NCBI GenBank assembly: GCA_036000965.1
Contig: DASYUT010000140.1
Coordinates: 1-64,000 of the forward strand
Direction: 5' to 3'
DNA from: Actinomycetes bacterium
GTDB taxonomy: Bacteria > Actinomycetota > CALGFH01
DNA: 64,000 nucleotides
Shown: one piece after another, positions 1 through 64,000 of the stretch
Numbering within the stretch: position 1 is the first letter of the stretch
Layout: every line of letters starts with the position of its first letter
Made by a program: the position numbers and the translations under genes
Notes under the pieces: generated by a model
Told to the model about the DNA's origin: nothing
Database searches by the model: none
What the model saw: only the letters and a program-made list of their open reading frames with translations

Positions 1-843
1 GATCACCGTGAACACGTCCGAGGCGTGATGCACCAGGGCGCGGAAGCGCTGCTCGCTCTCGCGCAGGTCGGCCCTGCTCTTGTGGAGGCTGCCCGCCATG
101 GCGTTGAAGGCGTTGCCCAGCTGGGCCAGCTCGTCGTCGCCACTCACCGGGATCCGATGCGACAGGTCGTCCGAGCCGAACCGCGTCGCCGCGTCCTTCA
201 ACGACAGCAGAGGTCGGGTGATCGAGCGGCCCAGCCGCCGGGCCAGGAACAACGCAGCGGTCGAGCCGATGACGAGCGCGGCGAGGCCGGCCAGGAGCTG
301 GTCCTGCTCCCGCCGTCGCAGTGACGAGATCTCGTCTGCGACCTGGTTGCCGTTGAGCGAGTGGAGGTCGGCCAGGATCGAACCCGCCTGGTCGATATGA
401 TCGTGGAACGGATCGAGCCGGTTGTCGGTCGCGCCCCCCTTCGGGATCGCCTTTGCCGCCTCGATATCGGCCGCGGACGTCTTCCACATCGCGTCGGCCT
501 CCGCCGCGAGCTGACGCTCCTGCTGTGTGGCCAAGGTCTGGAGATCGTCGAAGCGCCGGTCGATCTGCGCGCTGAGCGCGACGAACCGCTTGCCCGTGGC
601 CGGGTCGTCCTGCTCGACGGAGGCTTCGCCCAGGTCGTCAGCCTCCACGAGCAGGTGCCTGACCGCCTCGATGCGCTTGGACTCCTCGACGGTCTCCTCG
701 CGGAACTCCTCGAGCGCCGAGATCGAAAAGCGGAACGTGACCAGTCCTGCCCCAGCGACCGCCGCGACCGGCAGCAGCATGGTCGCAAGCGCCAGCCTCA
801 AGCGGCGGGCAAGCGATGACCGGGGTGCAGGAATCTGGCCCAT
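1..843 (-). CDS. HAMP-PAS membrane sensor, C-terminus beyond the window
   Basis: The frame runs off the left edge after 281 codons, so only the N-terminal part is seen. A first membrane segment lies at about residues 13-37 and a second at about 183-201, bracketing an extracellular helical region of about 145 residues. A HAMP linker follows (about 200-255, with SITRPLLSLKDAATRF and ELAQLGNAFNAMAGSL). A PAS-like start (SEQRFRALVHHASDVFTVI) is cut by the edge. This is the build of a histidine kinase or a GGDEF/EAL signalling protein; the output domain is not visible, so I do not choose. I take the start at ATG 843. No neighbour on the minus strand is close enough upstream to suggest an operon. 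Confidence 0.8.
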   Translation of the reverse strand, partial: MGQIPAPRSSLARRLRLALATMLLPVAAVAGAGLVTFRFSISALEEFREETVEESKRIEAVRHLLVEADDLGEASVEQDDPATGKRFVALSAQIDRRFDDLQTLATQQERQLAAEADAMWKTSAADIEAAKAIPKGGATDNRLDPFHDHIDQAGSILADLHSLNGNQVADEISSLRRREQDQLLAGLAALVIGSTAALFLARRLGRSITRPLLSLKDAATRFGSDDLSHRIPVSGDDELAQLGNAFNAMAGSLHKSRADLRESEQRFRALVHHASDVFTVI

Positions 844-1390
844 GGGACTCTTCTCGGCCAGCGGCAAGGCAAGCCTTAGAGGGGTTTCATGACCGGTTGA
901 GGGGTTTGCGGGATGCTCGCACGCTATGAGCACAAAGAGCATGGCTGAGCAGCTCGTCCGGCGTTGGGTCCCGGGTTCCAGCCGGCGCTCGTAACAATGC
1001 CGAAACGGGCAGAGCCCACCGAACAACCCGCTACCCAGGAAGACTGCGATGACATCCCGATGCCCGTAGCCTTGCGATACTGAGCACATTACTTCAGAGC
1101 GAGACGGTGGCTGCCACCCGTTTATGAGGAGTGCATCTATCCAGGGCTGGTGGTACTGAGCGGTACGCGGCTAGATGTCGATATAGGTGTGGCGAGGTGG
1201 CCGTAGGACTGAGCTGACGCAGTGAAGCTCGTCCGTGTCGGTCCTTATCCCGAGCTGAGATTGGACCAGGAAGGCCGCTCGCGACACGTCGCGCGCCTCG
1301 CCAGCGATGCCGGTATCCCGTCGAGCGACCGGTGATGCCGCCGCGTGACCAACCCTCAGGGTCGCCCTTCCCGAAGGAGCAAACTCGCTC
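844..1390. other. gap between divergent genes, no gene seen
   Basis: About 550 bases separate the sensor from the sugar operon promoter. Open frames here are short and resemble no family I know. Two GAGGGGTTT copies near 877-905 lie just upstream of the sensor start and may be part of its promoter. I see nothing else. Confidence 0.5.
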
Positions 1391-1419
1391 TTGACGCGAA
1401 TGCCACCGTCGTCCATCCT
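1391..1419 (+). promoter_or_regulatory. promoter of the aldolase-IolE operon
   Basis: A TTGACG -35 box at 1391-1396 is followed after 17 bases by CATCCT (1414-1419), a weak -10. The -10 runs straight into the LacI-type operator pair, the usual arrangement for repression by a bound regulator. The spacing and position upstream of the first gene support it; the -10 match is only moderate. Confidence 0.45.
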
Positions 1420-1447
1420 TGGAACGGTCCAACTTGGAACGGTCCAA
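1419..1447. promoter_or_regulatory. two tandem LacI-type operators
   Basis: The 14-mer TTGGAACGGTCCAA occurs at 1419-1432 and again at 1434-1447, a 15-bp period. Each copy has TTGGA/TCCAA inverted arms. LacI-family operators are palindromes with a central CG, and a LacI regulator is the third gene of the operon just downstream, so these are most likely its binding sites. Two half-helical-phase copies in a row could bind two dimers. Confidence 0.65.
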
Positions 1448-1479
1448 GGATGCCATAGCAGCGTCGGAGGAGAACGGCG

Positions 1480-1515
1480 ATGGCTCGCACAGAGATGTTG
1501 ATCGGTGACGGATGA
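1480..1515 (+). CDS. 11-residue leader ORF ahead of the aldolase
   Basis: A strong ribosome site (GGAGGAG, 1466-1472) sits 7 bases before ATG 1480, which encodes MARTEMLIGDG and stops at 1513-1515, overlapping the GTG start (1505) of the aldolase in another frame. The aldolase GTG has no good ribosome site of its own, so translation of the leader could feed ribosomes to it. The other reading is that a frameshift separates the true ATG from the aldolase body. Confidence 0.4.
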   Translation: MARTEMLIGDG

Positions 1516-2368
1516 CCCCGCCAGCCTCACCGGCCCCACCGGCCCCACCCGGGCCACACCGTCCCCGCTGGACCACGGCCGGCTCCGGGCCCGCCTGGCC
1601 GCCGGCGAGGCGACCCTGGGCACCTTCGTCGGCGCCGCCTCACCGCTCACCGCCGAGGCCTGCGCCGCCGCCGGGGTCGACTGGCTGGTGCTGGACCTGG
1701 AACACGGGTCGGGCGGGGAGGAGCAGGTCCGCGACCTGGTCCCCGCCGCCGGCGCCTACGGCGTCGCGACCGTGGTGCGGGTGGAGTCCGGCGCCCGCAT
1801 CCGCATCGGCCGGGTCCTGGACCTGGGCGCCGCCGGGGTGATGCTGCCCCGGATGGACACCGCCGAGGAGGTCGGCGAGGCGGTCAGGCACCTGCGCCAC
1901 CCGCCCGACGGCGACCGGGGCGTGGCCACCTACAACCGCGCCTGCCGCTTCGGCCTGGACCCGGGCGCCCTCGGCCGCGCCAGCAGCGAGGTCCTGGGCG
2001 TGGTGCAGATCGAGTCGGCGCCCGCCGTGGAGCAGGTCGAGGCGATCGCCGCCCTCGACGGGGTGGATGTGCTGTTCGTCGGGCCCCAGGACCTCAGCTA
2101 CAACCTCAGCTACAACCTCGGCGTGCCCGGCGACCTGCGGGCACCCACCTACCTCGCGGCGCTCGAGCGGGTCCGCACCGCGGCCAAGCGGCACGGCAAG
2201 GCGTGCGGGCTGCTGGTCGGCGACGGCGCCGCCGCGGCCGCGCGACAGGCCGAAGGCTGGACCTTCGTGGCCATCGGCTCCGACGCCACCCTGCTCGCCG
2301 CCGCCGTCGCAGGTGAGCTCGGGCGGGCACGACAACCCACCCCCAGCACGCGGGGAGGCCGCACATGA
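1505..2368 (+). CDS. HpcH/HpaI-family aldolase
   Basis: Class II pyruvate aldolase of the 2-dehydro-3-deoxyglucarate / HpaI family, cleaving a 2-keto-3-deoxy acid to pyruvate and an aldehyde. At 287 residues it is slightly longer than usual because of a Pro/Thr-rich N-terminus of about 25 residues. Visible motifs are DLEHG (64-68, catalytic His), VQIESA (168-172, metal-binding Glu) and FVGPQDLS (191-198, metal-binding Asp). Just after this the four residues LSYN are doubled by a perfect 12-bp tandem duplication (about 2093-2116), directly beside the active-site Asp. The gene overlaps the next one by 4 nt (ATGA). Context suggests a role in the catabolism of inositol or a sugar acid. Confidence 0.85.
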   Translation: MTDDPASLTGPTGPTRATPSPLDHGRLRARLAAGEATLGTFVGAASPLTAEACAAAGVDWLVLDLEHGSGGEEQVRDLVPAAGAYGVATVVRVESGARIRIGRVLDLGAAGVMLPRMDTAEEVGEAVRHLRHPPDGDRGVATYNRACRFGLDPGALGRASSEVLGVVQIESAPAVEQVEAIAALDGVDVLFVGPQDLSYNLSYNLGVPGDLRAPTYLAALERVRTAAKRHGKACGLLVGDGAAAAARQAEGWTFVAIGSDATLLAAAVAGELGRARQPTPSTRGGRT

Positions 2369-3648
2369 CCAGCACCAGCACGGACAGCGGCACGAACGGC
2401 GGCACGAACGGCACCGCGAGCGGCGACGTCGGTGTGGGGCTGATCAGCGTCGGCTGGATGGGCAAGCTCCACAGCCGCGCCTACCAGGCGCTGCCGTCGG
2501 TCTACCCGGAGCTGGGGCTGCGGCCACGGCTGGTCCACGCCGCCGACACCGCCGCCGACCGCGTCACCTACGCCCGCGGCATCCTCGGCTACGCCCGCGG
2601 CAGCGGCGACTACCGCGAGGTCCTGGCCGACCCGGAGGTGGAGGTGGTGTCGATCTGCGCCCCCAACGTCTTGCACCACGAGATCGGCCTAGCCGCCGCC
2701 GAGGCGGGCAAGCCCTTCTGGATCGAGAAGCCGGTCGGGCGGGACGCGCGGGAGACCGGCGAGGTCGCCGCGGCCGCCCGAACGGCCGGGATCGTCACCT
2801 CCATCGGCTACAACTACCGCCACGCCCCGGCCGTGGAGCATGTCCGCGAGCTGGTGGCCCAGGGTGCGCTCGGGCGCATCACCAACGTCCGCGCGGTGTT
2901 CTTCTCCGGCTACGCCGCCGCGCCCAAGGGGGCGCTGTCGTGGCGCTTCAAGCGTGAGCTGGCCGGCAGCGGCGCCCTGGGCGACCTGCTCAGCCACGTC
3001 GTCGACCTGGTGAGCTACCTCGTCGGCCCGATCGCCGAGGTCAGCGCGCTCACCAGCACCATCTACGCCGAGCGGCCCATCCTGCCGATGGGCTCAGACA
3101 CCCACTTCGCGGTGATCGAGGACGGCGAGCTGGGACCGGTGGAGAACGACGACTACGCCGCCGCCCTGGTCCGCTTCGCCCCGACCGCGCAGGGCCCCGG
3201 CGCGGTGGGCACGCTGGAGGCGTCGCGCACGATCGTCGGGCCCCAGTGCGGCCTGGGCTTTGAGCTCTACGGCACCGACGGCTCGGCCGTCTGGGCCTTC
3301 GAGCAGATGAACGAGCTGCGGGTCTGCCTGGGTCGCGGCGGCCCCCACCAGGGCTACACCACCGTGCTCGGCAACCCCCACCTGGGCGACTACGCCAGGT
3401 TCCAGCCCGGCCCGGGCATCGCCATGGGTTATGACGACCTCAAGGTCATCGAGGCCAAGAAGTTCCTCGTCGCAGTGACCGGCGGGGAGCGCCGCAACGC
3501 CACCATCGAGGACGCCCACGCCGTGGCCGAGGTCATCGCCGCCGCCGAAGCGTCCGCGGCCAGCGGCACCTGGCAGGCGGTCCTCCCCGTCCCGGGCGCC
3601 ACCTTCGGTCGCGAGCCCGCGCCCGCGCAGGGCCCGACCCGTGGCTGA
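2365..3648 (+). CDS. Gfo/Idh/MocA-family oxidoreductase
   Basis: NAD(P)-dependent sugar or polyol dehydrogenase of the Gfo/Idh/MocA family (inositol 2-dehydrogenase-like). The Rossmann start reads VGVGLISVGWMGKLHSRAY (about 22-40) and the family EKP motif is at 121-123, followed by the IGYNYRHAPAV stretch typical of the C-terminal domain entry. It is 427 residues, longer than the usual 330-390, with a Ser/Thr/Gly/Asn-rich tail of about 20 residues at the N-terminus; a shorter start is possible. Its ATG overlaps the aldolase stop, and its end overlaps the LacI gene by 8 nt, so it is in the middle of a tightly coupled operon. Confidence 0.85.
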   Translation: MTSTSTDSGTNGGTNGTASGDVGVGLISVGWMGKLHSRAYQALPSVYPELGLRPRLVHAADTAADRVTYARGILGYARGSGDYREVLADPEVEVVSICAPNVLHHEIGLAAAEAGKPFWIEKPVGRDARETGEVAAAARTAGIVTSIGYNYRHAPAVEHVRELVAQGALGRITNVRAVFFSGYAAAPKGALSWRFKRELAGSGALGDLLSHVVDLVSYLVGPIAEVSALTSTIYAERPILPMGSDTHFAVIEDGELGPVENDDYAAALVRFAPTAQGPGAVGTLEASRTIVGPQCGLGFELYGTDGSAVWAFEQMNELRVCLGRGGPHQGYTTVLGNPHLGDYARFQPGPGIAMGYDDLKVIEAKKFLVAVTGGERRNATIEDAHAVAEVIAAAEASAASGTWQAVLPVPGATFGREPAPAQGPTRG

Positions 3649-4720
3649 GCAGGTCGCCGGCCCGCCGCGCAGGCCGACGATCCGCGACGTCGCCGAGCGC
3701 GCCGGGGTGTCCAAGTCGCTGGTGTCGCTGGTCATGCGCGGGGAGCCGCTGGTCCGCGAGGACAAACGCCGGCGCGTCCGGCGGGCCGCCGCCGAACTGG
3801 GGTACCGGACCAACTGGGCCGCGCGGTCGCTGTCGGCGGTGCACTCGGGAGCGGCCGGGGTCCTGGCCGCCGACCTGCGCAACCCCTGGTCGATGGACAT
3901 CGTCGAGGCCGTCAGCCAGGTGCTGGAGGAGGCCCGGCTGACCACGCTGCTGACCAGCGCCGTGCTGCCCTCCAGCGCCGGCGGCCAGCGCCGGCTCGAC
4001 GTCGGGGTGATCGGGGCGCTGCGGGACCTGCGCGTCGACGGCCTGCTGGTGGTCGGCTCGGTCCCGGACCCGGCGCGGCTGGCCGACGTGGTCGGCGACC
4101 TGCCCGTGGTGGTCGTCGGCGCCCGCGCCGAGGGCCTGGCCCGCGCCGACGTGGTGCGCAGCGACGACGCCGCCGGCATGGGGCTGGTGGTCGATCACCT
4201 GGTCGAGCGCGGCCACCGCCACATCACGCACCTGGGCGGGGCTGGGGGGGCCGTGGCCGACGAACGAGCTGCCGGCTACCGCACGGCGATGACCCGCCAT
4301 GGGCTCGGCGACGAGATCGTCGTGCAGGCGTGCGACTTCAGCGAGGACGGCGGCTACGCCGCCGCGGCCACGCTGCTCGGCGGCGGGCGCAGCCGCCGCC
4401 GCCCGGTCACGGCGCTGGCCGCCGTCAACGACCTGGCCGCCGTGGGGGCGATGTCGGCCGCGGCCGACGCCGGGGTCGACCTGCCCGGCGGGCTGGCGGT
4501 CACCGGCTACGACGACACCTTCCTGGCCGAGCTCCGGCAGCTCTCCCTGACCTCGGTCAACCCCGACAGCGCCGGCATCGGCGGGCTGGCCGCCCGCCGC
4601 CTGCTGGCTCGGATCGCCGCCCCGGACCGACCCGGCGCCGAGCAGCTCGTGGCGCCCCGGCTGGTCGTCCGGGCCAGCAGCGCCCCGCCGGTCCCCCTGC
4701 CGCAGGGGGCGGGCCGGTGA
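3641..4720 (+). CDS. LacI-family transcriptional regulator
   Basis: The N-terminal helix-turn-helix (about 11-60) has the family signature TIRDVAERAGVSKSLVSLVM followed by the hinge helix (YRTNWAARSLS). The remainder is a periplasmic-binding-like sensor domain with the usual DGLLVVGSV, VVDHLVERGHRHITHLGG and VTGYDDTFLAE segments. At 359 residues it is full length. The GTG start overlaps the dehydrogenase. A LacI gene inside the operon it probably controls implies autoregulation; the two operators at 1419-1447 are the likely target. The inducer is likely an inositol or related sugar, inferred from the neighbours only. Confidence 0.9.
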   Translation: MAEQVAGPPRRPTIRDVAERAGVSKSLVSLVMRGEPLVREDKRRRVRRAAAELGYRTNWAARSLSAVHSGAAGVLAADLRNPWSMDIVEAVSQVLEEARLTTLLTSAVLPSSAGGQRRLDVGVIGALRDLRVDGLLVVGSVPDPARLADVVGDLPVVVVGARAEGLARADVVRSDDAAGMGLVVDHLVERGHRHITHLGGAGGAVADERAAGYRTAMTRHGLGDEIVVQACDFSEDGGYAAAATLLGGGRSRRRPVTALAAVNDLAAVGAMSAAADAGVDLPGGLAVTGYDDTFLAELRQLSLTSVNPDSAGIGGLAARRLLARIAAPDRPGAEQLVAPRLVVRASSAPPVPLPQGAGR

Positions 4721-4989
4721 CCGCCCGCCGGCCCGTGGTCGTCGGACTCGGCACCGTCGACCCGACCCTGGTCACCGGCGTGCTCGGCGACACCGCCGAG
4801 TTCGTGGCCCAGCCCGGCCCGGAGGACCTGGCCGTCGCCGAGGGCGCGATCGTGCGCGCCGACACGGTCGTGGACGCCGCCCTGCTGGCCGCGGGCGTCG
4901 ACGCACTCGAGGCCGGCTGGATCGCCGAAGCCTGTACCACGTCCCTGCACGTGCACCGACCGGTGCGGATGAAAGAGGTGCGCACATGA
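4717..4989 (+). pseudogene. dehydrogenase remnant, 90 codons
   Basis: GTG 4717 overlaps the LacI stop (GTGA), and the stop overlaps the next ATG, so translation is still coupled. Residues 1-60 (VVVGLGTVDPTLVTGVLG ... IVRADTVVDAALLAA) look like the N-terminal end of a D-2-hydroxyacid dehydrogenase (normally about 310-340 residues). The last 30 (GVDALEAGWIAEACTTSLHV) look more like the C-terminal tail of a Gfo/Idh/MocA enzyme. The middle is missing, so I read this as a deletion chimera of two neighbouring dehydrogenase genes that kept its frame. The assignment of the two ends is from memory of family patterns. Confidence 0.5.
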
Positions 4990-5885
4990 GCACGACCGAG
5001 ACACCTGCCGCCGAGGGCAAGACCGCCGGCGCGCCCATCTCCTGGGGGGTCTGCGAGGTCCCGGGCTGGGGCTACCAGCTGCGGCCCGACCGGGTGCTGG
5101 CCGAGATGCGCGAGGTCGGCCTGAGCGCGACCGAGTTCGGGCCCGACGGCTTCCTGCCCGGCGAACCCGACGCGATGACCCGGGTCCTGGACCACCATGG
5201 CCTGCGGGCCGTCGGTGGGTTCACCCCGCTGCTGCTGCACGTGGCCGGGCACGACCCCGTGCCAGAGGTCGAGCGCCTGCTCCAGGGCTACGACGCCTCC
5301 GGCGCGGGCGTGCTGGTGCTGTCGGCCGTCACCGGCCAAGAGGGCTACGACACCCGCCCGGAGCTGGATGAGGCCGGCTGGCGGACCCTGCTGGCCAACC
5401 TGGACCGCCTGGCTGCGCTGGCCGCCGAGCACGGCGTCCGGGCGGTGCTGCACCCGCACGTGGGCACCGTGGTCGAGAACGGCGACGAGGTCTGGCGGGT
5501 GCTCGAAGGCTCCTCGATCTCCCTGTGCCTGGACACCGGGCACCTGTTCATCGGCGGCACCGACCCGGCCGAGCTGGCCAGGCAGGCGCCCGAGCGGATC
5601 GCCCACACCCACCTCAAGGACGTGGACAAAAGGATCGCCGGGCGGGTCCAGGACGGCCGGCTGACCTACACCCAAGGGGTGCGTGACGGGATGTACCGCC
5701 CGCTCGGGTCGGGCGACGTGGACGTGCCTGCCATCGTCGGGTCCCTGCGCGCCCGCGGCTACGACGGCTGGTATGTGCTGGAGCAGGACACGATCCTGAC
5801 CGAGGAGCCCAGGGGCGACGGCCCGGTGGCCGACGTGTGGACCAGCGCCGAGTACCTGCGCTCGGTCCTGCGCGGGACCCGTTGA
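4986..5885 (+). CDS. IolE-like sugar isomerase/dehydratase
   Basis: TIM-barrel protein of the AP-endonuclease-2 fold used by inosose dehydratases and sugar-phosphate isomerases. The opening APISWGVCEVPGWG (16-29) is typical of IolE-type 2-keto-myo-inositol dehydratases; LCLDTGHLFIGG and HTHLKDVDK carry the metal-ligand His/Asp, and the end has GYDGWYVLEQD with the last Glu ligand. Length 299 residues is normal. It is the last gene of the operon; with the dehydrogenase and the aldolase it gives an oxidation, dehydration and aldol-cleavage series, which fits inositol or inosose breakdown. The exact substrate cannot be told. Confidence 0.82.
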   Translation: MSTTETPAAEGKTAGAPISWGVCEVPGWGYQLRPDRVLAEMREVGLSATEFGPDGFLPGEPDAMTRVLDHHGLRAVGGFTPLLLHVAGHDPVPEVERLLQGYDASGAGVLVLSAVTGQEGYDTRPELDEAGWRTLLANLDRLAALAAEHGVRAVLHPHVGTVVENGDEVWRVLEGSSISLCLDTGHLFIGGTDPAELARQAPERIAHTHLKDVDKRIAGRVQDGRLTYTQGVRDGMYRPLGSGDVDVPAIVGSLRARGYDGWYVLEQDTILTEEPRGDGPVADVWTSAEYLRSVLRGTR

Positions 5886-5931
5886 TAAGCGGCCACGGGG
5901 AACCGCCCGGTCGCGGAGGGCCGTAGGGCCG

Positions 5932-6411
5932 TCAGGCCATGGCGGTCGCTTCGAGCTCCACCATGAGCTCGGGGAAGGCGAGCCGGACGACGCCGAGCAG
6001 GGTCCCCGGGGGCGCGACACCGGCCGCGCCCGTGCGCTGGCCCAGAACGGCTCCGTGCTGAATGAACGCGTCGACGTCGGTCGTGTAGGTGTTGAGCCGC
6101 ACCACGTTCGAGAGGCTCATGCCCGCGCCCGCCAGGACGGCCTGGAGGTTGTCGAGCGCGAGCCCGATCTGCGCCGCCATGTCACCAGGGTGTTGGGGCG
6201 CCCCGTTGCCGTCGACCGCGGTCTGTCCTGCGCACATCAGGACCCTCGTGTGGCCTTCGTGGTGGCACTGGAGTCGTGTGCCGCTGGCCCGCCGAGTACA
6301 CGCTCGCCTGCCGCCTGTATCGTCTCGAGCACCACCTCGCCGGGCAGCCGCAGGAGCGCTGGGTCCGCGAGGCCCTGCTGCGCGCGGCCGGGCGGAGCTG
6401 AGCGGCGGCAC
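5932..6411 (-). pseudogene. RidA-family protein, N-terminus probably lost
   Basis: The last 100 residues fit RidA/YjgF enamine/imine deaminase (VLMCAGQTAVDGNG, then VVRLNTYTTDVDAF, with PPGTLLGVVRLAFPELMVE near the end). The family usually starts about 25 residues before the CAGQ strand with a GYSQAV stretch; here that part is replaced by an Arg/Ala-rich run with no family likeness. An internal ATG just before CAGQ (MCAGQ) could still give a short product. It converges on the IolE gene. The 5' portion (6240-6410) reads on the plus strand as a possible gene tail ending LLRAAGRS, so a junction is likely here. Confidence 0.55.
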
Positions 6412-6441
6412 GCCGCGTTGTGCGACTGAGGACCGTGGCGG

Positions 6442-8280
6442 TCAGCGGCTGAGCTGCGCGACCGCCGGCTCCTGGGCCTGGAACTGGCGCTCGTAAAGCT
6501 GGGCGTACAGCCCCCCGACCGCGAGCAGCTCGGTGTGGCTGCCCTGCTCGACCAGGCGGCCGTGGTCCAGCACCAGGATCTGGTCGGCGGCCAGCACGGT
6601 CGACAGCCGGTGGGCGATCGCGATCGTGGTCCGCCCGGCGAACAGCGGCTTGAGGGCGGCCTGGATCAGCTGCTCCGAGACCGTGTCCAGGTGGGAGGTG
6701 GCCTCGTCCAGCAGCAGGATGCGGGGGTCCTTGAGGATCACCCGGGCGATCGCGACGCGCTGCTTCTCCCCACCCGACAGCCGGTGGCCGCGCTCCCCGA
6801 CGACGGTGTCGTAGCCGTCGGGCAGCGAGCCGATGAAGCCGTCCAGGTGCGCGGCGGTGGCGGCGGCGACCAGCTCGTCGTCGCTGGCGTCGGGGCGGGC
6901 GTAGCGCAGGTTGTCGGCGATCGAGGCGTGGAACAGGAAGGTGTCCTGGAACACGATCCCGATGTGGCCGCCCAGCGACTCCAAGGTCAGGTCGCGGACG
7001 TCGTGGCCGTCGACCAGGACCCGGCCCTGCTGGGGGTCGTGGAAGCGGGGCACCAGCGACACCGCGGTCGACTTGCCGGCCCCGGTCGGGCCCACCAGCG
7101 CGACCAGCTGGCCGGGCTCGACCCGGAACGACACCGCCTGCAGCGCCGGCCGCAGCTCCGGCCGGTAGGCGAAGGTGACCCGGTCGAAGCCGACCGCGCC
7201 GCGGACCCGCTGCAGCGGGCGGGCGCCGTCGCGGTCGGTGACCTCAGCCGGCAGGTCCAGGAGCGCGAAGATGCGGTTGAACAGCGCCAGCGACCCGGTG
7301 ATGTTGACGTGCAGGCTGCCCAGCGACCCGATCGCGCCGCCCAGCCGCCCGGCCAGGACCACGATGAAGGTCACCACGGTGCCGACGGTGGCCTGGCCAC
7401 CGAAGACCAGCCAGCCGCCGTACAGCCACAGCACCGCCGGGCCGGCGGTCTGCAGCACGTCCATCAGCATGTAGAACCAGCGGCCGATCATCTCCTGGCG
7501 CAGCTGCAGCCGGCGCAGCTCGCCGTTCAGCGCGCCGAAGCGGGCTCGTTCGCGGCGCTGGGTGACGAACGCCTTGACCAGCAGGATCCCGGAGATCCCG
7601 AGGACCTCCTGCAGGTAGGCGGTCAGCTTGCCGAGATGGGCCTGGGTCTGCTTGCGGGCCTGGTAGGTGGTGCGGCCGATGCGGCGGCTGGGCAGCAGCG
7701 CCAGCGGCATCAACGCCAGCGCCAGCAGGGTGAGCCGCCAGTCCAGCACCACCATCAACACTAGCGTGCTGGGGATCACGAACAGGTTCCAGACCAGCCC
7801 GAGGATGGTGTCGGCGACGACGTCCTCGACGGCGTTGACATCGTTGCCGATGCGGCTCATGACGTCGCCGGTGCGGCTCCTGGTGAAGAACCCGACCGAC
7901 TGCCGCAGCAGCCGGCCGAACAGCTGCTCGCGCAGGTCGTGCATGATGTGCTGACTGATGGTGGCGCTGAACCACGACTCCGCCACCCCGATCAGCCCGC
8001 CGACCAGCGACGCGGCCACCCCCAGCAGGATCAGCCACGCAAGCTCGCTGAACCGTTCGCCTGGGTGGGCCAGCGCGTCGATCACGCCCTTGGTGACCAC
8101 CGCCGGGACCAGCCCGATGACGGCCCCGGCGGCGATGCACGCGACCGCGCCCAGCCCGCGCCGCCAGTAGGGGCGGAAGCAGCCGAACACCCGCTTGGCC
8201 AGGCACCAGTCCCACTTCGCCTGGGCCTGGTCCTCGGCCCAGTCGAGCTCCATGCTGGCGCCCACGCAGTAGCGCTCCAT
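6442..8280 (-). CDS. ABC exporter, fused membrane and ATPase domains
   Basis: A half-size ABC exporter of 612 residues. The membrane domain (about 30-320) has six hydrophobic spans; the ATPase (about 365-600) shows Walker A GPTGAGKST, signature LSGGEKQRVAIA, Walker B ILLLDEATSHLD and the switch His in AHRLSTV. I place the start at ATG 8280 (MERYCVGASMELDW), because the frame upstream overlaps the Clp-N genes and is only open by chance; ATG 8253 is an alternative. It follows the one-TM miniprotein gene by 47 nt on the same strand, so it is probably the last gene of the HTH/Clp-N operon. The transported compound is unknown. It would work as a homodimer or with another half-transporter. Confidence 0.88.
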   Translation of the reverse strand: MERYCVGASMELDWAEDQAQAKWDWCLAKRVFGCFRPYWRRGLGAVACIAAGAVIGLVPAVVTKGVIDALAHPGERFSELAWLILLGVAASLVGGLIGVAESWFSATISQHIMHDLREQLFGRLLRQSVGFFTRSRTGDVMSRIGNDVNAVEDVVADTILGLVWNLFVIPSTLVLMVVLDWRLTLLALALMPLALLPSRRIGRTTYQARKQTQAHLGKLTAYLQEVLGISGILLVKAFVTQRRERARFGALNGELRRLQLRQEMIGRWFYMLMDVLQTAGPAVLWLYGGWLVFGGQATVGTVVTFIVVLAGRLGGAIGSLGSLHVNITGSLALFNRIFALLDLPAEVTDRDGARPLQRVRGAVGFDRVTFAYRPELRPALQAVSFRVEPGQLVALVGPTGAGKSTAVSLVPRFHDPQQGRVLVDGHDVRDLTLESLGGHIGIVFQDTFLFHASIADNLRYARPDASDDELVAAATAAHLDGFIGSLPDGYDTVVGERGHRLSGGEKQRVAIARVILKDPRILLLDEATSHLDTVSEQLIQAALKPLFAGRTTIAIAHRLSTVLAADQILVLDHGRLVEQGSHTELLAVGGLYAQLYERQFQAQEPAVAQLSR

Positions 8281-8327
8281 TCCCGCAGCGTAACCCTCAG
8301 GTGTCAGATCGGATAGTGGTTTGCCGC

Positions 8328-8489
8328 TCAGCGCAGCAGCGGCGCGATGTCGCGGGCCAGCCGGTCGCTGCCGCCGATCACGGTGGCGCCGGAGCTGAGC
8401 GGCCGGGGCGGGTTCACATCCCAGGCGGCGAGCAGCGCGAACACCAGCAGGCACGCGGCCACGAACCCCAGCCGCCCACGCCGGCTCAC
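8328..8489 (-). CDS. small one-TM membrane protein
   Basis: GTG 8489 overlaps the stop of the upstream Clp-N gene (GTGA), which supports this start. The 53-residue product has a basic N-terminus (SRRGR), one hydrophobic span (LGFVAACLLVFALLAAW) and a short tail rich in Pro, Asp and Arg. I recognise no family. Its place between two Clp-N genes and an ABC exporter suggests a membrane partner of one of them, which is inference from position only. Confidence 0.6.
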   Translation of the reverse strand: MSRRGRLGFVAACLLVFALLAAWDVNPPRPLSSGATVIGGSDRLARDIAPLLR

Positions 8490-9163
8490 GACGCAAGCCC
8501 GCGCAGTTCGGCGGCGACGGCATCCCGCAGCCCGTCCAGGTCCACCCCGAGCGCCTCCAGCAGCGGCCCCGCCGCGCCCCGGTAGTCGCCCGGCAGGCCG
8601 ACGTGCGCGGTGATCCGCCGGTGCCGCCGGGACCCCTTTGTGCCGCCCGCCGGCTGGCGAGCATCCTCCAGCACCCCAAGCAGCACATGCTCGGGGCCGA
8701 CCTCGCCGTGGCCGAGCGCGCTCGCCTGCTCGCTGGCCAGCTGCAGGGCGCGCTTGGCGAAAAACGGCGGGCCACACAGCGGCGTCCACACCACCCTCCC
8801 GCCCCGCCAACCCCGCCGGCGCGTCACCCGCCAGGTCGCCTCCCCGACCGCCCGGAAGCCGAACGTCTCCTCGGTGTTGCGACGGACCGTGTCCAGGTCG
8901 ATCCCCAGCATCCCCAGCAGCTCGGCGTCGCTCGGCCGGGGAGCTGGCACCACCGCCCGCCCTGCCAGATCGAGCAGCTCGGCACGCGCCGCCGCCAACT
9001 CCACCCCAGAGGCCCGCAGCACCCGCGAAGCCCCGCTCTGGCCCTCGGCGAGCACCCCGAGCAGGACGTGCTCCGGGCCGAGATAGCGGTGGCCGAGCCG
9101 CTCAGCCTCGTCCCGGGCAAGGTCGAGGACCAGATGGGCCTGCTCGGTGAACCGCTCGAACAC
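8486..9163 (-). CDS. Clp N-terminal domain protein, copy 1
   Basis: 225 residues holding two Clp-N repeats and no AAA+ ATPase. The first repeat starts at residue 1 (MFERFTEQAHLVLDLARDEA, then LGPEHVLLGVLAEG); the second lies at about 140-222 (ASEQASALGHGEVGPEHVLL and a degenerate end). Clp-N domains bind substrates or adaptors for ClpC/ClpB unfoldases, so free-standing ones are thought to be adaptors or decoys; here that is inference. A Pro/Arg-rich linker joins the repeats. It is a close paralogue of the next gene upstream and overlaps the miniprotein gene downstream. Confidence 0.85.
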   Translation of the reverse strand: MFERFTEQAHLVLDLARDEAERLGHRYLGPEHVLLGVLAEGQSGASRVLRASGVELAAARAELLDLAGRAVVPAPRPSDAELLGMLGIDLDTVRRNTEETFGFRAVGEATWRVTRRRGWRGGRVVWTPLCGPPFFAKRALQLASEQASALGHGEVGPEHVLLGVLEDARQPAGGTKGSRRHRRITAHVGLPGDYRGAAGPLLEALGVDLDGLRDAVAAELRGLAS

Positions 9164-9213
9164 CTCGCGCTACCTCCGGAATCCTCCATGACGTACCGCT
9201 TCGCAACACCGGC

Positions 9214-9888
9214 TCACGGCACGGCCGCCTGAAGCTCGGTCACCAGGGCCTCACGCAGCTCGTCCAGGTCCACCCCGAACGCCTCGAGCAGGGGTCCGGC
9301 CGCGCCACGGTAGCCGTTGGGAAGGCCGACGGAGGCGTGCAGCTGCCGCACCCAGCGGTTCTTCATGCACCTCGGCCAGGACGTCTGGATGTCCTTCACC
9401 ACCCCAAGCAGCAGCAGCTCCGGGCCGACCTCAGCGTAGCCGAGCACCTCGGCCTGCTCGCTGGCGAAGTACTGCGCGCGCCAGGCGAAGCATGGTGGGT
9501 CGCGCAGCGGCGTCCGCGGCACCCGCCCAACCCCACCGCGTCGCCGGCGAACAGCCTCCCGTATCGCCCACCCCACGGCCTTGCGGCCGAAGGCCTGCTC
9601 GGTGGTGCGACGGATCGCCTCCAGGTCGATGCCGAGCGTGCCCAGCAGCTCGGCGTCGCTTGGCCGCGGGCCGGGCACCACCCCCCGTTCCGCCAGGCGG
9701 CCCAGCGCGGCTCTCGCGGCCTGCAGGTCCACGCCACGGGCCCGCAGGACCCGGGCGGCCCCGCCGCCGCCGTCGCGGAGCAGGCCCAGCAGGAGGTGCT
9801 CGGGACCCACATAGCAGTGGCCGACCAGGGCGGCCTCCTCCCGGGCCAGGTCCAGGACCCGGCCGACATGCTCGCTGCGCTGGACCAC
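9214..9888 (-). CDS. Clp N-terminal domain protein, copy 2
   Basis: Paralogue of the downstream gene (224 versus 225 residues, same two-repeat layout, shared RPSDAELLG.LGIDL and GYRGAAGPLLEA.GVDLDELR segments). The start is GTG 9888, set by a GGAGG ribosome site about 8 nt ahead; the frame remains open further upstream but that part overlaps the HTH gene. The second repeat keeps VGPELLLLGVV in place of the usual GPEHLLLGL, so one conserved His is lost there. It lies 5 nt after the HTH gene and 50 nt before copy 1, so the pair probably arose by tandem duplication. Confidence 0.85.
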   Translation of the reverse strand: MVQRSEHVGRVLDLAREEAALVGHCYVGPEHLLLGLLRDGGGGAARVLRARGVDLQAARAALGRLAERGVVPGPRPSDAELLGTLGIDLEAIRRTTEQAFGRKAVGWAIREAVRRRRGGVGRVPRTPLRDPPCFAWRAQYFASEQAEVLGYAEVGPELLLLGVVKDIQTSWPRCMKNRWVRQLHASVGLPNGYRGAAGPLLEAFGVDLDELREALVTELQAAVP

Positions 9889-9893
9889 GTGTC

Positions 9894-10136
9894 CTACCTC
9901 CGGAACCCGAACCGCCGGCCGGCGTACTTCTTGTGCACCGCCTGCTTGGTGACCCCGAGCCTGGCCGCGATCTGCTGCCACGACCAGCCCTCGGCGCGGG
10001 CGTTCTCGACCTGCAGGGCCTCCAGCACCTCCACCAGGCCGCGCAGGGCGGCGACCGCGGCCAGCCCAACCTCCGGGTCCTGGCTGCCGGTCGCCGCCGC
10101 CACCGCGGTCACCTCGCTCGGAGCCGCCTCACCCAT
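9894..10136 (-). CDS. HTH regulator of the Clp-N operon
   Basis: An 80-residue protein ending in a helix-turn-helix (WSWQQIAARLGVTKQAVHKK, about 50-70) followed by a basic tail (YAGRRFGFRR). A preceding helix (LRGLVEVLEALQVENARAEG) could dimerise. Proteins of this type are often found directly before Clp-N-domain genes in actinobacteria. It is the first gene of the operon; the 16-bp palindrome at 10140-10155 overlaps the -10 box only a few bases before its ATG, so autorepression is likely. Confidence 0.8.
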   Translation of the reverse strand: MGEAAPSEVTAVAAATGSQDPEVGLAAVAALRGLVEVLEALQVENARAEGWSWQQIAARLGVTKQAVHKKYAGRRFGFRR

Positions 10137-10139
10137 GAA

Positions 10140-10171
10140 GTCAATCTACATTGACCCCGCAGGCTCGTCAA
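10140..10171 (-). promoter_or_regulatory. operator and leaderless promoter of the HTH/Clp-N operon
   Basis: Read on the minus strand there is a TTGACG -35 (10171-10166), a 17-nt spacer and a TAGATT -10 (10148-10143). Only six bases separate the -10 from ATG 10136, so transcription should begin at or next to the start codon, giving a leaderless mRNA. The palindrome GTCAATGTAGATTGAC (16 bp, 6-bp arms, 10155-10140) covers the -10 box, a natural repressor site for the HTH product. Confidence 0.65.
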
Positions 10172-10455
10172 ATGCCGTTGACCCGCTCTCAGGGGTTACG
10201 GATCCAGCACACCCGCCTGGTGCTGGCGCGGCGGCAGCGACGCCGCTAGGGACGCTGATCCTTGCCCGGTCGTCGGCTCGGTCCAGCGGGCGCCTTGGCA
10301 CGGAACATCGTGTTGCATAAAGCCCTGAGCTGGGCGTTTGTCTCTCAGAGGGGGCGGTTCGATGCCCGGCTCGATAGTGTGTGGCATGCTCTGGACGTTA
10401 TGGATGAACCGGTTGTCGCTGGCCGTCTGTCGGGCGGCAAGCAGCGACCCGCCAT

Positions 10456-10478
10456 TGAGGGTGTCCGTGATGCTCCGC
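10456..10478 (+). repeat. left terminal inverted repeat, unit 1
   Basis: Begins ATTGAGGGTGTCCGTGATGC. It matches the end at 56985-57007 in 21 of 23 positions and the reverse complements of 12801-12823 and 59844-59865 in about 20. In unit 2 the repeat lies 1 nt after a transposase stop codon, which is where IS ends sit. Confidence 0.65.
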
Positions 10479-10532
10479 GCGTTCGGACGTTGACGGGGAC
10501 CAGCCCATCGGTAAGGTGCTCACGCTTGAACC

Positions 10533-10820
10533 CTCCAAGGACTGCGCGAGCTGCTTGAGGAGATGGCCAAACCGGCGAGGCGGTCGTGGTCGACGGGCTG
10601 GGCACCCGGGTGCAACGCGCCGCCGGGTGGGCCAACCACAAGGTGCTGTATGACGCCAAGCGCCACACCACACCGCCCAGGGGCTGGCGGTGTCGACGCT
10701 CTGGGCGTGCTGTGGTGGTGCGACGGGGCTGGCCGGGCAGCTGCCACGAGCACGACCTCGTGGCGCTGCGGGCTGGATCAGGCGCTGGACGCCGGAAGGG
10801 TCGTGGCGGGGGCGACGGCG
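10533..10820 (+). pseudogene. transposase remnant (DDE type), central part
   Basis: Fragments of one DDE transposase are spread over all three plus frames: LQGLRELLEEMAK, then GEAVVVDG..TRVQRAAGWANH and KVLYDAKRHT, then QGLAVSTLW, PGSCHEHDLVAL and GLDQALDAGRVVA. Adding a single A to the run at about 10568 restores MAKTGEAVVVDG, so there is at least one 1-nt deletion, and two or more further shifts. The N-terminal third and the C-terminal end are missing. The downstream oxidoreductase gene, on the other strand, ends inside this debris. The family (DDE_Tnp_4-like) is named from memory of motifs. Confidence 0.65.
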
Positions 10821-11467
10821 GAAAGGGCGACTGACCTGCCCACGTACTCGGATCCCTCCAGCGCCTGCACGAGGAACCGGCCGACGCAGCTGCGGGACAC
10901 CTTCATGCCGCGAAGCTCGCCAGTCGGCGAGGCGAACGGGAGACCCGCGTGCGGGTCGTCGGTCAGGTTGACCGGCTGGGCGATCACCCAGTCCAGACCG
11001 CTGGCGCGCACCGCACGCTCCTGGCGTTCGGTGTCGGCGATCTGCGGTCGCAGCACCAGCCGGAAGACCAGCCGTTGCAGCAGCGGAAGCTTGTCCCGGG
11101 TCGCCCCCACCCCGTAGGACGTCTGCGCCACCAGCTTGCCAACCCCGTGCTGGCGCATGGCCGTGATGACGTTGCGGGTGCCTCGGGACCGGACGTCCAT
11201 CGGCGTGCTCGTAGGGCCGAGCAACCGGATCCGAAGGGCGTTCTCGCTGATCCCAAGGGTGACGATGACCGCCTCCTGCCCGCGGACCACGCGGTCGACG
11301 TCGGCGGGGTCGGTTGCGTCCCCGTTGATCGCGCGCAGCTGGCCGGGCACCGCACCCAGCCTCGCAGCGTGCCGCGAGAACGCGGTCACCGCATGGCCCC
11401 GCAACAGCAGTTCGTCGACGGCGGCACGTCCCGAGCCGCCGGTTGCTCCAACAACCAGCACCTTCAT
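10778..11467 (-). CDS. NAD(P)-binding oxidoreductase (NmrA/SDR type)
   Basis: A 229-residue atypical short-chain dehydrogenase. The first strand has MKVLVVGATGGSGRAAVDEL (GATGxxG nucleotide motif, 7-13), then INGDATDPADVDRVV and the helix start SGLDWVIAQPVNLTD, as in NmrA-like and NAD(P)H-binding_10 proteins. The start ATG 11467 has an AGGGAG site 7 nt before it; the frame stays open for 275 more codons upstream but this overlaps the AraC gene. The last residues (VAPATTLPASSA) read into transposase debris, so the natural C-terminus may be lost. It diverges from the AraC gene, its probable regulator. Confidence 0.8.
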   Translation of the reverse strand: MKVLVVGATGGSGRAAVDELLLRGHAVTAFSRHAARLGAVPGQLRAINGDATDPADVDRVVRGQEAVIVTLGISENALRIRLLGPTSTPMDVRSRGTRNVITAMRQHGVGKLVAQTSYGVGATRDKLPLLQRLVFRLVLRPQIADTERQERAVRASGLDWVIAQPVNLTDDPHAGLPFASPTGELRGMKVSRSCVGRFLVQALEGSEYVGRSVALSAVAPATTLPASSA

Positions 11468-11608
11468 CGCTGTGCTCCCTCTGCCATGCGCCCCAGACGC
11501 CTGTCTTGTAGATTGCGTCCACGCTACCCAGCAGCCTTGGGACACGCTATGCTTGTGCGTCGCTCGTTTATGCTCATTCATCCATGAAGTTGGGACGATT
11601 GGTCTGGC

Positions 11609-12706
11609 ATGACGCACGACTATCCCTGGACGCCGGTCGACCCCCTCGGGGAGGCGCTGCACCTGCTGCGGATGACCGGGGCCTTCTACTGCCGGACGGA
11701 GGCAACCGCGCCCTGGGCGCTGGAGATGCCCGCCTTCGCCGACTGCCTGAGCTTCCACGTCGTCACCGCCGGTGGGTGCTGGCTCGGCGTTGACGGCGCC
11801 GACCCGCTGTACCTGCGAGCGGGGGACCTCGCGCTGGTGCCGCACGGCCGCGGCCACCGGCTGTTCAGCCAGCCGGGGGTCACGCCCGCCCGACGGGTCG
11901 ACCAACTCCCGCAGCAGCTGCTCAGCGAGCACTACTCGATCCTGCGCCACGGCGGTGGTGGGGCGCCGTCCACGCTGGTGTGCGGCATCGTCTCCTTCCA
12001 CGACCCCGCCGCGACCCAGCTCCTCAGACTCCTGCCGCCGGTGATCCACACCGATGGCGCCACCGCGCCCTCCAGGACCTGGATCGGCGACACCCTCAGC
12101 CTGATGGCTGCCGAGGTGCGCCAGTTGCGCCCTGGCGGTGAAGCGGTCATCACCCGCTTGGCCGACATCCTGGTCATCCAGGCGATCCGCGCCTGGATCG
12201 AAGGGGACCCGGCCGCGCGGACCGGCTGGCTCGGCGCGCTGCAAGACCAACAGATCGGCCAAGCGATCGTGGCCGTGCACCGTCACCCCGGGCATCCGTG
12301 GACCGTCGCTTCGCTGGCGAACGAGGCTGCGATGTCCCGCTCAGCGTTCGCGGCTCGGTTCACCCACTTGGTCGGTGAGCCTGCCGTGCAGTACGTCACC
12401 CGCTGGCGCATGCACGTCGCGTTGGCGCGCCTCCAGCAGGGCCGGACCACCATCCGCGAACTCGCCACGCTGTTCGGCTACCACTCGGAGGCGGCCTTCA
12501 GCCGTGCGTTCAAGCGGGTCATCGGTGTCTCCCCAGGCGCGGTCAGTCACCGATCCGAGCACCCTGCACTGGCCACAGCACAAACCCCCTCGATCGCGGC
12601 GGGCGCTGGCAACACCCATGAAGGAGCAACTGCGGGCGCCCCGGCCGTCGCGGTCGGTGAGGAACGTCACCCGGTCGGCGACCGTCCGCCCGCGCCCAGG
12701 CTGTGA
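11609..12706 (+). CDS. AraC-family regulator with N-terminal cupin
   Basis: 365 residues. The N-terminal cupin domain (about 15-200) has the AraC cupin_6 features PLYLRAGDLALVPHGRGHRL; the C-terminal double HTH (about 215-320) has WTVASLANEAAMSRSAFAAR and IRELATLFGYHSEAAFSRAF followed by GVSPGAV. The remaining 45 residues are unstructured. Regulators of this type usually control a nearby oxidoreductase gene; the divergent NAD(P)-binding oxidoreductase 141 nt away is the obvious target. The intergenic region has TATGCT boxes suited to divergent promoters, but I see no clear operator. Confidence 0.87.
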   Translation: MTHDYPWTPVDPLGEALHLLRMTGAFYCRTEATAPWALEMPAFADCLSFHVVTAGGCWLGVDGADPLYLRAGDLALVPHGRGHRLFSQPGVTPARRVDQLPQQLLSEHYSILRHGGGGAPSTLVCGIVSFHDPAATQLLRLLPPVIHTDGATAPSRTWIGDTLSLMAAEVRQLRPGGEAVITRLADILVIQAIRAWIEGDPAARTGWLGALQDQQIGQAIVAVHRHPGHPWTVASLANEAAMSRSAFAARFTHLVGEPAVQYVTRWRMHVALARLQQGRTTIRELATLFGYHSEAAFSRAFKRVIGVSPGAVSHRSEHPALATAQTPSIAAGAGNTHEGATAGAPAVAVGEERHPVGDRPPAPRL

Positions 12707-12800
12707 TGTCGCAGCCAAGCCTGCCCAAGGCCGGACCTCCTTGGCAGGCGTGACACCTTGCCTATGGTCCGCCTATCGTCCGGTCTCCTCATGCCAGGGC

Positions 12801-12823
12801 GCAGCATCACGGACACCCTAGAT
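12801..12823 (-). repeat. right terminal inverted repeat, unit 1
   Basis: Reverse complement of the left end at 10456-10478, with a perfect 17-base core (AGCATCACGGACACCCT on the plus strand) and 20 of 23 matches over the longer end. A GrpB-like coding fragment starts within two bases outside it, as if the element had inserted into that gene. Confidence 0.6.
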
Positions 12824-12824
12824 T

Positions 12825-12890
12825 GAGATCGTTTCCTACGATCCGGCATGGCCGCGGCTGTTCGCGGAGCTGGGACGCGCCCTCCTATCG
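12825..12890 (+). pseudogene. GrpB-like N-terminal scrap
   Basis: Codons from 12825 read EIVSYDPAWPRLFAELGRAL, which matches the conserved start of GrpB/UPF0157 proteins (IVPYDPAWPELFA). There is no start codon, because an in-frame TAG lies in the repeat end just before it, and the likeness ends after about 22 residues where the frame runs into the 3' end of the peptidase gene. So only a sliver of the gene remains between the mobile unit and the peptidase. Confidence 0.5.
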
Positions 12891-12903
12891 CTCTTGCGAC
12901 GGT

Positions 12904-13932
12904 TCAGAGGATCCCGCGGTCGGCAAAGGCCTTTGTGACGACCGCCGCCGCGGCGCTGCCATAAAGCTGCTGCGCGGCCGCAACCGTCCGGTTCGCGAGG
13001 TCCGGCATGGTCGTGCCAGGGAAGTCGAACGAGCCCTGGAGGATGATCGTGTCGGCTCTGACGTTGCCGAGCGCTTGGCGGATGTCCCACAGGGCGCGCG
13101 ACCAGATCTGGCCGTCGTGGTGCACCCTGCCGTTCAGGTCCTGCGGGTAGTGCAGGTCGGTGTCGACGCGCCGCAGGCAGTGCGGGACCGTGCTGGTGTA
13201 CGAGACCGAGTCCCAGTCGGCGACGCACGGCAGCGGCTCGCGCGCCGGGACGCCCAGCGCCTTGGAGACCACGTCCCCGACGGTCACCGCCCAGTAGTCG
13301 GCGAAGCCCTCGCTGATCGCCCCCGCCTGCTCGGAGCCGAAGACGAAGTTCTGCGAGAAATGGATGGCGTGCCCGTACTCGTGCAGGATCACCTCGGCGT
13401 CCTCGGCGTCGTCGACGCCGCCCTTGCCGAAGCGCAGCTCGTTCTTCGGGTGGTCGGTCGCGAACGAGTTGTCGAGCCCCCACTGGTTGATCCGGACCGC
13501 CTGGGGCTGGTTGTCGATCGGCCGCCGGGAGACGCCGAAGCCGAGCGTGTGGATGTACTTTTGCGCCTCGGTGATCCAGTAGTAGGCCATGACCTGCTCG
13601 AACTCGTCCTGGTGGCGGGTGTAGCGGAAGGTGTTCGTCGGCGAGTAGGCGGGATTGCCGGTCTCGCTGACGACGGTCGCGTAGTCGCCGCGCAGGAACC
13701 CGCTCCCGTCGAGGTTGGTGAGGGTGACGCCGTGGTAGGCGGCCGCCGGCACAGCCGCGTCGGCGTCCTTCTGGTCGGTCAGCGACTCGTCACCCAGCGA
13801 CTGGACGGGGTTGGGGACGAAGACGGAGCCGACGCCGGTACTGGTGCCCGGGCCCGGCTTGGCTGCCGTGGCGCTTGTTGCTGTCGCGACCACCAGCGCG
13901 GCCACGGCCAGGAGCAAGAACAGCTTCCGCAC
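12904..13932 (-). CDS. secreted zinc metallopeptidase (M4/M36-like)
   Basis: 342 residues starting at GTG 13932, preceded by GGGAGG. The start gives a clean Sec signal peptide (VRKLFLLLAVAALVVATATS ... ATA); a longer frame upstream would bury it. The zinc site is HEYGHAIHFSQ with the third ligand in GAISEGFADYWAV, about 30 residues on, the spacing of fungalysin/thermolysin-type enzymes. No N-terminal propeptide domain (FTP/PepSY) is seen between the signal and the catalytic part, so it is short for M36. Likely exported and active outside the cell. No operon partner is evident. Confidence 0.75.
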   Translation of the reverse strand: MRKLFLLLAVAALVVATATSATAAKPGPGTSTGVGSVFVPNPVQSLGDESLTDQKDADAAVPAAAYHGVTLTNLDGSGFLRGDYATVVSETGNPAYSPTNTFRYTRHQDEFEQVMAYYWITEAQKYIHTLGFGVSRRPIDNQPQAVRINQWGLDNSFATDHPKNELRFGKGGVDDAEDAEVILHEYGHAIHFSQNFVFGSEQAGAISEGFADYWAVTVGDVVSKALGVPAREPLPCVADWDSVSYTSTVPHCLRRVDTDLHYPQDLNGRVHHDGQIWSRALWDIRQALGNVRADTIILQGSFDFPGTTMPDLANRTVAAAQQLYGSAAAAVVTKAFADRGIL

Positions 13933-14159
13933 GACCCCGACCTCCCCGTTTGAGAACCGGACCGGTTCACCATAAGCCCGAGACGCCAGGAACGTCCACG
14001 CCTGGCCGGCCAGCGCTGAGGCGATCGCGTCTGCGGCAGGACGGTGCTCTTGCGCTGACCGACCGGCATTGCGAGGAGACATCCCACGGCTGGGCGACGC
14101 CAGGCAGGCATGGTCTCAACCCAGCCGCATCCGTCCGCTGGCCACATCCAGGCGCTGGC

Positions 14160-14879
14160 TCATCGCAGCGCTGCGCGGATCGCGGCGCCGAACGGCTTGG
14201 GCAGGGGGTCGCGGCAGTCCAGACGGCGGAAGTGGAGGTTGTAGCTCAAGACGGTGGCCGTCGCGTCATCGAGATGGAAGGCCAGGAAGACGTTGCCCCC
14301 GTCGGCGCAGGCCGTTGGCTTGCCGGCGGGGCTGCCAAGCAGCAGGTCGACCAGCCGGGCGACCTGCTTTCGGTCCTTGATCGCCGCGACCTGTCGGTTG
14401 TTGCCGTCGTTGACGCCGATCCAGCTGACCTTGCCGCCAAGGTCGAGCAGGTCAGCCCAGGTCCGGGCGCGGGGGTTGTCGGCGGCTTCGAACAGCACCA
14501 GCTTGCCGTCTCGCCGCGCCGCCAGGCGGAAGGTCGGCCGGTAGCCCTTGACCGCGTAGACAGGGGTGCCGGTGTCCAGGTAGGCGGCGTCGCCGTCCAG
14601 GCGCGTGCCCGGCCCTTCGATGATGTGGTCGGCGAGCTTGCAGCGCACCACGGCGACCTGGGCGCCGAGGTCGCTGTCGCGCAGCGCCCGCCCGGCCGCC
14701 GGCCTGATCCCAGCGTGGTAGGTGATCCCGCCGACACGGACGAAGTCGATGTAGTCGGCGGCACCCTGGGGGAGGAGCTTCCGCGACGAGGGGCAGCGCG
14801 CAGCGGACACGTCGCGCACGACCGAGCAGCCGCTCAGCAGCACCAGGGCAGTGACGGTGAGAACGATCGAGCGTCGCAT
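14160..14879 (-). CDS. predicted lipoprotein, unknown function
   Basis: 239 residues from ATG 14879, with a purine-rich ribosome site (GGGGAGGGGAG) immediately ahead. Residues 1-18 are a type II signal with lipobox LLSGC, so the mature protein should be anchored by Cys18. The rest is a soluble domain with strands such as DYIDFVRVGGITYHAG and GTPVYAVKGYRPTFRLAAR, and five later cysteines (PSS.. to LDCRDP). I do not recognise the family. It is alone on its strand, with 227 nt to the peptidase. Confidence 0.65.
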   Translation of the reverse strand: MRRSIVLTVTALVLLSGCSVVRDVSAARCPSSRKLLPQGAADYIDFVRVGGITYHAGIRPAAGRALRDSDLGAQVAVVRCKLADHIIEGPGTRLDGDAAYLDTGTPVYAVKGYRPTFRLAARRDGKLVLFEAADNPRARTWADLLDLGGKVSWIGVNDGNNRQVAAIKDRKQVARLVDLLLGSPAGKPTACADGGNVFLAFHLDDATATVLSYNLHFRRLDCRDPLPKPFGAAIRAALR

Positions 14880-15013
14880 CTCCCCTCCCCGGCTGCCGCT
14901 GTCGTTGTCTATCTGACCTCGGCAACCCTCGCCTGGTTCCCAAGATCGGCGACCTGGCACGCCGTCACTTCATCGTGCCATCCCTGGTGAGCGTCAACCG
15001 CCCAGCTCAGGGC

Positions 15014-15054
15014 GGTGGGTAACACCCTGGGGTGGGTAACACCCTGGTGGGTGT
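15014..15054. repeat. 17-bp tandem repeat and hairpin
   Basis: GGTGGGTAACACCCTGG occurs twice end to end (15014-15030, 15031-15047); the second copy continues into an ACACCC-tggt-GGGTGT hairpin (15039-15054). It lies downstream of the truncated ABC permease and could act as its terminator. Confidence 0.6.
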
Positions 15055-15133
15055 CGACGGTCAGACGGATGTGCGGCGGGCGTCGGTAGCGCCTGTCGCG
15101 GCTGTTCTTCTCAAACCTGCATGGTGTGGTCGG

Positions 15134-15664
15134 TCAGGTGACGGGGATGTCGCGCTGGCGGAGCCCGACCAGCCCGGCGGCGGCGAGCTCCACGCCGAAG
15201 GCCAACGATCCGGTGGCGGGCAGGTCCTGGCTGATCATGCTCAGCGCCACCAGCGCGGCGAGCACCAGGTTGGCGCCGAAGGTCGCGGCCAGCGCCGCCG
15301 CCAGGCCCGCGTGCCGGCCGACCACGGTGGCGCCGAGCAGCTCGCGGCGGCCGGTCTCCTCCTCGGTGCGGGTGTGCCGGATGACGGTAAGCAGGCCGAT
15401 CAGACCGACGACGACGGGGAGGAACCCTGCCCGCCATGCGACGAATTCGCCGAGGCTGGTGCCGGACAGGCGACCGTAGAGCGCGACGAATCCCGCGTTG
15501 TCGGCGTACTGCTGGCGTTCCGCGGCCGTGGGGAAGACCTCGCCGAGGGAGGCCGCGAAGCTGCTCAGGATGAGGCAGAAGAACACGATCCACAGCGCCA
15601 TCAGCAGCCGGTCTCGCCGCAGGATCAGGCGGACCAGCTTGCCGGAGCCCGTCAGGGTGCTCAT
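15134..15664 (-). pseudogene. ABC-2 exporter permease, C-terminal two-thirds lost
   Basis: The first 167 residues match the start of the large ABC-2 permeases that pair with drug/antibiotic-exporter ATPases in actinobacteria ([20 protein letters not shown], then VVGLIGLLTVIRHTRTEEET and GRRELLGATVVGRHAGLAAA). These proteins are usually about 530 residues with about twelve spans; here the frame leaves the family at GSLAFGVELAAAGLVG and stops ten residues later. Its ATG overlaps the ATPase stop (ATGA), so the operon was intact before the deletion. A transporter with only four or five spans is unlikely to work. Confidence 0.7.
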
Positions 15665-16596
15665 CGCGCCACCTCCGCGCGCCTGCCGTCCTGGGCGGTG
15701 TCGGCCGGCTGGCCAGTCCGGTAGTGGCGCAGAAACAGCTCCTCCAGGGTGGGCGGCTGGCTGACCAGGCTGCGCACGCCCACGCCGCTGAGGTGGCGCA
15801 GCGCCGCGTCGAGCGCGCCGGTGTCGACGTCGAAGCGCACGCGGCCGTCCTGCGTCTTCAGGTTGTGTACGCCGGGCAGGCCGGCCAGCCCGGTCGGCGG
15901 GCCGGCCAGCTCGGCGGTGATCGAGGTGCGGGTCAGGTGCCGCAGCTGGGTGAGGGTGCCGGTCTCCACCGTCCGACCCTCGCGGATGATGGTGACCCGC
16001 TCGCACAGCGCTTCCACCTCGGCCAGGATGTGGCTGGACAGCAGCACCGTCCGCCCGCGTGCGCGTTCCTCCTCGTTGATCCAGTCGCGGAAGGCGGCCT
16101 CCATCAGCGGGTCCAGGCCCGAGGTCGGCTCGTCCAGCAGCAGCAGCTCCACGTCGGAGGCCAGCGCGGCGACCAGGGCGACCTTCTGCCGGTTGCCCTT
16201 GGAGTACGCCCGGCCCTTCTTGCGTGGGTCCAGGTCGAAGCGCTCCAGCAGGGCGGCGCGGCGCCGCTTGTCCAGCCCGCCGCGCAGCCGGCCGAGCAGG
16301 TCGATCACCTCACCGCCGGACAGGCTGGGCCACAGGGTGACGTCGCCGGGGACGTAGGCCAGCCGGCGGTGCAGGGTGACCGCGTCGTGCCAGGGGTCGC
16401 CGCCCAGCAGCCGGGCCGTGCCGGCGCCGGCGCGCAGCAGGCCGAGCAGGATGCGGATCGTGGTGGTCTTGCCGGCCCCGTTGGGGCCGAGGAAGCCGTG
16501 CACCTCGCCGGTGCGTACGGTCAGGTCCAGCCCGTCCAGGGCGCGGGTGTGCCCGAACGTCTTGACCAGCGCCTCAGCGCGGATCGCCTCGGTCAT
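15661..16596 (-). CDS. ABC transporter ATPase (drug-exporter type)
   Basis: 311 residues. Walker [12 protein letters not shown] (about 37-47), signature [20 protein letters not shown], Walker [14 protein letters not shown] and the switch His in LLSSHILAE are all present, and a C-terminal extension of about 90 residues ends ELFLRHY, typical of DrrA-like ATPases. The start ATG 16596 overlaps the TetR stop by 4 nt. With the permease truncated, this ATPase has lost its natural partner in this locus. Confidence 0.88.
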
Positions 16597-17285
16597 CGTC
16601 GTGCTCCTTCAGCCGCGGAGCGCGGCTCCGCCGCGGTAGGGGATCGTTGTGCCTGGAGCCGGTCGTAGGCCGCGTGTGCCTGGGCGGCCAGGTCCGGGCT
16701 GAGCAGGGCGTGCGAATAGAAGTCCACCACTCCCCTGCTCATCCGCAGATGCCCTTCGGGGCTGAGCACGTCGGCTCCCAGCGCCCGGGACAGGTGGTCG
16801 TGCATCACCAGCAGGCCCGCTTGCATCCCGACGAGCACCGCGGCGTAGGCGCGCGGATCCGCGGTTATGCCAGGGTGGTGGTGGGCGATCCACTGTTCGG
16901 CGAGCTCGACCATCTGGTCGAACAGCGACGCGGCCGCAGGCGACCCGTCGACCATCGAGCGCCCCAGGTAGCGCTGCAGCAGCAGCATCGTCGGGTGGAC
17001 GGCGGGCAGGAACCCCGGGTCGGCGCCCTTGCCCTCCAGGACCGCCTGCTCCTTGATGCGCATGGAACGCTCCAGCGCGTAGGCGTCGCAGGCGTCGCGC
17101 AGCGCTTCCTTGGACCCGAAGTGGTGCCGGATCAGCCCCGCCGACACGCCCGCCGCCTTGGCGATGTCCCGGATCGTCGCCCCGTCGATGCCCCGTTCGG
17201 CGAACAGGCGTAGCGCCGCGTCCCTGATCCGCGCGCGTGCCGTCAGGTCCTCGAACGCTGGATCGCCCACCGGGTGGACCGCCAT
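16593..17285 (-). CDS. TetR-family regulator of the ABC operon
   Basis: 230 residues. The N-terminal HTH (about 17-60) reads [20 protein letters not shown] followed by [20 protein letters not shown], the classic TetR pattern. The C-terminal ligand domain is of the TetR_C_33-like kind seen beside ABC drug exporters. It is the first gene of a three-gene operon with 4-nt overlaps. The perfect 16-bp palindrome at 17336-17351, 50 bases upstream, is its likely operator. Confidence 0.9.
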
Positions 17286-17335
17286 CCCTCAACCCCTATA
17301 CACAGGTACGAGCAGCTACTCATGATAGCTATGAA

Positions 17336-17351
17336 CTATACATATGTATAG
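17336..17351. promoter_or_regulatory. 16-bp perfect palindrome, TetR operator
   Basis: CTATACATATGTATAG is its own reverse complement. It stands out as an AT-rich island in GC-rich DNA, and it includes TATAGT, a good -10 for minus-strand transcription of the TetR gene. A second partial dyad (ATAGCTAT, about 17324-17331) lies next to it. Confidence 0.65.
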
Positions 17352-17460
17352 TGGCCGTCGCAAGACTGCCGCCGCGAAGATCATGCGGCAGGAGACCGGG
17401 GCGCGCGTGACAAGGCCAAGCCTGGTGACGTGCCCGGCAGCGTAAGGCAAAGGAGTTCTG

Positions 17461-17844
17461 ATGCCCGTCCACCTCAACCACACCATCGTGTCCGTGCGCG
17501 ACAAGCAGCAGTCGGCGACCTTCCTCGCCGAGATCCTCGGCGTCGCCCCGCCCACGCTGTACGGGCCGTTCCTTGTCGTGCAGGTCGACAACGACGTCTC
17601 TCTCGACTTCGCCGACGACCACGGCCCAGTGCATCCGCAGCACTACGCGTTCCTGGTCGGCGAGTCCGAGTTCGACCAGATCTTCGGGCGCATTCGCGAG
17701 CGGGGTCTGCCCTACTGGGCCGACCCCGGTCGGCAGCGGCCGGGCGAGTTCAACACCAACGACGGGGGGCGCGGCGTCTACTGGGAGGACCCGAGCGGCC
17801 ACGTTCTGGAGATCATCACCCGCCCCTACGGAAGCGGAAGCTGA
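17461..17844 (+). CDS. VOC/glyoxalase-family protein
   Basis: A 127-residue single-domain vicinal-oxygen-chelate protein. It starts LNHTIVSVRDKQQSATFLAE, the usual first beta-alpha unit, has YAFLVGESEFDQIFGRIRER as the second, and ends GRGVYWEDPSGHVLEIITRP, where Glu and His supply the metal site. AAAGGAG stands about 8 nt before ATG 17461. It could detoxify a small compound or bind a drug; the subfamily cannot be told. One base separates its stop from the truncated cupin gene. Confidence 0.82.
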   Translation: MPVHLNHTIVSVRDKQQSATFLAEILGVAPPTLYGPFLVVQVDNDVSLDFADDHGPVHPQHYAFLVGESEFDQIFGRIRERGLPYWADPGRQRPGEFNTNDGGRGVYWEDPSGHVLEIITRPYGSGS

Positions 17845-17845
17845 C

Positions 17846-18253
17846 ATGTCCTATCCCCCACCCCGCTATCTGGGTGACAGCGGAGAGGTCAGCGCGACGT
17901 TCCGCCCGGGGAGCCATCCGCCCGAGCTGGTCAACGCGTCCGGCGGCGGCGCGCACTACCTCGCCACCGGCGCGTCGACGAGCGGACAGTTCGGTCTCTA
18001 CCGGTGGGAGATGGGGCCGGGCCCGAGCGGACCGGACACGCACTTCCACAAGACGGTCGGCGACGCCCTTCGCCCAGATGCAACAGTGCCGACGGGATCA
18101 TCCGCTTCGGGCCAAGACGCGCTCCAGGCGACGGGACTCGGCGACCAGTCGACTCGACCCGCGACGTCCGGTGACGGCGGTCAGCCCGGGGATCGCAGCG
18201 TGGCCGTCGGCAGCACCTGCGACCTCGGTGCCGAGTGCCACGAGGTCGGGTAG
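17846..18253 (+). pseudogene. cupin-domain protein, 3' part lost
   Basis: The ATG lies one base after the VOC stop. The first 70 residues (SYPPPRYLGDSGEVSATFRP, LATGASTSGQFGLYRWEMGP, then GPDTHFHKTVGDAL) match cupin proteins in which the HxH metal motif is followed by a second half of 70-90 residues. Here likeness ends at about 18065 and the frame continues antisense into the end of the DUF6493-like gene. The deletion therefore joins the cupin middle to sequence just beyond that gene. Confidence 0.6.
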
Positions 18254-19984
18254 CCGTCGGGGCGGCCGCTGGACCGCGGGCGGCAGCATTGGGGGGAGCG
18301 CCGCGGCCACGATCGCCCAGACCAGGGCGGACGCTCCTGACCGCGCAATGTCTCGCAGCGCCGGGGTGACGCCATTCAGCGGGAGCGCTCCGAGGGCGGT
18401 CAGCGCGCCGAGCTCGCTGCCGAGCGCGGACCCGTCGAGCTGGCGGCGGCCGGCGAGGATGAGTGCGGCGTCGACCGTGGCTGCCCGGTCAGTCTGGTCC
18501 CGGGCGCCGAGCCCGTGGGCGAGGGCGAGGGTCAGCCCGGGCCCGACCGGGCCGTCGGCCTCGGCAAGCAGCGGCAGCACCTGCCCATCGCCGCGCGCGC
18601 CGTGGGGCAGGTGCGCAAGCTGCGGCTGCAGGTGCGCGGCGATGACGTCGCGGTGGGAGGGCAGCACGGCCGGCCAGCACAGCAGCCACCCGGCATGGCC
18701 GTACTCCCAGCGTTGGGGTGCGGCGAGGTCGCAGAGCAGGGGGGCGAGCGGCGGGTGCTGCGGCAGCAGGCGGCGCGCGGCCACGCCATGGCGCGCGGTC
18801 AGGCCGAGCAGCCGCGTGGCCTTTGGTTGCGGGGCCACGGTTGCGAGCACGCGGACGAGCTCCTCCCGCGCCGGCCGGGACGAGGACGGCGGCCAGTAGC
18901 GGCGCCGCCGGATCGTGTAGACCATGCGGGTCACCTTGGGGTCGGGCATGCCGCCGGTGGCCAGCCAGTCGGCAAGCCGCCTGCCAGCGGGCGTCGCAAG
19001 CCGCCGGGCACGGTCTGCAGCCGCCGCGTCGGGCTCGCGTGGCAGCCGGAGGAGGGCCTGCTGCAGGTCGTACTCCCATGGCTGCCACCCCTCGGCCGCG
19101 GCCTGCTCGAGCCGGGCGACCAGCTCGGCAGGATCAACGTGCCCGGCGGGCGGCGGCAGCTCGCGCGGCGTCGCTGGCAGCAGGGCGGGCCACGACGCCG
19201 AGGCCGGCCCGTCGACCGCCCGCGGCGCTGCGGCCGGCGGGTCGGGCAGTTGGCCGCCGAGGGCCGTGGCGGCCCGCTCCCGCAGGTCGGCGGGGAGTCC
19301 GGCCGCGGCCCGCAGCAGCTCGGCACGGGCCGCCTGGTCGGCGTGCCGCGCGTGCCGCAGCGTCAGGGAGAGCGCCCGTGCCTGCAGGTCGGGTGCCTCC
19401 TGCCCGAACGCGACCGCGACCGCGCAAAGCACCTCGCCGGCGCGGTCGCGCTGCCGCCGTGCCGCCGCGTCCAGCCAGGACAGCTGCGCGCCGACCAGCT
19501 TCTTCTCCGGGCGGAACAGCACCGCCCTGCTGGCCGCCAGCAGCATGCCCAGGTCCAGCCGGCCGGCGTCGTCGAGCCGACGCAGCGCGCGCTGAGCCGG
19601 CACGGCGACGGTGGAATGGGCGTCCACCAGCAGGCGGGCGTAGTCCCGTGCCCGGCCCGCCACCTCGTCCAGGTCCGGGCTCAGCGCCTGGTGCAGCAGC
19701 AGGAAGCCGCGCAGCTCGGTTGGATGTCCGCCGCGCAGCAGCCGGCCGAGGCAGCGGTCAAGCAGCATGTCGCGCTCCAGCCGGCCTTCCGCCGCCAGCA
19801 CGGCCAGTGCCGCCGGCCAGTCCGCTCCCGAGGGGGTCCAGTCGCGGACCGACCACGCCAACAGCCGGCCGACGCCGTCGACCTCGAACAGCCGCGGCGC
19901 CAGCGCCGCCAGGAAGGGGTCATCCCGCAGCGCATCGACAAGTCGCCGCCCCTCTCGGGCTCGTTGCCATCCGGGCATCGACAC
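18098..19984 (-). pseudogene. DUF6493-like protein, 5' part lost
   Basis: A 628-residue open frame rich in Leu, Ala, Arg and repeated helices (LHQALSPDLDEVAGRARDYA, LARRLATPAGRR, and ending ALGTEVAGAADG ... IPGLTAVTGRRGSSRLVAES). This is the C-terminal two-thirds of the DUF6493-type proteins that follow SWIM zinc-finger genes in streptomycetes and relatives. It begins abruptly with MSMPGWQRAREGRRLVDALR, inside what should be the body of the protein. The upstream SWIM gene ends at the same point in another frame, so one deletion removed the end of one gene and the start of the other. The family name is from memory; its function is not known to me. Confidence 0.55.
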
Positions 19985-21069
19985 CCAGCCGACTCGGCCA
20001 CGTCGTAGCCCACCCGCCCCGCGGTGCCGAGCTGGCCGAGCGCGGCCCGCACCCGTCCCGGCGGAAGCCCGGACCGCTCCGCCAACAGGTCCACCTCCAC
20101 CCGCGGCTCGAACGCCAGCAGCGCGCCGACCAGATCGGCATCGGCCTCGACCTGGTCGCCGGCCAGCGCGTCCAGCACCGCGCCCTCACCGGAGAAGCCC
20201 CGCCGCGGCTCCGGCGACAACATCAGCAGCAGCCGCATGCCGCGCAGCTCCACCTCCCAGACGCTTGTCACCGGCGGGCTGCCGGCGCCGACCGCCGGCC
20301 CGTACACCCGCAGCGCGCCGGCATGCCGCAGCAGTGGCCGCAGCGCCTCCAGCCGTTGCGGTCCGGGCAGGCACACCGCGCCGGGCGCGGGCCGCGAGGC
20401 CAGCCGCAGCGACCGGCCGGCCGGCACTGCCCACAGCGCACCGCCCGCCCGCGAACTGCTCGGCAGGGACCGCAGGAACCGCACCGCCTCCGCCGCCGGC
20501 ACCTCGGCCCGCAGGTCGAACCCGGCCGCGATCACCTGCACCTCGGCGAACCCGCGCAGCCACCGTTCGGGCAGCGGCACCTTCTTCTCCACCACCGGCC
20601 CATCCAGCGTCGTCACCGCCAGCTCGTCCGGACCGACCGCGAGATGCAGCGGATCGGCGCCACCCACCCGGGCCAGCGCCTCCCGCAGCGGACCGTTCAC
20701 GTCCACGTTGGTGGTGCCGCGGTCCAGCACCTCACCGTCCAGCACCTCCGACAGGAGGTCCAGGCGGGCATAGACCCCGCAGCAGCCGGAGAACGACTCA
20801 AACCGCAGCCGATCCCCGCTGCAGGTCACCACCGGGTCGCGAAGCGCGGCGACCTGCGGCTGGTGGTAGCGCGACTGGGCGACGTCGGCGACGGCCAGCA
20901 ACCCGGCCGCCGCCTGCTCGGCACCGGCCAGGAAGCCGGTGAAGAACCGCGGGTTGGCCGCCGGGCCGGCCATGGTCGCCCCGCCGGAGGTCTGCAACCC
21001 GACCCGCCGGCTGACGGGATCGACCGTGGACCGCCCAAGATACGCATGCGAATGCGCCGTGTCAGGCAT
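19681..21069 (-). pseudogene. SWIM zinc-finger protein without its zinc finger
   Basis: Residues 1 to about 355 match actinobacterial SWIM proteins: LAVADVAQSRYHQP, FESFSGCCGVYARLDLLSEV, GTTNVDVNGPLREALARVGG, and PLPERWLRGFAEVQV. The C-terminal CxCxW...CKH zinc finger that names the family is absent; after GRVGYDVAESAG (about 19998) the frame continues out of phase through the DUF6493-like coding region. The start ATG 21069 is well supported by an N-terminus ending SGGATMAGPAANPRFFTGFL. Without the finger the protein could not bind nucleic acid in the usual way. Confidence 0.6.
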
Positions 21070-21349
21070 GCCCGCAGGCTACACAGCACCCCCGACAAAG
21101 GGACTCACCCACCGACAAGGGGGCTCACCCACACCAAGGTGCCGGCGCGTCGAGGCAACCATGACGCCGCCTCTCCGGCGGGGCCGCTCGCCGGCGGCTC
21201 GATGGGCACCAGCTCATGGGGTCCGGCGGTCGTGAGAGCGTGCCGCGACCCCCGCTTCGGCGACTGCGTCAACCACGACCTCTCGCCGGTCAGCAGACCT
21301 TCCCGGCAAGGTCGTGCGTTGAGCCGCGACACCCGGGACCTGTGCCAGC

Positions 21350-21606
21350 TCAGCTCGCCCGGATCTCGGGCAGCCGCTTGGGGGGCAGGGTGTTCCTGGT
21401 CCCCACCGACCGGATCTGGCCGTCGATCATGAGCAGGCTGACCGAGGGGACGTCGCCGTGCTCGAGCGAGGTCAGGCCGTCATCACAGCCGGACCCCTTG
21501 GGCGCGTCGATCAGCAGCAGGTCGGCCTCGCGGCCGGGCGCCTGCTTTCCGGTGTTCAGCCCGTAGGCGTCGGCCGTGTTGCCGGTCCCGACTGCCACGG
21601 CTACCT
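21350..21606 (-). pseudogene. amidohydrolase, C-terminal fragment
   Basis: About 85 residues: VAVAVGTGNTADAYGLNTGK then APGREADLLLIDAPKGS and PSVSLLMIDGQIRSVG fit the end of imidazolonepropionase/enamidase-type amidohydrolases, including the return strand of the composite domain. The catalytic barrel is missing. At 21606 the sequence switches directly to a glycoside-hydrolase fragment on the other strand. Confidence 0.55.
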
Positions 21607-22383
21607 CGGCTGGGCTATCTGGTGTGGGCCGAGTTCGGCGACTGGGGAGCGGCCAGCGGCGGCAGGGAGGGGGATAACCAGCAACCGACAGTGTCATTCG
21701 TCACGCAGTGGCTGGAGGCTGTGGAACGCGACTACAGCCACCCCTCCATCGTCGGCTGGTGCCCACTGAACGAGACCTACCAGCTGCTGCACGACCGCAT
21801 CACCACCCTCGACGACGTCACCCGAGCCATGTTCCTTGCCACCAAGGCTGCTGACACCTCGCGTCCGGTCATCGACGCCTCCGGGTACTCCCACCGGGTG
21901 TCGGAGACTAACGTCTTCGACTCGCACCTGTACGAGCAGGACCCCAAGGTCTTCGCCCAGCAGATGTCGGGGCTCGCCGAGGGCCGCCCGTACCTCAACA
22001 CCCTGCCCGGCGGCCGCCCCATGTCGCTGCCCTATCGCGGCCAGCCGTACTTCTGCAGCGAGTTCGGCGGGATCTGGTGGGACCCCGACGCCGCACCCTC
22101 GGCCAGCGGTGACGACGACGCAGCCTCGTGGGGCTATGGTCAACGCCCTGCGGACGAGGAAGAGGTGTACGGCCGCTTCACCGGCCTGGTCGGCGTACTC
22201 CTCGACGATCCACGGATGTTCGGGTACTGCTACACCCAGCTCACCGACACGTTCCAAGAGCGCAACGGCCTGTACCGATTCGACCGATCGCCCAAACTCG
22301 ACGTCGAACGATTGCGCAAGGCGCAGACGCGCGTGGCGGCCTACGAGGCTGCGCCGCCATTCCCGCATTTCGAGAGAAGGTAG
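21607..22383 (+). pseudogene. glycoside hydrolase family 2, C-terminal fragment
   Basis: Likeness begins at 21607 (RLGYLVWAEFGDWG) and runs to the stop at 22383, 258 codons. It covers the end of the TIM-barrel of beta-galactosidase/glucuronidase-type enzymes: DYSHPSIVGWCPLNETYQLL contains the acid/base Glu, and YFCSEFGGIWWDP the nucleophile Glu; FGYCYTQLTDTFQERNGLYR is the usual barrel end. The sugar-binding and immunoglobulin-like N-terminal domains (300 or more residues) are gone. A weak GTG start at 21622 exists but a working enzyme is unlikely. Confidence 0.65.
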
Positions 22384-22893
22384 CTTCGCACCTGCCGGGA
22401 GTTCGGTCATCGGGCGCGGCTGGTGGCCCGTGCATGGTAGCCGTCACCCGGGCCCGGGAGCTGGGACTGCTGCGACAGGGCGACACGGCGCCGTCGTTCC
22501 ATGCCGGCCAGCGCGTAGGCGTCCACTGAGCACCGGTCGCCGCCGATGCTTGTGGCACGGCCGGCCTGGATGATCCTCGCGGGTTGGATGGCACGACCGA
22601 GGAGGGGGGGGACCGCTCCTCGGTCGTGCCGCTGTCGTCAAGACCGCGATGCGCCCATGGATCGTTACAGCTCGGTCGGTCGCCATCGGGTCCGGGAAGG
22701 ACCACGACCGCACCGCGAGCTTTGGGTGATACGTCAAGGCTGGCCTTTCATCCCGGCGCCGAGCTGCGACGCTCCCTGCTGTTCATGGTCGATTGGCTCC
22801 CTGCTGTTCATGGTCGATTGATGGACGTGCGGCTTGGGCGGCGGCCATACTGGCCGGGCCCGCCCCGTCAGCACCTGAACAGGAGGATGGTCG
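22384..22893. other. gap with a strong hairpin and a 25-bp duplication
   Basis: No gene recognised. GGCACGACCGAGGAG (22590-22604) and its perfect complement (22616-22630) form a 15-bp stem around an 11-nt loop, probably a terminator. GCTCCCTGCTGTTCATGGTC plus five more bases is duplicated end to end (22771-22795 and 22796-22820) shortly before the SMP-30-like gene. Confidence 0.6.
22590..22630 (+). terminator. 15-bp perfect hairpin
   Basis: Arms GGCACGACCGAGGAG and CTCCTCGGTCGTGCC with a G-rich loop. It lies 200 nt after the glycoside-hydrolase fragment. There is no T run, as is common for terminators in GC-rich actinobacteria. Confidence 0.55.
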
Positions 22894-23844
22894 ATGCACT
22901 CGACTGCGCAGCGTAGGTCGGCAGTGGCGCGGGTCCGGCTGGGGGCGGTGCCGCTCCTGCTGCTGGCCCTGGTGGCCGCGTTGGCCGCGCCGGCCGCCGC
23001 GGCCCGCCCAGCCGAGCTCATCGTCCTGCCGGGCGCCAGCTCGGCCGAGGGCATCGCCGCCGGCCGCGGGGCCACCTTCTACGCCGGCGACCTGTTCCGC
23101 GGCGACATCTTCCGCGGCGACCTCCAGCGCGGCAGCGCCGAGCTGTTCATCGACGCCCCCGACGGCCGCATGGCCGTGGGCATGGCCGCCGATATCGCCC
23201 ACGATCTGCTGTTTGTCGCCGGTGGCTTGACCGGGCAGGCCTACGTCTACGACACCCGCACCGGCGCCACCGTGGCGACCTACCAGTGCGCCGCTGCGGC
23301 CACCACGTTCGTCAACGACGTGACCGTCACCCAAGACGGCGCCTGGTTCACCGACTCCCTGCAGGCCAGGCTCTGCTTCGTGCCGGTCAGCGGCGCCGGG
23401 GCCCTGGGGCCGTCCCGCACGCTTGCGCTCAGCGGCCCGGCGGCCGACACCAGCGGGGCGTTCAACCTCAACGGCATCGCGGCCACCCCCAGCGGCAAGA
23501 CCCTGATCGTGGCGCACTCCGCCACCGGCCAGCTGTACACGGTCGATCCGGCCAGCGGCGCCAGCGCGGCCATCGCCGGGGTCAGCGTGCCCAACGTCGA
23601 CGGCATCGTGCTTGAGGCGGGGCGGCTGTGGGCGGTGCAGAACTTCAGCAACCAGGTGTCCAGGATCCGGCTGCGCCCGGACCTGGCGTCCGGGGTGGTG
23701 GAGGAGGTCATCACCAGCGACCTGTTCCAGGTGCCAACGACGGCGGCGCGCTTTGGCAGTCGACTCGCGGTAGTGAACGCGAAGTTCGACACGGGCCTTC
23801 CGCCTACCGCCGACCAGTACGAGGTAGTCCTCGTCAACGGCTGA
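22894..23844 (+). CDS. secreted SMP-30/beta-propeller protein
   Basis: 316 residues with a long Sec signal (basic start, LGAVPLLLLALVAALAAPAA, cleavage near AAA-RP). The mature part is built of six-bladed-propeller repeats of the SMP-30/gluconolactonase/superoxide dismutase-like kind: FVNDVTVTQDGAWFTDSLQA, NLNGIAATPSGKTLIVAHSA, GVSVPNVDGIVLEAGRLWAV and VSRIRLRPD. An AGGAGG ribosome site lies 7 nt before the ATG. It probably acts outside the cell; no catalytic call can be made. A terminator hairpin follows its stop. Confidence 0.75.
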   Translation: MHSTAQRRSAVARVRLGAVPLLLLALVAALAAPAAAARPAELIVLPGASSAEGIAAGRGATFYAGDLFRGDIFRGDLQRGSAELFIDAPDGRMAVGMAADIAHDLLFVAGGLTGQAYVYDTRTGATVATYQCAAAATTFVNDVTVTQDGAWFTDSLQARLCFVPVSGAGALGPSRTLALSGPAADTSGAFNLNGIAATPSGKTLIVAHSATGQLYTVDPASGASAAIAGVSVPNVDGIVLEAGRLWAVQNFSNQVSRIRLRPDLASGVVEEVITSDLFQVPTTAARFGSRLAVVNAKFDTGLPPTADQYEVVLVNG

Positions 23845-23861
23845 CCGCGTACGAAGGCGTG

Positions 23862-23897
23862 CCTCCTGGTGTGCGAAACCTGCAGCACACCAGGAGG
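23862..23897 (+). terminator. terminator of the SMP-30-like gene
   Basis: CCTCCTGGTGTGC (23862-23874) and GCACACCAGGAGG (23885-23897) form a perfect 13-bp stem with a 10-nt loop, starting 17 nt after the stop codon. Nothing else is seen from here to the NO synthase gene at 24151. Confidence 0.75.
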
Positions 23898-24150
23898 GGA
23901 TGGCCGGCAGTAAGCCCCGGTCAGGCGAGGTGTCCGGGTCCCGGTGCTGGCTCGTCGTCGGGGTCGACGACCCGAACGCGAGGCCATCGCTCGAAGAGCT
24001 GCTCGGCTTGGACCCGTCGTAGGTCATCCCCGGCTTCGGACGGGCGGGCAGAGGATGCCGGGCGTGGATCCGCCAAAGTCAAGCCTAGTCCGAAATGATT
24101 AGTTATGGCACTGTAAGCCGGCTGTCAGGGACGTCGCTTTCGTCGGGAGA

Positions 24151-25398
24151 GTGAGCGCCGTGAGGACTGGCATTGGCTACGGTGGACGCGGGCCGGAGGG
24201 GTGCCCCCGCTCGGAGGAGGCGCACCATCCTGTGGCCCCAGCGGTCTGGTCATGGCCGTGGGGGCCTGGCCGGCCCGCCCCGGCGCGAGCAGCGGTCGAC
24301 CCGGCCGCCGCGGAGGAGTTCCTGCGCCTGCATCACACCGAGTGCCCCGCGGCAGGGCCCGTGCAGCCACGACTGGACCAGGTCCACGCCCAGATCCAGG
24401 AGTCGGGCACCTACGTCCACACCCCCGCGGAGCTGACCTTCGGGGCACGGGTGGCATGGCGCAACGCAAGCCGCTGCATCGGCCGCCTGTACTGGCGCAG
24501 CCTGCGCGTGCGTGACCGGCGCCACGTCGCCGACCCCGACGACGTCGCCGCCGAGGCAGTCACCCACCTGCGCCAGGCCACCAACGGCGGGCGGATCCGC
24601 CCCACCGTCACCGTGTTCGCCGCCAGCACCCCGCAGCGGGACGGTCCGCGGATCTGGAACGAGCAGCTGATCCGCTACGCCGGCTACCGCCGTCCAGACG
24701 GCACGGTCGTCGGCGACCCCCGCTCGGCCAGCTTCACCGACACCGTGCGCGGGCTGGGCTGGGCGGGCGGGCCGGGCACCCGCTTCGACGTGCTGCCGCT
24801 GGTGGTGCAGGCTCCTGGGGAGCCTGCCAGGCTGTTCGACCTGCCCGCAGACGCGGTGCTCGAGGTCCCGCTCTGCCACCCCCGCTACGGGTGGTTCACC
24901 GACCTTGGGCTGCGCTGGCACGCCGTGCCGGTGATCTCCAACATGTGCCTGGAGATCGGGGGCATCTGCTACCCGGCCGCGCCGTTCAACGGCTGGTACA
25001 TGGGCACCGAGATCGGCGCCCGCAACCTGGCCGACACCAGCCGCTACGACCTGCTGCCGGTGGTCGCCGGGCAGCTGGGGCTCGACACCACCCATGAGCG
25101 CTCACTATGGCGCGACCGGGCGCTGGTCGAGCTCAACGTGGCCGTGCTGCACTCCTTCGAGCGGGCCGGGATCACCATCGCCGACCACCATACCGAGTCC
25201 CACCGCTTCCTGACCCACCTGGCCAGAGAGCAGCGCGCCGGGCGGATCACCCCCGCCGACTGGTCATGGATCGTGCCGCCCATCTCGGCCGCCGCCACCC
25301 CGGTGTTCCACCGCTACTACGACCAGGCCGACCTGCGCCCCAACTACGTCCACCACCCCCAAGCGCACACGCTCGCCGGCGGGGTGGCGCCGGCATGA
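24151..25398 (+). CDS. nos: bacterial nitric oxide synthase oxygenase
   Basis: 415 residues, oxygenase domain only. It makes NO and citrulline from arginine with heme and a pterin cofactor, taking electrons from a separate reductase. The heme-thiolate motif is WRNASRCIGRLYW (Cys at about 110); the substrate region has PLCHPRYGWFTDLGLRWHAV, NMCLEIGGICYPAAPFNGWY and MGTEIGARN, with the arginine-binding Glu in MGTEIG; the end has TIADHHTESHRF and IVPPISAAATPVFHRYY. It has an N-terminal run of about 50 Pro/Gly/Trp-rich residues (from GTG 24151) not usual for the family, so a later start is possible. No reductase or pterin gene is adjacent. Confidence 0.93.
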   Translation: MSAVRTGIGYGGRGPEGCPRSEEAHHPVAPAVWSWPWGPGRPAPARAAVDPAAAEEFLRLHHTECPAAGPVQPRLDQVHAQIQESGTYVHTPAELTFGARVAWRNASRCIGRLYWRSLRVRDRRHVADPDDVAAEAVTHLRQATNGGRIRPTVTVFAASTPQRDGPRIWNEQLIRYAGYRRPDGTVVGDPRSASFTDTVRGLGWAGGPGTRFDVLPLVVQAPGEPARLFDLPADAVLEVPLCHPRYGWFTDLGLRWHAVPVISNMCLEIGGICYPAAPFNGWYMGTEIGARNLADTSRYDLLPVVAGQLGLDTTHERSLWRDRALVELNVAVLHSFERAGITIADHHTESHRFLTHLAREQRAGRITPADWSWIVPPISAAATPVFHRYYDQADLRPNYVHHPQAHTLAGGVAPA

Positions 25399-25549
25399 CA
25401 GCGACATCGCGGTCGCAAGCTGGTTCGAGCTTGTTGTTGCCGGAGGTCGGCGACGATGACGCTTGGTGTCACCGCCGGGCCCCAGGCGACACTCGGACGA
25501 GTACGCCGTCAGGCGCACGCCGGCCCGGTCGACCGCCGGGAGCGCCGGG

Positions 25550-25867
25550 CTACCCCTGGCCCGAAGACGCGGGCACCGGCTGCGATGTGGCGCGCCGCTT
25601 GCGGACCACGCCCGCCAGCAACGCCCCACTCACCAGCGTCACGACCACCCCGCCCCCGATCGACAGCACGCCGATCCGGCGGTTGTAGGACTGCTGCTGG
25701 TCATAGGTGCGTTCGGTGGTGGTGCCCTTGCGGGTGGTCGTGCAGATGGCCCCGGGTTGCATGACCTTGCCGCTGCACTTGACCGCGGTGTCGGAGAGGT
25801 TCAGGGCGCCGACGATGAGGAGTCCCAGCCCGGCGATCAGGCCGATCACGATGCGATACAACCGCAC
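25550..25867 (-). CDS. two-TM small membrane protein
   Basis: 105 residues from GTG 25867, which has AAAGGAG 8 nt before it. A first span (VIGLIAGLGLLIVGALNL) is followed by an external loop of about 40 residues with two Cys (VKCSGKVMQPGAICTTT), then a second span (IGVLSIGGGVVVTLVSGALL) and a basic tail. The Cys pair could form a disulphide outside the membrane. I do not know the family. It converges with the NO synthase gene 150 nt away. Confidence 0.65.
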   Translation of the reverse strand: MRLYRIVIGLIAGLGLLIVGALNLSDTAVKCSGKVMQPGAICTTTRKGTTTERTYDQQQSYNRRIGVLSIGGGVVVTLVSGALLAGVVRKRRATSQPVPASSGQG

Positions 25868-26270
25868 GATATGTCTCCTTTGTCTGGTTGTTCCTGCCGG
25901 GATCGCCGGATCCTACACGCTTGGAGCGGTTTGTATTGGTGCGTGATGGTCACCCGGCCAAGGCCGCCAGCGGCGCCGACAACGCGGCAAGACCGCTCGG
26001 CACCGGCGGCTCCAACGCGCGCGAGCGGGAAGGCAAGCCGGTGGTCCAGACCGGTGGTCCAGACCGGTCGGGGGTGTGTCGATACGTAGGGCAGGGAGCT
26101 GGGATGCGGGAGTGGGGGGAGATCGTACCGGCCCCGTCCCAGCTCCCCTTGCCGGCATGGCGTTGAGGGCACGAGCGAGTCGCGCTCGAGCGCGCCACCA
26201 TTCGAGCCAGTGTGAGCAGGTTCGCTGCCTCGACGAGCAGCCGGAGCCGGCATGAGCGCCCAGATCGCGA
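25868..26270. other. gap with a short tandem repeat, no gene seen
   Basis: About 400 bases with no recognisable coding. Around 26038-26070 the 13-mer CCGGTGGTCCAGA is repeated twice in tandem and begins a third copy. A ribosome site and promoter for the small membrane protein must lie at its left end. Confidence 0.5.
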
Positions 26271-26290
26271 GCGGCGCCTCTCGGCGCCGC
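26271..26290 (-). terminator. terminator of the CBS-domain operon
   Basis: GCGGCGCC-tctc-GGCGCCGC, a perfect 8-bp stem with a four-base loop, 34 nt beyond the stop of the CBS gene. Confidence 0.6.
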
Positions 26291-26323
26291 ACGCGTGGGG
26301 ATCCGGTCGGACCGCCCGGCGGG

Positions 26324-26710
26324 TTACTGCTCGTGTACCTGGTCGGGCAGGAACACCGACAGCACGTCGCGCAGCGACAGCACCCCCAGCAGCCGGTCCT
26401 GCTCCTGGACGACGAGGTGGCGGATGCGGTTGGCGGTCATCACGCTCGCGGCCACGACCACGTCCCAGTTCGGACCGGCGGTGACGAGGCTCTTGGTCAT
26501 GAGCTCGGCGACCGGGGTCCGCTCGAGGTCGCGGCCCTCGGCCACCGCTCGCAGCACGTCGCGCTCGGTGAGGATGCCGGCCAAGCGGTCGCCCTCCTGG
26601 ACGACGACCGAGCCGATCACGTGGTCCTGCATCAGCCGGGCGGCCTGGCGCACCGACTGGCCAGGCCCCACGGAGACCACCGGCTGCTGCATCAGGTTGC
26701 GGACCTGCAT
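26324..26710 (-). CDS. CBS-domain pair protein
   Basis: 128 residues made of two CBS motifs (Bateman module): residues about 1-60 (NLMQQPVVSVGPGQSVRQAA ... GILTERDVLRAV) and 65-125 (ELMTKSLVTAGPNWDVVVAA ... GVLSLRDVLSVF). These bind adenosine nucleotides and act as energy sensors. I start at ATG 26710; the longer frame upstream overlaps the preceding gene. Its start lies two bases after the upstream stop, so the two form an operon under the promoter at 27094-27128. Confidence 0.85.
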   Translation of the reverse strand: MQVRNLMQQPVVSVGPGQSVRQAARLMQDHVIGSVVVQEGDRLAGILTERDVLRAVAEGRDLERTPVAELMTKSLVTAGPNWDVVVAASVMTANRIRHLVVQEQDRLLGVLSLRDVLSVFLPDQVHEQ

Positions 26711-26712
26711 CG

Positions 26713-27045
26713 TCAGCTGCTCTTGGTCGTCTTCTGCGCCGGCGGCGTGGCCTTCCCGGCCTCTTCGCGGGCCCGCTCGCCGATCGACGCGGTGGCGCCG
26801 AGCACGCTGTGGGCGAGCTCGCGCTGGGCGTTGAGCAACTGGGCGGCGAAGTCGAACACAGAGTCGACGACCTCGGTCGGGGTGGGGAGCTGCTCGGGCT
26901 GCGGCCACGCAGCCGACTGCGGCACGAGCTGCTGGATCGTCTCGGTCCAGGTGCGCATGCCCTCGATGACGGCGGCCTGGCTCTTGCGGATCCCGTCCAG
27001 TACCTGGGCCTGGAGATCCTCGGCGGTCTCCTTGGTGGTGGCCAT
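26713..27045 (-). CDS. helical, phasin-like protein of unknown function
   Basis: 110 residues from ATG 27045 with GAGGAGG 7 nt before it. It is predicted almost all helical (QAQVLDGIRKSQAAVIEGMR, VVDSVFDFAAQLLNAQRELA) with a disordered Pro/Lys/Ser tail, the look of phasin or HbhA-like surface or granule proteins, but no firm match. It is the first gene of a two-gene operon with the CBS protein, and is driven by a near-consensus promoter with an operator. Confidence 0.65.
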   Translation of the reverse strand: MATTKETAEDLQAQVLDGIRKSQAAVIEGMRTWTETIQQLVPQSAAWPQPEQLPTPTEVVDSVFDFAAQLLNAQRELAHSVLGATASIGERAREEAGKATPPAQKTTKSS

Positions 27046-27093
27046 CGGTGCCTCCTCTCTAGTCTGTCGAGCGGCCTCCTTGGTCGCTCGGTG

Positions 27094-27128
27094 TGCTAAC
27101 TATACTTAGCATGAGACTGCTATGTCAA
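27094..27128 (-). promoter_or_regulatory. near-consensus promoter with dyad operator (site A)
   Basis: On the minus strand: TTGACA (27128-27123), an 18-nt spacer, TATAGT (27104-27099). The dyad TGCTAA-GTATAG-TTAGCA (27111-27094, 6-bp arms, 6-bp centre) covers the -10 box. The first ten bases TTGACATAGC, the spacer and the dyad design are shared with the promoter at 32569, pointing to a common regulator. Confidence 0.75.
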
Positions 27129-27210
27129 GCCCTGGCCCTGCCAGGGAGCGGGCTGCGTGGCGACGGCCGCCTTGCGGCCATGAGGTCAGCCGCCCCGGCG
27201 GCCGTGGAGG

Positions 27211-28683
27211 TCACACCGTCCGCCGTTCCTCTGCCCCGTCCGGCGAGGCTCTCGGGTCCGGGTCCCGGGAGGCAGCCGGGTCCGGGTCCCGGGAGGCGGC
27301 CGGGTCCGGGTCCTGGGAGGCGGCCGGGCCAGGGACTGGCGGGGCGGCCGGGCCAGGCAGCGCCGCGGCGGCCGCACCGCCCGGCAGCGCCGGCGCGGGT
27401 TCGCTCGCCTTCACCGGGTCGAAGATCAGGCGGGCGTGCCTGTCATAGGTAAGGTAGCTCCACGCCCAGCTCAGCAGGACACTGACGCGGTTGCGGAAGC
27501 CCACGATGTAGACCAGGTGCAGCCCCAGCCACATCAACCAGGCGACCACGCCCTTGAAGCGCGGCCCGCTCGGCAGCTCGGTCACGGCCGCGTGCCGCCC
27601 GATCGTGGCCATGATCCCCCGGTCCCGGTAGACGAACCCGGCCCGCGGCGCGCCACCCCGCAACGAGGCGGTGATCTGCCTGGCGACGTGCTTGGCGGCC
27701 TGGATGGCGGGCTGGGCGACCTGCGGCAGCAGCCCGCCCTTGTCGTCGGTAGCTGCGGCCATGTCCCCCACGACGAAGACCTCGGGATGGCCTGGGATGG
27801 TCAGGTCCTTGTTGACGACGATGCGGCCGCCCCTGGTCTGCTCCACGCCGAGAGCGTCGGCGAGCGGGCAGACCCGCACCCCTGCCGCCCACACCAGTGT
27901 GCGGGTCGGGATCACCGTGCCGTCCTTGAGCTGGACCTCGGTCGGCGTGACGTGCTCCATCGCCTGCCCGAGCCGCACCTCCACGCCACGGGCGCGCAGC
28001 TTCTCCACGGCGTGCTGCCGCGACTGCGGATGGAACGGTGCCAGCAGGTGGTCGGTGGCCTCGAGCAGGACCACCCGCGTCCGCTTGGTGTCCAGGTCCG
28101 GGAAGTCGTGGGCGAGCACGTGGTGGAACAGCTCGATGACCGCCCCGGCCATCTCCACCCCGGTCGGGCCACCGCCGACCACCACCACGCTCAGCGCGCC
28201 CGCCTCCACCAGGCCCGGGTCGATCTCGGCCTGCTCGAACTGGCGCAGCAGATGGCTGCGCAGCCGTACCGCGTCGTCGAGGGTCTTGAGCGGGAAGCCG
28301 TACTCCTCCACCCCCTCGATGCCGAACGTGGCCACCGACGCGCCCGCTGCAAGGACCAAGAAGTCGTACCCGATGCGCTGGCCGTCCTCGGTCAGCACCT
28401 GTCTGGCATCCCGGTCGACCCCGCTCACCGTCGCCATCCGCACCGCGACCCGCCACGGCTTGCGGACGATCCCGCGGACCGGGTGGGCGATGTCGGCGGG
28501 CTCGACCACGCCGGTGGCGAGCTGGTACAGCAGCGGCTGGAACAGGTGGTAGTTGTGCCGCTCGACCAGCGTGACCCGCACCGGCGGCTTCGCCTTGGCC
28601 AGCGCCTTGGCCGCCGCCAGCCCGGCGAACCCGGCTCCCACGATCACCACGTGCGGCAGCTCCTCGGTCTTGCCAGCGCTCAT
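27211..28683 (-). CDS. ndh: type II NADH dehydrogenase
   Basis: 490 residues. A non-proton-pumping NADH:quinone oxidoreductase of the respiratory chain, bound to the inner face of the membrane. The FAD site is VVIVGAGFAGLAAAKALAKA (about 12-31), the NAD site VVVVGGGPTGVEMAGAVIEL, and VFVVGDMAAATDDKGGLLPQ the second FAD motif; a hydrophobic stretch near 385-425 (VVAWLMWLGLHLVYIVG) is the membrane anchor. The last 60 residues are a low-complexity tail containing three copies of an eight-residue DPDPAASR unit, coded by a 24-bp tandem repeat (27254-27325). Confidence 0.92.
   Translation of the reverse strand: MSAGKTEELPHVVIVGAGFAGLAAAKALAKAKPPVRVTLVERHNYHLFQPLLYQLATGVVEPADIAHPVRGIVRKPWRVAVRMATVSGVDRDARQVLTEDGQRIGYDFLVLAAGASVATFGIEGVEEYGFPLKTLDDAVRLRSHLLRQFEQAEIDPGLVEAGALSVVVVGGGPTGVEMAGAVIELFHHVLAHDFPDLDTKRTRVVLLEATDHLLAPFHPQSRQHAVEKLRARGVEVRLGQAMEHVTPTEVQLKDGTVIPTRTLVWAAGVRVCPLADALGVEQTRGGRIVVNKDLTIPGHPEVFVVGDMAAATDDKGGLLPQVAQPAIQAAKHVARQITASLRGGAPRAGFVYRDRGIMATIGRHAAVTELPSGPRFKGVVAWLMWLGLHLVYIVGFRNRVSVLLSWAWSYLTYDRHARLIFDPVKASEPAPALPGGAAAAALPGPAAPPVPGPAASQDPDPAASRDPDPAASRDPDPRASPDGAEERRTV
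27254..27325 (-). repeat. 24-bp in-frame repeat in ndh tail
   Basis: Three near-identical 24-bp units coding for DPDPAASR in the C-terminal tail of the NADH dehydrogenase. The units keep the frame, so they lengthen the disordered tail without harm. Confidence 0.7.
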
Positions 28684-28806
28684 CTGGGTCCTCCCTCACT
28701 GGCTTGTCGGAGGCGGAACAGCGCCGTCGCGCTGCCGGCGAGGACGCAGGCCAGTGCCGCCCCGTCCAGGCCGAGCGAGCCTGGCACGTCGGCGCCGAGC
28801 AGCGTT
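28680..28806 (-). pseudogene. membrane protein, C-terminal scrap
   Basis: The frame that ends in TGA overlapping the ndh ATG (ATGA) reads LLGADVPGSLGLDGAALACV then LAGSATALFRLRQASEGGPR, a hydrophobic span and basic tail with strong GC3. It looks like the end of a membrane protein formerly translated with ndh. Beyond about 28806 the likeness to coding is lost, so the rest is deleted. Confidence 0.35.
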
Positions 28807-28900
28807 CGAGACCACCAAGGTGGACTCGAACGGCTTGCTCGCCCGCGGGCTCAACGTCGCCCTCGCCGGTCGGTGCACACAGCTCCGCCTCCCAGTCGCG

Positions 28901-29040
28901 CTACTGCAGCCGGCCGCGGATGTGGGCGAGGAACTGCCCGGCCACCACCCCCGTCCAGCGCTCGGTGATCGTAGGAGAGACCCAGGATACCCATGTGGTG
29001 GATGGCGATGCTGTGGTGGATGGCGATGCCGTCTGGTGGC
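28901..29040 (-). pseudogene. 2-oxoacid dehydrogenase E2, C-terminal fragment
   Basis: The end of a dihydrolipoamide acyltransferase: MGILGLSYDHRALDG carries the catalytic DHR motif, followed, after one frameshift, by VVAGQFLAHIRGRLQ and a stop. The shift is one extra G in a five-G run near 28950; removing it joins the two parts perfectly. Before DHR the codons for IAIHH are doubled by an 18-bp tandem copy (28994-29029). Everything upstream, including the lipoyl domain, is missing. Confidence 0.55.
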
Positions 29041-29067
29041 TCCTCTCCAACCTTGCCGGGGTCGCCG

Positions 29068-30006
29068 CTAGGTCGACCGGCCGGCGAGCGCCCGGTCGCG
29101 GAGAAAGGAGGTGGCCACCTCGACGAAGCGCTCGGGGTCCTCCCAGAACAGCAGGTGGCCGGCACCGGGGAAGGTCACCAGCCGGGCGTCGGGAATGAGG
29201 CCGGTGAGCAGGCTGGCGTTGCGCGGGTCCACCACCTGGTCGGCTGTGCCGTGCACGATCAGCGTCGGGGCCTGGATGTGACGCTGCCGGCCGCGACCGG
29301 CCCAGCGGGCGCCGGCGGTCGCCTGGGCCATCCATCCGTCGCGGTCCGGGATCCGGGACCGCTGGTGGGCGATGATGTGCTCGACCAGCTCGGGCCGGCC
29401 ATCGACGGTGTCGGCGGCCAGGGCGTTCTCGACGTGGCGGCGGAGCGCGACCTCGCGGGGCAGCCGGCCGGCCTGCGCCAGCAGGCGGATCGTGGGCACG
29501 GGCGGTGGGTAGCCGGACGGCCAGCCGGGCGTGGTGCAGGCCAGGACGAGCCGATCGACCCGGTCGGGATGCCCGATGGCCAGCTCCTGGGCGATCATCC
29601 CACCGAGGCTGGCCCCGACGACGTGGGCGCGCCCGATCCCGGCCGCGTCCAGCACGGCCACGACGTCGCCGGCCATGGCCGCCACCGTGTAGGGCCCGGG
29701 TGGCACGCCGCTGGCACCGATGCCCCGGTTGTCGAGCAGCACGAGCCGGAAGTGCCGGCCGAGCCGCCGCGCGACCGGATCCCAGCCCGAGCGGTCGAAG
29801 CCGAGCCCTTGGACGAGCACGACCCAGGGCCGCCTGGAGAGGGGCCGAGCACGCAGCTCGTACGCCACCGGGACGCCGTCGCTTGCCGCGAAGCGCGCCC
29901 TCCCCGACGGGATCCCTTTCCTCAGCCCGCGGCGAACGGCCTGGCCGGCGACCGCCGGAAAGGAACGTGCTCCCGCATTGCCAAGGCTCCTCGACCTCAT
30001 GTTCAT
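29068..30006 (-). CDS. alpha/beta hydrolase
   Basis: 312 residues from ATG 30006; a start 26 codons earlier is possible. The fold is clear: oxyanion region WVVLVQGLGFDRSGWDP, then LLDNRGIGAS, nucleophile elbow VVGASLGGMIAQ, Asp in PTLIVHGTADQVVDPRNA and the final His in FPGAGHLLFWEDPERFVE. It belongs with the 3-oxoadipate enol-lactonase/haloperoxidase-like group. The N-terminus (about 45 residues) is basic and unstructured. It is followed on the same strand by the E2 fragment, and preceded 106 nt upstream by the methyltransferase. Confidence 0.85.
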   Translation of the reverse strand: MNMRSRSLGNAGARSFPAVAGQAVRRGLRKGIPSGRARFAASDGVPVAYELRARPLSRRPWVVLVQGLGFDRSGWDPVARRLGRHFRLVLLDNRGIGASGVPPGPYTVAAMAGDVVAVLDAAGIGRAHVVGASLGGMIAQELAIGHPDRVDRLVLACTTPGWPSGYPPPVPTIRLLAQAGRLPREVALRRHVENALAADTVDGRPELVEHIIAHQRSRIPDRDGWMAQATAGARWAGRGRQRHIQAPTLIVHGTADQVVDPRNASLLTGLIPDARLVTFPGAGHLLFWEDPERFVEVATSFLRDRALAGRST

Positions 30007-30111
30007 CCACGTATTGTCACAGGGAACTCCGAGGAGGGGCCCTGCCGGCATCGACGCCCCGCATCGTGACGACCTGCCTGTCAACCCGCGTCCTCGCCTT
30101 GCTGTGAACAG

Positions 30112-30744
30112 CTACGGAGCGGGTGGCTGGCGCAGTCCCCAGACGACGTAGACGCAGCCCAGGACGGCTTCCTCCACCGTGAGGGCCGGCACGAAGCGCT
30201 CGAGCTCCGTCCAGGGCCGCCAGAACCCCTCGAAGGTCGTCACGAACCGGCGGGCCACCTGCCACACGAGCGGGTTCAGCGGCGGCGCGAGCAGCGTCCA
30301 TTTGGGGCCCGCCGCAGCCACACGCCCGCCGGACCGTACCTGCCCAAGCACGTTGGCGAGCCCCTCTGGAGAGCGCAGCACGTCATGGGTGAAGGCGAAC
30401 AGCGCCGCGTCGGCCTGCACCGGGATCACGGCCTCCTCGGCGCTCGCCTCGAGCAGGGTCGCGTTCGCCCAGCCCGCCGCGCGGACTCGCGCCAGGGCGT
30501 GCGCCAGCATCTCCGGGCTCTGCTCGATGCCCACCAGCCGCCCCTGCGGGCCGATGGCCGCCTCGATCGGGGTGAAGCTCATCCCGGTGCCGCAGCCCAC
30601 GTCGAGCACGACATCGCCGGGCTGGAGGCCCAGCTTCGAGATCGCCCGGTGCCGGTAGGGCTCGAGCCAGCCGGTTGCAAGGTCGTAGGTGCCGGCCAGC
30701 TGCCGGTAGAGGTCCAGGGCTGCTCGTGGGTCGCGGCGCCTCAT
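30112..30744 (-). CDS. class I SAM-dependent methyltransferase
   Basis: 210 residues. The SAM motif I is VVLDVGCGTGMSFTPIEAAI (about 44-63), with the acidic residue after strand two in GIEQSP and the motif II region AALFAFTHDVLRSPEG. It is a small-molecule methyltransferase of the Methyltransf_25/ubiE-like type; the substrate is unknown. It is followed by the hydrolase on the same strand, so the two may be co-transcribed. Confidence 0.82.
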   Translation of the reverse strand: MRRRDPRAALDLYRQLAGTYDLATGWLEPYRHRAISKLGLQPGDVVLDVGCGTGMSFTPIEAAIGPQGRLVGIEQSPEMLAHALARVRAAGWANATLLEASAEEAVIPVQADAALFAFTHDVLRSPEGLANVLGQVRSGGRVAAAGPKWTLLAPPLNPLVWQVARRFVTTFEGFWRPWTELERFVPALTVEEAVLGCVYVVWGLRQPPAP

Positions 30745-30890
30745 CCTTCTCGCACTCCCCGGTCAAGCCCCCACAGTATCCGCCCGCTCGGCCGGCTGCT
30801 GCATTGGGCCTCGCTCGGGACCCGCCTGGCATGGGACTCTATATTCCTTACCGGCTCGCAAACGGGAGGTAACGGAGGCGTGAACAGACG

Positions 30891-32093
30891 TTGCGGGGAG
30901 CGTGGGGGGCGGTGGAGCCGGAACTGGAGGTGACCGACCCACCCGGCTCATGTCTGCCCCTTGCCGACGGCTCGAGGGTGGACGGGGCCCGCGGACTCGC
31001 GTCCTGGTCCGCGGGGACACCGCGGGCCGCGGGGACCCTGCGGGCGGTCGGGACACCGGGGTCGGTCGGGACACCGCGGGCGGCGGGGAAGACTCGGCTG
31101 GCCCGGCATCGTCTGGCCATCGGCGGGCAGCAGGTGACGATTGCCGTCGGCGGACGAGGCATCCCGCTCGTGCTCGCCAGCGGGCTGCTGCCAACCGACC
31201 GGCTCTACGTGCAGACGCTCAGCCGGCTGGCGTCGACAGGCTTCCGGGTGGTGGCGGCGGACGTCGCCGGAAGCGGGGCAGCCAGCGACGGTCGAGGGCT
31301 CGACGACTACGGCCGCCTGCTCGGCCGCCTGCTCGACGAGCTCGGCATCTGCCGGGCGATCCTGGCCGGCCACTCCCTGGGCGGCCGGCTCGTGACCGAG
31401 CTGGCCGCCGGACGGCCAGAGCTTGCCATCGCGCTGCTGCTCGTCGACGCGGGCGTCGGCGCACCATGGGACGAGCTCGTCCGTCTGATGGCGGTCGCGC
31501 CGGCATCCATCGGGGTCCTCGGGGGGATGCTCCTGGCCGACACCCTGGGCACGGTCCCGCTTGCCCGTGACGTCGAGCAGGCGCTCAAGCTCAGCCGGCT
31601 GGCCGCGCCCGTCGCGCTCGGCCACCTGAGCGCTCCGTGGCGGCTTCTCGGCCCTGGGTTGTCCGCCCTCTACGCCCCGGCGAGCGTCCCGCTGCTCAAC
31701 CGGATCCGGCAGGCCGAGGTGCCGGTCATGGCCGTCCATGGTGACTGCGACCTCGTGGTGCCGCTCGCGACCGCTCGCGACGCGGCCCGCCGCACAGCCG
31801 GGGAGCTGGTCGTCGTCCATGGAGGGACCCACTCGTGGCCACTCCAGGACCCCGAGACCCTCCCCGCGATCGTGCACGAGGCGCTCACCGGGCGCTTGGG
31901 CAGGGCCTGCACCCGAGCCATCCTCGACGCCGGCCTCGATCCGGTCAGGGCATCCGGCCGCGAGGTGGAGGCCGCCTTCCTGGCCGAGGGGGCACTGGTG
32001 CGGCGGCTTGCCCCGCCGGACCCGCCCATGCCCGTGGCCGTACGACGGGCGCGGTCACCCCACTACCGCTGGTCCCGAACCGACGTGACATGA
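30891..32093 (+). CDS. alpha/beta hydrolase with repeat-rich N-terminus
   Basis: Up to 400 residues from TTG 30891; GTG 30912 is another candidate and the N-terminal 70 residues are doubtful. They contain degenerate repeats of GTPRAAG (SAGTPRAAGTLRAVGTPGSV). The hydrolase core follows: PLVLASGLLPTDRLYVQT, nucleophile elbow LAGHSLGGRLVTELA, Asp in VMAVHGDCDLVVPL and His in VVHGGTHSWPLQDPE. The stop codon lies inside a 13-bp tandem repeat (32082-32120), so the natural end may have been altered. A GTG mini-frame with GGGAGG ahead of it (30880) overlaps the start region. Confidence 0.75.
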   Translation: MRGAWGAVEPELEVTDPPGSCLPLADGSRVDGARGLASWSAGTPRAAGTLRAVGTPGSVGTPRAAGKTRLARHRLAIGGQQVTIAVGGRGIPLVLASGLLPTDRLYVQTLSRLASTGFRVVAADVAGSGAASDGRGLDDYGRLLGRLLDELGICRAILAGHSLGGRLVTELAAGRPELAIALLLVDAGVGAPWDELVRLMAVAPASIGVLGGMLLADTLGTVPLARDVEQALKLSRLAAPVALGHLSAPWRLLGPGLSALYAPASVPLLNRIRQAEVPVMAVHGDCDLVVPLATARDAARRTAGELVVVHGGTHSWPLQDPETLPAIVHEALTGRLGRACTRAILDAGLDPVRASGREVEAAFLAEGALVRRLAPPDPPMPVAVRRARSPHYRWSRTDVT

Positions 32094-32120
32094 CGACGTG
32101 ACATGACGACGTGACATGAC
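32082..32120 (+). repeat. 13-bp tandem repeat over a stop codon
   Basis: GACGTGACATGAC three times without a mismatch (32082-32094, 32095-32107, 32108-32120). The first copy holds the stop codon of the hydrolase. Confidence 0.85.
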
Positions 32121-32155
32121 CTTGAGCGCCCGCGCCCCGGCACGCACCGCAGCGG

Positions 32156-32398
32156 TCAGGCGGGACGCGACCGGCCGACGATCTCGGCATAGTGGGTGCC
32201 ACAAAGGCCGAGGTCGCTGATCTCGGGCCGGTCGCACGACTGACGGCACGCGCACGCCGTCGGGTGCGGGTGTGCCCAGCAGCCGTCCCCATCCATCCGG
32301 GGAGCGTCGACGGCACGCGCCGCTGCCAGGTCCATGACGCCGCCCATGACGCCCCTCCGGTGCCTGGCGGTGTGGCGGTCCTGGGTCGCGCTGCTCAT
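32156..32398 (-). CDS. 80-residue Cys/His-rich small protein
   Basis: ATG 32398 overlaps the stop of the upstream mini-gene (ATGA). The first part is basic; the second holds CWAHPHPTACACRQSCDRPE and GLCGTHYAEI, with five Cys and three His in 36 residues, a likely metal site. Codons are strongly GC3, as in real genes here. An internal ATG at 32347 with GGAGGGG ahead gives a 63-residue form. I know no family. It is expressed, if at all, from the minus-strand promoter at 32623-32594. Confidence 0.5.
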   Translation of the reverse strand: MSSATQDRHTARHRRGVMGGVMDLAAARAVDAPRMDGDGCWAHPHPTACACRQSCDRPEISDLGLCGTHYAEIVGRSRPA

Positions 32399-32526
32399 CG
32401 GCTCGGGCGTGGCATCCCCAGCAGCTCCCACAGGTCCCGCACGGTGGGCCGGTCGCCCTGGCAGCTGCGCCGGTCGGCCTCGTCCCGAGAGCCTCGGCGT
32501 GTCTTGCCGATCCGAACTCGTCGCAT
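32395..32526 (-). CDS. 43-residue basic small protein
   Basis: ATG 32526 with GAGGTGAGG just ahead. The product is rich in Arg at the start (MRRVRIGKTRRGSRDE) and ends GDRPTVRDLWELLGMPRPSR, which could be one amphipathic helix. GC3 is high and the stop is coupled to the next start. I do not recognise it. It lies 70 nt from the divergent promoter pair. Confidence 0.5.
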   Translation of the reverse strand: MRRVRIGKTRRGSRDEADRRSCQGDRPTVRDLWELLGMPRPSR

Positions 32527-32568
32527 TCGCCTCACCTCGCTGCTTGCGCCGTTTGGGCGGAGAAATTC

Positions 32569-32623
32569 TTGACATAGCTAGCTCGTGCGTAGCATAGTAC
32601 GCAGTAGCTCGCTCAGGCGTCAA
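32569..32623. promoter_or_regulatory. overlapping divergent promoters on one dyad (site B)
   Basis: Plus strand: TTGACA (32569-32574), 18-nt spacer, CATAGT (32593-32598). Minus strand: TTGACG (32623-32618), 18-nt spacer, TACTAT (32599-32594). The two -10 boxes lie on each other at the centre of the dyad TGCGTA-GCATAG-TACGCA (32586-32603). The plus promoter begins TTGACATAGC, as at 27128, with the same spacing and dyad design. One bound regulator could block or switch both directions. Confidence 0.75.
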
Positions 32624-32826
32624 TCCGTGACGGGGCGCATCGCCTGCCAGCCGTGGCGGACCGCTCGCACCCACGTCACGGTCGAGGCACGCTTGACGGG
32701 CCAGTAACGGAGACGAAACCTGTACTGGGTGGTGTGACACTGCTGGGTAGTGCGACGTCCGGGGCCGGCAGCGGAACCACCTGAACGCTCCCCTCGATCC
32801 GGACATGCTGAAGAACCCGGTTCCCC

Positions 32827-34095
32827 ATGGCTGAACGAACCCGATTCCCGATCCATGTGCGGCGAGGAGGACCAGCTGCCCTCTGGGGTCGCTCCAGGAT
32901 GGGAGCGACCGCCACGGCGTGGTTCTCCCGGCATGTGGCCGCGCTGCGCTCCCGGCGGCTGGGCCGCCCCTCCTGGGCTGCCTACCGTGGGCGCGGCGCG
33001 CCCCCGGGCTGGCGGACGGCCAAGACCACCCTGGCCGCGGTGCTGGCCTACGAGCTTGCCCGGCAGCTCCTGGGCGACCAGGTCCTGCCGCTGCTCGCGC
33101 CGCTGACCGCCCTGCTGGTGGCCCAGATCACGATCGTCGAGACGGTCAGGAGCGGGCTGGAGCGCGTCGGCAGCGTCGTCGCCGGCGTACTGGTGGCCGT
33201 GCTGCTGTCGAACGTGGTGGGCCTGACCTGGTGGGGGCTTGCCATCGTGATCTTCGCCTCGCTGGTCGTCGGCCAGCTCCTGCGGCTCGGCGAGCAGGCA
33301 CTCGAGGTGCCCATCAGCGCGATGCTCGTGCTGGCCGTGACCGGCGCCACCCAGGCCGCCGCCCAGAGCAGGGTCGCGGAAACGCTGATCGGCGCGCTGA
33401 CCGGCGTCGCCGTGAACGTCCTGCTCGGGCCGCCGGTCTACGTGCAGCCGGCCGGCGACGCGATCGGCGAGGTCGCCGACGACATGGCCGGGCTGCTCGC
33501 AGCGATGGGCGAGGAACTGACCGACGGGTGGTCGAGCGAGCTGGCCCATGGCTGGGTGCGCCGCACCCACGAGCTGGACGCGCCGCTCCGCTCGGCCGGG
33601 ATCGCCCTGGCCCGGGCTGAGGACAGCCTGCGGCTGAACCCGCGCAGGCGGCGGGTCGCGGAGGGCACCTCGAGCCTGCGCGCCGGCCTGGCCGCCCTCG
33701 AGCACGCCGCGATCCAGGTTCGGGGGGTCTGCCGGGACCTGGCCGACCTGGCCGAAAGCATCGAAGCGCGGGGGCAGGCCGAGCCCGAGGTGCTGGTCGC
33801 GCTGGGGCGGCTGCTGGTGGAGCTAGGCGGCGGCGTGGCCGCCTTCGGCCAGCTCGTCGCCCCCGACGTGGCTGGCCCGGCGCGGGAGGCGGTGCCGTTG
33901 CGGATCGCGCTGGAGATCGCCCAGACCCACCGCGACGTCCTCGCCGAGCTGATGCTGGTCGACGCCCGCACCGACCCCGAGCTCTGGCACATCCAGGGCA
34001 GCCTGCTCGCCAACGTCGACCGGCTGCTCCGCGAGATCGACCTGGAACGCGGCCCGGACGCCCGGCGCATCCGGCGCGCCGACCCGCCTCCCTGA
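32827..34095 (+). CDS. FUSC/aromatic acid exporter-like membrane protein
   Basis: 422 residues from ATG 32827; ATG 32899 is an alternative, neither with a strong ribosome site. The membrane part (about 60-200) has four to six spans, with TLAAVLAYELARQLLGDQVL, LTALLVAQITIVETVRSGLE and VAVLLSNVVGLTWWGLAIV, the pattern of FUSC_2/ArAE_1 proteins. The second half is a long soluble helical domain (DDMAGLLAAMGEELTDGWSS ... ESIEARGQAEPEVLVALGRL). Such proteins export aromatic acids or other toxic organics. It is the plus-strand target of the divergent promoter pair 250 nt upstream. Confidence 0.78.
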   Translation: MAERTRFPIHVRRGGPAALWGRSRMGATATAWFSRHVAALRSRRLGRPSWAAYRGRGAPPGWRTAKTTLAAVLAYELARQLLGDQVLPLLAPLTALLVAQITIVETVRSGLERVGSVVAGVLVAVLLSNVVGLTWWGLAIVIFASLVVGQLLRLGEQALEVPISAMLVLAVTGATQAAAQSRVAETLIGALTGVAVNVLLGPPVYVQPAGDAIGEVADDMAGLLAAMGEELTDGWSSELAHGWVRRTHELDAPLRSAGIALARAEDSLRLNPRRRRVAEGTSSLRAGLAALEHAAIQVRGVCRDLADLAESIEARGQAEPEVLVALGRLLVELGGGVAAFGQLVAPDVAGPAREAVPLRIALEIAQTHRDVLAELMLVDARTDPELWHIQGSLLANVDRLLREIDLERGPDARRIRRADPPP

Positions 34096-34340
34096 TCGCC
34101 CGACAGCTGCGCAGTGCGCCGGCAGCTCCCTGGCTTCGTCTCGATCGTGGGCGCACCGAGCGTGACAGAAGCCGGCGGGGACCTGCCGGCCGCGGACCCG
34201 GCCTGGCCGAAGCCACCTGGTACAGGGCCGTGTTCGTCGTGATGTTGCCTTGGATACAGCCGATTCCAGGCTGGCACTGCGAGGCTGGGCGTCCCCCGCT
34301 TCCTGCCCCTCACCCCGGGGACCGTGGGCCGGCAGGTACG

Positions 34341-35126
34341 CTATTCGCACCCGGTCGCGGGGGGATCGCGGTTGACCCGGGCTCGGGCCGCTCGCGGGTG
34401 CACGTACCTCCACCGCCCGACGCGGACCCTGACCCCCGGCGAGTAGTGGACCAGCGGGGGCTCGCCCGGCCGGGGAAGGCCGGCCGCCTCCACCAGATCC
34501 TCCTCCAGGGTGACCAGCCGGGCCCGGGCCAGGGACCAGGGCGCGTGCTCGGCCTCGGCCTCGGCGGCCCGGCCGGCGACCACCGTGTACAGGCGGTAGC
34601 GGGCGGTGAGGAAGTGATCCAGGGCGCCGAGCTCCTCCGGAGCGAAGGGGGCGCCAACCTCCACCCTCGCGTGGCAGCGGGCGCCCGGGGGACCCGGCCA
34701 CCGGCGCCGGCTCTGGTAGTGCACCTGGGTGCCGTCGAGCCGAACCGACAGCCCGGCCCAGAAGTACGGCAGCTGGTAGGTGGCCCGGGCCGCGACCACG
34801 GCGCCCAGGCGTGCGGCGTCCAGCGAGAAGAACCAGATGCCGGCACGGCCGTCGGCGCCCCGGACATAGGTGCGCACGTTGGTCTCGGGGAACCGTGAGG
34901 CCCACGGCACCGGCGGCAGGCCGGGAAGACGCACCCCTTCCATGAGGAACGGGACCAGGCCCACCCAGGCCGACCCTGCGGCGGTCTCGACCTCGAGGGT
35001 CGGCGGCAGCAGGCCCTGCACCACCGCGGCCGGGTAAGGCCAGTGCAGGAAGCTGACGTGGCTCCAGCGCTGCCGCATGACCGGCCGGCGGACGGGCGGA
35101 GCGAGCGGAGCGGGCTGGGGATCCAT
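34341..35126 (-). CDS. DUF2071 (YqjF-like) protein
   Basis: 261 residues from ATG 35126; ATG 35147 is close by. Family hallmarks are MRQRWSHVSFLHWPYPAAVV near the start, WVGLVPFLMEGVRLPGLPPV, and RFPETNVRTYVRGADGRAGI followed by WFFSLDAA. DUF2071/YqjF proteins have an acetoacetate-decarboxylase-like fold and unknown function. The gene is complete. It converges with the FUSC gene; the 245 nt between hold only a GCCGGC/GCCGGC 6-bp dyad near 34171. Confidence 0.82.
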   Translation of the reverse strand: MDPQPAPLAPPVRRPVMRQRWSHVSFLHWPYPAAVVQGLLPPTLEVETAAGSAWVGLVPFLMEGVRLPGLPPVPWASRFPETNVRTYVRGADGRAGIWFFSLDAARLGAVVAARATYQLPYFWAGLSVRLDGTQVHYQSRRRWPGPPGARCHARVEVGAPFAPEELGALDHFLTARYRLYTVVAGRAAEAEAEHAPWSLARARLVTLEEDLVEAAGLPRPGEPPLVHYSPGVRVRVGRWRYVHPRAARARVNRDPPATGCE

Positions 35127-35150
35127 GTACCGGAGAGTCTGCATCACACC

Positions 35151-35391
35151 CGGCGCGGGCGTGCTGGACGCGGGCGTGCTGTACTACCGCGGGCTGCGCG
35201 TGCTCCAGCTCGGCCCGCTGGACGGCACGGCCGTGGCGGTGCGGCGCATGCTTCCTGGCCGCGCCGGCGCCGCGGTGGTCGCCGACGGTGGGATGACCGC
35301 CCGCTGCGCCGCCTTCCCCATCCCTGAAGAGATCTCGAGGGCCGCGGAGGTGTATGAATGGGCCGGCTGGAAGGCAAGCGGGCGCTGGTGA
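35151..35391 (+). pseudogene. unrecognised coding fragment
   Basis: A plus frame with strong GC3 reads VLDAGVLYYRGLRVLQLGPL, RRMLPGRAGAAVVADGGMTA and AFPIPEEISRAAEVYEWAGW before it ends at 35391. No believable start is seen, since upstream codons overlap the divergent DUF2071 gene. It could be the end of a truncated gene. I do not recognise it. Confidence 0.3.
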
Positions 35392-35465
35392 CCGGGGCGT
35401 CCAGGGGGATCGGCGAGGCGATCGCCGAGCGCTTCCCGGTCGACGGCGGCTACCCCGCGGTATGA
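35358..35465 (+). pseudogene. short-chain dehydrogenase reduced to its two ends
   Basis: Thirty-five residues after a GGAGG site: MGRLEGKRALVTGASRGIGE and AIAERF are the start of a classical SDR with the TGxxxGIG cofactor motif, then PVDGGYPAV and a stop are the typical SDR C-terminus (VDGGY). About 210 residues in between have been removed in frame. The stop overlaps the start of the DNA methylase gene (ATGA), so the remnant may still couple translation to that gene. Confidence 0.65.
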
Positions 35466-37864
35466 GGCGCCGTGGCGTGACCGCCCTGCTCCCGCCTACG
35501 GCGTCGAGCTTCGCGCGCGACTTCGGGCTCGACAGCGCGGCGTTCGTCGCCACCACGGCCGGGCTCCGGCAGGCACTGCGCGACCTCGCCGGCGAGCCGC
35601 TGCTGCGGGCGCACCGGGACGCCTGGGCAGAGGAGGTGTGCAGCAGCTATGGCGGCGGTGACGCACGGGAGGAGCTGTTCGTCCGTCACACCTACCTGGC
35701 CCTGCTTGCCCGGCTGCTGGTGTTCGCGGCCATCGAGCGCCGGCCACTCGGTGACGGCGAGGCCGGCGCCGTGCTCGACGGCACCTGGTCCGCAGGCCGG
35801 CGCATCGCCAACCTGGTCGACGCCGACTACTTCCAGTGGCCGCTGCTGGCGTCGGAGCCCCGGCTGCAGGCGGCCTGCGCGGCCCTTGCCGCCCAGGTCG
35901 CCGCCTACGACCTGGGCGCCGTCCGCGAGGACGTGCTCAAGCCAGTGTACGAGCAGCTCGTCGGCGCGGAGACCCGGCACGGCCTGGGCGAGTACTACAC
36001 CCCCGGCTGGCTCGCCGGGGAGGTCGTCGAGGCTGCCCTCGACCCGTGGACGGCAGTTGGGAGGCAGCCGCGCGTGCTGGACCCCGCCTGCGGTTCCGGG
36101 TCGTTCCTGCGGGCGGCCATCGGCCGCCTGCGCGCACGCCTGGCCGGCGACGGCGAGGAGGACCTGCTGCGCCGGCTGCTGGGTGGCGTGGCCGGCATGG
36201 ACGTCAACCCGCTCGCGGTCGCCGTGGCCAAGGCGACCTACCTGCTCGCAGTCGTCGACCTGCTCCCCCACGCGCGCGAGGTCGTACGCGTGCCCGTGTA
36301 CCGGGGTGACGCGCTCTCCGCCGAGGACCAGCGCTTCGACCCCCCGGAGGACCAGCGCTTCGATCTGGTGGTGGGCAACCCGCCGTGGCTGACGGTGGCC
36401 GACGTGACCGTCGCCGGTCGGCGCGAGCTGGTGCTGCGCCGGGCCGCGGAGACCGGCGTAGCACCCCGCACGGCCGGGGAGCAGGCCCACACCGAGCTGG
36501 CCACGCTGTTCCTCGCCCAGGCGTTCCGCCGGTTCCTGGTCCCGGGCGACGACGACTGGCTGCCGCGGCTGGCGTTCGTGATGCCCCGCAGCGTGTTCAC
36601 CGCGACCCACCACCGGGCGCTGCGGGAGGGCAGCCACGGTGGGCGGTTCGACGTGACCGGCCTGTGGGACCTGGCAGCGGTCGACCCGCTGTTCAGCGTG
36701 CCGGGCTGCGTGGTGTTCGCCAGCGCCCGCGAGCCCGCTCCAGCACGCCCCAGGCCCGGTCGCGTCTACCGCGGGCGGCTGCCGTCCCGCGACCCCGACC
36801 CGTCGGTCGTGGCCGAGCGGCTGCGGCGGGAGACGGTCGTGTTCGTGCTCGACCGGCTCGGCCCTCGCAGCGCCTGGCGGCCCTCGGACGACGCCGCAGG
36901 CCAGGCCGGCAGGACGACCAGCCCGAGCCGGCCCTCGGGCGACGCCGCCGCGGGCAGCCCGTACCGGCGCCGGTTCCGGCAGGGGGCGGTGCTCTACCCC
37001 CAGACCCTGCTCGGCGTCCGCGTGGTCGGCGCGCGCGGGGGAGGGCCAGCCCAGGTCGTGGTCGAGACCGACCCGTCGGCCCGGGCGACCGCCAGGCTGC
37101 TCCGCGACATCCGTCTGCGTGCGGTGGTCGAGCGGGCCGCCCTGTTCTCCACGGCCGCCGCGGAGCACCTGCTCCCCCACATTCTCTCGCCCATGCCCTG
37201 GACCGTGGTCCTGCCGGTCCTGGCCACCCCCGGCGACCCGGCCTTCCGGGTCGCCGGCCCCGAGGAGCTGCGCCTTCACGGCCGTCCCGGGGCAGCCGGC
37301 TGGTTCGACGCGGCCGAGCACGCCTGGCACGGCGTCCGGACCAGGCAGGGCCCGCCGCTGTGGCAACGGCTGGATCATCTGGGCCACCTGTCCGCCCAGG
37401 CTCGACGCGACCGCTGGCTCGTGCTGTACGCCAGCGCGGGGAGCCGGCCGGTGGCGGCGGTCGTGGACAGCACGGCCACCGAGCACCCGCTGGTCGTCCG
37501 CGACCAGACCTACTGGGCGTCGTTCCACGACCCGGCGGAGGCGTACTACCTCGCCGCCGTCCTCAACAGCGAGTGGGCCGCCGACCGGATCAGAGCGTTC
37601 ATGACCACCGGGCTGTTCGGTCCGCGCCACATCCACAAACGCGTCCTCGACCTGCCCATCCCCACCTACGACCCGGACGCCGCTGTGCACGCCGAGCTCT
37701 CGGCCCTCGGCGGGCGTCTCGCTGCCAGTGCAGCCCAGGCGGCCGCGGCCCTCCCGGCGGAAGCGCGCAACGCGCGCCGGCTCGTGCGCGGCGCGCTTCC
37801 CGCCGGCGCCGCCGCCCGGGTGGAGGAGCTGGTCGCCGAGTTGCTCCCTTCGCGCAGGAGGTGA
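35462..37864 (+). CDS. adenine-specific DNA methyltransferase (Eco57I/type IIG-like)
   Basis: 800 residues. The N6-adenine methylase motifs are RVLDPACGSGSFLRAAIGRL (motif I, about 205-224) and FDLVVGNPPWLTV (motif IV, NPPW, about 303-316). The N-terminal 180 residues are helical (REELFVRHTYLALLARLLVF) and the C-terminal 300 have the target-recognition look of type IIG enzymes, ending HIHKRVLDLPIPTYDPDA. I see no PD-(D/E)XK nuclease motif and no partner endonuclease, so it may be an orphan methylase or the methylase of a phage-defence system whose other parts are missing. DQRFD PPE DQRFD just before motif IV is a small tandem copy. Confidence 0.82.
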   Translation: MRRRGVTALLPPTASSFARDFGLDSAAFVATTAGLRQALRDLAGEPLLRAHRDAWAEEVCSSYGGGDAREELFVRHTYLALLARLLVFAAIERRPLGDGEAGAVLDGTWSAGRRIANLVDADYFQWPLLASEPRLQAACAALAAQVAAYDLGAVREDVLKPVYEQLVGAETRHGLGEYYTPGWLAGEVVEAALDPWTAVGRQPRVLDPACGSGSFLRAAIGRLRARLAGDGEEDLLRRLLGGVAGMDVNPLAVAVAKATYLLAVVDLLPHAREVVRVPVYRGDALSAEDQRFDPPEDQRFDLVVGNPPWLTVADVTVAGRRELVLRRAAETGVAPRTAGEQAHTELATLFLAQAFRRFLVPGDDDWLPRLAFVMPRSVFTATHHRALREGSHGGRFDVTGLWDLAAVDPLFSVPGCVVFASAREPAPARPRPGRVYRGRLPSRDPDPSVVAERLRRETVVFVLDRLGPRSAWRPSDDAAGQAGRTTSPSRPSGDAAAGSPYRRRFRQGAVLYPQTLLGVRVVGARGGGPAQVVVETDPSARATARLLRDIRLRAVVERAALFSTAAAEHLLPHILSPMPWTVVLPVLATPGDPAFRVAGPEELRLHGRPGAAGWFDAAEHAWHGVRTRQGPPLWQRLDHLGHLSAQARRDRWLVLYASAGSRPVAAVVDSTATEHPLVVRDQTYWASFHDPAEAYYLAAVLNSEWAADRIRAFMTTGLFGPRHIHKRVLDLPIPTYDPDAAVHAELSALGGRLAASAAQAAAALPAEARNARRLVRGALPAGAAARVEELVAELLPSRRR

Positions 37865-37990
37865 TTCTGCCGAGGTGGAGGCCCAACCCCCGCAACACGA
37901 AGAAGCCACGGGTCCTTGGCGTGCCCTGAGCATGCTTGGGCATGCCCTGATCTGCTTGACTGGCGGATCAGCTTCGGGGAGGGGAGTCGT

Positions 37991-38284
37991 ATGACGGTGC
38001 AGCTGCGCCGCTACACCATCGTCGCTGGCGGGATGCGGGAGTGGGTGGCCGAGTGGGGAGCCAAGATCCGGCCGCTGCGCGAGCGGCATGGCTTCACCGT
38101 GCTCGGCGCCTGGGCCGTCCACGGGACCGACGAGTTTGTCTGGCTGCTGGGCCACGACGGGCCCTCGCCGTGGCAGGAGGCCGACGCGGCCTACTACGCC
38201 TCCCCGGAGCGGACCGCGCTCGACCCCGACCCGGCCCGCCTCGTCGCCGGGATGCGCGTGGACTTCGTCGACGTGGTCGTGTAA
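37991..38284 (+). CDS. NIPSNAP-family protein
   Basis: 97 residues from ATG 37991, with GGGGAG ahead. LRRYTIVAGGMREWVAEWGA and GFTVLGAWAVHGTDEFVWLL match the ferredoxin-like NIPSNAP fold, of unknown biochemical role and often near catabolic genes. It ends directly before a strong hairpin (38287), so it is transcribed alone or as the last gene after the methylase, 126 nt upstream. Confidence 0.75.
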   Translation: MTVQLRRYTIVAGGMREWVAEWGAKIRPLRERHGFTVLGAWAVHGTDEFVWLLGHDGPSPWQEADAAYYASPERTALDPDPARLVAGMRVDFVDVVV

Positions 38285-38286
38285 CG

Positions 38287-38320
38287 GCCGGTTCTCCCGG
38301 CCGCGGCCGGGAGAACCGGC
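38287..38320 (+). terminator. 16-bp perfect hairpin after NIPSNAP gene
   Basis: GCCGGTTCTCCCGGCC, two bases, and the perfect complement. A direct copy of its right arm and flank (GAGAACCGGC then CTCCTCCCGCCCATCGG) recurs 50 bases on (about 38361-38387), so the region is a small repeat cluster. Confidence 0.75.
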
Positions 38321-38455
38321 GCTCCTCCCGCCCATCGGGGCCCAGGGCGGCGCCTGCGGGGAGAACCGGCACTCCTCCCGCCCATCGGCCCGGATGGCAC
38401 CGCCGGGGACCGCGCGGCTGCCGCCCGCATGACCCCGGGGTGGCACCCGCCGGGG

Positions 38456-39814
38456 TCAGTCGGTCACGGCCTCGATGGCGCGGGTGAGCGCGGCGGGGAC
38501 GTCGTCGACGCGAGTGTGGTGGCCGCTGGCGACCATGAGCTGGCCGCCGGCGACGACATGGGACACGTCGGCGGCGGTGGCGGCGAACACGACCGCGGCG
38601 AGCAGGTCGTCGGCTGGCGCCCCGGCCAGACGCGGGGTGTCGAGGCGGACGGCGACCAGGTCGGCCAGGCGGCCGGGCTCGATGGTGCCGGCCTCCTCCC
38701 AGCCGATCGACCGCATGCCTTGCCGGGTGGCCGCGGCCAGCAGGTCCGCAGCGCGGTGCTGGCCGCGCCGCAGGGTGGCCAGGCGCTCGTCCAGCTCCAC
38801 GGCGCGGGCCTCCTCGAACAGGTCGACCACGGCGTGGCTGTCGCTGCCAAGGCAGAGCGGCGTGCCGGCGGCGGCCAGGCGGGCGGCCGGGCCGATGCCG
38901 TCGGCCAGGTCGCGCTCGGTAGTGGGGCAGAGGCAGACCCCGGTGGAGCTGCCGCCCAGCAGCCCGACGTCGTCACCAGTCAGATGGGTGGCGTGGACCA
39001 CGGTGGTGTGCTCACCGAGCACGCCGGTGTCGGCGCACAACCCGGCCGGGGTGCGGCCCGTCACAGCCAGGCAGGCCTGGTTCTCGCGGGGCTGCTCGGA
39101 CAGGTGGAGGTGCAGGGGCGCGTGGCGGCCGCCGGCCCAGGCCGCCACGGCCCGCATGGCGGGCGGGGGCACGGCCCGCACCGAGTGGACGGCCGCGCCC
39201 ACCCGCACCCCGCCCGCCTGACCGTGGGTCTCGGCGAGCCGGTCGGCGCGTTCTGCCCAGCGCCCCGCGTCGCCGTCGCCGAAGCGGAGCTGGGGGCCCG
39301 CGAGCGGGCTGCCGTCGACGTCGGCCTGCAGGTAGCAGGTGTCGAGCAGGGTCAGGCGGATGCCCGCGTCGCGGGCGGCCGCGGCCAGCGCGTCGCCCAT
39401 GGCGTTGGGGTCGGCGTAGCGGCCGCCGCCGGGCGGGTGGTGCAGGTAGTGGAACTCCCCCACCGCGGTGACACCGGCCAGGACCATCTCGGCGTAGGTG
39501 GCGCGGGCCAGGGCGTGGTAGGTGTCGGGCTCGAGCCTGGCGGCCACCTGGTACATCCGCTCGCGCCAGGACCAGAAGTCCCCCCGGCCGCCGTGGGTGC
39601 GCCCGCGCAGGGCGCGGTGGAAGGCGTGGGAGTGGGCGTTGGCCAGCCCTGGCAGGACCAGCCCGGGCAGCCGCCGCGCGCCAGGGGGCGGGGGGCGGCT
39701 GGGCTCGACCGCGGCGATCCGGTCGGCCCGGGTCTCGATGAGCACGTCCCGCGCGACCCGGTCCCCGCCGAGCCAGGCGCGCTCGGCGTGCCAGGTGGTC
39801 ACCGGCACGCCCAC
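38456..39814 (-). CDS. hutF: formimidoylglutamate deiminase
   Basis: 452 residues, amidohydrolase family. It turns N-formimino-L-glutamate into N-formylglutamate and ammonia in the five-step histidine breakdown route. Metal site: LANAHSHAFHRALRGRTHGG (HxH), then PLHLHLSEQPRENQ, VVHATHLTGDDVGLL and LCLGSDSHAVVDLFEEAR (final Asp). Region GEFHYLHHPPGGGRYADPNA is typical of HutF. Its start overlaps the end of the M20 gene by 16 nt. Genes for HutH, HutU and HutI are not in the window. Confidence 0.88.
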   Translation of the reverse strand: MGVPVTTWHAERAWLGGDRVARDVLIETRADRIAAVEPSRPPPPGARRLPGLVLPGLANAHSHAFHRALRGRTHGGRGDFWSWRERMYQVAARLEPDTYHALARATYAEMVLAGVTAVGEFHYLHHPPGGGRYADPNAMGDALAAAARDAGIRLTLLDTCYLQADVDGSPLAGPQLRFGDGDAGRWAERADRLAETHGQAGGVRVGAAVHSVRAVPPPAMRAVAAWAGGRHAPLHLHLSEQPRENQACLAVTGRTPAGLCADTGVLGEHTTVVHATHLTGDDVGLLGGSSTGVCLCPTTERDLADGIGPAARLAAAGTPLCLGSDSHAVVDLFEEARAVELDERLATLRRGQHRAADLLAAATRQGMRSIGWEEAGTIEPGRLADLVAVRLDTPRLAGAPADDLLAAVVFAATAADVSHVVAGGQLMVASGHHTRVDDVPAALTRAIEAVTD

Positions 39815-41151
39815 GCCTCCACCACCGCGGCGAGCACCTCGCAGCCGAGCGCGCAGTCGGCGTCGGCGGCCTGCTCGGCCGGGCTGTGGCTGGTCCCGGT
39901 CGGGTTGCGCACGAACAGCATCGCGGTCGGCACGACCGCGGCGAGCGCCCCCGCGTCGTGGCCGGCGGCGGTGGGCAGCTCGGGTGCCGGCAGGCCCTGC
40001 TGGCCGAGCAGCGCCACCAGCCGGGCCCGCAGATCCGCGTCGAACTCGACCGCCGGGCTGCGCGACTCGCAGGCCAGCCCGACCTCGACCCGGTGAAGCC
40101 GGCCGGCCTTGGCGACCTCCCGCTGCCAGGCGCCGACCAGGCCGTCGAGGGTCGCCTCGTCGGGGGCGCGCGCGTCCAGCCAGGCGTCGACCGCGCCCGG
40201 CACGCTGTTGGTGCCGTTGGGGTCGACCAGGACCCGCCCGACGGTGGCGACCGCGCCCGCCCCGGCCGCCAGCGCCCGGGCCGCCTCGACCCCGCGCGCG
40301 AGCACCAGCATCGGGTCGCGCCGGTCCTCGAGCCGGGTCGTGCCGGCGTGGTTCGGCTCGCCGCGCAGCGCCAGCCGCCAGCGGCCGTGGGGCCAGATCC
40401 CGGTCCCGACCCCGAGCGGCGCGGGCACGTCGGCCAAGCCCCGGCCCTGCTCCACGTGCAGCTCGACGACCTCCCCGACCAGCCCGGCAAGCGCGGGGTC
40501 CGGCCCGGCCCGGCCGGGGTCGAGCCCGTCGGCCCGCATCGCCTCGGCCACGGTCACTCCCAGGGCGTCGCGCCGGGCCAGCGCATCGGCCGGCGCCAGC
40601 GTGCCGGCCAGCAGGCGGCTGCCGAACGTGGCCAGCCCGAACCGGCCGCCCTCCTCGTCGGCGAAGGCGGCCACCGCGACCGGGCGGTTCGGGGTGACGC
40701 CCCGGCGGGCCAGCGCCGAGACCGCGACGAACCCGGCCACCACCCCGAGCGCGCCGTCGTAGGCACCCCCCTGGGGCACGGTGTCGAGGTGGCTGCCGAC
40801 CACCAGCACGCGGCCCTCACCGGGGGCCGCGCCCGCCTGAGGCTGCCTGGCCCCGGCCGCCTCCGGCTGCCTGGCCCCGGCCGCCTCCGGTGCTTGGGCC
40901 CCGGCCGCCTCAGGCGGCCCGGCCTCGCGCGCCTCAGGCATGGGCGCTCTCCACCAGGCCCAGAGGTTGCCGTTGGCGTCGCGCTGGTAGGCCAGCCCGC
41001 GGGCCTTGGACTGGGCAGCGAACCACTGTCGGGCCGCCCTGTCCTCGTCGGTCCAGGCGAAGCGCTGGTACCCGCCAGTCGCCGGGTCCCTGCCGATCGC
41101 AGCCAGCCCGCCGAAGCAGTCGAGAAAGTCGCGGGTCAGGTCGGGATCCAT
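39799..41151 (-). CDS. M20 amidohydrolase (allantoate/N-carbamoyl type)
   Basis: 450 residues from ATG 41151 (MDPDLTRDFLDC); a start at 41199 adds 16 residues of a doubled HDPTRP unit. Zinc-site motifs are VLVVGSHLDTVPQGGAYDGALG, AFADEEGGRFG and VELHVEQGRGL; the dimerisation lid contains GEPNHAGTTRLEDRRDPM and the end HDAGALAAVVPTAMLFVRNP. It is annotated as allantoate amidohydrolase in such families, but beside hutF it may instead hydrolyse N-formylglutamate, as found in other actinobacterial hut clusters; this is inference. Residues about 70-115 are an insert of repeated PEAAGARQ (24-bp units, about 40849-40920). Confidence 0.82.
   Translation of the reverse strand: MDPDLTRDFLDCFGGLAAIGRDPATGGYQRFAWTDEDRAARQWFAAQSKARGLAYQRDANGNLWAWWRAPMPEAREAGPPEAAGAQAPEAAGARQPEAAGARQPQAGAAPGEGRVLVVGSHLDTVPQGGAYDGALGVVAGFVAVSALARRGVTPNRPVAVAAFADEEGGRFGLATFGSRLLAGTLAPADALARRDALGVTVAEAMRADGLDPGRAGPDPALAGLVGEVVELHVEQGRGLADVPAPLGVGTGIWPHGRWRLALRGEPNHAGTTRLEDRRDPMLVLARGVEAARALAAGAGAVATVGRVLVDPNGTNSVPGAVDAWLDARAPDEATLDGLVGAWQREVAKAGRLHRVEVGLACESRSPAVEFDADLRARLVALLGQQGLPAPELPTAAGHDAGALAAVVPTAMLFVRNPTGTSHSPAEQAADADCALGCEVLAAVVEAWACR
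40849..40920 (-). repeat. 24-bp in-frame repeat in the M20 gene
   Basis: About three 24-bp units coding for variants of PEAAGARQ, placed between the N-terminal strand and the zinc-binding VGSHLDT segment. Confidence 0.6.
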
Positions 41152-41283
41152 GGGACGGGTCGGGTCATGGCCTATGGGACGGGTCGGGTCGTGGTCCATG
41201 GGATGGGATGATTCAGCGTCGGCAGCCGGGCGGCAAACCCTCCAGCGCCGCATCTGTGCCCCGAGCGATCCGAGGAGCGGCCA

Positions 41284-42051
41284 ATGCAGTCCCTGTGGCA
41301 CGAGGAGCACGGCGGGGGGGCGCCGGTCCTGCTGCTGCTCCACGGGCTCGGCGCCACCGGTGAGGTGTGGCGTGGCGTCGCTGACCTGGCGACCGGCTGG
41401 CCCGGTACCCGCCTGCTGGTCGACCTGCCGGGCCACGGCCGCTCGGCGACGCTGCCCGCCTACTCCTACGAGGCGCACGCCAGCGCAGTCGCGGCGCTGC
41501 TGGACGGGCGCCCGGACCCGGTGGTGGTGGCCGGGCACTCCATGGGCGGGTACGTCGGGCTGCTGCTGGCGGGCGAGGGGTACGGGCTCGTGGTCGCCGC
41601 CGTGGTCGGGCTCGGCATCAAGGTCCGCTGGAGCGCCGAGGACCTGGAGGGGATGCGCCGCCGGGCCGGCCAGCCGGTGCGCTGGTTCGACACCCGGGAG
41701 GAGGCCGCCGCCCGCTACCTCCGCTCGGTCGGGCTGGACGGCGTGGTCGAGCCGGGCTCCCCGGTCGTCGCCTCGGGCGTTGCCGAGTCCGGGAGCCGCT
41801 GGCGGCTCGCGTTCGACCCAGCCGCCTTCGGGCTCGGCGCCCCGGACATGGCGGGGGCCCTGGCCGCCGCGCGGGCGGCCGTGGTGCTCGCCCGCGGCGC
41901 CGGCGACCCGATGGTCGGCACTGCCGACCTGGCCGTGCTCCACTCCCACGTGCGCGAGCTGCCCGGGCTCGGGCACAACGCCCACGTGGAGGACCCGGCC
42001 GCGGTCTGGGATCTGGTCGCCGCCACGGCCCGCGACGCCGGGGTCGGGTAG
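41284..42051 (+). CDS. alpha/beta hydrolase
   Basis: 255 residues. VLLLLHGLGATGEVWRGVAD is the oxyanion region, VDLPGHGRS the next turn, VVVAGHSMGGYVGLLLAGEG the nucleophile elbow, and the last His is in PGLGHNAHVEDP. The acid residue is probably the Asp of RGAGDPMVGTADL. It diverges from the M20 gene. Its last codons start a degenerate repeat block that fills the space to the next gene. Confidence 0.82.
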   Translation: MQSLWHEEHGGGAPVLLLLHGLGATGEVWRGVADLATGWPGTRLLVDLPGHGRSATLPAYSYEAHASAVAALLDGRPDPVVVAGHSMGGYVGLLLAGEGYGLVVAAVVGLGIKVRWSAEDLEGMRRRAGQPVRWFDTREEAAARYLRSVGLDGVVEPGSPVVASGVAESGSRWRLAFDPAAFGLGAPDMAGALAAARAAVVLARGAGDPMVGTADLAVLHSHVRELPGLGHNAHVEDPAAVWDLVAATARDAGVG

Positions 42052-42182
42052 CGGCGGTCCCGGTGGCCGGCGACGCCGGGTCTGGCGCAGCCGGTCCCGG
42101 TCACCGCGACGCCGGGGTCTGGTGGCAGCCGGTCCCCGGTGCCGGCGACGCCGGGATGCGGTAGGCACCCGGTCAGCCGGCG
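42031..42182. repeat. degenerate 37-48 bp repeat block
   Basis: CGACGCCGGG followed by GTCTGG-like and CAGCCGGTCCC-like segments recurs four times from the 3' end of the hydrolase gene to the 3' end of the monooxygenase gene. The two genes converge here, so the block lies between two stop codons and could serve as a two-way terminator. Confidence 0.5.
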
Positions 42183-44326
42183 GCCGCGTGGAGCCTAGGG
42201 TCGAGCAGGCACAGGTCGGCCCGGCCGGCGGCCAGGATCGTGTTCACCTCGTCGGCGGTGGTGAGGTTGCCCGCGGCCACGGTGGGCACGCCCGCCTCGT
42301 TGCGGACCCGGTCGCTGGCCGGCACCAGGTACAGCCAGCGGTAGTCGGGCCGGTCCCAGGGCACGGTCCAGCCGGCCGCGACCTCGACCAGGTCGCAGCC
42401 GTGCCCGCGGAGCCGCCCGGCCACCGCCACCGCGTCGTCGATGTCGAGACCGCCCGGGGCCCGGTCGCTCGCCTGCAGGCGGACCGCCAGCGGCCGTTCG
42501 GACGGCCAGGCGGCCCGGACGGCGTCCAGGACCTCGAGGGGGAAGCGGAGCCGCTGCTCGAGCGGCCCGCCGTAGCCGTCCTGGCGGCGGTTGGTGAGGG
42601 GCGACAGGAAGCTCGCGAGCAGGTAGCCGTGGGCCATGTCGAGCACGAGGAGGTCGAAGCCGGCCTCGGCCGCCCGCCCGGCGGCCGCCCGGTAGGCCTC
42701 GCGGACCTGCTCCATGCCCTCCCGCGTCAGCTCCTGGGGCGCGGGGTGCTGCGGGGTGTAGGGCAGCGGCGAGGGGGCCAGCAGCGGCCAGCCCTCTTCG
42801 CGGAGGGGCCGGTCCACACCCCGGCGGCGGGGCTGGGTGGCCCCACGACGGCCGGCGTGGGCGAGGCGGACGCCGAGCAGCCCCGGGCCCTCGGCCCGGG
42901 CCCGCTCCAGCAGCGACCGCCAGGCGGTGGCGTGCTCGTCGCGGTACAGCCCTGGCGTGCCCGGGGTGGTCCGCCCCTCGGCCGAGACCGCCACCTCCTC
43001 GGTGAGCACCAGCCCCGCTCCCGACCGGACCGCCGCGGCGATGGCCCGCTCGTGGACCTCGCCGGGCTGCCCGTCCACGGCCACGTCCTCGCCACCGGGC
43101 GAGAGCACGATCCGGTTGCCGACCGTGGTGGCGCCCAGGGTGAACGGTGTGAACAGCGGCGGCGGGGCCAGCATGGGGGCGTGCTGGCCGGTGGCTGCGC
43201 CCGCGAACCACCGGTCCACAGCGGCCACGAAGCGCGCGTCGCGCCGCTCGAGCTCCAGGTGGCTGATGCGCCCGCTCCGGGTGAGCAGGTTGAAGGCGAA
43301 CTGGACGGGCTCGAACCGGTTGTAGCGGGAGACGCTCTCGAAGTAGGTGGCGCTGTCCCGGGCCGCCTCCTGGAACCGCTCCACCACCGGCTGGCGCTCC
43401 AGCTCGTAGCGGGTGAGGGCCGCCTCCAGGTCGCCTGGGAACCGCTGCAGTGCGTTGGCCAGCGAGATGGCGTCCTCCATGGCCAGCTTGGTCCCCGACC
43501 CGATGGTGAAATGGGCGGTGTGGGCGGCGTCGCCGAGCAGCACGACGTTGCCGTGGTGCCAGCTACGGTTTCGGAGCGTCTCGAAGGTGAACCAGATCGA
43601 GCGGTTGGACAGCAGCCGGTGCTCGCCCAGCTCCGGCCGGAACAGCTCCTGGCAGTACTCGAGGCTCTCCTGCTCAGACATCTGGTCCAGCCCGGCCTGG
43701 CGCCAGGTGCTCTCGTGCGTCTCCACGATGAACGTGCTGGTGCGTGCGTCGAACGGATAGGCATGGACCTGGAACAGGCCGTGCTCGGTGTCGCGGAACA
43801 CGAAGGTGAAGGCGTCGAAGACCAGGTCGGACCCGAACCAGGCGTACTTGGTCCTGTGGGGATCGAGGCTCGGCTCGAAGTGCCGCTCGAGGCGGCGCCG
43901 CACGGTCGAGAAGACGCCGTCCGCGGCGACCACGAGGTCACAGCCGGCGAACGGCTCGAGGTCGGCGACCTCGCGCTCGAACTCGAGGACCGAGCCGAGC
44001 TCCCGGCAGCGGCGCTGCAACAGCTCGAGCAGGACCTTCCTGCTCATCCCGGAGAACACGTGGCCCCGGGAGCGGACGGTCTCGCCCCGGTAGAGGACGT
44101 CGATCGCGCCCCACTTGGCGAAGCTGTCGGTGATCTGCTCGTGGGTCTCGTAGTCGGCGTCCCGGAGCGCCCCGAGGGTCTCCTCGGAGAACACCACCCC
44201 CCAGCCGAAGGTCGCCCCGGGCGGGTTGCGCTCGACCACCCGGACCTCGTGGCCGGGGTCGAGCTTCTTCAGCAGCAGGGCCAGGTAGAGCCCGGCGGGC
44301 CCGGCGCCGAGGATGCCGACCTTCAT
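42173..44326 (-). CDS. salicylyl/anthraniloyl-CoA-type monooxygenase-reductase fusion
   Basis: 717 residues from ATG 44326. The N-terminal half (1-380) is a group A flavin monooxygenase: VGILGAGPAGLYLALLLKKL binds FAD, DGVFSTVRRRLE and VVLLGDAAHTAHFTIGSGTK complete the flavin site. The C-terminal half (about 395-717) is an old-yellow-enzyme-type oxidoreductase (FTPFTLGATTVGNRIVLSPG, VRLAHAGRRGAT, LDMAHGYLLASFLSPLTNRR, NTILAAGRADLCLLDPRL). This two-domain build is that of anthraniloyl-CoA monooxygenase/reductase and of enzymes called bifunctional salicylyl-CoA 5-hydroxylase/oxidoreductase. It hydroxylates, and may then reduce, a CoA-bound aromatic ring. It overlaps the LLM gene by 4 nt, and a CoA ligase diverges beyond. 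Confidence 0.85.
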   Translation of the reverse strand: MKVGILGAGPAGLYLALLLKKLDPGHEVRVVERNPPGATFGWGVVFSEETLGALRDADYETHEQITDSFAKWGAIDVLYRGETVRSRGHVFSGMSRKVLLELLQRRCRELGSVLEFEREVADLEPFAGCDLVVAADGVFSTVRRRLERHFEPSLDPHRTKYAWFGSDLVFDAFTFVFRDTEHGLFQVHAYPFDARTSTFIVETHESTWRQAGLDQMSEQESLEYCQELFRPELGEHRLLSNRSIWFTFETLRNRSWHHGNVVLLGDAAHTAHFTIGSGTKLAMEDAISLANALQRFPGDLEAALTRYELERQPVVERFQEAARDSATYFESVSRYNRFEPVQFAFNLLTRSGRISHLELERRDARFVAAVDRWFAGAATGQHAPMLAPPPLFTPFTLGATTVGNRIVLSPGGEDVAVDGQPGEVHERAIAAAVRSGAGLVLTEEVAVSAEGRTTPGTPGLYRDEHATAWRSLLERARAEGPGLLGVRLAHAGRRGATQPRRRGVDRPLREEGWPLLAPSPLPYTPQHPAPQELTREGMEQVREAYRAAAGRAAEAGFDLLVLDMAHGYLLASFLSPLTNRRQDGYGGPLEQRLRFPLEVLDAVRAAWPSERPLAVRLQASDRAPGGLDIDDAVAVAGRLRGHGCDLVEVAAGWTVPWDRPDYRWLYLVPASDRVRNEAGVPTVAAGNLTTADEVNTILAAGRADLCLLDPRLHAAAG

Positions 44327-45171
44327 CGCAGCACGTCGGCCAGGCGCTCGAGCTGGGCCAGGTCGGCCACGGTGGGCAGCAGCACCAGGTGGTCGCAGCC
44401 GGCCTCCTCGTACCCCCGCACCAGGTCCTTGACCATCCGGGGCGAGCGCAGGTTGCCAGCCGCGACCTTCTCGGCGAACGGGCCCGTGAACGCGTAATAC
44501 TCGCGCAGGTACGCGGCGCCCTGCTCGACGTCGTCGTCGCCGCCGAGCGCGAAGTAGGCCTGGCCCCACAGGCGCGGCCGGCCCGGCCGGCCCGCCTCGG
44601 TCCACGCCGCCCAGGCCCGGGAGGCCGCGCCGGCGAACGCCCGGGGCGGCCCGCCGCCGTGCACGTAGCCGTCGGCGTACCTGGCCATGCGCACGAACGC
44701 CTGCCCGGACAGGCCCCCCACCAGCAGCTCGGGCCCGTCCGGCTGGGCCGGCCGGGGCCCGACCGGGCCCTCCTCCCAGGCCTGGCGGACGTGGGCGAGC
44801 TGCTCGGAGAGCCGGCGGCCGCGGCTGCGGTGGTCGACCCCCACCGCCTCGTAGTCGTCCCGCCTGGCGCCGACCGCGACGCCCAGGGTGAGCCGGCCAC
44901 CCGACAGCGCGTCCAGGGAGGCGGCCTCCTTGGCCAGCAGCACGGGGTTGCGCAGGGGCGCGATCACGATCATCGTGGCCAGCCGCACCCGGCTGGTGAC
45001 GGCGCTGGCCGCGGCCAGGGCGAGAAAGGGGTCGTAGCTCTGGTACACCACCCGGTCGAGCACGCCGAGGCTTGCGAACGGCCCCTGCTCGGCCCGCCTG
45101 GCCCACTCCACGGCCAGCGCCCCCGTGGTCCCGGGCACCGCCGTCGGCAGCCCGACTCCGACCTCCATCAC
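44323..45171 (-). CDS. LLM-class F420-dependent oxidoreductase
   Basis: 282 residues of the bacterial-luciferase-like fold. RVRLATMIVIAPLRNPVLLA with LSGGRLTLGVAVGARRDDYEA is the F420-type signature of actinobacterial LLM enzymes; PELLVGGLSGQAFVRMARYA and the closing ELERLADVLR-like helix are normal. It is the first gene of the operon with the monooxygenase fusion (ATGA overlap). It may reduce an intermediate of the same aromatic route; the cofactor is inferred from the family. Confidence 0.83.
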   Translation of the reverse strand: MMEVGVGLPTAVPGTTGALAVEWARRAEQGPFASLGVLDRVVYQSYDPFLALAAASAVTSRVRLATMIVIAPLRNPVLLAKEAASLDALSGGRLTLGVAVGARRDDYEAVGVDHRSRGRRLSEQLAHVRQAWEEGPVGPRPAQPDGPELLVGGLSGQAFVRMARYADGYVHGGGPPRAFAGAASRAWAAWTEAGRPGRPRLWGQAYFALGGDDDVEQGAAYLREYYAFTGPFAEKVAAGNLRSPRMVKDLVRGYEEAGCDHLVLLPTVADLAQLERLADVLR

Positions 45172-45230
45172 GCCCTCCCGTCCCGCTGCTCACGGCGCCT
45201 CCCGGTCCAGCGCCTCGACGATCGCCGTAA

Positions 45231-45369
45231 TGACCCCTCGCCGAGGTGACCCCCCCGCCGTAGTGACCTCCTCGCCGAGGTGACCTCCTCGCCGTAGTGA
45301 CCTCCTCGCCGTAGTGACCTCCACGCCAGAGTGACCCACGCCAGAGTGACCCACGCCAGAGTGACCTCC
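45231..45369. repeat. 15-17 bp minisatellite in a divergent promoter region
   Basis: Eight full units and a partial one, all starting TGACC: 45231 (16 bp), 45247, 45264, 45281, 45298, 45315 (17 bp each), 45332 and 45347 (15 bp each), 45362 partial. The commonest unit is TGACCTCCTCGCCGTAG; the right-hand units are TGACCCACGCCAGAG. It lies between the divergent LLM and CoA-ligase genes. The open frame across it is repeat-made and I do not call it a gene. Units occur directly end to end with no spacers, so it is not a CRISPR array. Confidence 0.9.
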
Positions 45370-45542
45370 TTGGTGGTGGACTGGCCGCCGAGGCCGGGGG
45401 TTGGCTCCCTTGGCCTCCGTCATGCGGTCATCGTCGCATGACGCGCGCGCCAGGAGATCTCCGGTGCCGCTGGCCGGACCGACCGAAAACGGCTTCAATC
45501 TGGGCGGAGGTTAGCCGCGTGCAACGACGCAGAGGAGGCGGC

Positions 45543-46898
45543 ATGCCCGAGTCGCAGTACTGGAACCCGCGGCACGAGACGATGCCACGCGAGCAGCTGG
45601 AGGCGCTCCAGCTCCGCAAGCTCCGGTCCCTGCTCGAGTGGGCCGGCGCCAAGGTCCCCTGGCACGCCGAGCGCCTGCGCGGCGCCGGCGTGACCCCGGA
45701 CTCGGTGCGCAGCCTGGACGACCTACGCCGGATCCCGTTCACGACCCGCGACGAGTGGATGCAGGGCCAGATCGAGCGCCCGCCCTACGGCGACGTCCTG
45801 GCCGCCCCGCCCGAGGCGGCCGTCCGCTACCACACGACCTCCGGCACGACCGGCCGCACCCCGATCCGGGTCCTGGACAGCCTCAAGGACTGGGAGTGGA
45901 TCGCGGAGATGTGGTGTTACGCGCTCTGGGGGTTCGGCGTGCGGCCGGCCGACACCGTGTTCGTGGCCTTCGGCTACAGCACCTTCATCGGGTTCTGGGG
46001 CCTGCACGGCGCCGCCGAGAAGCTCGGCTGCCTGGTCCTGGCCGGCGGGGCCATGACCACCGAGCAGCGCGTGCGCCAGCTCGCCGACATGGGCGCGACC
46101 GTGGTGGCGTCCACCCCGACCTACGCGCTGCGCCTGGCCCAGGAGGCCAGGAAGCTCGGGATCGACCTGGCCGCGAGCCCGGTGCGGCGGCTCATCCTCT
46201 CGGGCGAGCCAGCCGGGTCCATCCCCGCCACCAAGCGCCTCATCGAGGACCAGTGGGGCGCCAAGGCCGGGGACACCGCCGGCATGACCGAACTCGGCAC
46301 GATCATGATCTTCGAGTGCGAGCAGCAGCCCGGTGGCACCCACGTCATCGAGGACCACTACGTCGAGGAGGTGGTCGACCCTGAGACCGGCGAGCCGGTC
46401 GGCTACGGGGAGATGGGCGAGCGGGTGGTGACCTCCTTCGGCCGGGGCTTCATCCCGGTCCTGCGCTACCGCACCCGCGACCTGGTCGTGAAGGTCCCCC
46501 ACACCGTGTGCGGCTGCGGGCGCACCTTCGACCTGTACGAGGGCGGAATCCGCGGGCGCGTCGACGACATGAAGCTGGTGCGGGGCACCAACGTCTACCC
46601 GCGCGCGATCGAGGCCATCGTCCGGGAGCACGAGGAGGTCGACGAGTTCCAGATCCACCTGTTCACCGTCGACGGGATCCGCGACGAGATCGAGGTCCTC
46701 GTCGAGGTGCCCGACCCTGTGGTGGACCGGGCGCCGCTGCTCGAGCGCCTGGCCGGCGACCTGGCGGGCGCTCACGAGGCCCTGCGCTTCGGGGTGCGCG
46801 AGGTCGAGACCGGCTCGCTGCCCCGGTTCGAGCTGAAGGCCAAGCGGGTGGTGGACGAGCGGACCGTGATCGGCGGCGAGGGCGAGCGGAGGCAGTGA
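45543..46898 (+). CDS. aryl-CoA ligase (phenylacetate-CoA ligase family)
   Basis: 451 residues from ATG 45543 with GAGGAGG ahead. The AMP-binding loop is YHTTSGTTGRTPIRVLDS, the core has GMTELGTIMIFECEQQPGGT, and the C-terminal hinge and lysine region is GRGFIPVLRYRTRDLV then MKLVRGTNVYPRAIEAIV, as in PaaK-like ligases. It activates an aromatic acid as its CoA thioester. With the divergent salicylyl/anthraniloyl-CoA monooxygenase fusion, salicylate, 2-aminobenzoate or another ring acid is the likely substrate. Its stop overlaps the next small gene (TGATG). Confidence 0.88.
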   Translation: MPESQYWNPRHETMPREQLEALQLRKLRSLLEWAGAKVPWHAERLRGAGVTPDSVRSLDDLRRIPFTTRDEWMQGQIERPPYGDVLAAPPEAAVRYHTTSGTTGRTPIRVLDSLKDWEWIAEMWCYALWGFGVRPADTVFVAFGYSTFIGFWGLHGAAEKLGCLVLAGGAMTTEQRVRQLADMGATVVASTPTYALRLAQEARKLGIDLAASPVRRLILSGEPAGSIPATKRLIEDQWGAKAGDTAGMTELGTIMIFECEQQPGGTHVIEDHYVEEVVDPETGEPVGYGEMGERVVTSFGRGFIPVLRYRTRDLVVKVPHTVCGCGRTFDLYEGGIRGRVDDMKLVRGTNVYPRAIEAIVREHEEVDEFQIHLFTVDGIRDEIEVLVEVPDPVVDRAPLLERLAGDLAGAHEALRFGVREVETGSLPRFELKAKRVVDERTVIGGEGERRQ

Positions 46899-47104
46899 TG
46901 CGCAACCGGATGGGAGTCGAGCTGACCGAGCCCGAAGCGGGCCTGGTCGAGGCGTACGAGCGGCTGGCCGGGGTGCTGCGCGAGCACGGGGAGGAGCTGC
47001 CCCCGTTCGCCAGGCGCAACGCCGCCAAGGCCCTGGCCGCCCTCTGGCAGGTCATGAACGGCCTCGACATGGACCCCGGCCAGATCTACGACCTCGGCGC
47101 CTGA
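46898..47104 (+). CDS. 68-residue acidic helical partner of the CoA ligase
   Basis: Translation is coupled to the ligase (TGATG). The product is acidic and helical (ELTEPEAGLVEAYERLAGVL, then RNAAKALAALWQVMNGLDMD). Small proteins of this kind follow aryl-CoA ligase genes in other actinobacteria as far as I recall, but the role is unknown. GC3 is high. Confidence 0.65.
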   Translation: MRNRMGVELTEPEAGLVEAYERLAGVLREHGEELPPFARRNAAKALAALWQVMNGLDMDPGQIYDLGA

Positions 47105-47295
47105 CCCTTCGCCGAGCTCCAGCCCGGCTCTCGAGGCGCTCGGGCCGGTCGAGGCGGCCTCGCACGACCGGCCGGTGCGCGGGTAGGCGAACCCCAGCGT
47201 CCGCGCCGGCCGGGAAGCGGGGCATGAGAAGGAGCTGCTGGCAGTTACAGGCGAAGGAGCTGCTGGCCAGTTGACAGGCGCTGGTAGGCGCACGA

Positions 47296-48393
47296 TCAGC
47301 CGTCCGCGGCGAACTGCTCGGCGTCGGCCCGCCGCAGTTCGAGCCCCATGCCCGGGCGGGACAGGTCCGGGCGGAGCACCCCGTCGGTCGGTTCGAGCAC
47401 GCCGTCGAACAGCAGGCGGTCGACCCGCGCGTGGTCGTGGAAGTACTCGAGGTGGCGGAGGTTGCCGACCGCCGCGGCCGGGTGGGCGTGCAGGGACTGG
47501 GCGCCGTGGCCGGAGATCTCCAGGTTGTGGGCGGCGGCGAGCGCGGCGACCCGGAGCCATTCGGTGATCCCGGCGCAGCGCGACACGTCGGCCTGCACGC
47601 AGTCGACCGCGCCCGCCCCGATCATCCGCTCGAAGTAGGGGAGGTCGTAGCCGTACTCGCCGGCCGCGATGTCGGGCTCGGTCTGGTCGCGGACCTCGCG
47701 GAGGCCGACCAGGTCGTCGGAGGACACCGGCTCCTCGAGCCAGCACACGCCCTCCTCGGCGAACGCCCTGGCCAGGCGCACGGCCTGCTTGCGGCTGTAG
47801 CCGCCGCCAGCGTCGACATACAGCTCCACGTCGTCGCCAACGGTCCGTCTGGCCAGGGCGACCCGGTCGAGGTCGCGCTCGGGCCGGCTGCCCCAGGCGG
47901 TCCCGACCTTGATCTTCACCCGAGGGATGCGGTCTCCCTGGGTCCAGCCGGCCAGCTCGCGCGCGAGCTCGTCGTTGGTGGCGGAGGTGAACCCGCCACT
48001 GCCGTAGACCGGGACCTCCTCGCGCACCGTGCCGAGCAGCCGGGCGAGCGGCAGCTCCAGCAGGCGCGCCTTCAGGTCCCACAGGGCGGTGTCGATCGCG
48101 GCGATGGCCATCGAGGCGATGCCGGGACGGCCGAGGTTGCGGATGCGCCTGACCATGTTCGACCAGATTCCGGACACGTTCATGGCGTCGGCGCCGACGA
48201 CCGCGTCGGTGAGCACGTCGTAGATGAGCGTGGCGCAGGCCGCGGTGGCGTAGGAGAAGCCGAGCCCGGTGACCCCGCCGGCCCTCGGCTCGACCACCAC
48301 CACGGTCGTCTCGTTCCAGGTGAGCGTGCCGTCGGACTCCGGTTCCTCCGTCGGCACCGTGTAGACGGCGAGGTCGAGCCCGTCGATCCGCAT
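47296..48393 (-). CDS. enolase-superfamily enzyme (mandelate racemase type)
   Basis: 365 residues. Capping domain at 1-120, then the barrel: acid/base lysines in RVKIKVGTAWG (KxK), metal ligands in ELYVDAGGGYS, CWLEEPVSSDDL and DIAAGEYGYDL, the barrel strand DCVQADVSRCAG, and His in EISGHGAQSLHAH. So the MR subgroup set (KxK, D, E, E/D, H) is present. Sugar-acid dehydratases and racemases both fit; the substrate cannot be told. It is on the opposite strand to the CoA ligase and converges with it. Confidence 0.85.
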   Translation of the reverse strand: MRIDGLDLAVYTVPTEEPESDGTLTWNETTVVVVEPRAGGVTGLGFSYATAACATLIYDVLTDAVVGADAMNVSGIWSNMVRRIRNLGRPGIASMAIAAIDTALWDLKARLLELPLARLLGTVREEVPVYGSGGFTSATNDELARELAGWTQGDRIPRVKIKVGTAWGSRPERDLDRVALARRTVGDDVELYVDAGGGYSRKQAVRLARAFAEEGVCWLEEPVSSDDLVGLREVRDQTEPDIAAGEYGYDLPYFERMIGAGAVDCVQADVSRCAGITEWLRVAALAAAHNLEISGHGAQSLHAHPAAAVGNLRHLEYFHDHARVDRLLFDGVLEPTDGVLRPDLSRPGMGLELRRADAEQFAADG

Positions 48394-48525
48394 GCGCCCC
48401 CCTTTCGCGCCGAGGCCGTCCCGTCACCGATCGCACGCCTCCGGCCGGTACTGTAGAGCCTCTCCGGCGCGAAGGCAGGGGCCGGCGCCCGAGCTGTCCC
48501 GGCTTCTCCTGGATGACCGGCCTCC

Positions 48526-48616
48526 AAGCAGGTCACCAGAGGTTTCTGCCCGTAACCTGGGCCAGCGACCAGGGCTTCCCGCCAAGTTACGCCCAGGACT
48601 TCTGAGCAGGTGCTTA
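48526..48616. other. long imperfect inverted repeat
   Basis: From AAGCAGGTCACCAGAGG (48526) to CTGAGCAGGTGCTTA (48616) two arms of about 33 bases pair imperfectly; the best part is CTGCCCGTAACCTGG against CCAAGTTACGCCCAG (12 of 15). The right arm ends at the stop codon of the thioesterase gene. It may be a terminator, a REP-like element or a structured RNA. Confidence 0.4.
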
Positions 48617-49021
48617 CCGGTGGTTCAGCAGCCGGACCCGGCCGTGGGCCACCGTCCGGCCGCGGCCGTCGGTGACCGCGACCTCCCAGAGCTGGGTGGA
48701 GAAGCCGCGGGCCAGCGGGGTCGCCTCGGCGTGCAGCTCGCCCCGGTGCAGCGCGTGCAGCAGCTCGGTGTGGTTGGAGATGCCGACGACCCTGCCCGTC
48801 CCCTGCAGCGCGAGCTGGGCCCCGATGCTGGCCACGGTCTCGACCGCCGCCGCGTACACCCCGCCGTGGACGATGCCGTCCCGCTGGTGCAGGTCCGGCG
48901 TCACCTCCAGCACGGCCCGGACCCGGTCGGCCGAGGCCGCCTCGACCCTGAGCCCGAGCAGCTTGTCGAAGGGGCTGGGCGCTTCCTGGAACGGCGCTTC
49001 CTGGAACGGGGTGTCGCTCAC
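48614..49021 (-). CDS. PaaI-type hotdog thioesterase
   Basis: 135 residues of the hotdog fold. DLHQRDGIVHGGVYAAAVET contains the HGG(V/I) and Glu active site of PaaI/4-hydroxybenzoyl-CoA thioesterases, and VGISNHTELLHALHRGELHA the second strand pair. The first 17 residues contain a doubled PFQEA unit. It could release a hydroxylated aromatic acid (for example gentisate) from CoA after the monooxygenase step; the loci are 4 kb apart, so this is inference. It lies two bases after the translin-like gene on the same strand. Confidence 0.82.
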   Translation of the reverse strand: MSDTPFQEAPFQEAPSPFDKLLGLRVEAASADRVRAVLEVTPDLHQRDGIVHGGVYAAAVETVASIGAQLALQGTGRVVGISNHTELLHALHRGELHAEATPLARGFSTQLWEVAVTDGRGRTVAHGRVRLLNHR

Positions 49022-49023
49022 GC

Positions 49024-49698
49024 TCAGGCCCTCTCGTCGCGCCGGCCGCCTGGGAACTCCTCAAGGGTAGAGGAGCCAGGGCTGTCGGCACGGCGGCGCA
49101 GGGCGTCGGCCAGGTCGCGCTGGACGACCGTGAGGGTGAGGTCGCTGCGGGTGCGCTCGATGATCGAGCGGGCCACGTCGGTGGAGCGCCGCAGCCCGCC
49201 GGTCATCGCGTCGGGGAAGTCGACGTCGGCCAGGACGGCGTGGATCTCCTCCATGGCGGTGAACAGCTCGTCGGCCCGGGCCACGTCACCTGCCCTGAGC
49301 AGGTCGAGCAGGTGCCGGCGGAGCTCGCCGATCGCCTCGGCCAGGCCGTTCAGGTAGGGGGCGTCCCCCACCCCGGTGTCCTCGGGAGGCGGCAGTGGCG
49401 CGCCGGCCACCAGCGCCCGGGTCGCCAGGCCCTCGGCGTACTCCTTCTGGGCGTCCTGCAGGAACCCGGCGTAGTACACGTCGGGATGGGCAGCCAGGGT
49501 CGCCTCGGCCACGTCGAGCAGCTCCCTGGCCTCGACCAGGAGCCGGTCTGCGAGCTCGAGCTCGCCCCGGTGCACGGCCCGGATCGCGTTGGCGCAGCGG
49601 CGGGTCGCCTGGCGGGCGTTGCCCAGCCCGACCTCGCGGGCCCGGTGCTTGGCCTCCAGGCGGGCCTGGACCCCCTGACGGACGTCATCGAGGCTCAT
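49024..49698 (-). CDS. translin-like helical protein
   Basis: 224 residues from ATG 49698, all helical. The order of segments (RQATRRCANAIRAVHRGELE, VYYAGFLQDAQKEYAEGLAT, YLNGLAEAIGELRRHLLDLL, DFPDAMTGGLRRSTDVARSI followed by IERTRSDLTLTVVQRDL) follows the translin fold known from animals and archaea, including the acidic residues that cleave RNA in TRAX relatives. The nuclease role is not shown. Its start overlaps the upstream membrane-protein gene (ATGA) and it is followed closely by the thioesterase. Confidence 0.6.
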   Translation of the reverse strand: MSLDDVRQGVQARLEAKHRAREVGLGNARQATRRCANAIRAVHRGELELADRLLVEARELLDVAEATLAAHPDVYYAGFLQDAQKEYAEGLATRALVAGAPLPPPEDTGVGDAPYLNGLAEAIGELRRHLLDLLRAGDVARADELFTAMEEIHAVLADVDFPDAMTGGLRRSTDVARSIIERTRSDLTLTVVQRDLADALRRRADSPGSSTLEEFPGGRRDERA

Positions 49699-50495
49699 TC
49701 GGCTGACGGTGGCGCGTGGCCAGGCAGGAGCGCCGCCCACCGGTCGGCGCCGTTGTCCGCCCCCGCCCGGGACGCGCGCCAGGCCCGCAGGCCTCGGACC
49801 AGCGCGGCCGGTTCGAGCCGGTCCGGCTCGGGCGCGGCCGGCCCGGGGAGGGGCGTGAACGTGCCCCGCAACCGGATGGGGCTGGTCGTGGAGGTTCCTG
49901 GCCGTGCTGGTCGACCTCGGCGCCTACGGCGTCGGTGGATGGCGTGGAGGGATCGGGGGGAGCGCCCGGGCCCGGCGGCCGCGCGCCTCCGGTGCGTGGC
50001 GGATGCGGCGAGCGCGGCCAGGTAGGCGGCTGGCAGCGTACCCGCCGCCGCCGCAACGGGCCGCCAGGTCCCCCCGAGCGTGATCGCAGGCAGGAGCGCA
50101 GCCAGCGCGGCCGCGACCAGCAGGACCAGCAGGCGACGGCGGCGGAGCACCGCCCTGCGGGCCGCCGCGCCGAGGCCCGGCCGCGCCCCGCTGCGGCCCC
50201 CGGCCTGGCCGCGGGTCGACCGAGCCCTGCTGGGGTGGGCAGCCCGGCCGTGGGCGGGCTGGAGCCGGCGGTCACGCGGGCCGCGCCGGAGTCCGCGGCG
50301 GCCCCGGTCGCGCGGAGGGCTCGCGGCCGGGCGCCAGACTGCCCGGCCGCGGAGGGCCGTGACGGCGGCGGGGTCGCCCGGCACCGTCCGGGCGGGGGCC
50401 TGGCGGGACGGCCAGGTCGAGCGGTCGCGGAAGATGAGCGGCAGGAGCAGGGACGCCCAGATGACGATCACGGTGGCGAGGAGGACAAGGCTCAC
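49695..50495 (-). CDS. three-TM membrane protein of the galU-moeA block
   Basis: 266 residues from GTG 50495 with AAGGTGG ahead. One span at the start (VSLVLLATVIVIWASLLLPL), a charged Arg/Pro-rich middle, two spans at about 140-190 (LLVLLVAAALAALLPAIT and VAAAAGTLPAAYLAALAAS) and a long tail. It takes the place of the conserved membrane protein near galU/moeA in mycobacteria and relatives (Rv0996-like in position), but the sequence likeness is too weak for a name. Confidence 0.6.
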   Translation of the reverse strand: MSLVLLATVIVIWASLLLPLIFRDRSTWPSRQAPARTVPGDPAAVTALRGRAVWRPAASPPRDRGRRGLRRGPRDRRLQPAHGRAAHPSRARSTRGQAGGRSGARPGLGAAARRAVLRRRRLLVLLVAAALAALLPAITLGGTWRPVAAAAGTLPAAYLAALAASATHRRRAAAGPGRSPRSLHAIHRRRRRRGRPARPGTSTTSPIRLRGTFTPLPGPAAPEPDRLEPAALVRGLRAWRASRAGADNGADRWAALLPGHAPPSAE

Positions 50496-50630
50496 GCTGC
50501 CACCTTCCATCGGGCGGGTCCGATTGCCGGGGGAAGACCGACGCGGGCCAAATGTATCCGATCCGGGACCCCGTGACACCGTAAAGGGCCACCGGCGCGC
50601 CGATCCGGCGCGGTCGGAGCGTGCCGGCGG

Positions 50631-51140
50631 TCAGGTGCCGGGTGCCTCGTGGCTCGCGTCCGGCACCGGCCCGCGGGCCGTCGCGACGGCGTGGCCCAGC
50701 ACGCCGGCGAGCACCGCCCACTCCTCGCCGACCGCCTTGGGGTTGCCGGGCAGGTTGACCACCAGCGTCCGGCCGGCCAGGCCGGCCGTGGCCCGGGACA
50801 GCATCGCGAACGGAGTGATCGCAAGACTGGCGTGCCGCAGCGCCTCGGCGATGCCGGGCGCCTCCCGGTCGAGCACGTCCCGGGTGGCCTCGGGAGTCAC
50901 GTCGCGCGGGCCGAGCCCAGTCCCGCCGGTGGTGAGCACCACGTCGGCCTCGGCCGCCATGCGGCGGATGGCGGCGCCGACCGCCGCCCGCTCGTCAGGC
51001 ACCACGCCGCGGGCGACGACCTCCCCGCCGGCTCCCTCGACGAGCCCGTAGAGCGCGCCGCCCCCGGCGTCGTCACGGACCCCCGCGGCGACCCGGTCGC
51101 TCACGGTGAGCACCGCCACCCGGATGCCGTCGAGCCTCAC
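50631..51140 (-). CDS. mog: molybdopterin adenylyltransferase
   Basis: 169 residues. MogA/MoaB fold: VAVLTVSDRVAAGVRDDAGG at the start, VLTTGGTGLGPRDVTPEAT with the conserved GGTG and DVTPE segments, and TLVVNLPGNPKAVGEEWAVL near the end. It adenylates molybdopterin before metal insertion by MoeA. GGAGGAG 8 nt before GTG 51140 sets the start; GTG 51155 is less likely. It is the last cofactor gene of the run galU-moeA-moaC-mog. Confidence 0.88.
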   Translation of the reverse strand: MRLDGIRVAVLTVSDRVAAGVRDDAGGGALYGLVEGAGGEVVARGVVPDERAAVGAAIRRMAAEADVVLTTGGTGLGPRDVTPEATRDVLDREAPGIAEALRHASLAITPFAMLSRATAGLAGRTLVVNLPGNPKAVGEEWAVLAGVLGHAVATARGPVPDASHEAPGT

Positions 51141-51186
51141 CGGCGCTCCTCCCACGCTCGCGCCGCCCGGGGTGCGCCCGCCCCGG

Positions 51187-51690
51187 TCACCGGCGCTCCC
51201 AGTCGCCGGAGCGGCCGCCCCGCTTGGCGTGGAGGCGCAGGTCGTCGATGCGGACGTCCCGCTGCACGCCCTTGACCATGTCGTAGAGGGCCAGGGCGGC
51301 GGTGGCGGCCGCGGTCAGCGCCTCCATCTCCACCCCGGTCCGGCCGGTGGTCCGGGCGGTGGCGGTGATCGCGACGGCGTCCGCCTCGACCGCGAGGTCG
51401 ACCTCGACCCCGGTGAGCGGCAGCGGGTGGCAGAGCGGGATCAGGTCGGGAGTGCGCTTGGCCCCCATGATCCCAGCCACCCTGGCCACCGCGAGCGCGT
51501 CCCCCTTGGGCAGCCCGCCGGAGGCGAGCAGCTCGAGCGTTGCCGGGGCGAGCAGGACCCGGCAGCCCGCCACCGCCTCACGCCGGGTCTCGGGCTTGGC
51601 CGACACGTCGACCATCCTGGCCGCCCCGGTCGGGCCCAGGTGGGTGAGCCCCGCCCCGGGCTCGGAGCCGTCCGGGGTCAGGTCACCCAT
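51187..51690 (-). CDS. moaC: cyclic pyranopterin monophosphate synthase
   Basis: 167 residues. MoaC converts the MoaA product to cyclic pyranopterin monophosphate in molybdenum cofactor synthesis. [43 protein letters not shown] and [20 protein letters not shown] with MVKGVQRD are the family signature. The start ATG 51690 overlaps the moeA end by 13 nt. moaA is not in the window. Confidence 0.93.
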
Positions 51691-52952
51691 GCCAGGTCCT
51701 CGCGGAGCAGCACGACCTGGACCGGAGCGCCAGCGGGGAGCTGGTCGGCCTCCTCGGGCACGACCGCGAGGCCGTCGGCGCCCGTGCACGAGCTGAGCAC
51801 CCCGGAGCCCTGGTCGCCGGTCAGGGTGGCCAGGAGGACGTCGCCCGCGACGTCGAGGCGCACACGGAGGAACGAGACCTTGCCCTTGGGGCTCAGCACC
51901 GGCTCGCCCAGCCGGGCCGCGACCCGGGGCCGGTCCAGGCGGTCGGCCGGGTAGCCGGCGAGCCGGCGCAGCGCCGGTCGCACCAGCATCTCGAACACCA
52001 CGAAGCACGACACCGGGTTGCCGGGCAGCCCGAACAGCCACGTTCCCGCGGCCAGGCCGAACGCCTGGGGCATGCCCGGCTGCATCGCCACCCGCCACAG
52101 CTCGACGTCTCCGAGCTCGGCCAGCACCCGCTTGGTGTGGTCGCGGTCGCCTACGGACACCCCTCCCGAGGTGAGCACGAAGTCCCCTTCGGCCGCGGCC
52201 AGTGCGAAGCCCCTGCGCAGAGCGGCTGGGTCGTCGTGGAGCCGGCCGCAGCGGAACGCCTCCATTCCGGCCAGATGGGACTGAGCGACCAGCAGCCACG
52301 AGTTCGAGTCGCGGATCTGGCCGGGCCCGAGCGGCTCTCCCGGGTCGACCAGCTCGTCGCCGGTGGAGACCACCGCGACGCGCGGGCGGGGGTGGACCGG
52401 CACGGAGCGCCGCCCGACCGACGCGAGCATGCCGACCGCGGCGGGGTCGACCACCCGCCCGCGTTCCAGCACGACCGTGCCGGCGCGCACGTCCTCGCCG
52501 GCCTCGCGCACGAAGGCGCGCTCCCCCTGCTGCGACCGGACGAGCACCTCGTCACCTTCCACGGTCGCCTGCTCGACCGGGACGACCGCGTCGGCCCCGG
52601 GCGGCAGGGCGCCGCCGGTCATGATCCGCACCGCGGTCCCCGGCTGGACCACCGGCAGGCGGGCCGTGCCCGCGAACACCTCCCCCACCACCCGGAGCGG
52701 CACCGGGGATTCCTCCCCCGCCCCGTCCAGGTCGGCTGAGCGGACCGCGAAGCCGTCCATGGAGGAGTTGGCGAACGGAGGCAGATCCTCGCCGGCGCGC
52801 ACGTCCTCGGCCAGCACGCAGCCGAGCGTGTCGCCCAGGGGCACGTCCCGGGCCGGCAGGGGCCGCACCCGTTCGAGCACCCGCGCCCTGGCCTCCCCGA
52901 ACGGGAGCAGGCCGGGCGGGTTCGGCCGGGCGGGCGGGAAGCGGGCGGACAT
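51678..52952 (-). CDS. moeA: molybdopterin molybdenumtransferase
   Basis: 424 residues. [20 protein letters not shown] with [45 protein letters not shown] and [18 protein letters not shown] are the four classical MoeA segments; domain IV ends with the strand [20 protein letters not shown]. It inserts molybdate into adenylated molybdopterin. The start shares one base with the galU stop (TGATG), so the two are translationally coupled. Confidence 0.94.
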
Positions 52953-53854
52953 CAGTGGCGGCAGGGCTCGGCCTGCTCGGCCTCGGCAATGAACCGGCGC
53001 AGGAACGCCATGAACCCGGGGCCGACGTCCTCCCGGCGACTGGCCAGCTCGACGGTGGCCCGCAGGTAGTCGTTCTTGTCCCCCACGTCGTAGCGCTTGC
53101 CGGTGAAGACCATCGCGTTCACGCCCGCCTCCCCGGCCTGGGTGAGACGCTTCAGCGCGTCGACGAGCTGGATCTCGCCCTTCTTGTCGGGCTTGGTCTC
53201 CCGCAGAGCGTCGAAGACGTCGGGGTGGAGCACGTAGCGGCCGATGGACGCGAGATTGGACGGGGCCTCGTCCGGGTCGGGCTTCTCGACGATGTCGGCC
53301 ACCCGGTACAGGCCGGGCTCGACCTCGTCGCCGGGCGCGATCGCGCCGTAGGCCTTGATCTGCGACGGCTCGACCTCCATGGCCGCGATCACGCTCGCCC
53401 CGTGGCGCTCGAAGGAGCTCACCAGCTCGGCCAGCAGCTTCTCGTCCTCGCCGATCAGGTCGTCGCCGAGCAGCACGGCGAACGGCTCGTCGCCCACGTG
53501 CTGCTCGGCCACGCTGATCGCGTGCCCGAGCCCGAGCGGCATCTTCTGGCGGATGTAGTGGATCTCGGCCAGGTCAGAGATGGCTCGGACCTCGGCCAGC
53601 TTCTCCCTGTCGCCCTTTTCGGCGAGGACCCCTTCGAGCTCCCAGGCGCGGTCGAAGTGGTCCTCGATCGCGCCCTTGCCGCGGCCGGTGATGATCAGGA
53701 TGTCCTCGAGCCCGGCCCGGACCGCCTCCTCGAGCACGTACTGGATCGCCGGCTTGTCGACGACCGGGAGCATCTCCTTGGGCTGTGCCTTCGAGGCGGG
53801 CAGGAACCGGGTCCCGAGCCCCGCCGCAGGAATGACGGCCTTGCGTACGTTCAC
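52952..53854 (-). CDS. galU: UTP-glucose-1-phosphate uridylyltransferase
   Basis: 300 residues from GTG 53854, with GGAGGG six nt ahead. KAVIPAAGLGTRFLPASKAQ with PKEMLPVVDKP is the nucleotide-binding start; FAVLLGDDLIGEDE the catalytic Asp strand; VEKPDPDEAP and GKRYDVGDKNDYLRATVELA the closing motifs. It makes UDP-glucose for cell-wall and polysaccharide synthesis. It is the first gene of the galU-moeA-moaC-mog run, an order shared with other actinobacteria. Confidence 0.94.
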   Translation of the reverse strand: MNVRKAVIPAAGLGTRFLPASKAQPKEMLPVVDKPAIQYVLEEAVRAGLEDILIITGRGKGAIEDHFDRAWELEGVLAEKGDREKLAEVRAISDLAEIHYIRQKMPLGLGHAISVAEQHVGDEPFAVLLGDDLIGEDEKLLAELVSSFERHGASVIAAMEVEPSQIKAYGAIAPGDEVEPGLYRVADIVEKPDPDEAPSNLASIGRYVLHPDVFDALRETKPDKKGEIQLVDALKRLTQAGEAGVNAMVFTGKRYDVGDKNDYLRATVELASRREDVGPGFMAFLRRFIAEAEQAEPCRH

Positions 53855-53990
53855 GTCGACCCTCCGAGCATGTGGTTTCGACCCCCCGAGCCTGCGCATC
53901 GTCGATGAGGCGATGCTACTGAATGCAGGCGCATGCCGCTCGCGACCAAGACAAGCTCGCCAGTCCGGCTCCACCTCTTGGCGCAGCCTG

Positions 53991-56081
53991 TTACTCGACC
54001 CGGGCCGGACGGATCGGGGTGGGCCGCCGCCGCGCCCTGGTCGGGGCCGCCGCCGCGCCCGCGACCACGACCCGGTCGCGGCCCCGGCTCTTGGCCTCGT
54101 ACATGGCGTCGTCGGCCGCCCGCAGCAGGTCGCTGGTGGAGCGCGCGTGCTCTGGGTAGCACGCGACCCCGATCGACAGGGTCAGGCGGACGCCCCCGTC
54201 CCCTGGCCGGTCGGTGAACGGCCGGGCGTTGACGAGGTCACGGAGCTTCTCGGCCGTGGCGATCCCGCCGGCCAGGTTGGTCTCGGGCAGGATGAGCACG
54301 AACTCCTCGCCGCCGTAGCGGGCGAACGTGTCGATGTCGCGCACGCTGGAGACGATCCGGCGAGCCAGCTCCATCAGCACCTCGTCGCCGCGCTGGTGCC
54401 CGTGGCGGTCGTTGACCAGCTTGAAGTGGTCCACGTCGAGCATGAGGAGGGCGAACAACCGGTCGAAGCGGCGGGAGCGCTCGAGCTCCTGCTCGAAGCG
54501 GCGCTCGAAGTAGCGGTAGTTCCACGTGCCGGTCACCGCGTCGGTCAGCGACAGGCGTTCGGCCTCCTCGTGGAGCTGGACGTTCTCGATGGCGACGGCG
54601 GCCTGGACGGCGAAGTCGGCCAGGGCGCCGGCGTCGGCGAGCGTGAACGCCTCGCCCGTCTCCCGGTCGTAGACGTTCAGCACCCCGAGCACGCGTCCCT
54701 GAGCCAGGAGCGGGACGCTCACCTGGGAGGAGACGCGGCGGACCTCGGGCGGGGCCGAGACCACCATCGGCTTGCCGGTGGCTGCCACCGACCCGGCCAC
54801 GCCCTGCCCGACCGCGATGCGGCCGGCCAGCTCCCGGTCGGCAAGCCCGTAGGTGGCCTGGCGCACGAGGGCAGCCCGGTCGGTGGTGAGCAGCAGCACG
54901 CTCCCTGCCCGTGCCCGGCATGCCCGCACGGCCGCCTCCAGCACGACCTCGAGCAGCTTGGGCAGGTCGTGCGTTGACGAGAGGGTCTGGCCGAGGCGGG
55001 TCATCGACCGGGACAGCTCGTCCCGGCTGGCTCGCAGGGCGGCCAGGTACTCCCCCAGCTCGACCCGCATGCTGTCGAAGGCACGAGCCAGCTCCCCCAC
55101 CTCCCCGCCTGAGCGCACGGCCGAAGGCGGGCTCGCGAAGTTCCCCTTGGCGATGGAACGGGCCTGATCGGCGAGCTCGCGGAGGGGCTGGGACAGCAGC
55201 CGGGCCAGGGTCGCGCCGAGCAGCGTCGCGATCAGACCAGCGGCCACCAGGAGGAGCAGGACCAGCGCGACCAGCCGGGTGTCGACCGCACCGGCGGCCG
55301 TGCCGTCGATCGCGGTGACCAGCAGCCTCGCCTCCTGACCGGGCGTGGCCGAGAGCCAGCCGGTCGAGGCGAGCACCCGGCGGCCGGCGAGCTCGCCGCC
55401 CCGGGGCTGGTCGGCCACTGGCACCCGGTCGCGGCCGGTCATCCAGGTGAGGGTGCTCGCCACCGGGCGGCCCCCGACCACGAAGGTGAGGTCCGCGCCC
55501 TGGCCCCGGTCGGGGCGCAGGCGGCCGAGCTCCAGGACATCCAGCCAGACGCCGGCCACCACGGTGCCCATCAGGCACCGGTCGGCGCGGCAGTCGCGGC
55601 GCTCGACAGGCACGCTCTGGCGCTGCAGGAGGCCGCTGTCGCGGCCGGCCGGCGCCGACCCGAGCAGGGCTTCGAGCCGGGGCACGGGCACGTCGGCCAG
55701 CAGGTTGGGCTCGGTCCGGCCACGGTGGGCCAGCAGCTCCCCGTGCGCGCCGGTCACGGCGACGAGCAGGTCGGCGAACTCGCCCCGGTCGAGCACGGCC
55801 TGGAGCGCGCGCCGGTCCGGCCGGACCAGCGCCGCCTGGACCTCCGGGCTCCCGGCCAGCAGCCGGGCCGCCTCCGACGCATGCCTGCCCTGGGCGCGCA
55901 GGGTGAGCCCGGCTGCGTGCCCGTCGACCGCGAGCGCCTCGCGCTCGTAGTGGGCCGCGGTCGCGGCCGCGACGCGCAACTGCCACAGCGTCATCGCCGC
56001 CACCGGTACCACCACGATCACGACGAAGAACAGCGTGAGGCGAGACCGCAGCGACAAGCCCCCAGCCCCCCTGGTTGTCAC
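53991..56081 (-). CDS. membrane-bound diguanylate cyclase with HAMP and GAF
   Basis: 696 residues. A first span (LTLFFVVIVVVPVAAMTL, about 15-32), an external sensor of about 240 residues with two Cys (RRDCRADRC), a second span (LVALVLLLLVAAGLIATLLG), HAMP (QPLRELADQARSIAKGNF), a GAF domain (about 370-520, with QVSVPLLAQGRVLGVLNVYD) and GGDEF (about 530-680). The cyclase signature is YGGEEF, with LMLDVDHFKLVNDRHGHQRG as the metal and guanine-binding segment; an RxxD inhibitory site five residues before GGEEF is not seen. It makes cyclic di-GMP. GTG 56081 is the start, in a 190-nt divergent region with FmdB. Confidence 0.9.
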   Translation of the reverse strand: MTTRGAGGLSLRSRLTLFFVVIVVVPVAAMTLWQLRVAAATAAHYEREALAVDGHAAGLTLRAQGRHASEAARLLAGSPEVQAALVRPDRRALQAVLDRGEFADLLVAVTGAHGELLAHRGRTEPNLLADVPVPRLEALLGSAPAGRDSGLLQRQSVPVERRDCRADRCLMGTVVAGVWLDVLELGRLRPDRGQGADLTFVVGGRPVASTLTWMTGRDRVPVADQPRGGELAGRRVLASTGWLSATPGQEARLLVTAIDGTAAGAVDTRLVALVLLLLVAAGLIATLLGATLARLLSQPLRELADQARSIAKGNFASPPSAVRSGGEVGELARAFDSMRVELGEYLAALRASRDELSRSMTRLGQTLSSTHDLPKLLEVVLEAAVRACRARAGSVLLLTTDRAALVRQATYGLADRELAGRIAVGQGVAGSVAATGKPMVVSAPPEVRRVSSQVSVPLLAQGRVLGVLNVYDRETGEAFTLADAGALADFAVQAAVAIENVQLHEEAERLSLTDAVTGTWNYRYFERRFEQELERSRRFDRLFALLMLDVDHFKLVNDRHGHQRGDEVLMELARRIVSSVRDIDTFARYGGEEFVLILPETNLAGGIATAEKLRDLVNARPFTDRPGDGGVRLTLSIGVACYPEHARSTSDLLRAADDAMYEAKSRGRDRVVVAGAAAAPTRARRRPTPIRPARVE

Positions 56082-56111
56082 CCGGCCGGCGACTCCGGTC
56101 CAGAATCGGTC

Positions 56112-56148
56112 GATAGGTCAAGAACCCTTGAAAGGGTTATAGCCTATC
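56112..56148. promoter_or_regulatory. nested dyad between the GGDEF and FmdB genes
   Basis: Inner arms AACCCTT-ga-AAGGGTT (56123-56138) lie within outer arms GATAGG (56112-56117) and CCTATC (56143-56148). On the minus strand TCAAG, 17 bases, CCGATT resembles a sigma-28-type promoter for the GGDEF gene; that match is tentative. Confidence 0.45.
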
Positions 56149-56270
56149 CCGGCGACGGTGGCGAGCGTGAGAGCGAGCGTCACCCTCGGGCCCCGACCCG
56201 GGATTGCTACAATCGTTCACCGAGCGGCCGCCTGGGTGGCGCCAGCTCGTGTTCTCTCCCAGGAGCGTCG

Positions 56271-56714
56271 ATGCCGACCTACGAGTACGCCTGCACCGAG
56301 TGCGGCGAGCACGTCGAAGTGGTGCAGTCCATGTCCGAAGCGCCGTTGGCCACATGCGCCGTGTGCGGCGGCAAGCTGCGCAAGGTGTACGCCCCCATCG
56401 GCATCGTGTTCAAGGGGTCGGGCTTCTACCGCACCGACTCCCGCGCCAAGGCGGGCGCCTCGGAAGGCGGTGCCAGGGAGTCGGCTGCCAGGGAGTCGGC
56501 TGCCAGGGAGTCGGCTGCCAGGGAGTCGGCTGCCAGGGAGTCGGCTGCCAGGGAGTCGGGTGCCAGGGAGTCGGGTGCCAGGGAGTCGGCTGCCAAGGAC
56601 GCGAAGCCCGCGGCCACCTCTTCCCGCCGCGGCTCGGAGTCGGGGTCCGGCTCGTCCTCTGGGTCCCCGTCCTCCGGATCCACCTCGTCGAAGCCGGCCG
56701 AGAAGAGCGCTTGA
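56271..56714 (+). CDS. FmdB-type zinc ribbon protein with repeat tail
   Basis: 147 residues. The N-terminal zinc ribbon (1-55) has the family start MPTYEYACTECGEHVEVVQS and the second Cys pair in CAVCGGKLRKVYAPIGIVFK. FmdB-like proteins are small putative regulators or chaperone partners. Here the C-terminal part (from about residue 66) is a run of eight ARES(A/G)  units followed by a Ser/Gly-rich tail, so the protein is twice the length of the bare ribbon. Start ATG 56271 has AGGAGC ahead. Confidence 0.85.
   Translation: MPTYEYACTECGEHVEVVQSMSEAPLATCAVCGGKLRKVYAPIGIVFKGSGFYRTDSRAKAGASEGGARESAARESAARESAARESAARESAARESGARESGARESAAKDAKPAATSSRRGSESGSGSSSGSPSSGSTSSKPAEKSA
56472..56591 (+). repeat. 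15-bp repeat coding for ARESA units
   Basis: Eight copies of GCCAGGGAGTCGGCT, nearly perfect (two copies end GGT), in codon phase inside the FmdB-like gene. The copies differ so little that they must be young. Confidence 0.93.
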
Positions 56715-56984
56715 CGTCGTCCCCGCCGCGAAGGGTGGGGATTTCCAGCCTGCTCACTGCTGGGCGACCCCAGGACCCGACTACCCGACTTAGTGTGTGC
56801 TAGCCCTCAAGAGGTGAAGCGGTCAATCCCCAGCCGCCCGCCTTGGCCAGCCCTGCGACCCGAACCCGCATCTCCTCCTGGTTCGAATAGGAAAGCGTCT
56901 GGGCCATAGGAGAGCGTCTGGGCCACTCGGACACCAGTTCGAACCGAGAGTGATGGTCGTTCGACTTGGCCGTGGACTGCCCTG
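56715..56984. other. gap left of IS-like unit 2
   Basis: No gene recognised. GAGCGTCTGGGCCA-like sequence is doubled (about 56889-56925), and a GTTCGAAT stretch at about 56880 recalls a tRNA T-loop but lacks the rest of a tRNA. Confidence 0.45.
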
Positions 56985-57007
56985 ATTGAGGGTGTCCGCG
57001 ATGCTTC
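56985..57007 (+). repeat. left terminal inverted repeat, unit 2
   Basis: Differs from the unit 1 left end at 2 of 23 positions. It follows directly after the transposase stop codon (57009-57011, minus strand). Confidence 0.65.
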
Positions 57008-57008
57008 T

Positions 57009-57215
57009 TCAGGCGGGGACCCGGTGCAGCCACCGGCCGAGGCAGACCAGCGCCGCGGCAGCGCGGAAGACGTCTGGAGGCGGTAGAACCAGCCCCGCCA
57101 GCGGCGCAACGACCAGGCGTTGGCCAGATGACCGATCGACTGCTCCACCAATGCGCCGTCCTCCCTGAGCGGAGCGCGACCCGCCCGCAGCCTGCACTGG
57201 CAATATGGGTGACAC
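57009..57215 (-). pseudogene. transposase remnant (DDE type), C-terminal part
   Basis: Read on the minus strand: LREDGALVEQSIGHLANAWS then LRRWRGWFYRLQ, a frameshift near 57075, then DVFRAAAALVCLGRWLHRVP and a stop. This is the end of a DDE transposase, with the last catalytic Glu in VEQSIGHLANAW. It fits the same family as the fragment at 10533-10820, which covers the central part. Confidence 0.65.
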
Positions 57216-57224
57216 AGCATATTG
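57201..57224. promoter_or_regulatory. dyad operator before the DHA2 exporter
   Basis: CAATATG (57201-57207), ten bases, CATATTG (57218-57224): perfect 7-bp arms in an AT-rich patch 64 bases before the exporter start. It is the likely site of the TetR protein coded downstream. Confidence 0.65.
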
Positions 57225-57287
57225 ATAGTTACTAGCTCTTCCGAGATACTCCCTCTCAGATGCCACTACCGAAAGCTGGTGACTACC

Positions 57288-58838
57288 ATGAAGGCTTCCG
57301 ATGCTCGCAGGTGGTGGGCGCTCGGCGCGCTCTCCCTCAGCGTGCTGGTGGTCGGGCTGGACCTGACGGTGCTCAACCTGGCCCTGCCCACCCTCGCCAC
57401 CGATCTACACGCCTCCACCGCCCAGCTGCAGTGGATCGTGGACGCCTACAGCCTGGTGCTGGCGGCGCTGCTGCTGCCGGCGGGCCTGCTCGGCGACCGC
57501 TTCGGCCGCAAGAAGCTGCTGCTCGGCGGCCTGCTGGTGTTCGGGGCCGCCTCGCTGGCCTGCGCGTACGCCTCCTCGGCGGGGGAGCTGGTCGCCGCTC
57601 GCGCGCTGCTCGGGCTCGGCGCGGCCGCCATCATCCCGCTGTCGCTGTCGGTGCTGCCGGTGCTGTTCTCGGAGCAGGAGCGGCAACGGGCGATCACGAT
57701 CATGCTGGGCGCCACCTTCGTGGCGTTCCCGATCGGCCCGATCCTGGGCGGCTGGCTGCTGACCCACTACTGGTGGGGCTCGGTGTTCCTGATCAACGGA
57801 CCGGTGATCGCGCTGGCGCTGCTGGCCGTGAGCGTGCTGCTCCCGGAGTCTCGTAGCCTGCAGCGTCCCCGTCTGGACCTGGTCGGCATCGTCGTCTCCA
57901 GCCTCGGCCTGGCCGGGCTGACCTACGGCGCCATCGAAGCCGGCCAGCACGGCTGGGGGGACACCGCCGCGCTGGTCGCGATGCTGGCCGGGGCGCTGCT
58001 ACTGGCGGCGTTTGTGGTCTGGGAGCGGCGGGTCGCCCGCCGCCCCGCCGGCCAGCCGCTGGTCGACCTGACGCTGTTTCGCTCGGCCAGCTTCACCTGG
58101 GGCACGCTGCTGGCCACCGTGGTGACGTTCGCCATGTTCGGGCTGCTGTTTGCGGTACCGCAGTACTTCCAGGCGGTCCGCGGCACCGACGCGCTCGGCA
58201 CCGGCCTGCGGTTGCTGCCGCTGATCGGCGGGCTGCTGGTCGGTGCCCAGACGGCCGACCGGCTCGCGCCCCGGATCGGCGCCAAGGCCACCGTCGCGCT
58301 GGGGTTCACGCTGCTGGCCGCCGGGCTTGGCGCCGGGGCGACCACCGGGCTGCACACCAGCGACGGGTTCACGCTCACCTGGATCGCGGTGCTCGGCGCT
58401 GGGCTGGGGTTCGTGCTGCCGACGGCGATCGACGCCGCGCTGAGCGCGCTGTCGACCGAGCGCAGCGGGGCGGGCTCCGCCCTGATCCTGGCGGTGCGCC
58501 AGGTCGGCGCCACCATCGGCGTGGCGGTGCTGGGTTCGGTCCTCAACGCCGGTTACCACGCCCGGCTGGACGTGACCGGCCTGCCCCCGCAGCTCGCCGA
58601 GGTGGTGCGCGACAGCGCCGCCGCCGGGGTCGCGGTCGCCCAGCAGCTCGGTTCGGCCCTGCTGCTGGACTCGGTGCGCGCCGCGTTCGTGCACGGCATG
58701 GACACCCTGCTGTGGACCTGCGGCGGCCTGGCGGTGGCGGGTATCGTGCTCACGCTGGTGTTCCTGCCCCGGCGGGCCGCCACGCTCGCGGCTCCGGAGA
58801 CCGAACCAGCAGCATCGGAGGCGGACGTTGTTGTCTGA
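57288..58838 (+). CDS. DHA2-family multidrug MFS exporter
   Basis: 516 residues with 14 predicted spans. The early motif LDLTVLNLALPTLATDL (TMS1, motif D1) and GDRFGRKKLLLGG (motif A, loop 2-3) are typical of QacA/EmrB-type drug:H+ antiporters; ARALLGLGAAAIIPLSLSVL (motif B) and PIGPILGGWLL (motif C) follow. I start at ATG 57288; the frame is open 22 codons further. The TetR gene begins 8 nt after its stop, so the pair is an operon with regulator and pump. Confidence 0.9.
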   Translation: MKASDARRWWALGALSLSVLVVGLDLTVLNLALPTLATDLHASTAQLQWIVDAYSLVLAALLLPAGLLGDRFGRKKLLLGGLLVFGAASLACAYASSAGELVAARALLGLGAAAIIPLSLSVLPVLFSEQERQRAITIMLGATFVAFPIGPILGGWLLTHYWWGSVFLINGPVIALALLAVSVLLPESRSLQRPRLDLVGIVVSSLGLAGLTYGAIEAGQHGWGDTAALVAMLAGALLLAAFVVWERRVARRPAGQPLVDLTLFRSASFTWGTLLATVVTFAMFGLLFAVPQYFQAVRGTDALGTGLRLLPLIGGLLVGAQTADRLAPRIGAKATVALGFTLLAAGLGAGATTGLHTSDGFTLTWIAVLGAGLGFVLPTAIDAALSALSTERSGAGSALILAVRQVGATIGVAVLGSVLNAGYHARLDVTGLPPQLAEVVRDSAAAGVAVAQQLGSALLLDSVRAAFVHGMDTLLWTCGGLAVAGIVLTLVFLPRRAATLAAPETEPAASEADVVV

Positions 58839-58846
58839 GGGGGACG

Positions 58847-59452
58847 TTGTTGTCTGAGGGGGACGCTCGAGCACCGGTCGGGTTGCGCGAGCGCAAGAAG
58901 GCCAAGACCCGCGCGGCGATCCGCCAGCACGCCCTGCGGCTGTTCCAGACGCAGGGCTATGAGGCCACCACCGTGGAGCAGATCGCCGAGGCGGCCGAGA
59001 TCTCCCCCAGCACCTTCTTCCGCTACTTCCTGACCAAGGAAGCCGTGGTCCTCACCGACGAGTACGACCCGCTAATCGTGGCGGCGTTCAAGGCCCAGCC
59101 GGCCGAGCTGGGTCCAATCACCGCCCTGCGGCGCGCATTCCACCAGGTGTTCGCCGCGCTGTCCGCCGAGCAGCTGGCGCAGGAGCGAGAACGCCAAGCG
59201 CTGATCCTGTCGGTGGCTGAGCTGCGCGCGGGCGCGCTGGACGGGCTCGCCCAGACGGTCCAGCTGCTCGCCGAGGTGGTGGCCGAGCGGGTCGGGCGAC
59301 GCCCCAACGAGCTGGCCGTGCGCAGCTTCGCCGGCGCGGTGATCGGGGTGGGCCTGGCCGCGATGCTCACCGCGGCCGAGGACCCGACAGCCGACATCTT
59401 CGCGCTGCTGGACGCCGCCATGGCACACCTGGAGGCCGGCCTGCCATTGTGA
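58847..59452 (+). CDS. TetR-family regulator of the exporter
   Basis: About 200 residues from TTG 58847 or 58850, with GAGGGGG just ahead. HTH: KTRAAIRQHALRLFQTQGYE, then ATTVEQIAEAAEISPSTFFR and YFLTKEAVVLTDEYDP, a clear TetR start. The ligand domain has TALRRAFHQVFAALSAEQLA. The 19 bases around the exporter stop (GGACGTTGTTGTCTGAGGG) are duplicated in tandem; the second copy supplies this gene's ribosome site and start. So the start signal was made by a local duplication. Confidence 0.87.
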   Translation: MLSEGDARAPVGLRERKKAKTRAAIRQHALRLFQTQGYEATTVEQIAEAAEISPSTFFRYFLTKEAVVLTDEYDPLIVAAFKAQPAELGPITALRRAFHQVFAALSAEQLAQERERQALILSVAELRAGALDGLAQTVQLLAEVVAERVGRRPNELAVRSFAGAVIGVGLAAMLTAAEDPTADIFALLDAAMAHLEAGLPL

Positions 59453-59843
59453 GCCTGGCAGACGGCCGGGTCCACTCGACGCGCCCCTGCCTCACCGGGG
59501 CTCGGACCCCTGCCAGCCGGCGCTGGCCAACCCAGGCACCCGGACCCTTGGTTCCGCAGCACCACACACAAGGACCTCTCGCCTATCCACCCCCGGTGAT
59601 GCGGACCCGAGCCCTGTCACCAGGCCGGCTGGCCAAGCCGTCGGGCACCGTCGGCGATGATCCTTCGTGCCTGCCTGAACAGAGCCGACGGCACGATCGT
59701 GGTGACAGCGGCGGACACGATGTTGGCGGACCAGGCTTTGGCCGGCGATACCACCCTCGGCTGCGCGGCAGCCCACCGTCGTGTGCACGTTCGTGTCACC
59801 GTTCACCCCATCTCCGGTGTCGCTCCACGCATGCCAGCCAACC
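59453..59843. other. gap at the right side of unit 2
   Basis: About 390 bases with no gene I recognise. Short Pro/Ser-rich frames on both strands look accidental. Confidence 0.5.
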
Positions 59844-59865
59844 GAGCAGCACGGACACCCTCATT
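59844..59865 (-). repeat. right terminal inverted repeat, unit 2
   Basis: Reverse complement AATGAGGGTGTCCGTGCTGC... matches the left ends in about 20 of 22 bases. It overlaps the last codons of the PIN-like toxin gene. Confidence 0.6.
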
Positions 59866-60195
59866 GGCTTGCGCGCGGGCTCAGGGCGCTGCGCCACTGG
59901 ACCTGGTTGCAGTAGCTGTCCTCGCCCTGGTGGCATTGCAGGAACGCATCCAGCGCAGCGACGAAGCGGCCGATGGCATCGCCGCGCCTCGGCATGCTTT
60001 TGTCGGAGGTGAGCAACAGGCCATAGTGGTCGTCGGCCCCCAGAGCCGCGCGGCTGGCGAGTGGCATGAAATCCTTGACGTTGTTGGTCATGATCGCCCG
60101 CCGTTCTTGCGCCATCCGCCGAAGGAGCTCGTCGTCGCTGAGCCCGACTAGATCGGCGCGCTGAGCCTGGGTCTCGACTACGCGGCGCTCACGAA
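59861..60195 (-). pseudogene. PIN-like toxin (DUF5615), N-terminus lost
   Basis: ADLVGLSDDELLRRMAQERR then AIMTNNVKDFMPLASRAAL and HYGLLLTSDKSMPRRGDAIG followed by RFVAALDAFL match the second to last strands and helices of DUF5615 PIN-like RNases of toxin-antitoxin pairs. The first 20-25 residues (with the first catalytic Asp, LLLDE) are missing: upstream of RERRVVETQAQR the frame enters the MTA phosphorylase promoter region. No antitoxin is seen. The stop lies in the mobile unit's right end. Confidence 0.6.
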
Positions 60196-60372
60196 GCTGT
60201 GGGGTACACAAGCTCGTACGTGGCTTGTGGACAGCGGTTCGGCCCGTGCCCGGGCCTTCGGTACCATGCGCGCTGCCGCCGACCGGCGGCCCTGACCGGA
60301 GCCGGAACCGGCCCGGCGGGTGCTTGCGGGCTCCCCCCTCGGGACTCCCGCCAGAGAAGAGGTGTGCACGGC

Positions 60373-61182
60373 ATGGCCCTTCCAACGGCTGAGCTCGGGG
60401 TCTTCGGCGGCTCGGGCTTCTACTCGTTCCTCGACGGGGTGACCGAGCACAAGGTCTCGACCCCCTACGGCGACCCCTCCGACAAGGTGGCGGTCGGCGA
60501 GGTCGACGGGCGCGCAGTCGCCTTCCTGCCCCGTCACGGCCGGCAGCACCAGTACCCGCCGCACCGCATCAACTACCGGGCCAACCTGTGGGCCATGAAG
60601 GAGCTGGGTGTCACCCGGGTCGTCGGGCCCTGCGCGGCCGGTTCCCTGCAGGCCGAGGCCGCCCCCGGCCACTTCGTCATCTGCGACCAGATCGTCGACC
60701 GCACCTGGGGCCGGGCCGACACGTTCTACGACGGCCCCGAGACCACCCACATCGCCGCGGCCGACCCGTACTGCCCAGAGCTGCGCGGCCTCGCCATCAA
60801 GAAGGCCGAGGAGCAGGGCATCACCGCCCACGACGGTGGGACCATGGTCGTGATCCAGGGCCCCCGCTTCTCGACCAGAGCCGAGTCGAGGTGGTTCCAG
60901 GAGGCCGGCTGGAAGGTCATCAACATGACCGGCTACCCGGAGGCGCTCCTCGCTCGGGAGCTCGAGATCTGCTACGTCAACGTCTCACTCATCACTGACT
61001 ACGACGTCGGCCTGGAGGGGATGCCGGGCGTTGCGCCGGTCTCCCACGCCGAGGTCGTGCGGGTGTTCGAGGAGAACAACGCGAAGCTCAGGGACCTGCT
61101 GTTCTCGCTGCTGCCCGCCATACCCGGCGAGCGGTCCTGCCCGTGCGCGACCGCTCTGACCGGGGCTCGCTTCGAGGTGTGA
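60373..61182 (+). CDS. mtnP: S-methyl-5'-thioadenosine phosphorylase
   Basis: 269 residues. LGVFGGSGFYSFLDGV is the phosphate loop, AFLPRHGRQHQYPPHRINYR the next conserved block, VGPCAAGSLQAEAAPGHFVI the base-binding strand, MVVIQGPRFSTRAESRWFQE and VINMTGYPEALLARELEICY the rest. It splits methylthioadenosine to adenine and methylthioribose-1-phosphate, recycling the by-product of polyamine synthesis. The start ATG 60373 has GAGAAGAGG ahead; the frame is open upstream without likeness. Confidence 0.93.
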   Translation: MALPTAELGVFGGSGFYSFLDGVTEHKVSTPYGDPSDKVAVGEVDGRAVAFLPRHGRQHQYPPHRINYRANLWAMKELGVTRVVGPCAAGSLQAEAAPGHFVICDQIVDRTWGRADTFYDGPETTHIAAADPYCPELRGLAIKKAEEQGITAHDGGTMVVIQGPRFSTRAESRWFQEAGWKVINMTGYPEALLARELEICYVNVSLITDYDVGLEGMPGVAPVSHAEVVRVFEENNAKLRDLLFSLLPAIPGERSCPCATALTGARFEV

Positions 61183-61997
61183 CCGTGGCACCACGGGCAG
61201 GTGTGACCGTGGCACCACGGGCGGACGGCGGAGGCCGCCGGTGGGACCGGCGGGACCCGGGAGGCCGGGTCCGGGCGGACGGCGGAGGCCGCCGGTGGGT
61301 ACGGGGGGACGGCGACGGCCGCAGGTGGGACCGGGGGGACGGCGGAGACCGCCGGGGAGGCCGGGCGAACGGCGGCGGACGCCCGTGGCGGCCGCGGGGC
61401 CGAAGGCGACGGTGGCCGGCGCCCCGCCAGGTCGTGGCCGGGCTCGGGGCGGTGTTGCTCGCCATCGTCTCGGGCGTGCTCGCCGCGGGCGGGGCGCGGC
61501 CCGTGCCGGCGCCCGCAGGCGCGGGCGAGCGGGTCGTGCTGGTGGCCGCGCGCGACCTGGCCGCCGGGGCGGTCCCCACCGCGGCCGACCTCCGCCAGGC
61601 CCGCCTGCCCGCCGACGCGGTGCCCGCCGACGCGCTCACGCCCGGGCCACCACCGGACGCTCCCCTGGCGGTCGCGCTGCGCCAGGGTGACCTGCTCACA
61701 CGGCGGGGCCTCGGCGCGGCACCGGCCGCCCCCGGCCTGCGCGGGTTCGCCCTCGTGGTCGGCGACGGGGTCGAGGCCGGTCCCCTGGTCCCCGGCGACC
61801 GGGTCGACGTCCTGGCCGCATCTAGCGGCACGGCGACGACCGTGCTGACCGCAGCCCCGGTGCTGCGGGTCGTGCCCGGTGACCAGGGCCGCGCGGCCCT
61901 GGTTGTCGTCGGAGTCAGCGCCCGCGGCGCCGAGGAGCTGGCCGCCGCCCGCGCCGGCCGCTCGATCACGCTGGTACAGGCCCCGGCCAGCCCGTAA
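61179..61997 (+). CDS. SAF-domain membrane protein (CpaB-like)
   Basis: 272 residues. GTG 61179 overlaps the phosphorylase stop (GTGA). The first 85 residues are a strongly basic Gly/Arg/Asp repeat (variants of DGGGRRWDRG); then one span (VVAGLGAVLLAIVSGVLAAG) and an external SAF domain (RVVLVAARDLAAGAVPTAAD ... LRQGDLLTRRGL) as in CpaB/RcpC pilus proteins and flagellar FlgA. No pilus genes are nearby, so the role is open. The 22 bases around the start are duplicated in tandem. Confidence 0.75.
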   Translation: MTVAPRAGVTVAPRADGGGRRWDRRDPGGRVRADGGGRRWVRGDGDGRRWDRGDGGDRRGGRANGGGRPWRPRGRRRRWPAPRQVVAGLGAVLLAIVSGVLAAGGARPVPAPAGAGERVVLVAARDLAAGAVPTAADLRQARLPADAVPADALTPGPPPDAPLAVALRQGDLLTRRGLGAAPAAPGLRGFALVVGDGVEAGPLVPGDRVDVLAASSGTATTVLTAAPVLRVVPGDQGRAALVVVGVSARGAEELAAARAGRSITLVQAPASP

Positions 61998-62337
61998 CTG
62001 CCCGGCTGACACCGCTGCTCGTCGGCCGGCGCGGGCGGCGGCCAGCTCCTGAGGATGGACTGGGACGGCGACCCGGACGCGGTCGTCGACCAGCTCCACC
62101 TGCTCGAGCTGCCGGCCGACGACCTCGCCCTGACGACCTCGCCCTACTGACCGGCCGCCCGAGTCGGGCCGAGCCAGCCGCGCGTGCCTGCGGCTCCACC
62201 ACCTCCCGGGCCTGTCGACCACGACCCTCGGCCGCCGCCCGCTCGGGGAACATCGGCCTACTTCCAGCCCCGGTCGTACCGCTCACGGTGCGATACTTCC
62301 CCGGTCATCCGTCGAAATTGAAAGGCGACCCACCTCC
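61998..62337. other. gap before uppP
   Basis: A 31-codon frame at 62054-62149 (MDWDGDPDAVVDQLHLLELP ...) with TGAGG ahead is the only candidate; it ends in a doubled GACGACCTCGCCCT. It may be a relic. Nothing else is seen. Confidence 0.4.
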
Positions 62338-63264
62338 GTGCTCCGCGCGATCGTCCTCGGCATCGTCCAGGGACTCACCGAGTTCCTGCCCATCTCGTCG
62401 TCCGCCCATCTCGCGATCGTCCCGCGGCTGCTCGGCTATCCCCCGCCGGCGTTGTCGTTCGAGATCCTCCTGCACTTCGGGACGCTCGCCGCCGTGGTCG
62501 CCTACTTCGCCCGCGACCTGTGGAGCTTCGTACTGAGCCTGGTCGCCCCGGGCCGGCTCGGCCCAGGGGTGGCCGCCGTCAAGCGCCGGCTGCTCGTGCT
62601 GCTGGCGACCGCCTCGGTCCCGGCCGCTGCACTCGGCTACGTGCTGTCGGACTGGGCCGACGGGCAGACGAGCAAGCCGCTGCGGGCCTCGATCTGGCTC
62701 ATGCTGACCACTGTCGTGCTCGTCGCGGCCGAGCTGTACGCCAAGCGCAGCACCGCCCTTGCCGTGCCCGTCGCCTACCCGGAGAACGGGGTCAGGCGGG
62801 CGCCGTCCACCCGCGCCGAGATCCACCATCGCCGAGGCGCGATCTCCACGCGGGCCAGGACCGAGAGCGCCGAGGAGGAGGTCGAGCGCCTGCCCACCGT
62901 CAAGGCGCTCGGCATCGGGCTGGCCCAGGCCCTCGCGCTGATCCCGGGCACCAGTCGCTCCGGCATCACCATCTCGGCGGGCCTGTTCCAAGGGGTGTCC
63001 AGGGAGGCGGCCGCCCGCTTCTCGTTCCTGCTGTCGATCCCGGCCATCCTCGGCGCCGGCATCCTCAAGGTCCCTGACCTGGCCACTGCGTCGGAGCCGA
63101 CCGGGCAGCTCGTGGCCGGGTTCCTGGCCGCCGCGATCGCGGGCTTCGTGGCTGTGTCCGGCCTCCTGCGGCTGCTCCGCACTCGCACCCTGTGGCCGTT
63201 CATCTGGTACCGCCTCATCGCCGGGAGCATCTTCGTGCTGCTGCTCACGACCGTGCGCAGCTAG
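62338..63264 (+). CDS. uppP: undecaprenyl-diphosphate phosphatase
   Basis: 308 residues from GTG 62338. The two active-site segments are GIVQGLTEFLPISSSAHLAI (Glu-rich motif) and IPGTSRSGITISAGLFQGVS (PGxSRSG). It removes one phosphate from undecaprenyl diphosphate so that the wall-lipid carrier is reused. The loop between spans at about residues 140-185 is about 30 residues longer than usual and highly charged (RRAPSTRAEIHHRRGAISTR). It stands alone, 340 nt after the SAF gene. Confidence 0.93.
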   Translation: MLRAIVLGIVQGLTEFLPISSSAHLAIVPRLLGYPPPALSFEILLHFGTLAAVVAYFARDLWSFVLSLVAPGRLGPGVAAVKRRLLVLLATASVPAAALGYVLSDWADGQTSKPLRASIWLMLTTVVLVAAELYAKRSTALAVPVAYPENGVRRAPSTRAEIHHRRGAISTRARTESAEEEVERLPTVKALGIGLAQALALIPGTSRSGITISAGLFQGVSREAAARFSFLLSIPAILGAGILKVPDLATASEPTGQLVAGFLAAAIAGFVAVSGLLRLLRTRTLWPFIWYRLIAGSIFVLLLTTVRS

Positions 63265-63689
63265 GCGAGCGCCACCTGCTCGTGCTGCCCCGCTACGCGA
63301 GATGCTTGGCGAGGTCGGCGATCTCCTCGCCGGCGCTGCCGAGCACGCGATAGCCGGTCTCGTCGCGGATCTGGGGCCGGGCCGCCCCGCCCTGCCGCCA
63401 GTGTCGGCGACCAGGGCGCCGCCGGGCAACGCCCGGCAGCCCTCGGACGAGATGCACAGCCCTCGGACGAGATGTAGCCGCCCGCCGCGGCGGCACCCGC
63501 GACCACCCCGGCCACACCTGCACCATCCCGGCGACCCCGGCTGTCCCGGCCGCCCGGCGGCGGCGCCGGTGTCACCGCGCCCTCACAGCCTGCCCGGGAC
63601 CGGGGATGCGGCCGGCGCGGAGGCTCGGCACACTCGACGTCCAGCGGGACGCCGGCACAGCGGCGCCGTCGACGGGAGCGAGGATGCGC
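63265..63689. other. gap with gene scrap and 18-bp repeat
   Basis: On the minus strand a frame ends [27 protein letters not shown] (stop at 63293), with good codon bias; it may be the tail of a lost gene. CAGCCCTCGGACGAGATG is repeated at 63437 and 63457. No complete gene is seen. Confidence 0.4.
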
Positions 63690-64000
63690 ATGGGGCCACT
63701 CGAGGGAGTCCGGGTCGTGGAGGTGGCCGGGATCGGACCGGGTCCGTTCTGCGCCATGCTGCTGGCCGACATGGGAGCTGAGGTGCTCCGGGTCGACCGG
63801 CCCGCCTCGTCCCCCGCCGCCCACCCGTACGTGCTGGCCAGGGGACGGCGGTCGGTGGCGGTCGACTTGAAGCGACCGGGCGGGGCCGAGGTGGTGCTGC
63901 GGCTCGCCGCCTCGGCCGACGTGCTGCTCGAGGGGTTCCGGCCCGGGGTGGCCGAGCGCCTCGGCATCGGGCCCGACGCCTGCCTGGCCCGCAACCCCCG
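63690..64000 (+). CDS. CaiB/BaiF (class III) CoA-transferase, cut by window
   Basis: The first 103 residues only. [20 protein letters not shown] then [17 protein letters not shown] is the standard start of family III CoA-transferases and alpha-methylacyl-CoA racemases; [20 protein letters not shown] and [20 protein letters not shown] follow, and PGV-E-LG is conserved. The catalytic Asp lies further on, outside the window. I take ATG 63690 (AGG seven nt ahead) rather than ATG 63684. Confidence 0.88.

Follow-up and report, generated by a model that had tools for sequence, protein, structure and literature searches.

Twin Palindromes over a Predicted Leaderless Promoter as Putative Operators of a Split HTH/Clp_N Operon in Actinomycetota

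Introduction

Two palindromes lying just upstream of a small helix-turn-helix (HTH) gene are, with high probability, the operators through which the encoded 80-residue protein would autorepress its own operon, HTH-Clp_N-Clp_N. The operon was found in a stretch of 64,000 nucleotides of actinomycete DNA, hereafter the window, and it looks like a split form of the ClpC2 switch, following the same logic with separate polypeptides. In tuberculosis, ClpC1 is a drug target; ClpC2 provides the resilience switch against cyclomarin. Autorepression, derepression by cyclomarin A and sponge action are known for ClpC2, the fused homologue, and would extend to the window by analogy. If the HTH protein is the DNA reader, the model of ClpC2 release from DNA needs revising. 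The split version, carried by many other Actinomycetota (144 of the 205 HTHs gathered here adjoin a separate Clp_N gene), is in addition a possible source of sensing of, or tolerance to, ClpC-targeting natural products; no description of a split HTH/Clp_N system was found among the titles and abstract openings of the literature matches listed.

Twin Palindromes and a Leaderless Promoter

Both palindromes have the form GTCAA-N6-TTGAC, both are 16 bp long, and their centres lie 27 bp apart (Table 1). The proximal one, GTCAATGTAGATTGAC on the minus strand and GTCAATCTACATTGAC on the plus strand, is a perfect inverted repeat with 6-bp arms. It is its own only match in the window at up to three mismatches, for an expectation of 0.01, and the two matches observed (one site, two strands) were reached by 0 of 100 shuffles. 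An earlier note on this DNA had proposed this palindrome as a single operator covering the -10 box and ending 4 bases from the ATG. The palindrome is genuine, TAGATT does lie inside it, and the distance is correct to within counting, as three bases, TTC, intervene. The distal twin had been overlooked, however, and the operator is better described as a pair. The minus-strand sequence GTCAACGGCATTTGACGAGCCTGCGGGGTCAATGTAGATTGACTTCATG holds both palindromes, and its last letters are the start codon of the HTH protein.

Together, the two palindromes span TTGACG-17-TAGATT, the sole promoter-like match between positions 9700 and 10500, which lies on the minus strand. Because the -10 hexamer ends 6 nt before the ATG, the predicted transcription start is the A of the ATG, and the operon would begin with a leaderless HTH gene. 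The leaderless start put forward in the earlier note thus agrees with the predicted promoter geometry, here and in 72 of 80 related loci, leaderless geometry being defined as TTGAC or TTTAC, a spacing of 17 or 18 bp, and TANNNT ending 6 or 7 nt before the start codon. Start codons in the 80-locus set follow a fixed rule, which gives a wrong or doubtful choice at a few of them (L006, L031, L078).

Table 1. Features of the operon and its upstream region, in window coordinates.
Feature	Position	Strand	Remarks
Distal operator (predicted), GTCAACGGCATTTGAC	10167..10182	minus	Right arm is the -35; twin arrangement conserved
-35 hexamer TTGACG	10166..10171	minus	Promoter scan
Proximal operator (predicted), GTCAATGTAGATTGAC	10140..10155	minus	Contains the -10; conserved in related loci
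-10 hexamer TAGATT	10143..10148	minus	Spacing to the -35 of 17 bp; ATG 6 nt downstream of its end
HTH gene, 80 aa	9894..10136	minus	Recognition helix starts T-K-Q-A-V-H (A66 after Q65)
GGAGGT, likely ribosome-binding site	9896..9901	minus	Overlaps the HTH stop codon and precedes the Clp_N GTG start at 9888; inferred from sequence
Clp_N protein 1	9214..9888	minus	PF02861, E 2.7e-23
Clp_N protein 2	8486..9163	minus	PF02861, E 6.7e-26
ABC exporter (ABC_membrane + ABC_tran)	6442..8200	minus	Downstream of the Clp_N genes; exact start uncertain

Genes of the Operon

The HTH protein is predicted to fold into four helices (mean pLDDT 88, a confident model). Its gene stops at 9894 and the first Clp_N gene starts at 9888 in another frame, so that two separate polypeptides are made. 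Downstream of the HTH gene, Pfam gives Clp_N, Clp_N and an ABC exporter, and a toxin gene partner is not among them. At the columns of the cyclomarin pocket (F96, F172), Clp_N protein 1 has V/R and lacks both phenylalanines, while Clp_N protein 2 has F/W, with an uncertain alignment around the second column. Among 143 split Clp_N proteins, 90 keep both phenylalanines, and a phenylalanine is found at the two pocket positions in 20/29 and 19/29 fused proteins. Because neither Clp_N protein of the window keeps both, cyclomarin itself is unlikely to act as the inducer, which is probably another compound or signal.

The exporter would be co-transcribed with HTH-Clp_N-Clp_N. An ABC signature is found on the HTH strand in 3 of the 80 related loci, and tblastn of the window exporter on that strand returns the same three (L003, L012, L078). 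The flanks of these loci extend for only some 2.5 kb. Since the membrane domain of the window exporter begins 1.7 kb past the HTH stop and its ABC signature lies beyond 2.5 kb, they provide a weak test. In 56 of the 80 loci (L002-L081), a divergent gene on the opposite strand, about 1.2-1.8 kb upstream of the HTH gene, matches the ATPase domain of the window exporter. Two further observations were made by eye: a short ORF at 8328-8485 resembles a shortened small membrane protein gene, similar genes being seen beside the Clp_N paralogues on contigs C265 and C24, and broken frames at 10300-10850, upstream of the operon, resemble a decayed transposase.

Conservation of the Operators

A scan of species genomes yielded 91 HTH relatives, the best 80 of which were retained. 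With up to two mismatches allowed in the 10 arm bases, at least one palindrome is present in all 80 loci and two or more in 78, of which 75 have a centre-to-centre distance of 27 or 28 bp. A separate Clp_N gene directly follows the HTH gene in all 79 judgeable loci, the remaining one ending with its contig. The earlier note had made its proposal depend on conservation of the palindrome beside other HTH/Clp-N operons, and such conservation is what these loci display. Taken with the leaderless geometry and the precedent of ClpC2 autorepression, these counts make autorepression of the HTH/Clp_N operon, which had been offered as the simplest reading, the likely one.

The palindromes could in principle be mere promoter elements, TTGAC serving as the -35 and TANNNT as the -10, with coincidental symmetry. 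The distal right arm is indeed the -35, the -10 lies inside the proximal site, and right arms are somewhat better kept (exactly TTGAC in 79/80 distal and 72/80 proximal sites) than left arms (exactly GTCAA in 71/80 and 70/80). The left arm alone is altered in some loci, as GTAAA..TTGAC in L005, L008, L011, L017 and L025 and as AGCAA..TTGAC in L163 and L169. Yet the left arms play no part in the promoter and are still exact in the great majority of loci, and both arms change together in several variants, such as GTCAGCATATGCTGAC (L166) and GGCAACTAAGGTTGCC (L175), which argues for a dimer site. As the exact motif is moreover restricted to HTH loci in the source genome, coincidental symmetry is very hard to credit. 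Another reading would assign the site to a wider regulator, for which the HTH gene is one target among many. In the 6.47 Mb source genome, the relaxed motif GTCAR-N6/7-YTGAC occurs at 43 places, versus 10 for the reversed control, and 35 of the 43 lie away from HTH loci, the other 8 being at such loci. Against this, exact GTCAA-N6-TTGAC occurs at only three places, the two window sites and one on contig C24, all of which precede copies of this HTH gene. Of 317 matches to the relaxed motif in 685 kb of loci, 310 fall near the start of an HTH gene, the loci having been fetched around that gene. The wider-regulator reading is consequently quite improbable, if a shade less so than coincidence. Where the earlier note expected the same palindrome to reveal more targets, the exact motif gave none in this genome outside HTH loci, the candidate places elsewhere being the 35 relaxed matches. 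Operators of the HTH gene itself remain the preferred interpretation.

The paralogues in the source genome differ in their state of preservation. The C24 copy (C24:9500-14500, L121) is 90% identical over 70 residues, its frame continues into Clp_N, and it has one 16-bp and one 17-bp palindrome. The HTH paralogues on C229 and C63 have variant sites with GTCAG half-sites; the former (C229:17000-22000, L122) is followed by a short remnant that, by eye, resembles an internally deleted Clp_N. At C265:112500-117500 (L124), an integrase/transposase-like frame (by eye) takes the place of the promoter and most of the HTH gene, of which the last ~21 residues are left, and two Clp_N genes are open.

A wider set of 205 distinct HTH domains was assembled from the 80-locus set, the source genome and other genomes; it is a selection, in which not every listed match was included. 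HTH matches were obtained in 101 of the 296 genomes of a first phylum sample. Of the 205 domains, 144 have a separate adjoining Clp_N gene, 29 are fused to Clp_N and 32 have no detected Clp_N. GTCAR-N6/7-YTGAC lies near the start in 174, and some of the 31 without a site by this strict pattern have variant palindromes. Split systems (n=144) have a 16-bp site in 232 of 234 cases, versus a 17-bp site in 48 of 49 for fused HTH-Clp_N proteins (n=29), the sole non-17-bp site of the fused class being at the C24 copy, where HTH and Clp_N share one frame. Fusion thus goes with an operator 1 bp wider (16 to 17 bp), an association not found in the literature searched; the fused state changes twice on the HTH tree, so that the width contrast is close to one evolutionary contrast.

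Which Protein Reads the Palindromes

The residue that follows the conserved glutamine of the HTH is A in 183, S or T in 14 and G in 6 of the 205 domains, two of which lack the glutamine. A GTCAG arm is found in 9 of 10 site-bearing S/T loci versus 7 of 159 A loci (Fisher 4e-10, uncorrected for relatedness), and G is present in both arms in 8 of 10 versus 0 of 159. The residue after Q therefore appears to covary with the half-site, A going with GTCAA and S/T with GTCAG, a relationship not found in the literature searched. On the best tree the trait shows about 8 changes, but resolution of the HTH tree is poor, only 1 of the 8 independent contrasts falls on well-supported branches, and the covariation rests on 10 S/T loci. 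Few further S/T-type HTHs were added by searching the class of the window (3 genomes) and a 396-genome phylum sample, or the orders of G036 (3 genomes), G166 (8) and G180 (27). The covariation suggests that the HTH reads DNA, i.e., that the small HTH protein, rather than the antibiotic-binding Clp_N, recognises the palindromes.

The alternative is that Clp_N reads the palindrome through the ClpC2 helix of Taylor et al. (R185, R189), in which these authors place the DNA contact, and that the HTH merely dimerises. R185A/R189A is reported to weaken DNA binding by M. tuberculosis ClpC2, and the equivalent arginine mutant of M. smegmatis to raise clpC2 mRNA 2.0-fold (PMC10030653). Clp_N also adjoins the HTH in every judgeable locus of the 80-locus set, where linkage cannot separate the two. 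However, both proposed DNA-contact arginines are found in 19/29 fused proteins versus only 18/143 split Clp_N proteins, the columns in the window being E/V and E/A, so that neither copy has both (the alignment is uncertain there), though the operators are conserved. The K/R and Q of the HTH are, for their part, kept in 143/144 and 144/144 split HTHs, and it is with an HTH residue that the half-site base covaries. The site is also retained in 18 of the 32 HTHs without Clp_N detected in the stretch covered (one of the 18, L028, is cut by the contig end), and the other 14 have no site. Results with the R57A dimerisation mutant and the C-terminal domain alone are taken by Taylor et al. to mean that the dimer matters for tight binding (PMC10030653). 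R57A, in the N-terminal dimer, is derepressed 4.6-fold compared with 2.0-fold for the Clp_N arginine mutant (PMC10030653), a difference that fits an N-terminal reader and also a mere dimeriser. Finally, the predicted recognition helix is in neither ClpC2 structure: by profile alignment, the N-terminal crystal fragment (4-72) stops just before it, and the C-terminal construct starts at residue 94 (PMC10030653), so that the helix would have escaped notice. All this renders Clp_N an unlikely reader, if the least unlikely of the alternatives weighed here. In the fused protein, Clp_N may nevertheless add DNA contacts, in keeping with the weakened binding of the arginine mutant.

Partners other than Clp_N were also encountered. 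In L267, L269 and L274, the gene immediately after a related HTH encodes a PIN domain, and GTCAA/GTCAG palindromes lie close to where the HTH gene begins; these loci are candidate toxin-antitoxin modules. HTHs with operators and no detected Clp_N are followed by an ABC transporter membrane domain at L181:896-1699 and L263:1005-1799, and an HTH-PASTA fusion at L191:507-1190 has a GTCAGGCTACCCTGAC site upstream.

Proposed Mechanism

We propose that one HTH dimer binds each palindrome, and that either monomer uses its recognition helix to read a single GTCAA half-site. Once both palindromes are occupied, the -35 and -10 would be buried and the leaderless HTH-Clp_N-Clp_N(-ABC exporter) operon would be off. 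Given their similarity to the domain at the N-terminus of ClpC that binds drugs, the Clp_N proteins probably serve both as decoy and as sensor: a ClpC-targeting compound, or a misfolded protein, on Clp_N would lift repression and yield more decoy and possibly more exporter. The twin operator, the promoter geometry, the HTH/Clp_N linkage and the residue/half-site covariation are supported by comparison of sequences; we further infer that the HTH can bind unaided, that the signal is relayed by Clp_N in trans and that the exporter belongs to the system.

A broader reading, which we hold to be somewhat more plausible than its opposite, is that one small Actinomycetota HTH family reads GTCAR half-sites by a simple code (A for GTCAA, S/T for GTCAG) and does so with interchangeable partners, namely split Clp_N decoys, fused ClpC2, PIN-domain toxins, ABC exporters, PASTA and, by homology, cluster A phage repressors. 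On this view Clp_N would work in trans as a drug sensor that can be detached, and the location of the ClpC2 reader in Clp_N, as published, would be wrong or incomplete; we lean towards these parts to the same degree.

Comparison with Known Systems

Fold searches returned little that was specific: the best Foldseek match to the HTH model, at E 0.88, was not significant, and a second fold comparison gave generic HTH folds with Z at most 6.7, 8ada being absent among the 50 matches listed. The immunity repressor of cluster A mycobacteriophages (PDB 7r6r) is matched by the HTH profile with E 3.9e-5, and a tblastn search of 50,697 phage records for a copy of the HTH itself was negative at E 0.01. 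In the repressor, the recognition helix begins with R45 and Q46, which are reported to touch guanines on different strands (PMC9283540). This kinship is a further argument for the HTH as the reader. The repressor 7r6r is reported to be 98% identical to the L5 repressor, with the same sites, and the L5 consensus is GGTGG(c/a)TGTCAAG (PMC5712189), in which an invariant bottom-strand guanine occurs only in the GTCAAG half; the phage HTH would thus read that half. The likeness to the window lies in the start of the recognition helix (T-R-Q-A-V in the phage protein) and in the GTCAA within the L5 consensus (PMC5712189). Unlike the window protein, the cluster A repressor is described as a monomer with a second (Stoperator) DNA-binding domain that acts on asymmetric 13-bp sites across the phage genome (PMC9283540); such a domain is absent from the window HTH, with its 80 residues and four predicted helices. 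The phage HTH alone is reported to show no specific binding (PMC9283540), and relatives of the repressor with an identical HTH have distinct site motifs, so that the C-terminal part also sets specificity (PMC6550527).

The profile also matches RelI, the antitoxin of RelS-RelI (PDB 9sdc, E 2.1e-5), which has a related HTH; its partner, as reported, is a RelE-type toxin, without Clp_N (PMC13284704). The same paper already speaks of an HTH domain region in the corresponding portion of ClpC2 (PMC13284704). The direct match of the HTH profile to ClpC2 itself (8ada, Rv2667) is marginal (E 0.0097), and in the loci collected the profile recovers 29 fused HTH-Clp_N proteins, the C24 copy included.

Mycobacterial ClpC2 is described as a single polypeptide that shuts down its own, putatively leaderless promoter through sites of the form CGTCAAC-n5-GTTGACG, which are twin in many species and lie over the -35 and -10 (PMC10030653). 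Cyclomarin A releases this repression, and extra ClpC2 soaks up cyclomarin A (PMC10030653); in M. tuberculosis, a cyclomarin analogue is reported to trigger the response, and ecumicin or ilamycin analogues not to do so (PMC12913811). The window differs in its separate HTH and two Clp_N genes, in its downstream exporter, in sites of 16 bp instead of the 17-bp ClpC2 core (GTCAAC-n5-GTTGAC), and in Clp_N proteins that do not keep both pocket phenylalanines. It shares with ClpC2 a related N-terminal domain, Clp_N, GTCAA/TTGAC half-sites, twin sites over the -35 and -10, and a predicted leaderless start.

Follow-up and report, generated by a model that had tools for sequence, protein, structure and literature searches.

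Two promoters in the 64,000-nucleotide stretch of DNA analysed here (the window), sites A and B in Table 1, are predicted to be operators of an XRE-type repressor, encoded outside the window on contig C177 of the same genome, that governs PHA granule genes. We assign this reading a probability of about 0.78. The repressor appears to control PHA-granule coat proteins in many actinobacteria, and it is perhaps a general regulator of actinobacterial PHA phasins. The proposed actinobacterial PHA circuit has a defined operator, a named candidate regulator and targets; a review of PHA regulation mentions neither an XRE regulator nor an actinobacterial circuit.

Table 1. Sites A and B, the genes around them and the candidate regulator gene.
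Feature	Position	Strand	Remarks
Site A, promoter and operator, TTGACATAGCAGTCTCATGCTAAGTATAGTTAGCA	27128-27094	minus	-35 TTGACA 27128-27123; -10 TATAGT 27104-27099
Site A operator dyad, TGCTAAGTATAGTTAGCA	27111-27094	minus	
Phasin-like gene, 110 aa	26713-27045	minus	ORF; site A as promoter; homologs adjoin phaC and XRE gene
CBS-domain gene	26324-26710	minus	directly behind phasin-like gene; PF00571, 1.7e-28; start 26710 read from sequence
Site B, plus direction, TTGACATAGCTAGCTCGTGCGTAGCATAGTACGCA	32569-32603	plus	-35 TTGACA 32569-32574; -10 CATAGT 32593-32598
Site B operator dyad, TGCGTAGCATAGTACGCA	32586-32603	plus	
Site B extra half-site, GCTAGC	32577-32582		
Site B, minus direction	32594-32623	minus	TTGACG 32623-32618, 18-nt spacer, TACTAT 32599-32594; on site B dyad
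FUSC/ArAE-type exporter gene	32827-34095	plus	PF06081, PF13515; leader of ~220 nt; possible target of B
Mini-gene, 43 aa	32395-32526	minus	read from sequence; possible target of B minus promoter
Mini-gene, 80 aa, Cys-rich C-terminus	32156-32398	minus	start overlaps stop of 43-aa gene (ATGA)
XRE-type gene, 122 aa	G000:C177:12720-13088		outside window, same genome

The two sites follow a common plan, as the original prediction had claimed: in each, an 18-nt spacer separates TTGACA from a -10 box that is framed by a perfect 6+6 dyad, TGCnnA-N6-TnnGCA. Their coordinates proved exact, and no other position in the window matched TTGACA combined with the -10 box. The window holds three dyads of this form, namely those of A and B and a third one without a promoter. 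When the 6.47 Mb genome was searched with the full combined pattern (TTGACATAGC-N7-TGCnnAGyATAGTnnGCA, up to three mismatches), A and B were the only two matches, and the reversed pattern, used as a control at the same threshold, had none. The absence of further sites had been named in advance as grounds for giving up the idea of a regulon. This absence is true for the strict pattern only, as related sites exist at phasin, phaC and XRE promoters. The dyad arms read TGCTAA/TTAGCA in A and TGCGTA/TACGCA in B; two middle positions differ (TA vs. GT), and both differences are mirrored in the opposite arm. This pattern is expected of a bound palindrome and suggests that the palindrome, and not just the promoter, is under selection. 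As the dyad lies on the -10 box and not inside the spacer, a MerR-type arrangement was rejected. Site A has just the half-site pair on the -10 box; site B carries the array GCTAGC-TCGT-GCGTAG-CATA-GTACGC. Two promoters were found in the site B region, against a mean of 0.0 in shuffled sequences, and the one in the minus direction is the weaker match to the model (12.4 bits). The original prediction did not mention this minus-strand promoter, although the end coordinate given there, 32623, fits it.

A sequence-only model trained on 19 sites, none of them from the window's genome, ranked A first in that genome (28.8 bits, E 6.6e-6) and B second (19.0 bits, E 0.009). As the training set included the orthologs of site A from two relatives, A was ranked less independently than B. 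The third rank was taken by the phaC promoter (C177:12594-12559, E 0.23), and no phaC promoter had been used in training. The model scored preselected candidates (150/562 for the window's genome), so weak sites may be missed. It was also run on 18 other whole genomes, mostly sources of the training sites, where the best matches were phasin promoters; G362 (L140) was newly found to have a second phasin gene. A further match (L141, ~1501; G189:C15:8026-8054) has a patatin-like phospholipase gene on one side and a tryptophan-synthase-like gene on the other, and is a possible additional member of the regulon. The model ranks bear on the simplest explanation of the likeness, that A and B are ordinary strong housekeeping promoters which resemble each other by chance. 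Their -35 and -10 boxes are indeed near consensus, and part of the similarity is therefore promoter consensus, but the mirrored arm changes, the conserved orthologs of site A and the recurrence of the dyad across families (see below) all argue against coincidence. We regard it as extremely improbable, as the ranks given by the held-out model contradict it.

The product of the phasin-like gene behind site A has no Pfam match, and Phasin_2 was matched by one of its 12 homologs (E 8e-4). The CBS-domain gene probably shares a transcript with it; no CBS partner was found beside the orthologous phasins of the relatives in the flanking sequence examined. A search with the phasin-like protein returned paralogs and orthologs in the window's genome and in two further genomes of its family (G001 and G002). 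The paralogs adjoin phaC, and the promoters of the genes found have this dyad over the -10 box (e.g., TTGACAAACCATGGGTATGCAAACTATAGTTTGCG in G002). Before the same phasin, the promoter and dyad of site A are kept in both relatives (G001:C85 and G002:C233), as CGCTAACTATACTTAGCA on the opposite strand in G001, which reads TGCTAAGTATAGTTAGCG or its equivalent, and as TGCCAACGCTAGTTAGCG in G002. The concern that the dyads might not be kept in relatives is thus settled for site A. Phasin-like genes of G002 also show a variant dyad, TGC-nn-ACTAAACTA-nn-GCA (L032 3087-3104, L033 2-19 and L031 4715-4732), and the proteins concerned carry C-terminal repeats, ERSVEELRERARELQIEGRSTMSKDELIAALR. The sites in L031 and L033 have the same sequence and lie at contig ends; they are probably one locus that was split in assembly. 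Elsewhere in the window, a gene at 24151-25398 on the plus strand encodes a bacterial nitric oxide synthase oxygenase domain (PF02898, E 1.4e-154).

The XRE-type gene on C177 gives good support to the original prediction of a small regulon whose regulator is encoded elsewhere: it has the same promoter plan and lies between the divergent phaC and a second phasin-like gene that comes after it, both with related sites. The encoded protein matches PF01381 HTH_3 (E 2.1e-15), only HTH families match it, and its nearest solved structure is ClgR; neither the regulator nor the phasin-like protein has an NCBIfam name. PhaR was rejected as the regulator because the C177 protein is an XRE protein, from which the PHB_acc_N and PHB_acc domains are absent. 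The gene is the ortholog, at 82% identity, of the XRE gene in the relatives G001 and G002, where a phasin gene by phaC is divergent from the small XRE-type gene with the dyad between them. Its own promoter, TTGACG-TTGCCGCTCTC-CGCTAACTATCCTGAGCA, keeps the spacing and has a dyad three mismatches off the consensus. The sites at this promoter and at the second phasin are both degenerate in the window's genome. A regulator gene carrying the same site had been proposed as a check, and what was found is the same promoter plan with a weaker dyad. Between phasin and phaC in L036 and L034, a separate promoter of the same plan immediately precedes the start codon of phaC (e.g., TTGACGTAGTACGCGGCTGCTCGGCATAGTGATCGCAGGATG), which makes phaC a possible member of the regulon as well. 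Several tandem units of ~20 bp, GTGATCGTGACATGACGACG, lie in the phaC leader, between promoter and start (L039 ~9440-9560; G000:C177:12440-12560).

Homologs of the XRE protein at E <=1e-20 occur in 118 of 397 genomes sampled from the phylum. Among the nearest loci from other families, 16 have a phasin-like gene adjoining the XRE gene. The TTGAC promoters of these phasin-like genes carry the dyad, or no less than its right half, on the -10 box; a perfect dyad is found in L071 (TGCTTGGTATACCAAGCA). The XRE genes are often near the PHA synthase gene phaC as well as a phasin-like gene, and six of them have TGCTTGG-N4-CCAAGCA, or a sequence near it, in their own promoter. The half-sites often run on upstream in 10-bp steps and with alternating direction, as in CCAAGC-ATCC-GCTTGG-TATA-CCTAGC (L078) and likewise in the array of site B. 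Thirty-two XRE loci at greater distance were then scanned with a symmetric matrix, and dyads were called strong at >=13 bits if at most 1 in 100 shuffles was as good. In 9 of these loci, strong dyads lay no more than 150 bp upstream of the XRE match, and one more preceded a phasin-like gene (L079), showing that the same half-sites precede distant XRE homologs absent from training. About half of the distant loci had no strong dyad; with so many lacking it, the site cannot be called universal. The arrays of apparently mycobacterial or streptomycete loci hold both half-site pairings, as illustrated by GCAAGC-AGGT-GCTTGC-AATA-GTTAGC in L121 and by GCTAAC-TAGT-GCTTGC-AAAA-GTTAGC before the XRE gene and HbhA-like gene of L117. 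In L117 and L120, which both look mycobacterial, the XRE homolog lies before an hbhA-like gene with the same half-sites upstream, a pair that we take to be Rv0474/hbhA.

We infer from the sequences that the C177 XRE protein binds A and B, and palindromes of this size fit many regulator families. The dyad could therefore be bound by another regulator (e.g., of the TetR type), with the XRE gene a mere neighbour. Such an arrangement is improbable, as the promoters of the XRE genes themselves have the dyad, the same gene pair is found in several families and the half-site is that of MLDSR, an XRE protein discussed below.

Site B forms, as read from its sequence, a back-to-back promoter pair around one dyad, which could serve the FUSC exporter gene, the mini-gene pair that starts ~65 nt to its left, or both. 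The product of the 43-aa mini-gene has no family match. For the 80-aa mini-protein, G001 has a relative (43%, E 1.1e-8) and the window's genome a paralog, and both lack the site. Both relatives have FUSC orthologs (75-76% identity) that come directly after a different gene and lack the site; FUSC as a conserved target of B is thus unsupported, and the dyad of B, in contrast to that of A, is not kept in relatives. The B region has no DNA counterpart there either. The neighbours of B are not conserved with a site in relatives; B is a good site by sequence, with a putative target that is specific to this lineage. The original prediction had also described the genes behind A and B as unrelated, a label that needs correcting because the regulon concerns storage granules.

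These observations are consistent with another history, in which the granule regulon includes A as a true operator and B is a relic phasin-type promoter, left by a rearrangement, that regulates no gene of physiological meaning. The FUSC orthologs and mini-protein relatives without a site, the region without a counterpart and the long leader of FUSC would all fit this. However, B has three half-sites and two good promoters, and its dyad is perfect, with the changes mirrored. A relic would not retain these features, and no phasin remnant was found by eye downstream of B. We therefore hold the relic to be rather unlikely.

If A and B are both operators of the XRE repressor, an XRE dimer would bind the two half-sites and block RNA polymerase at the -10 box. 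By analogy with MLDSR and PhaR, the regulator would be drawn onto granules as these form, which would switch on the phasin genes, including the one behind site A. Through site B, the regulator would also control a second divergent unit specific to this lineage (FUSC exporter, mini-genes or both). A bolder and less likely version, which we put forward tentatively, holds that a granule-sensing XRE repressor, conserved among actinobacteria and with one alternating half-site code for PHA and lipid bodies, captured an exporter and a Cys-rich mini-operon in this lineage via one shared bidirectional promoter. If true, export or stress functions would be coupled to storage-granule formation.

The proposed model works like PhaR of proteobacteria, a repressor of phasin and of its own gene that moves from the promoter to the granule once granules form (PMC3570403, PMC3079617). 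PhaR and the candidate XRE HTH regulator belong to unrelated protein families. Rv0474 of Mycobacterium tuberculosis resembles the regulator proposed here in being small and autorepressed; it is reported to be copper-responsive and to act on an RNA polymerase gene, and differs in that no phasin or phaC neighbour has been reported (PMC10884836). In Rhodococcus jostii RHA1, the XRE protein MLDSR is encoded with the lipid-droplet coat protein MLDS, binds GNTWGCTNNTGCTANC and regulates its own operon in both directions; lipid droplets sequester it (PMC5504291). Both systems thus have a small XRE regulator gene by the gene of a storage-body coat protein, and the MLDSR half-site, GNTWGC/GCWANC, is the half-site found here. 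MLDSR acts on the promoter and operator of its operon, as is predicted for the regulator here; the dyad here sits on the -10 box, unlike the published MLDSR site. The pairing also differs, as it is the outer GCwwr-N4-ywwGC here and the inner GNTWGC-N4-GCWANC in the published site. The inner pairing (CCAAGC-N4-GCTTGG) is present in many phasin promoters and partly in B, and is absent in A; neither A nor B fits the strict 16-mer, although the half-sites are the same. MLDSR serves a triacylglycerol droplet with one operon known, whereas here PHA genes are concerned (phaC and several phasin-like genes). One half-site code would thus join the PHA case, the Rhodococcus lipid-droplet system and likely mycobacterial homologs, and control here would be a variant of the MLDSR kind, with one putative extra target at site B.
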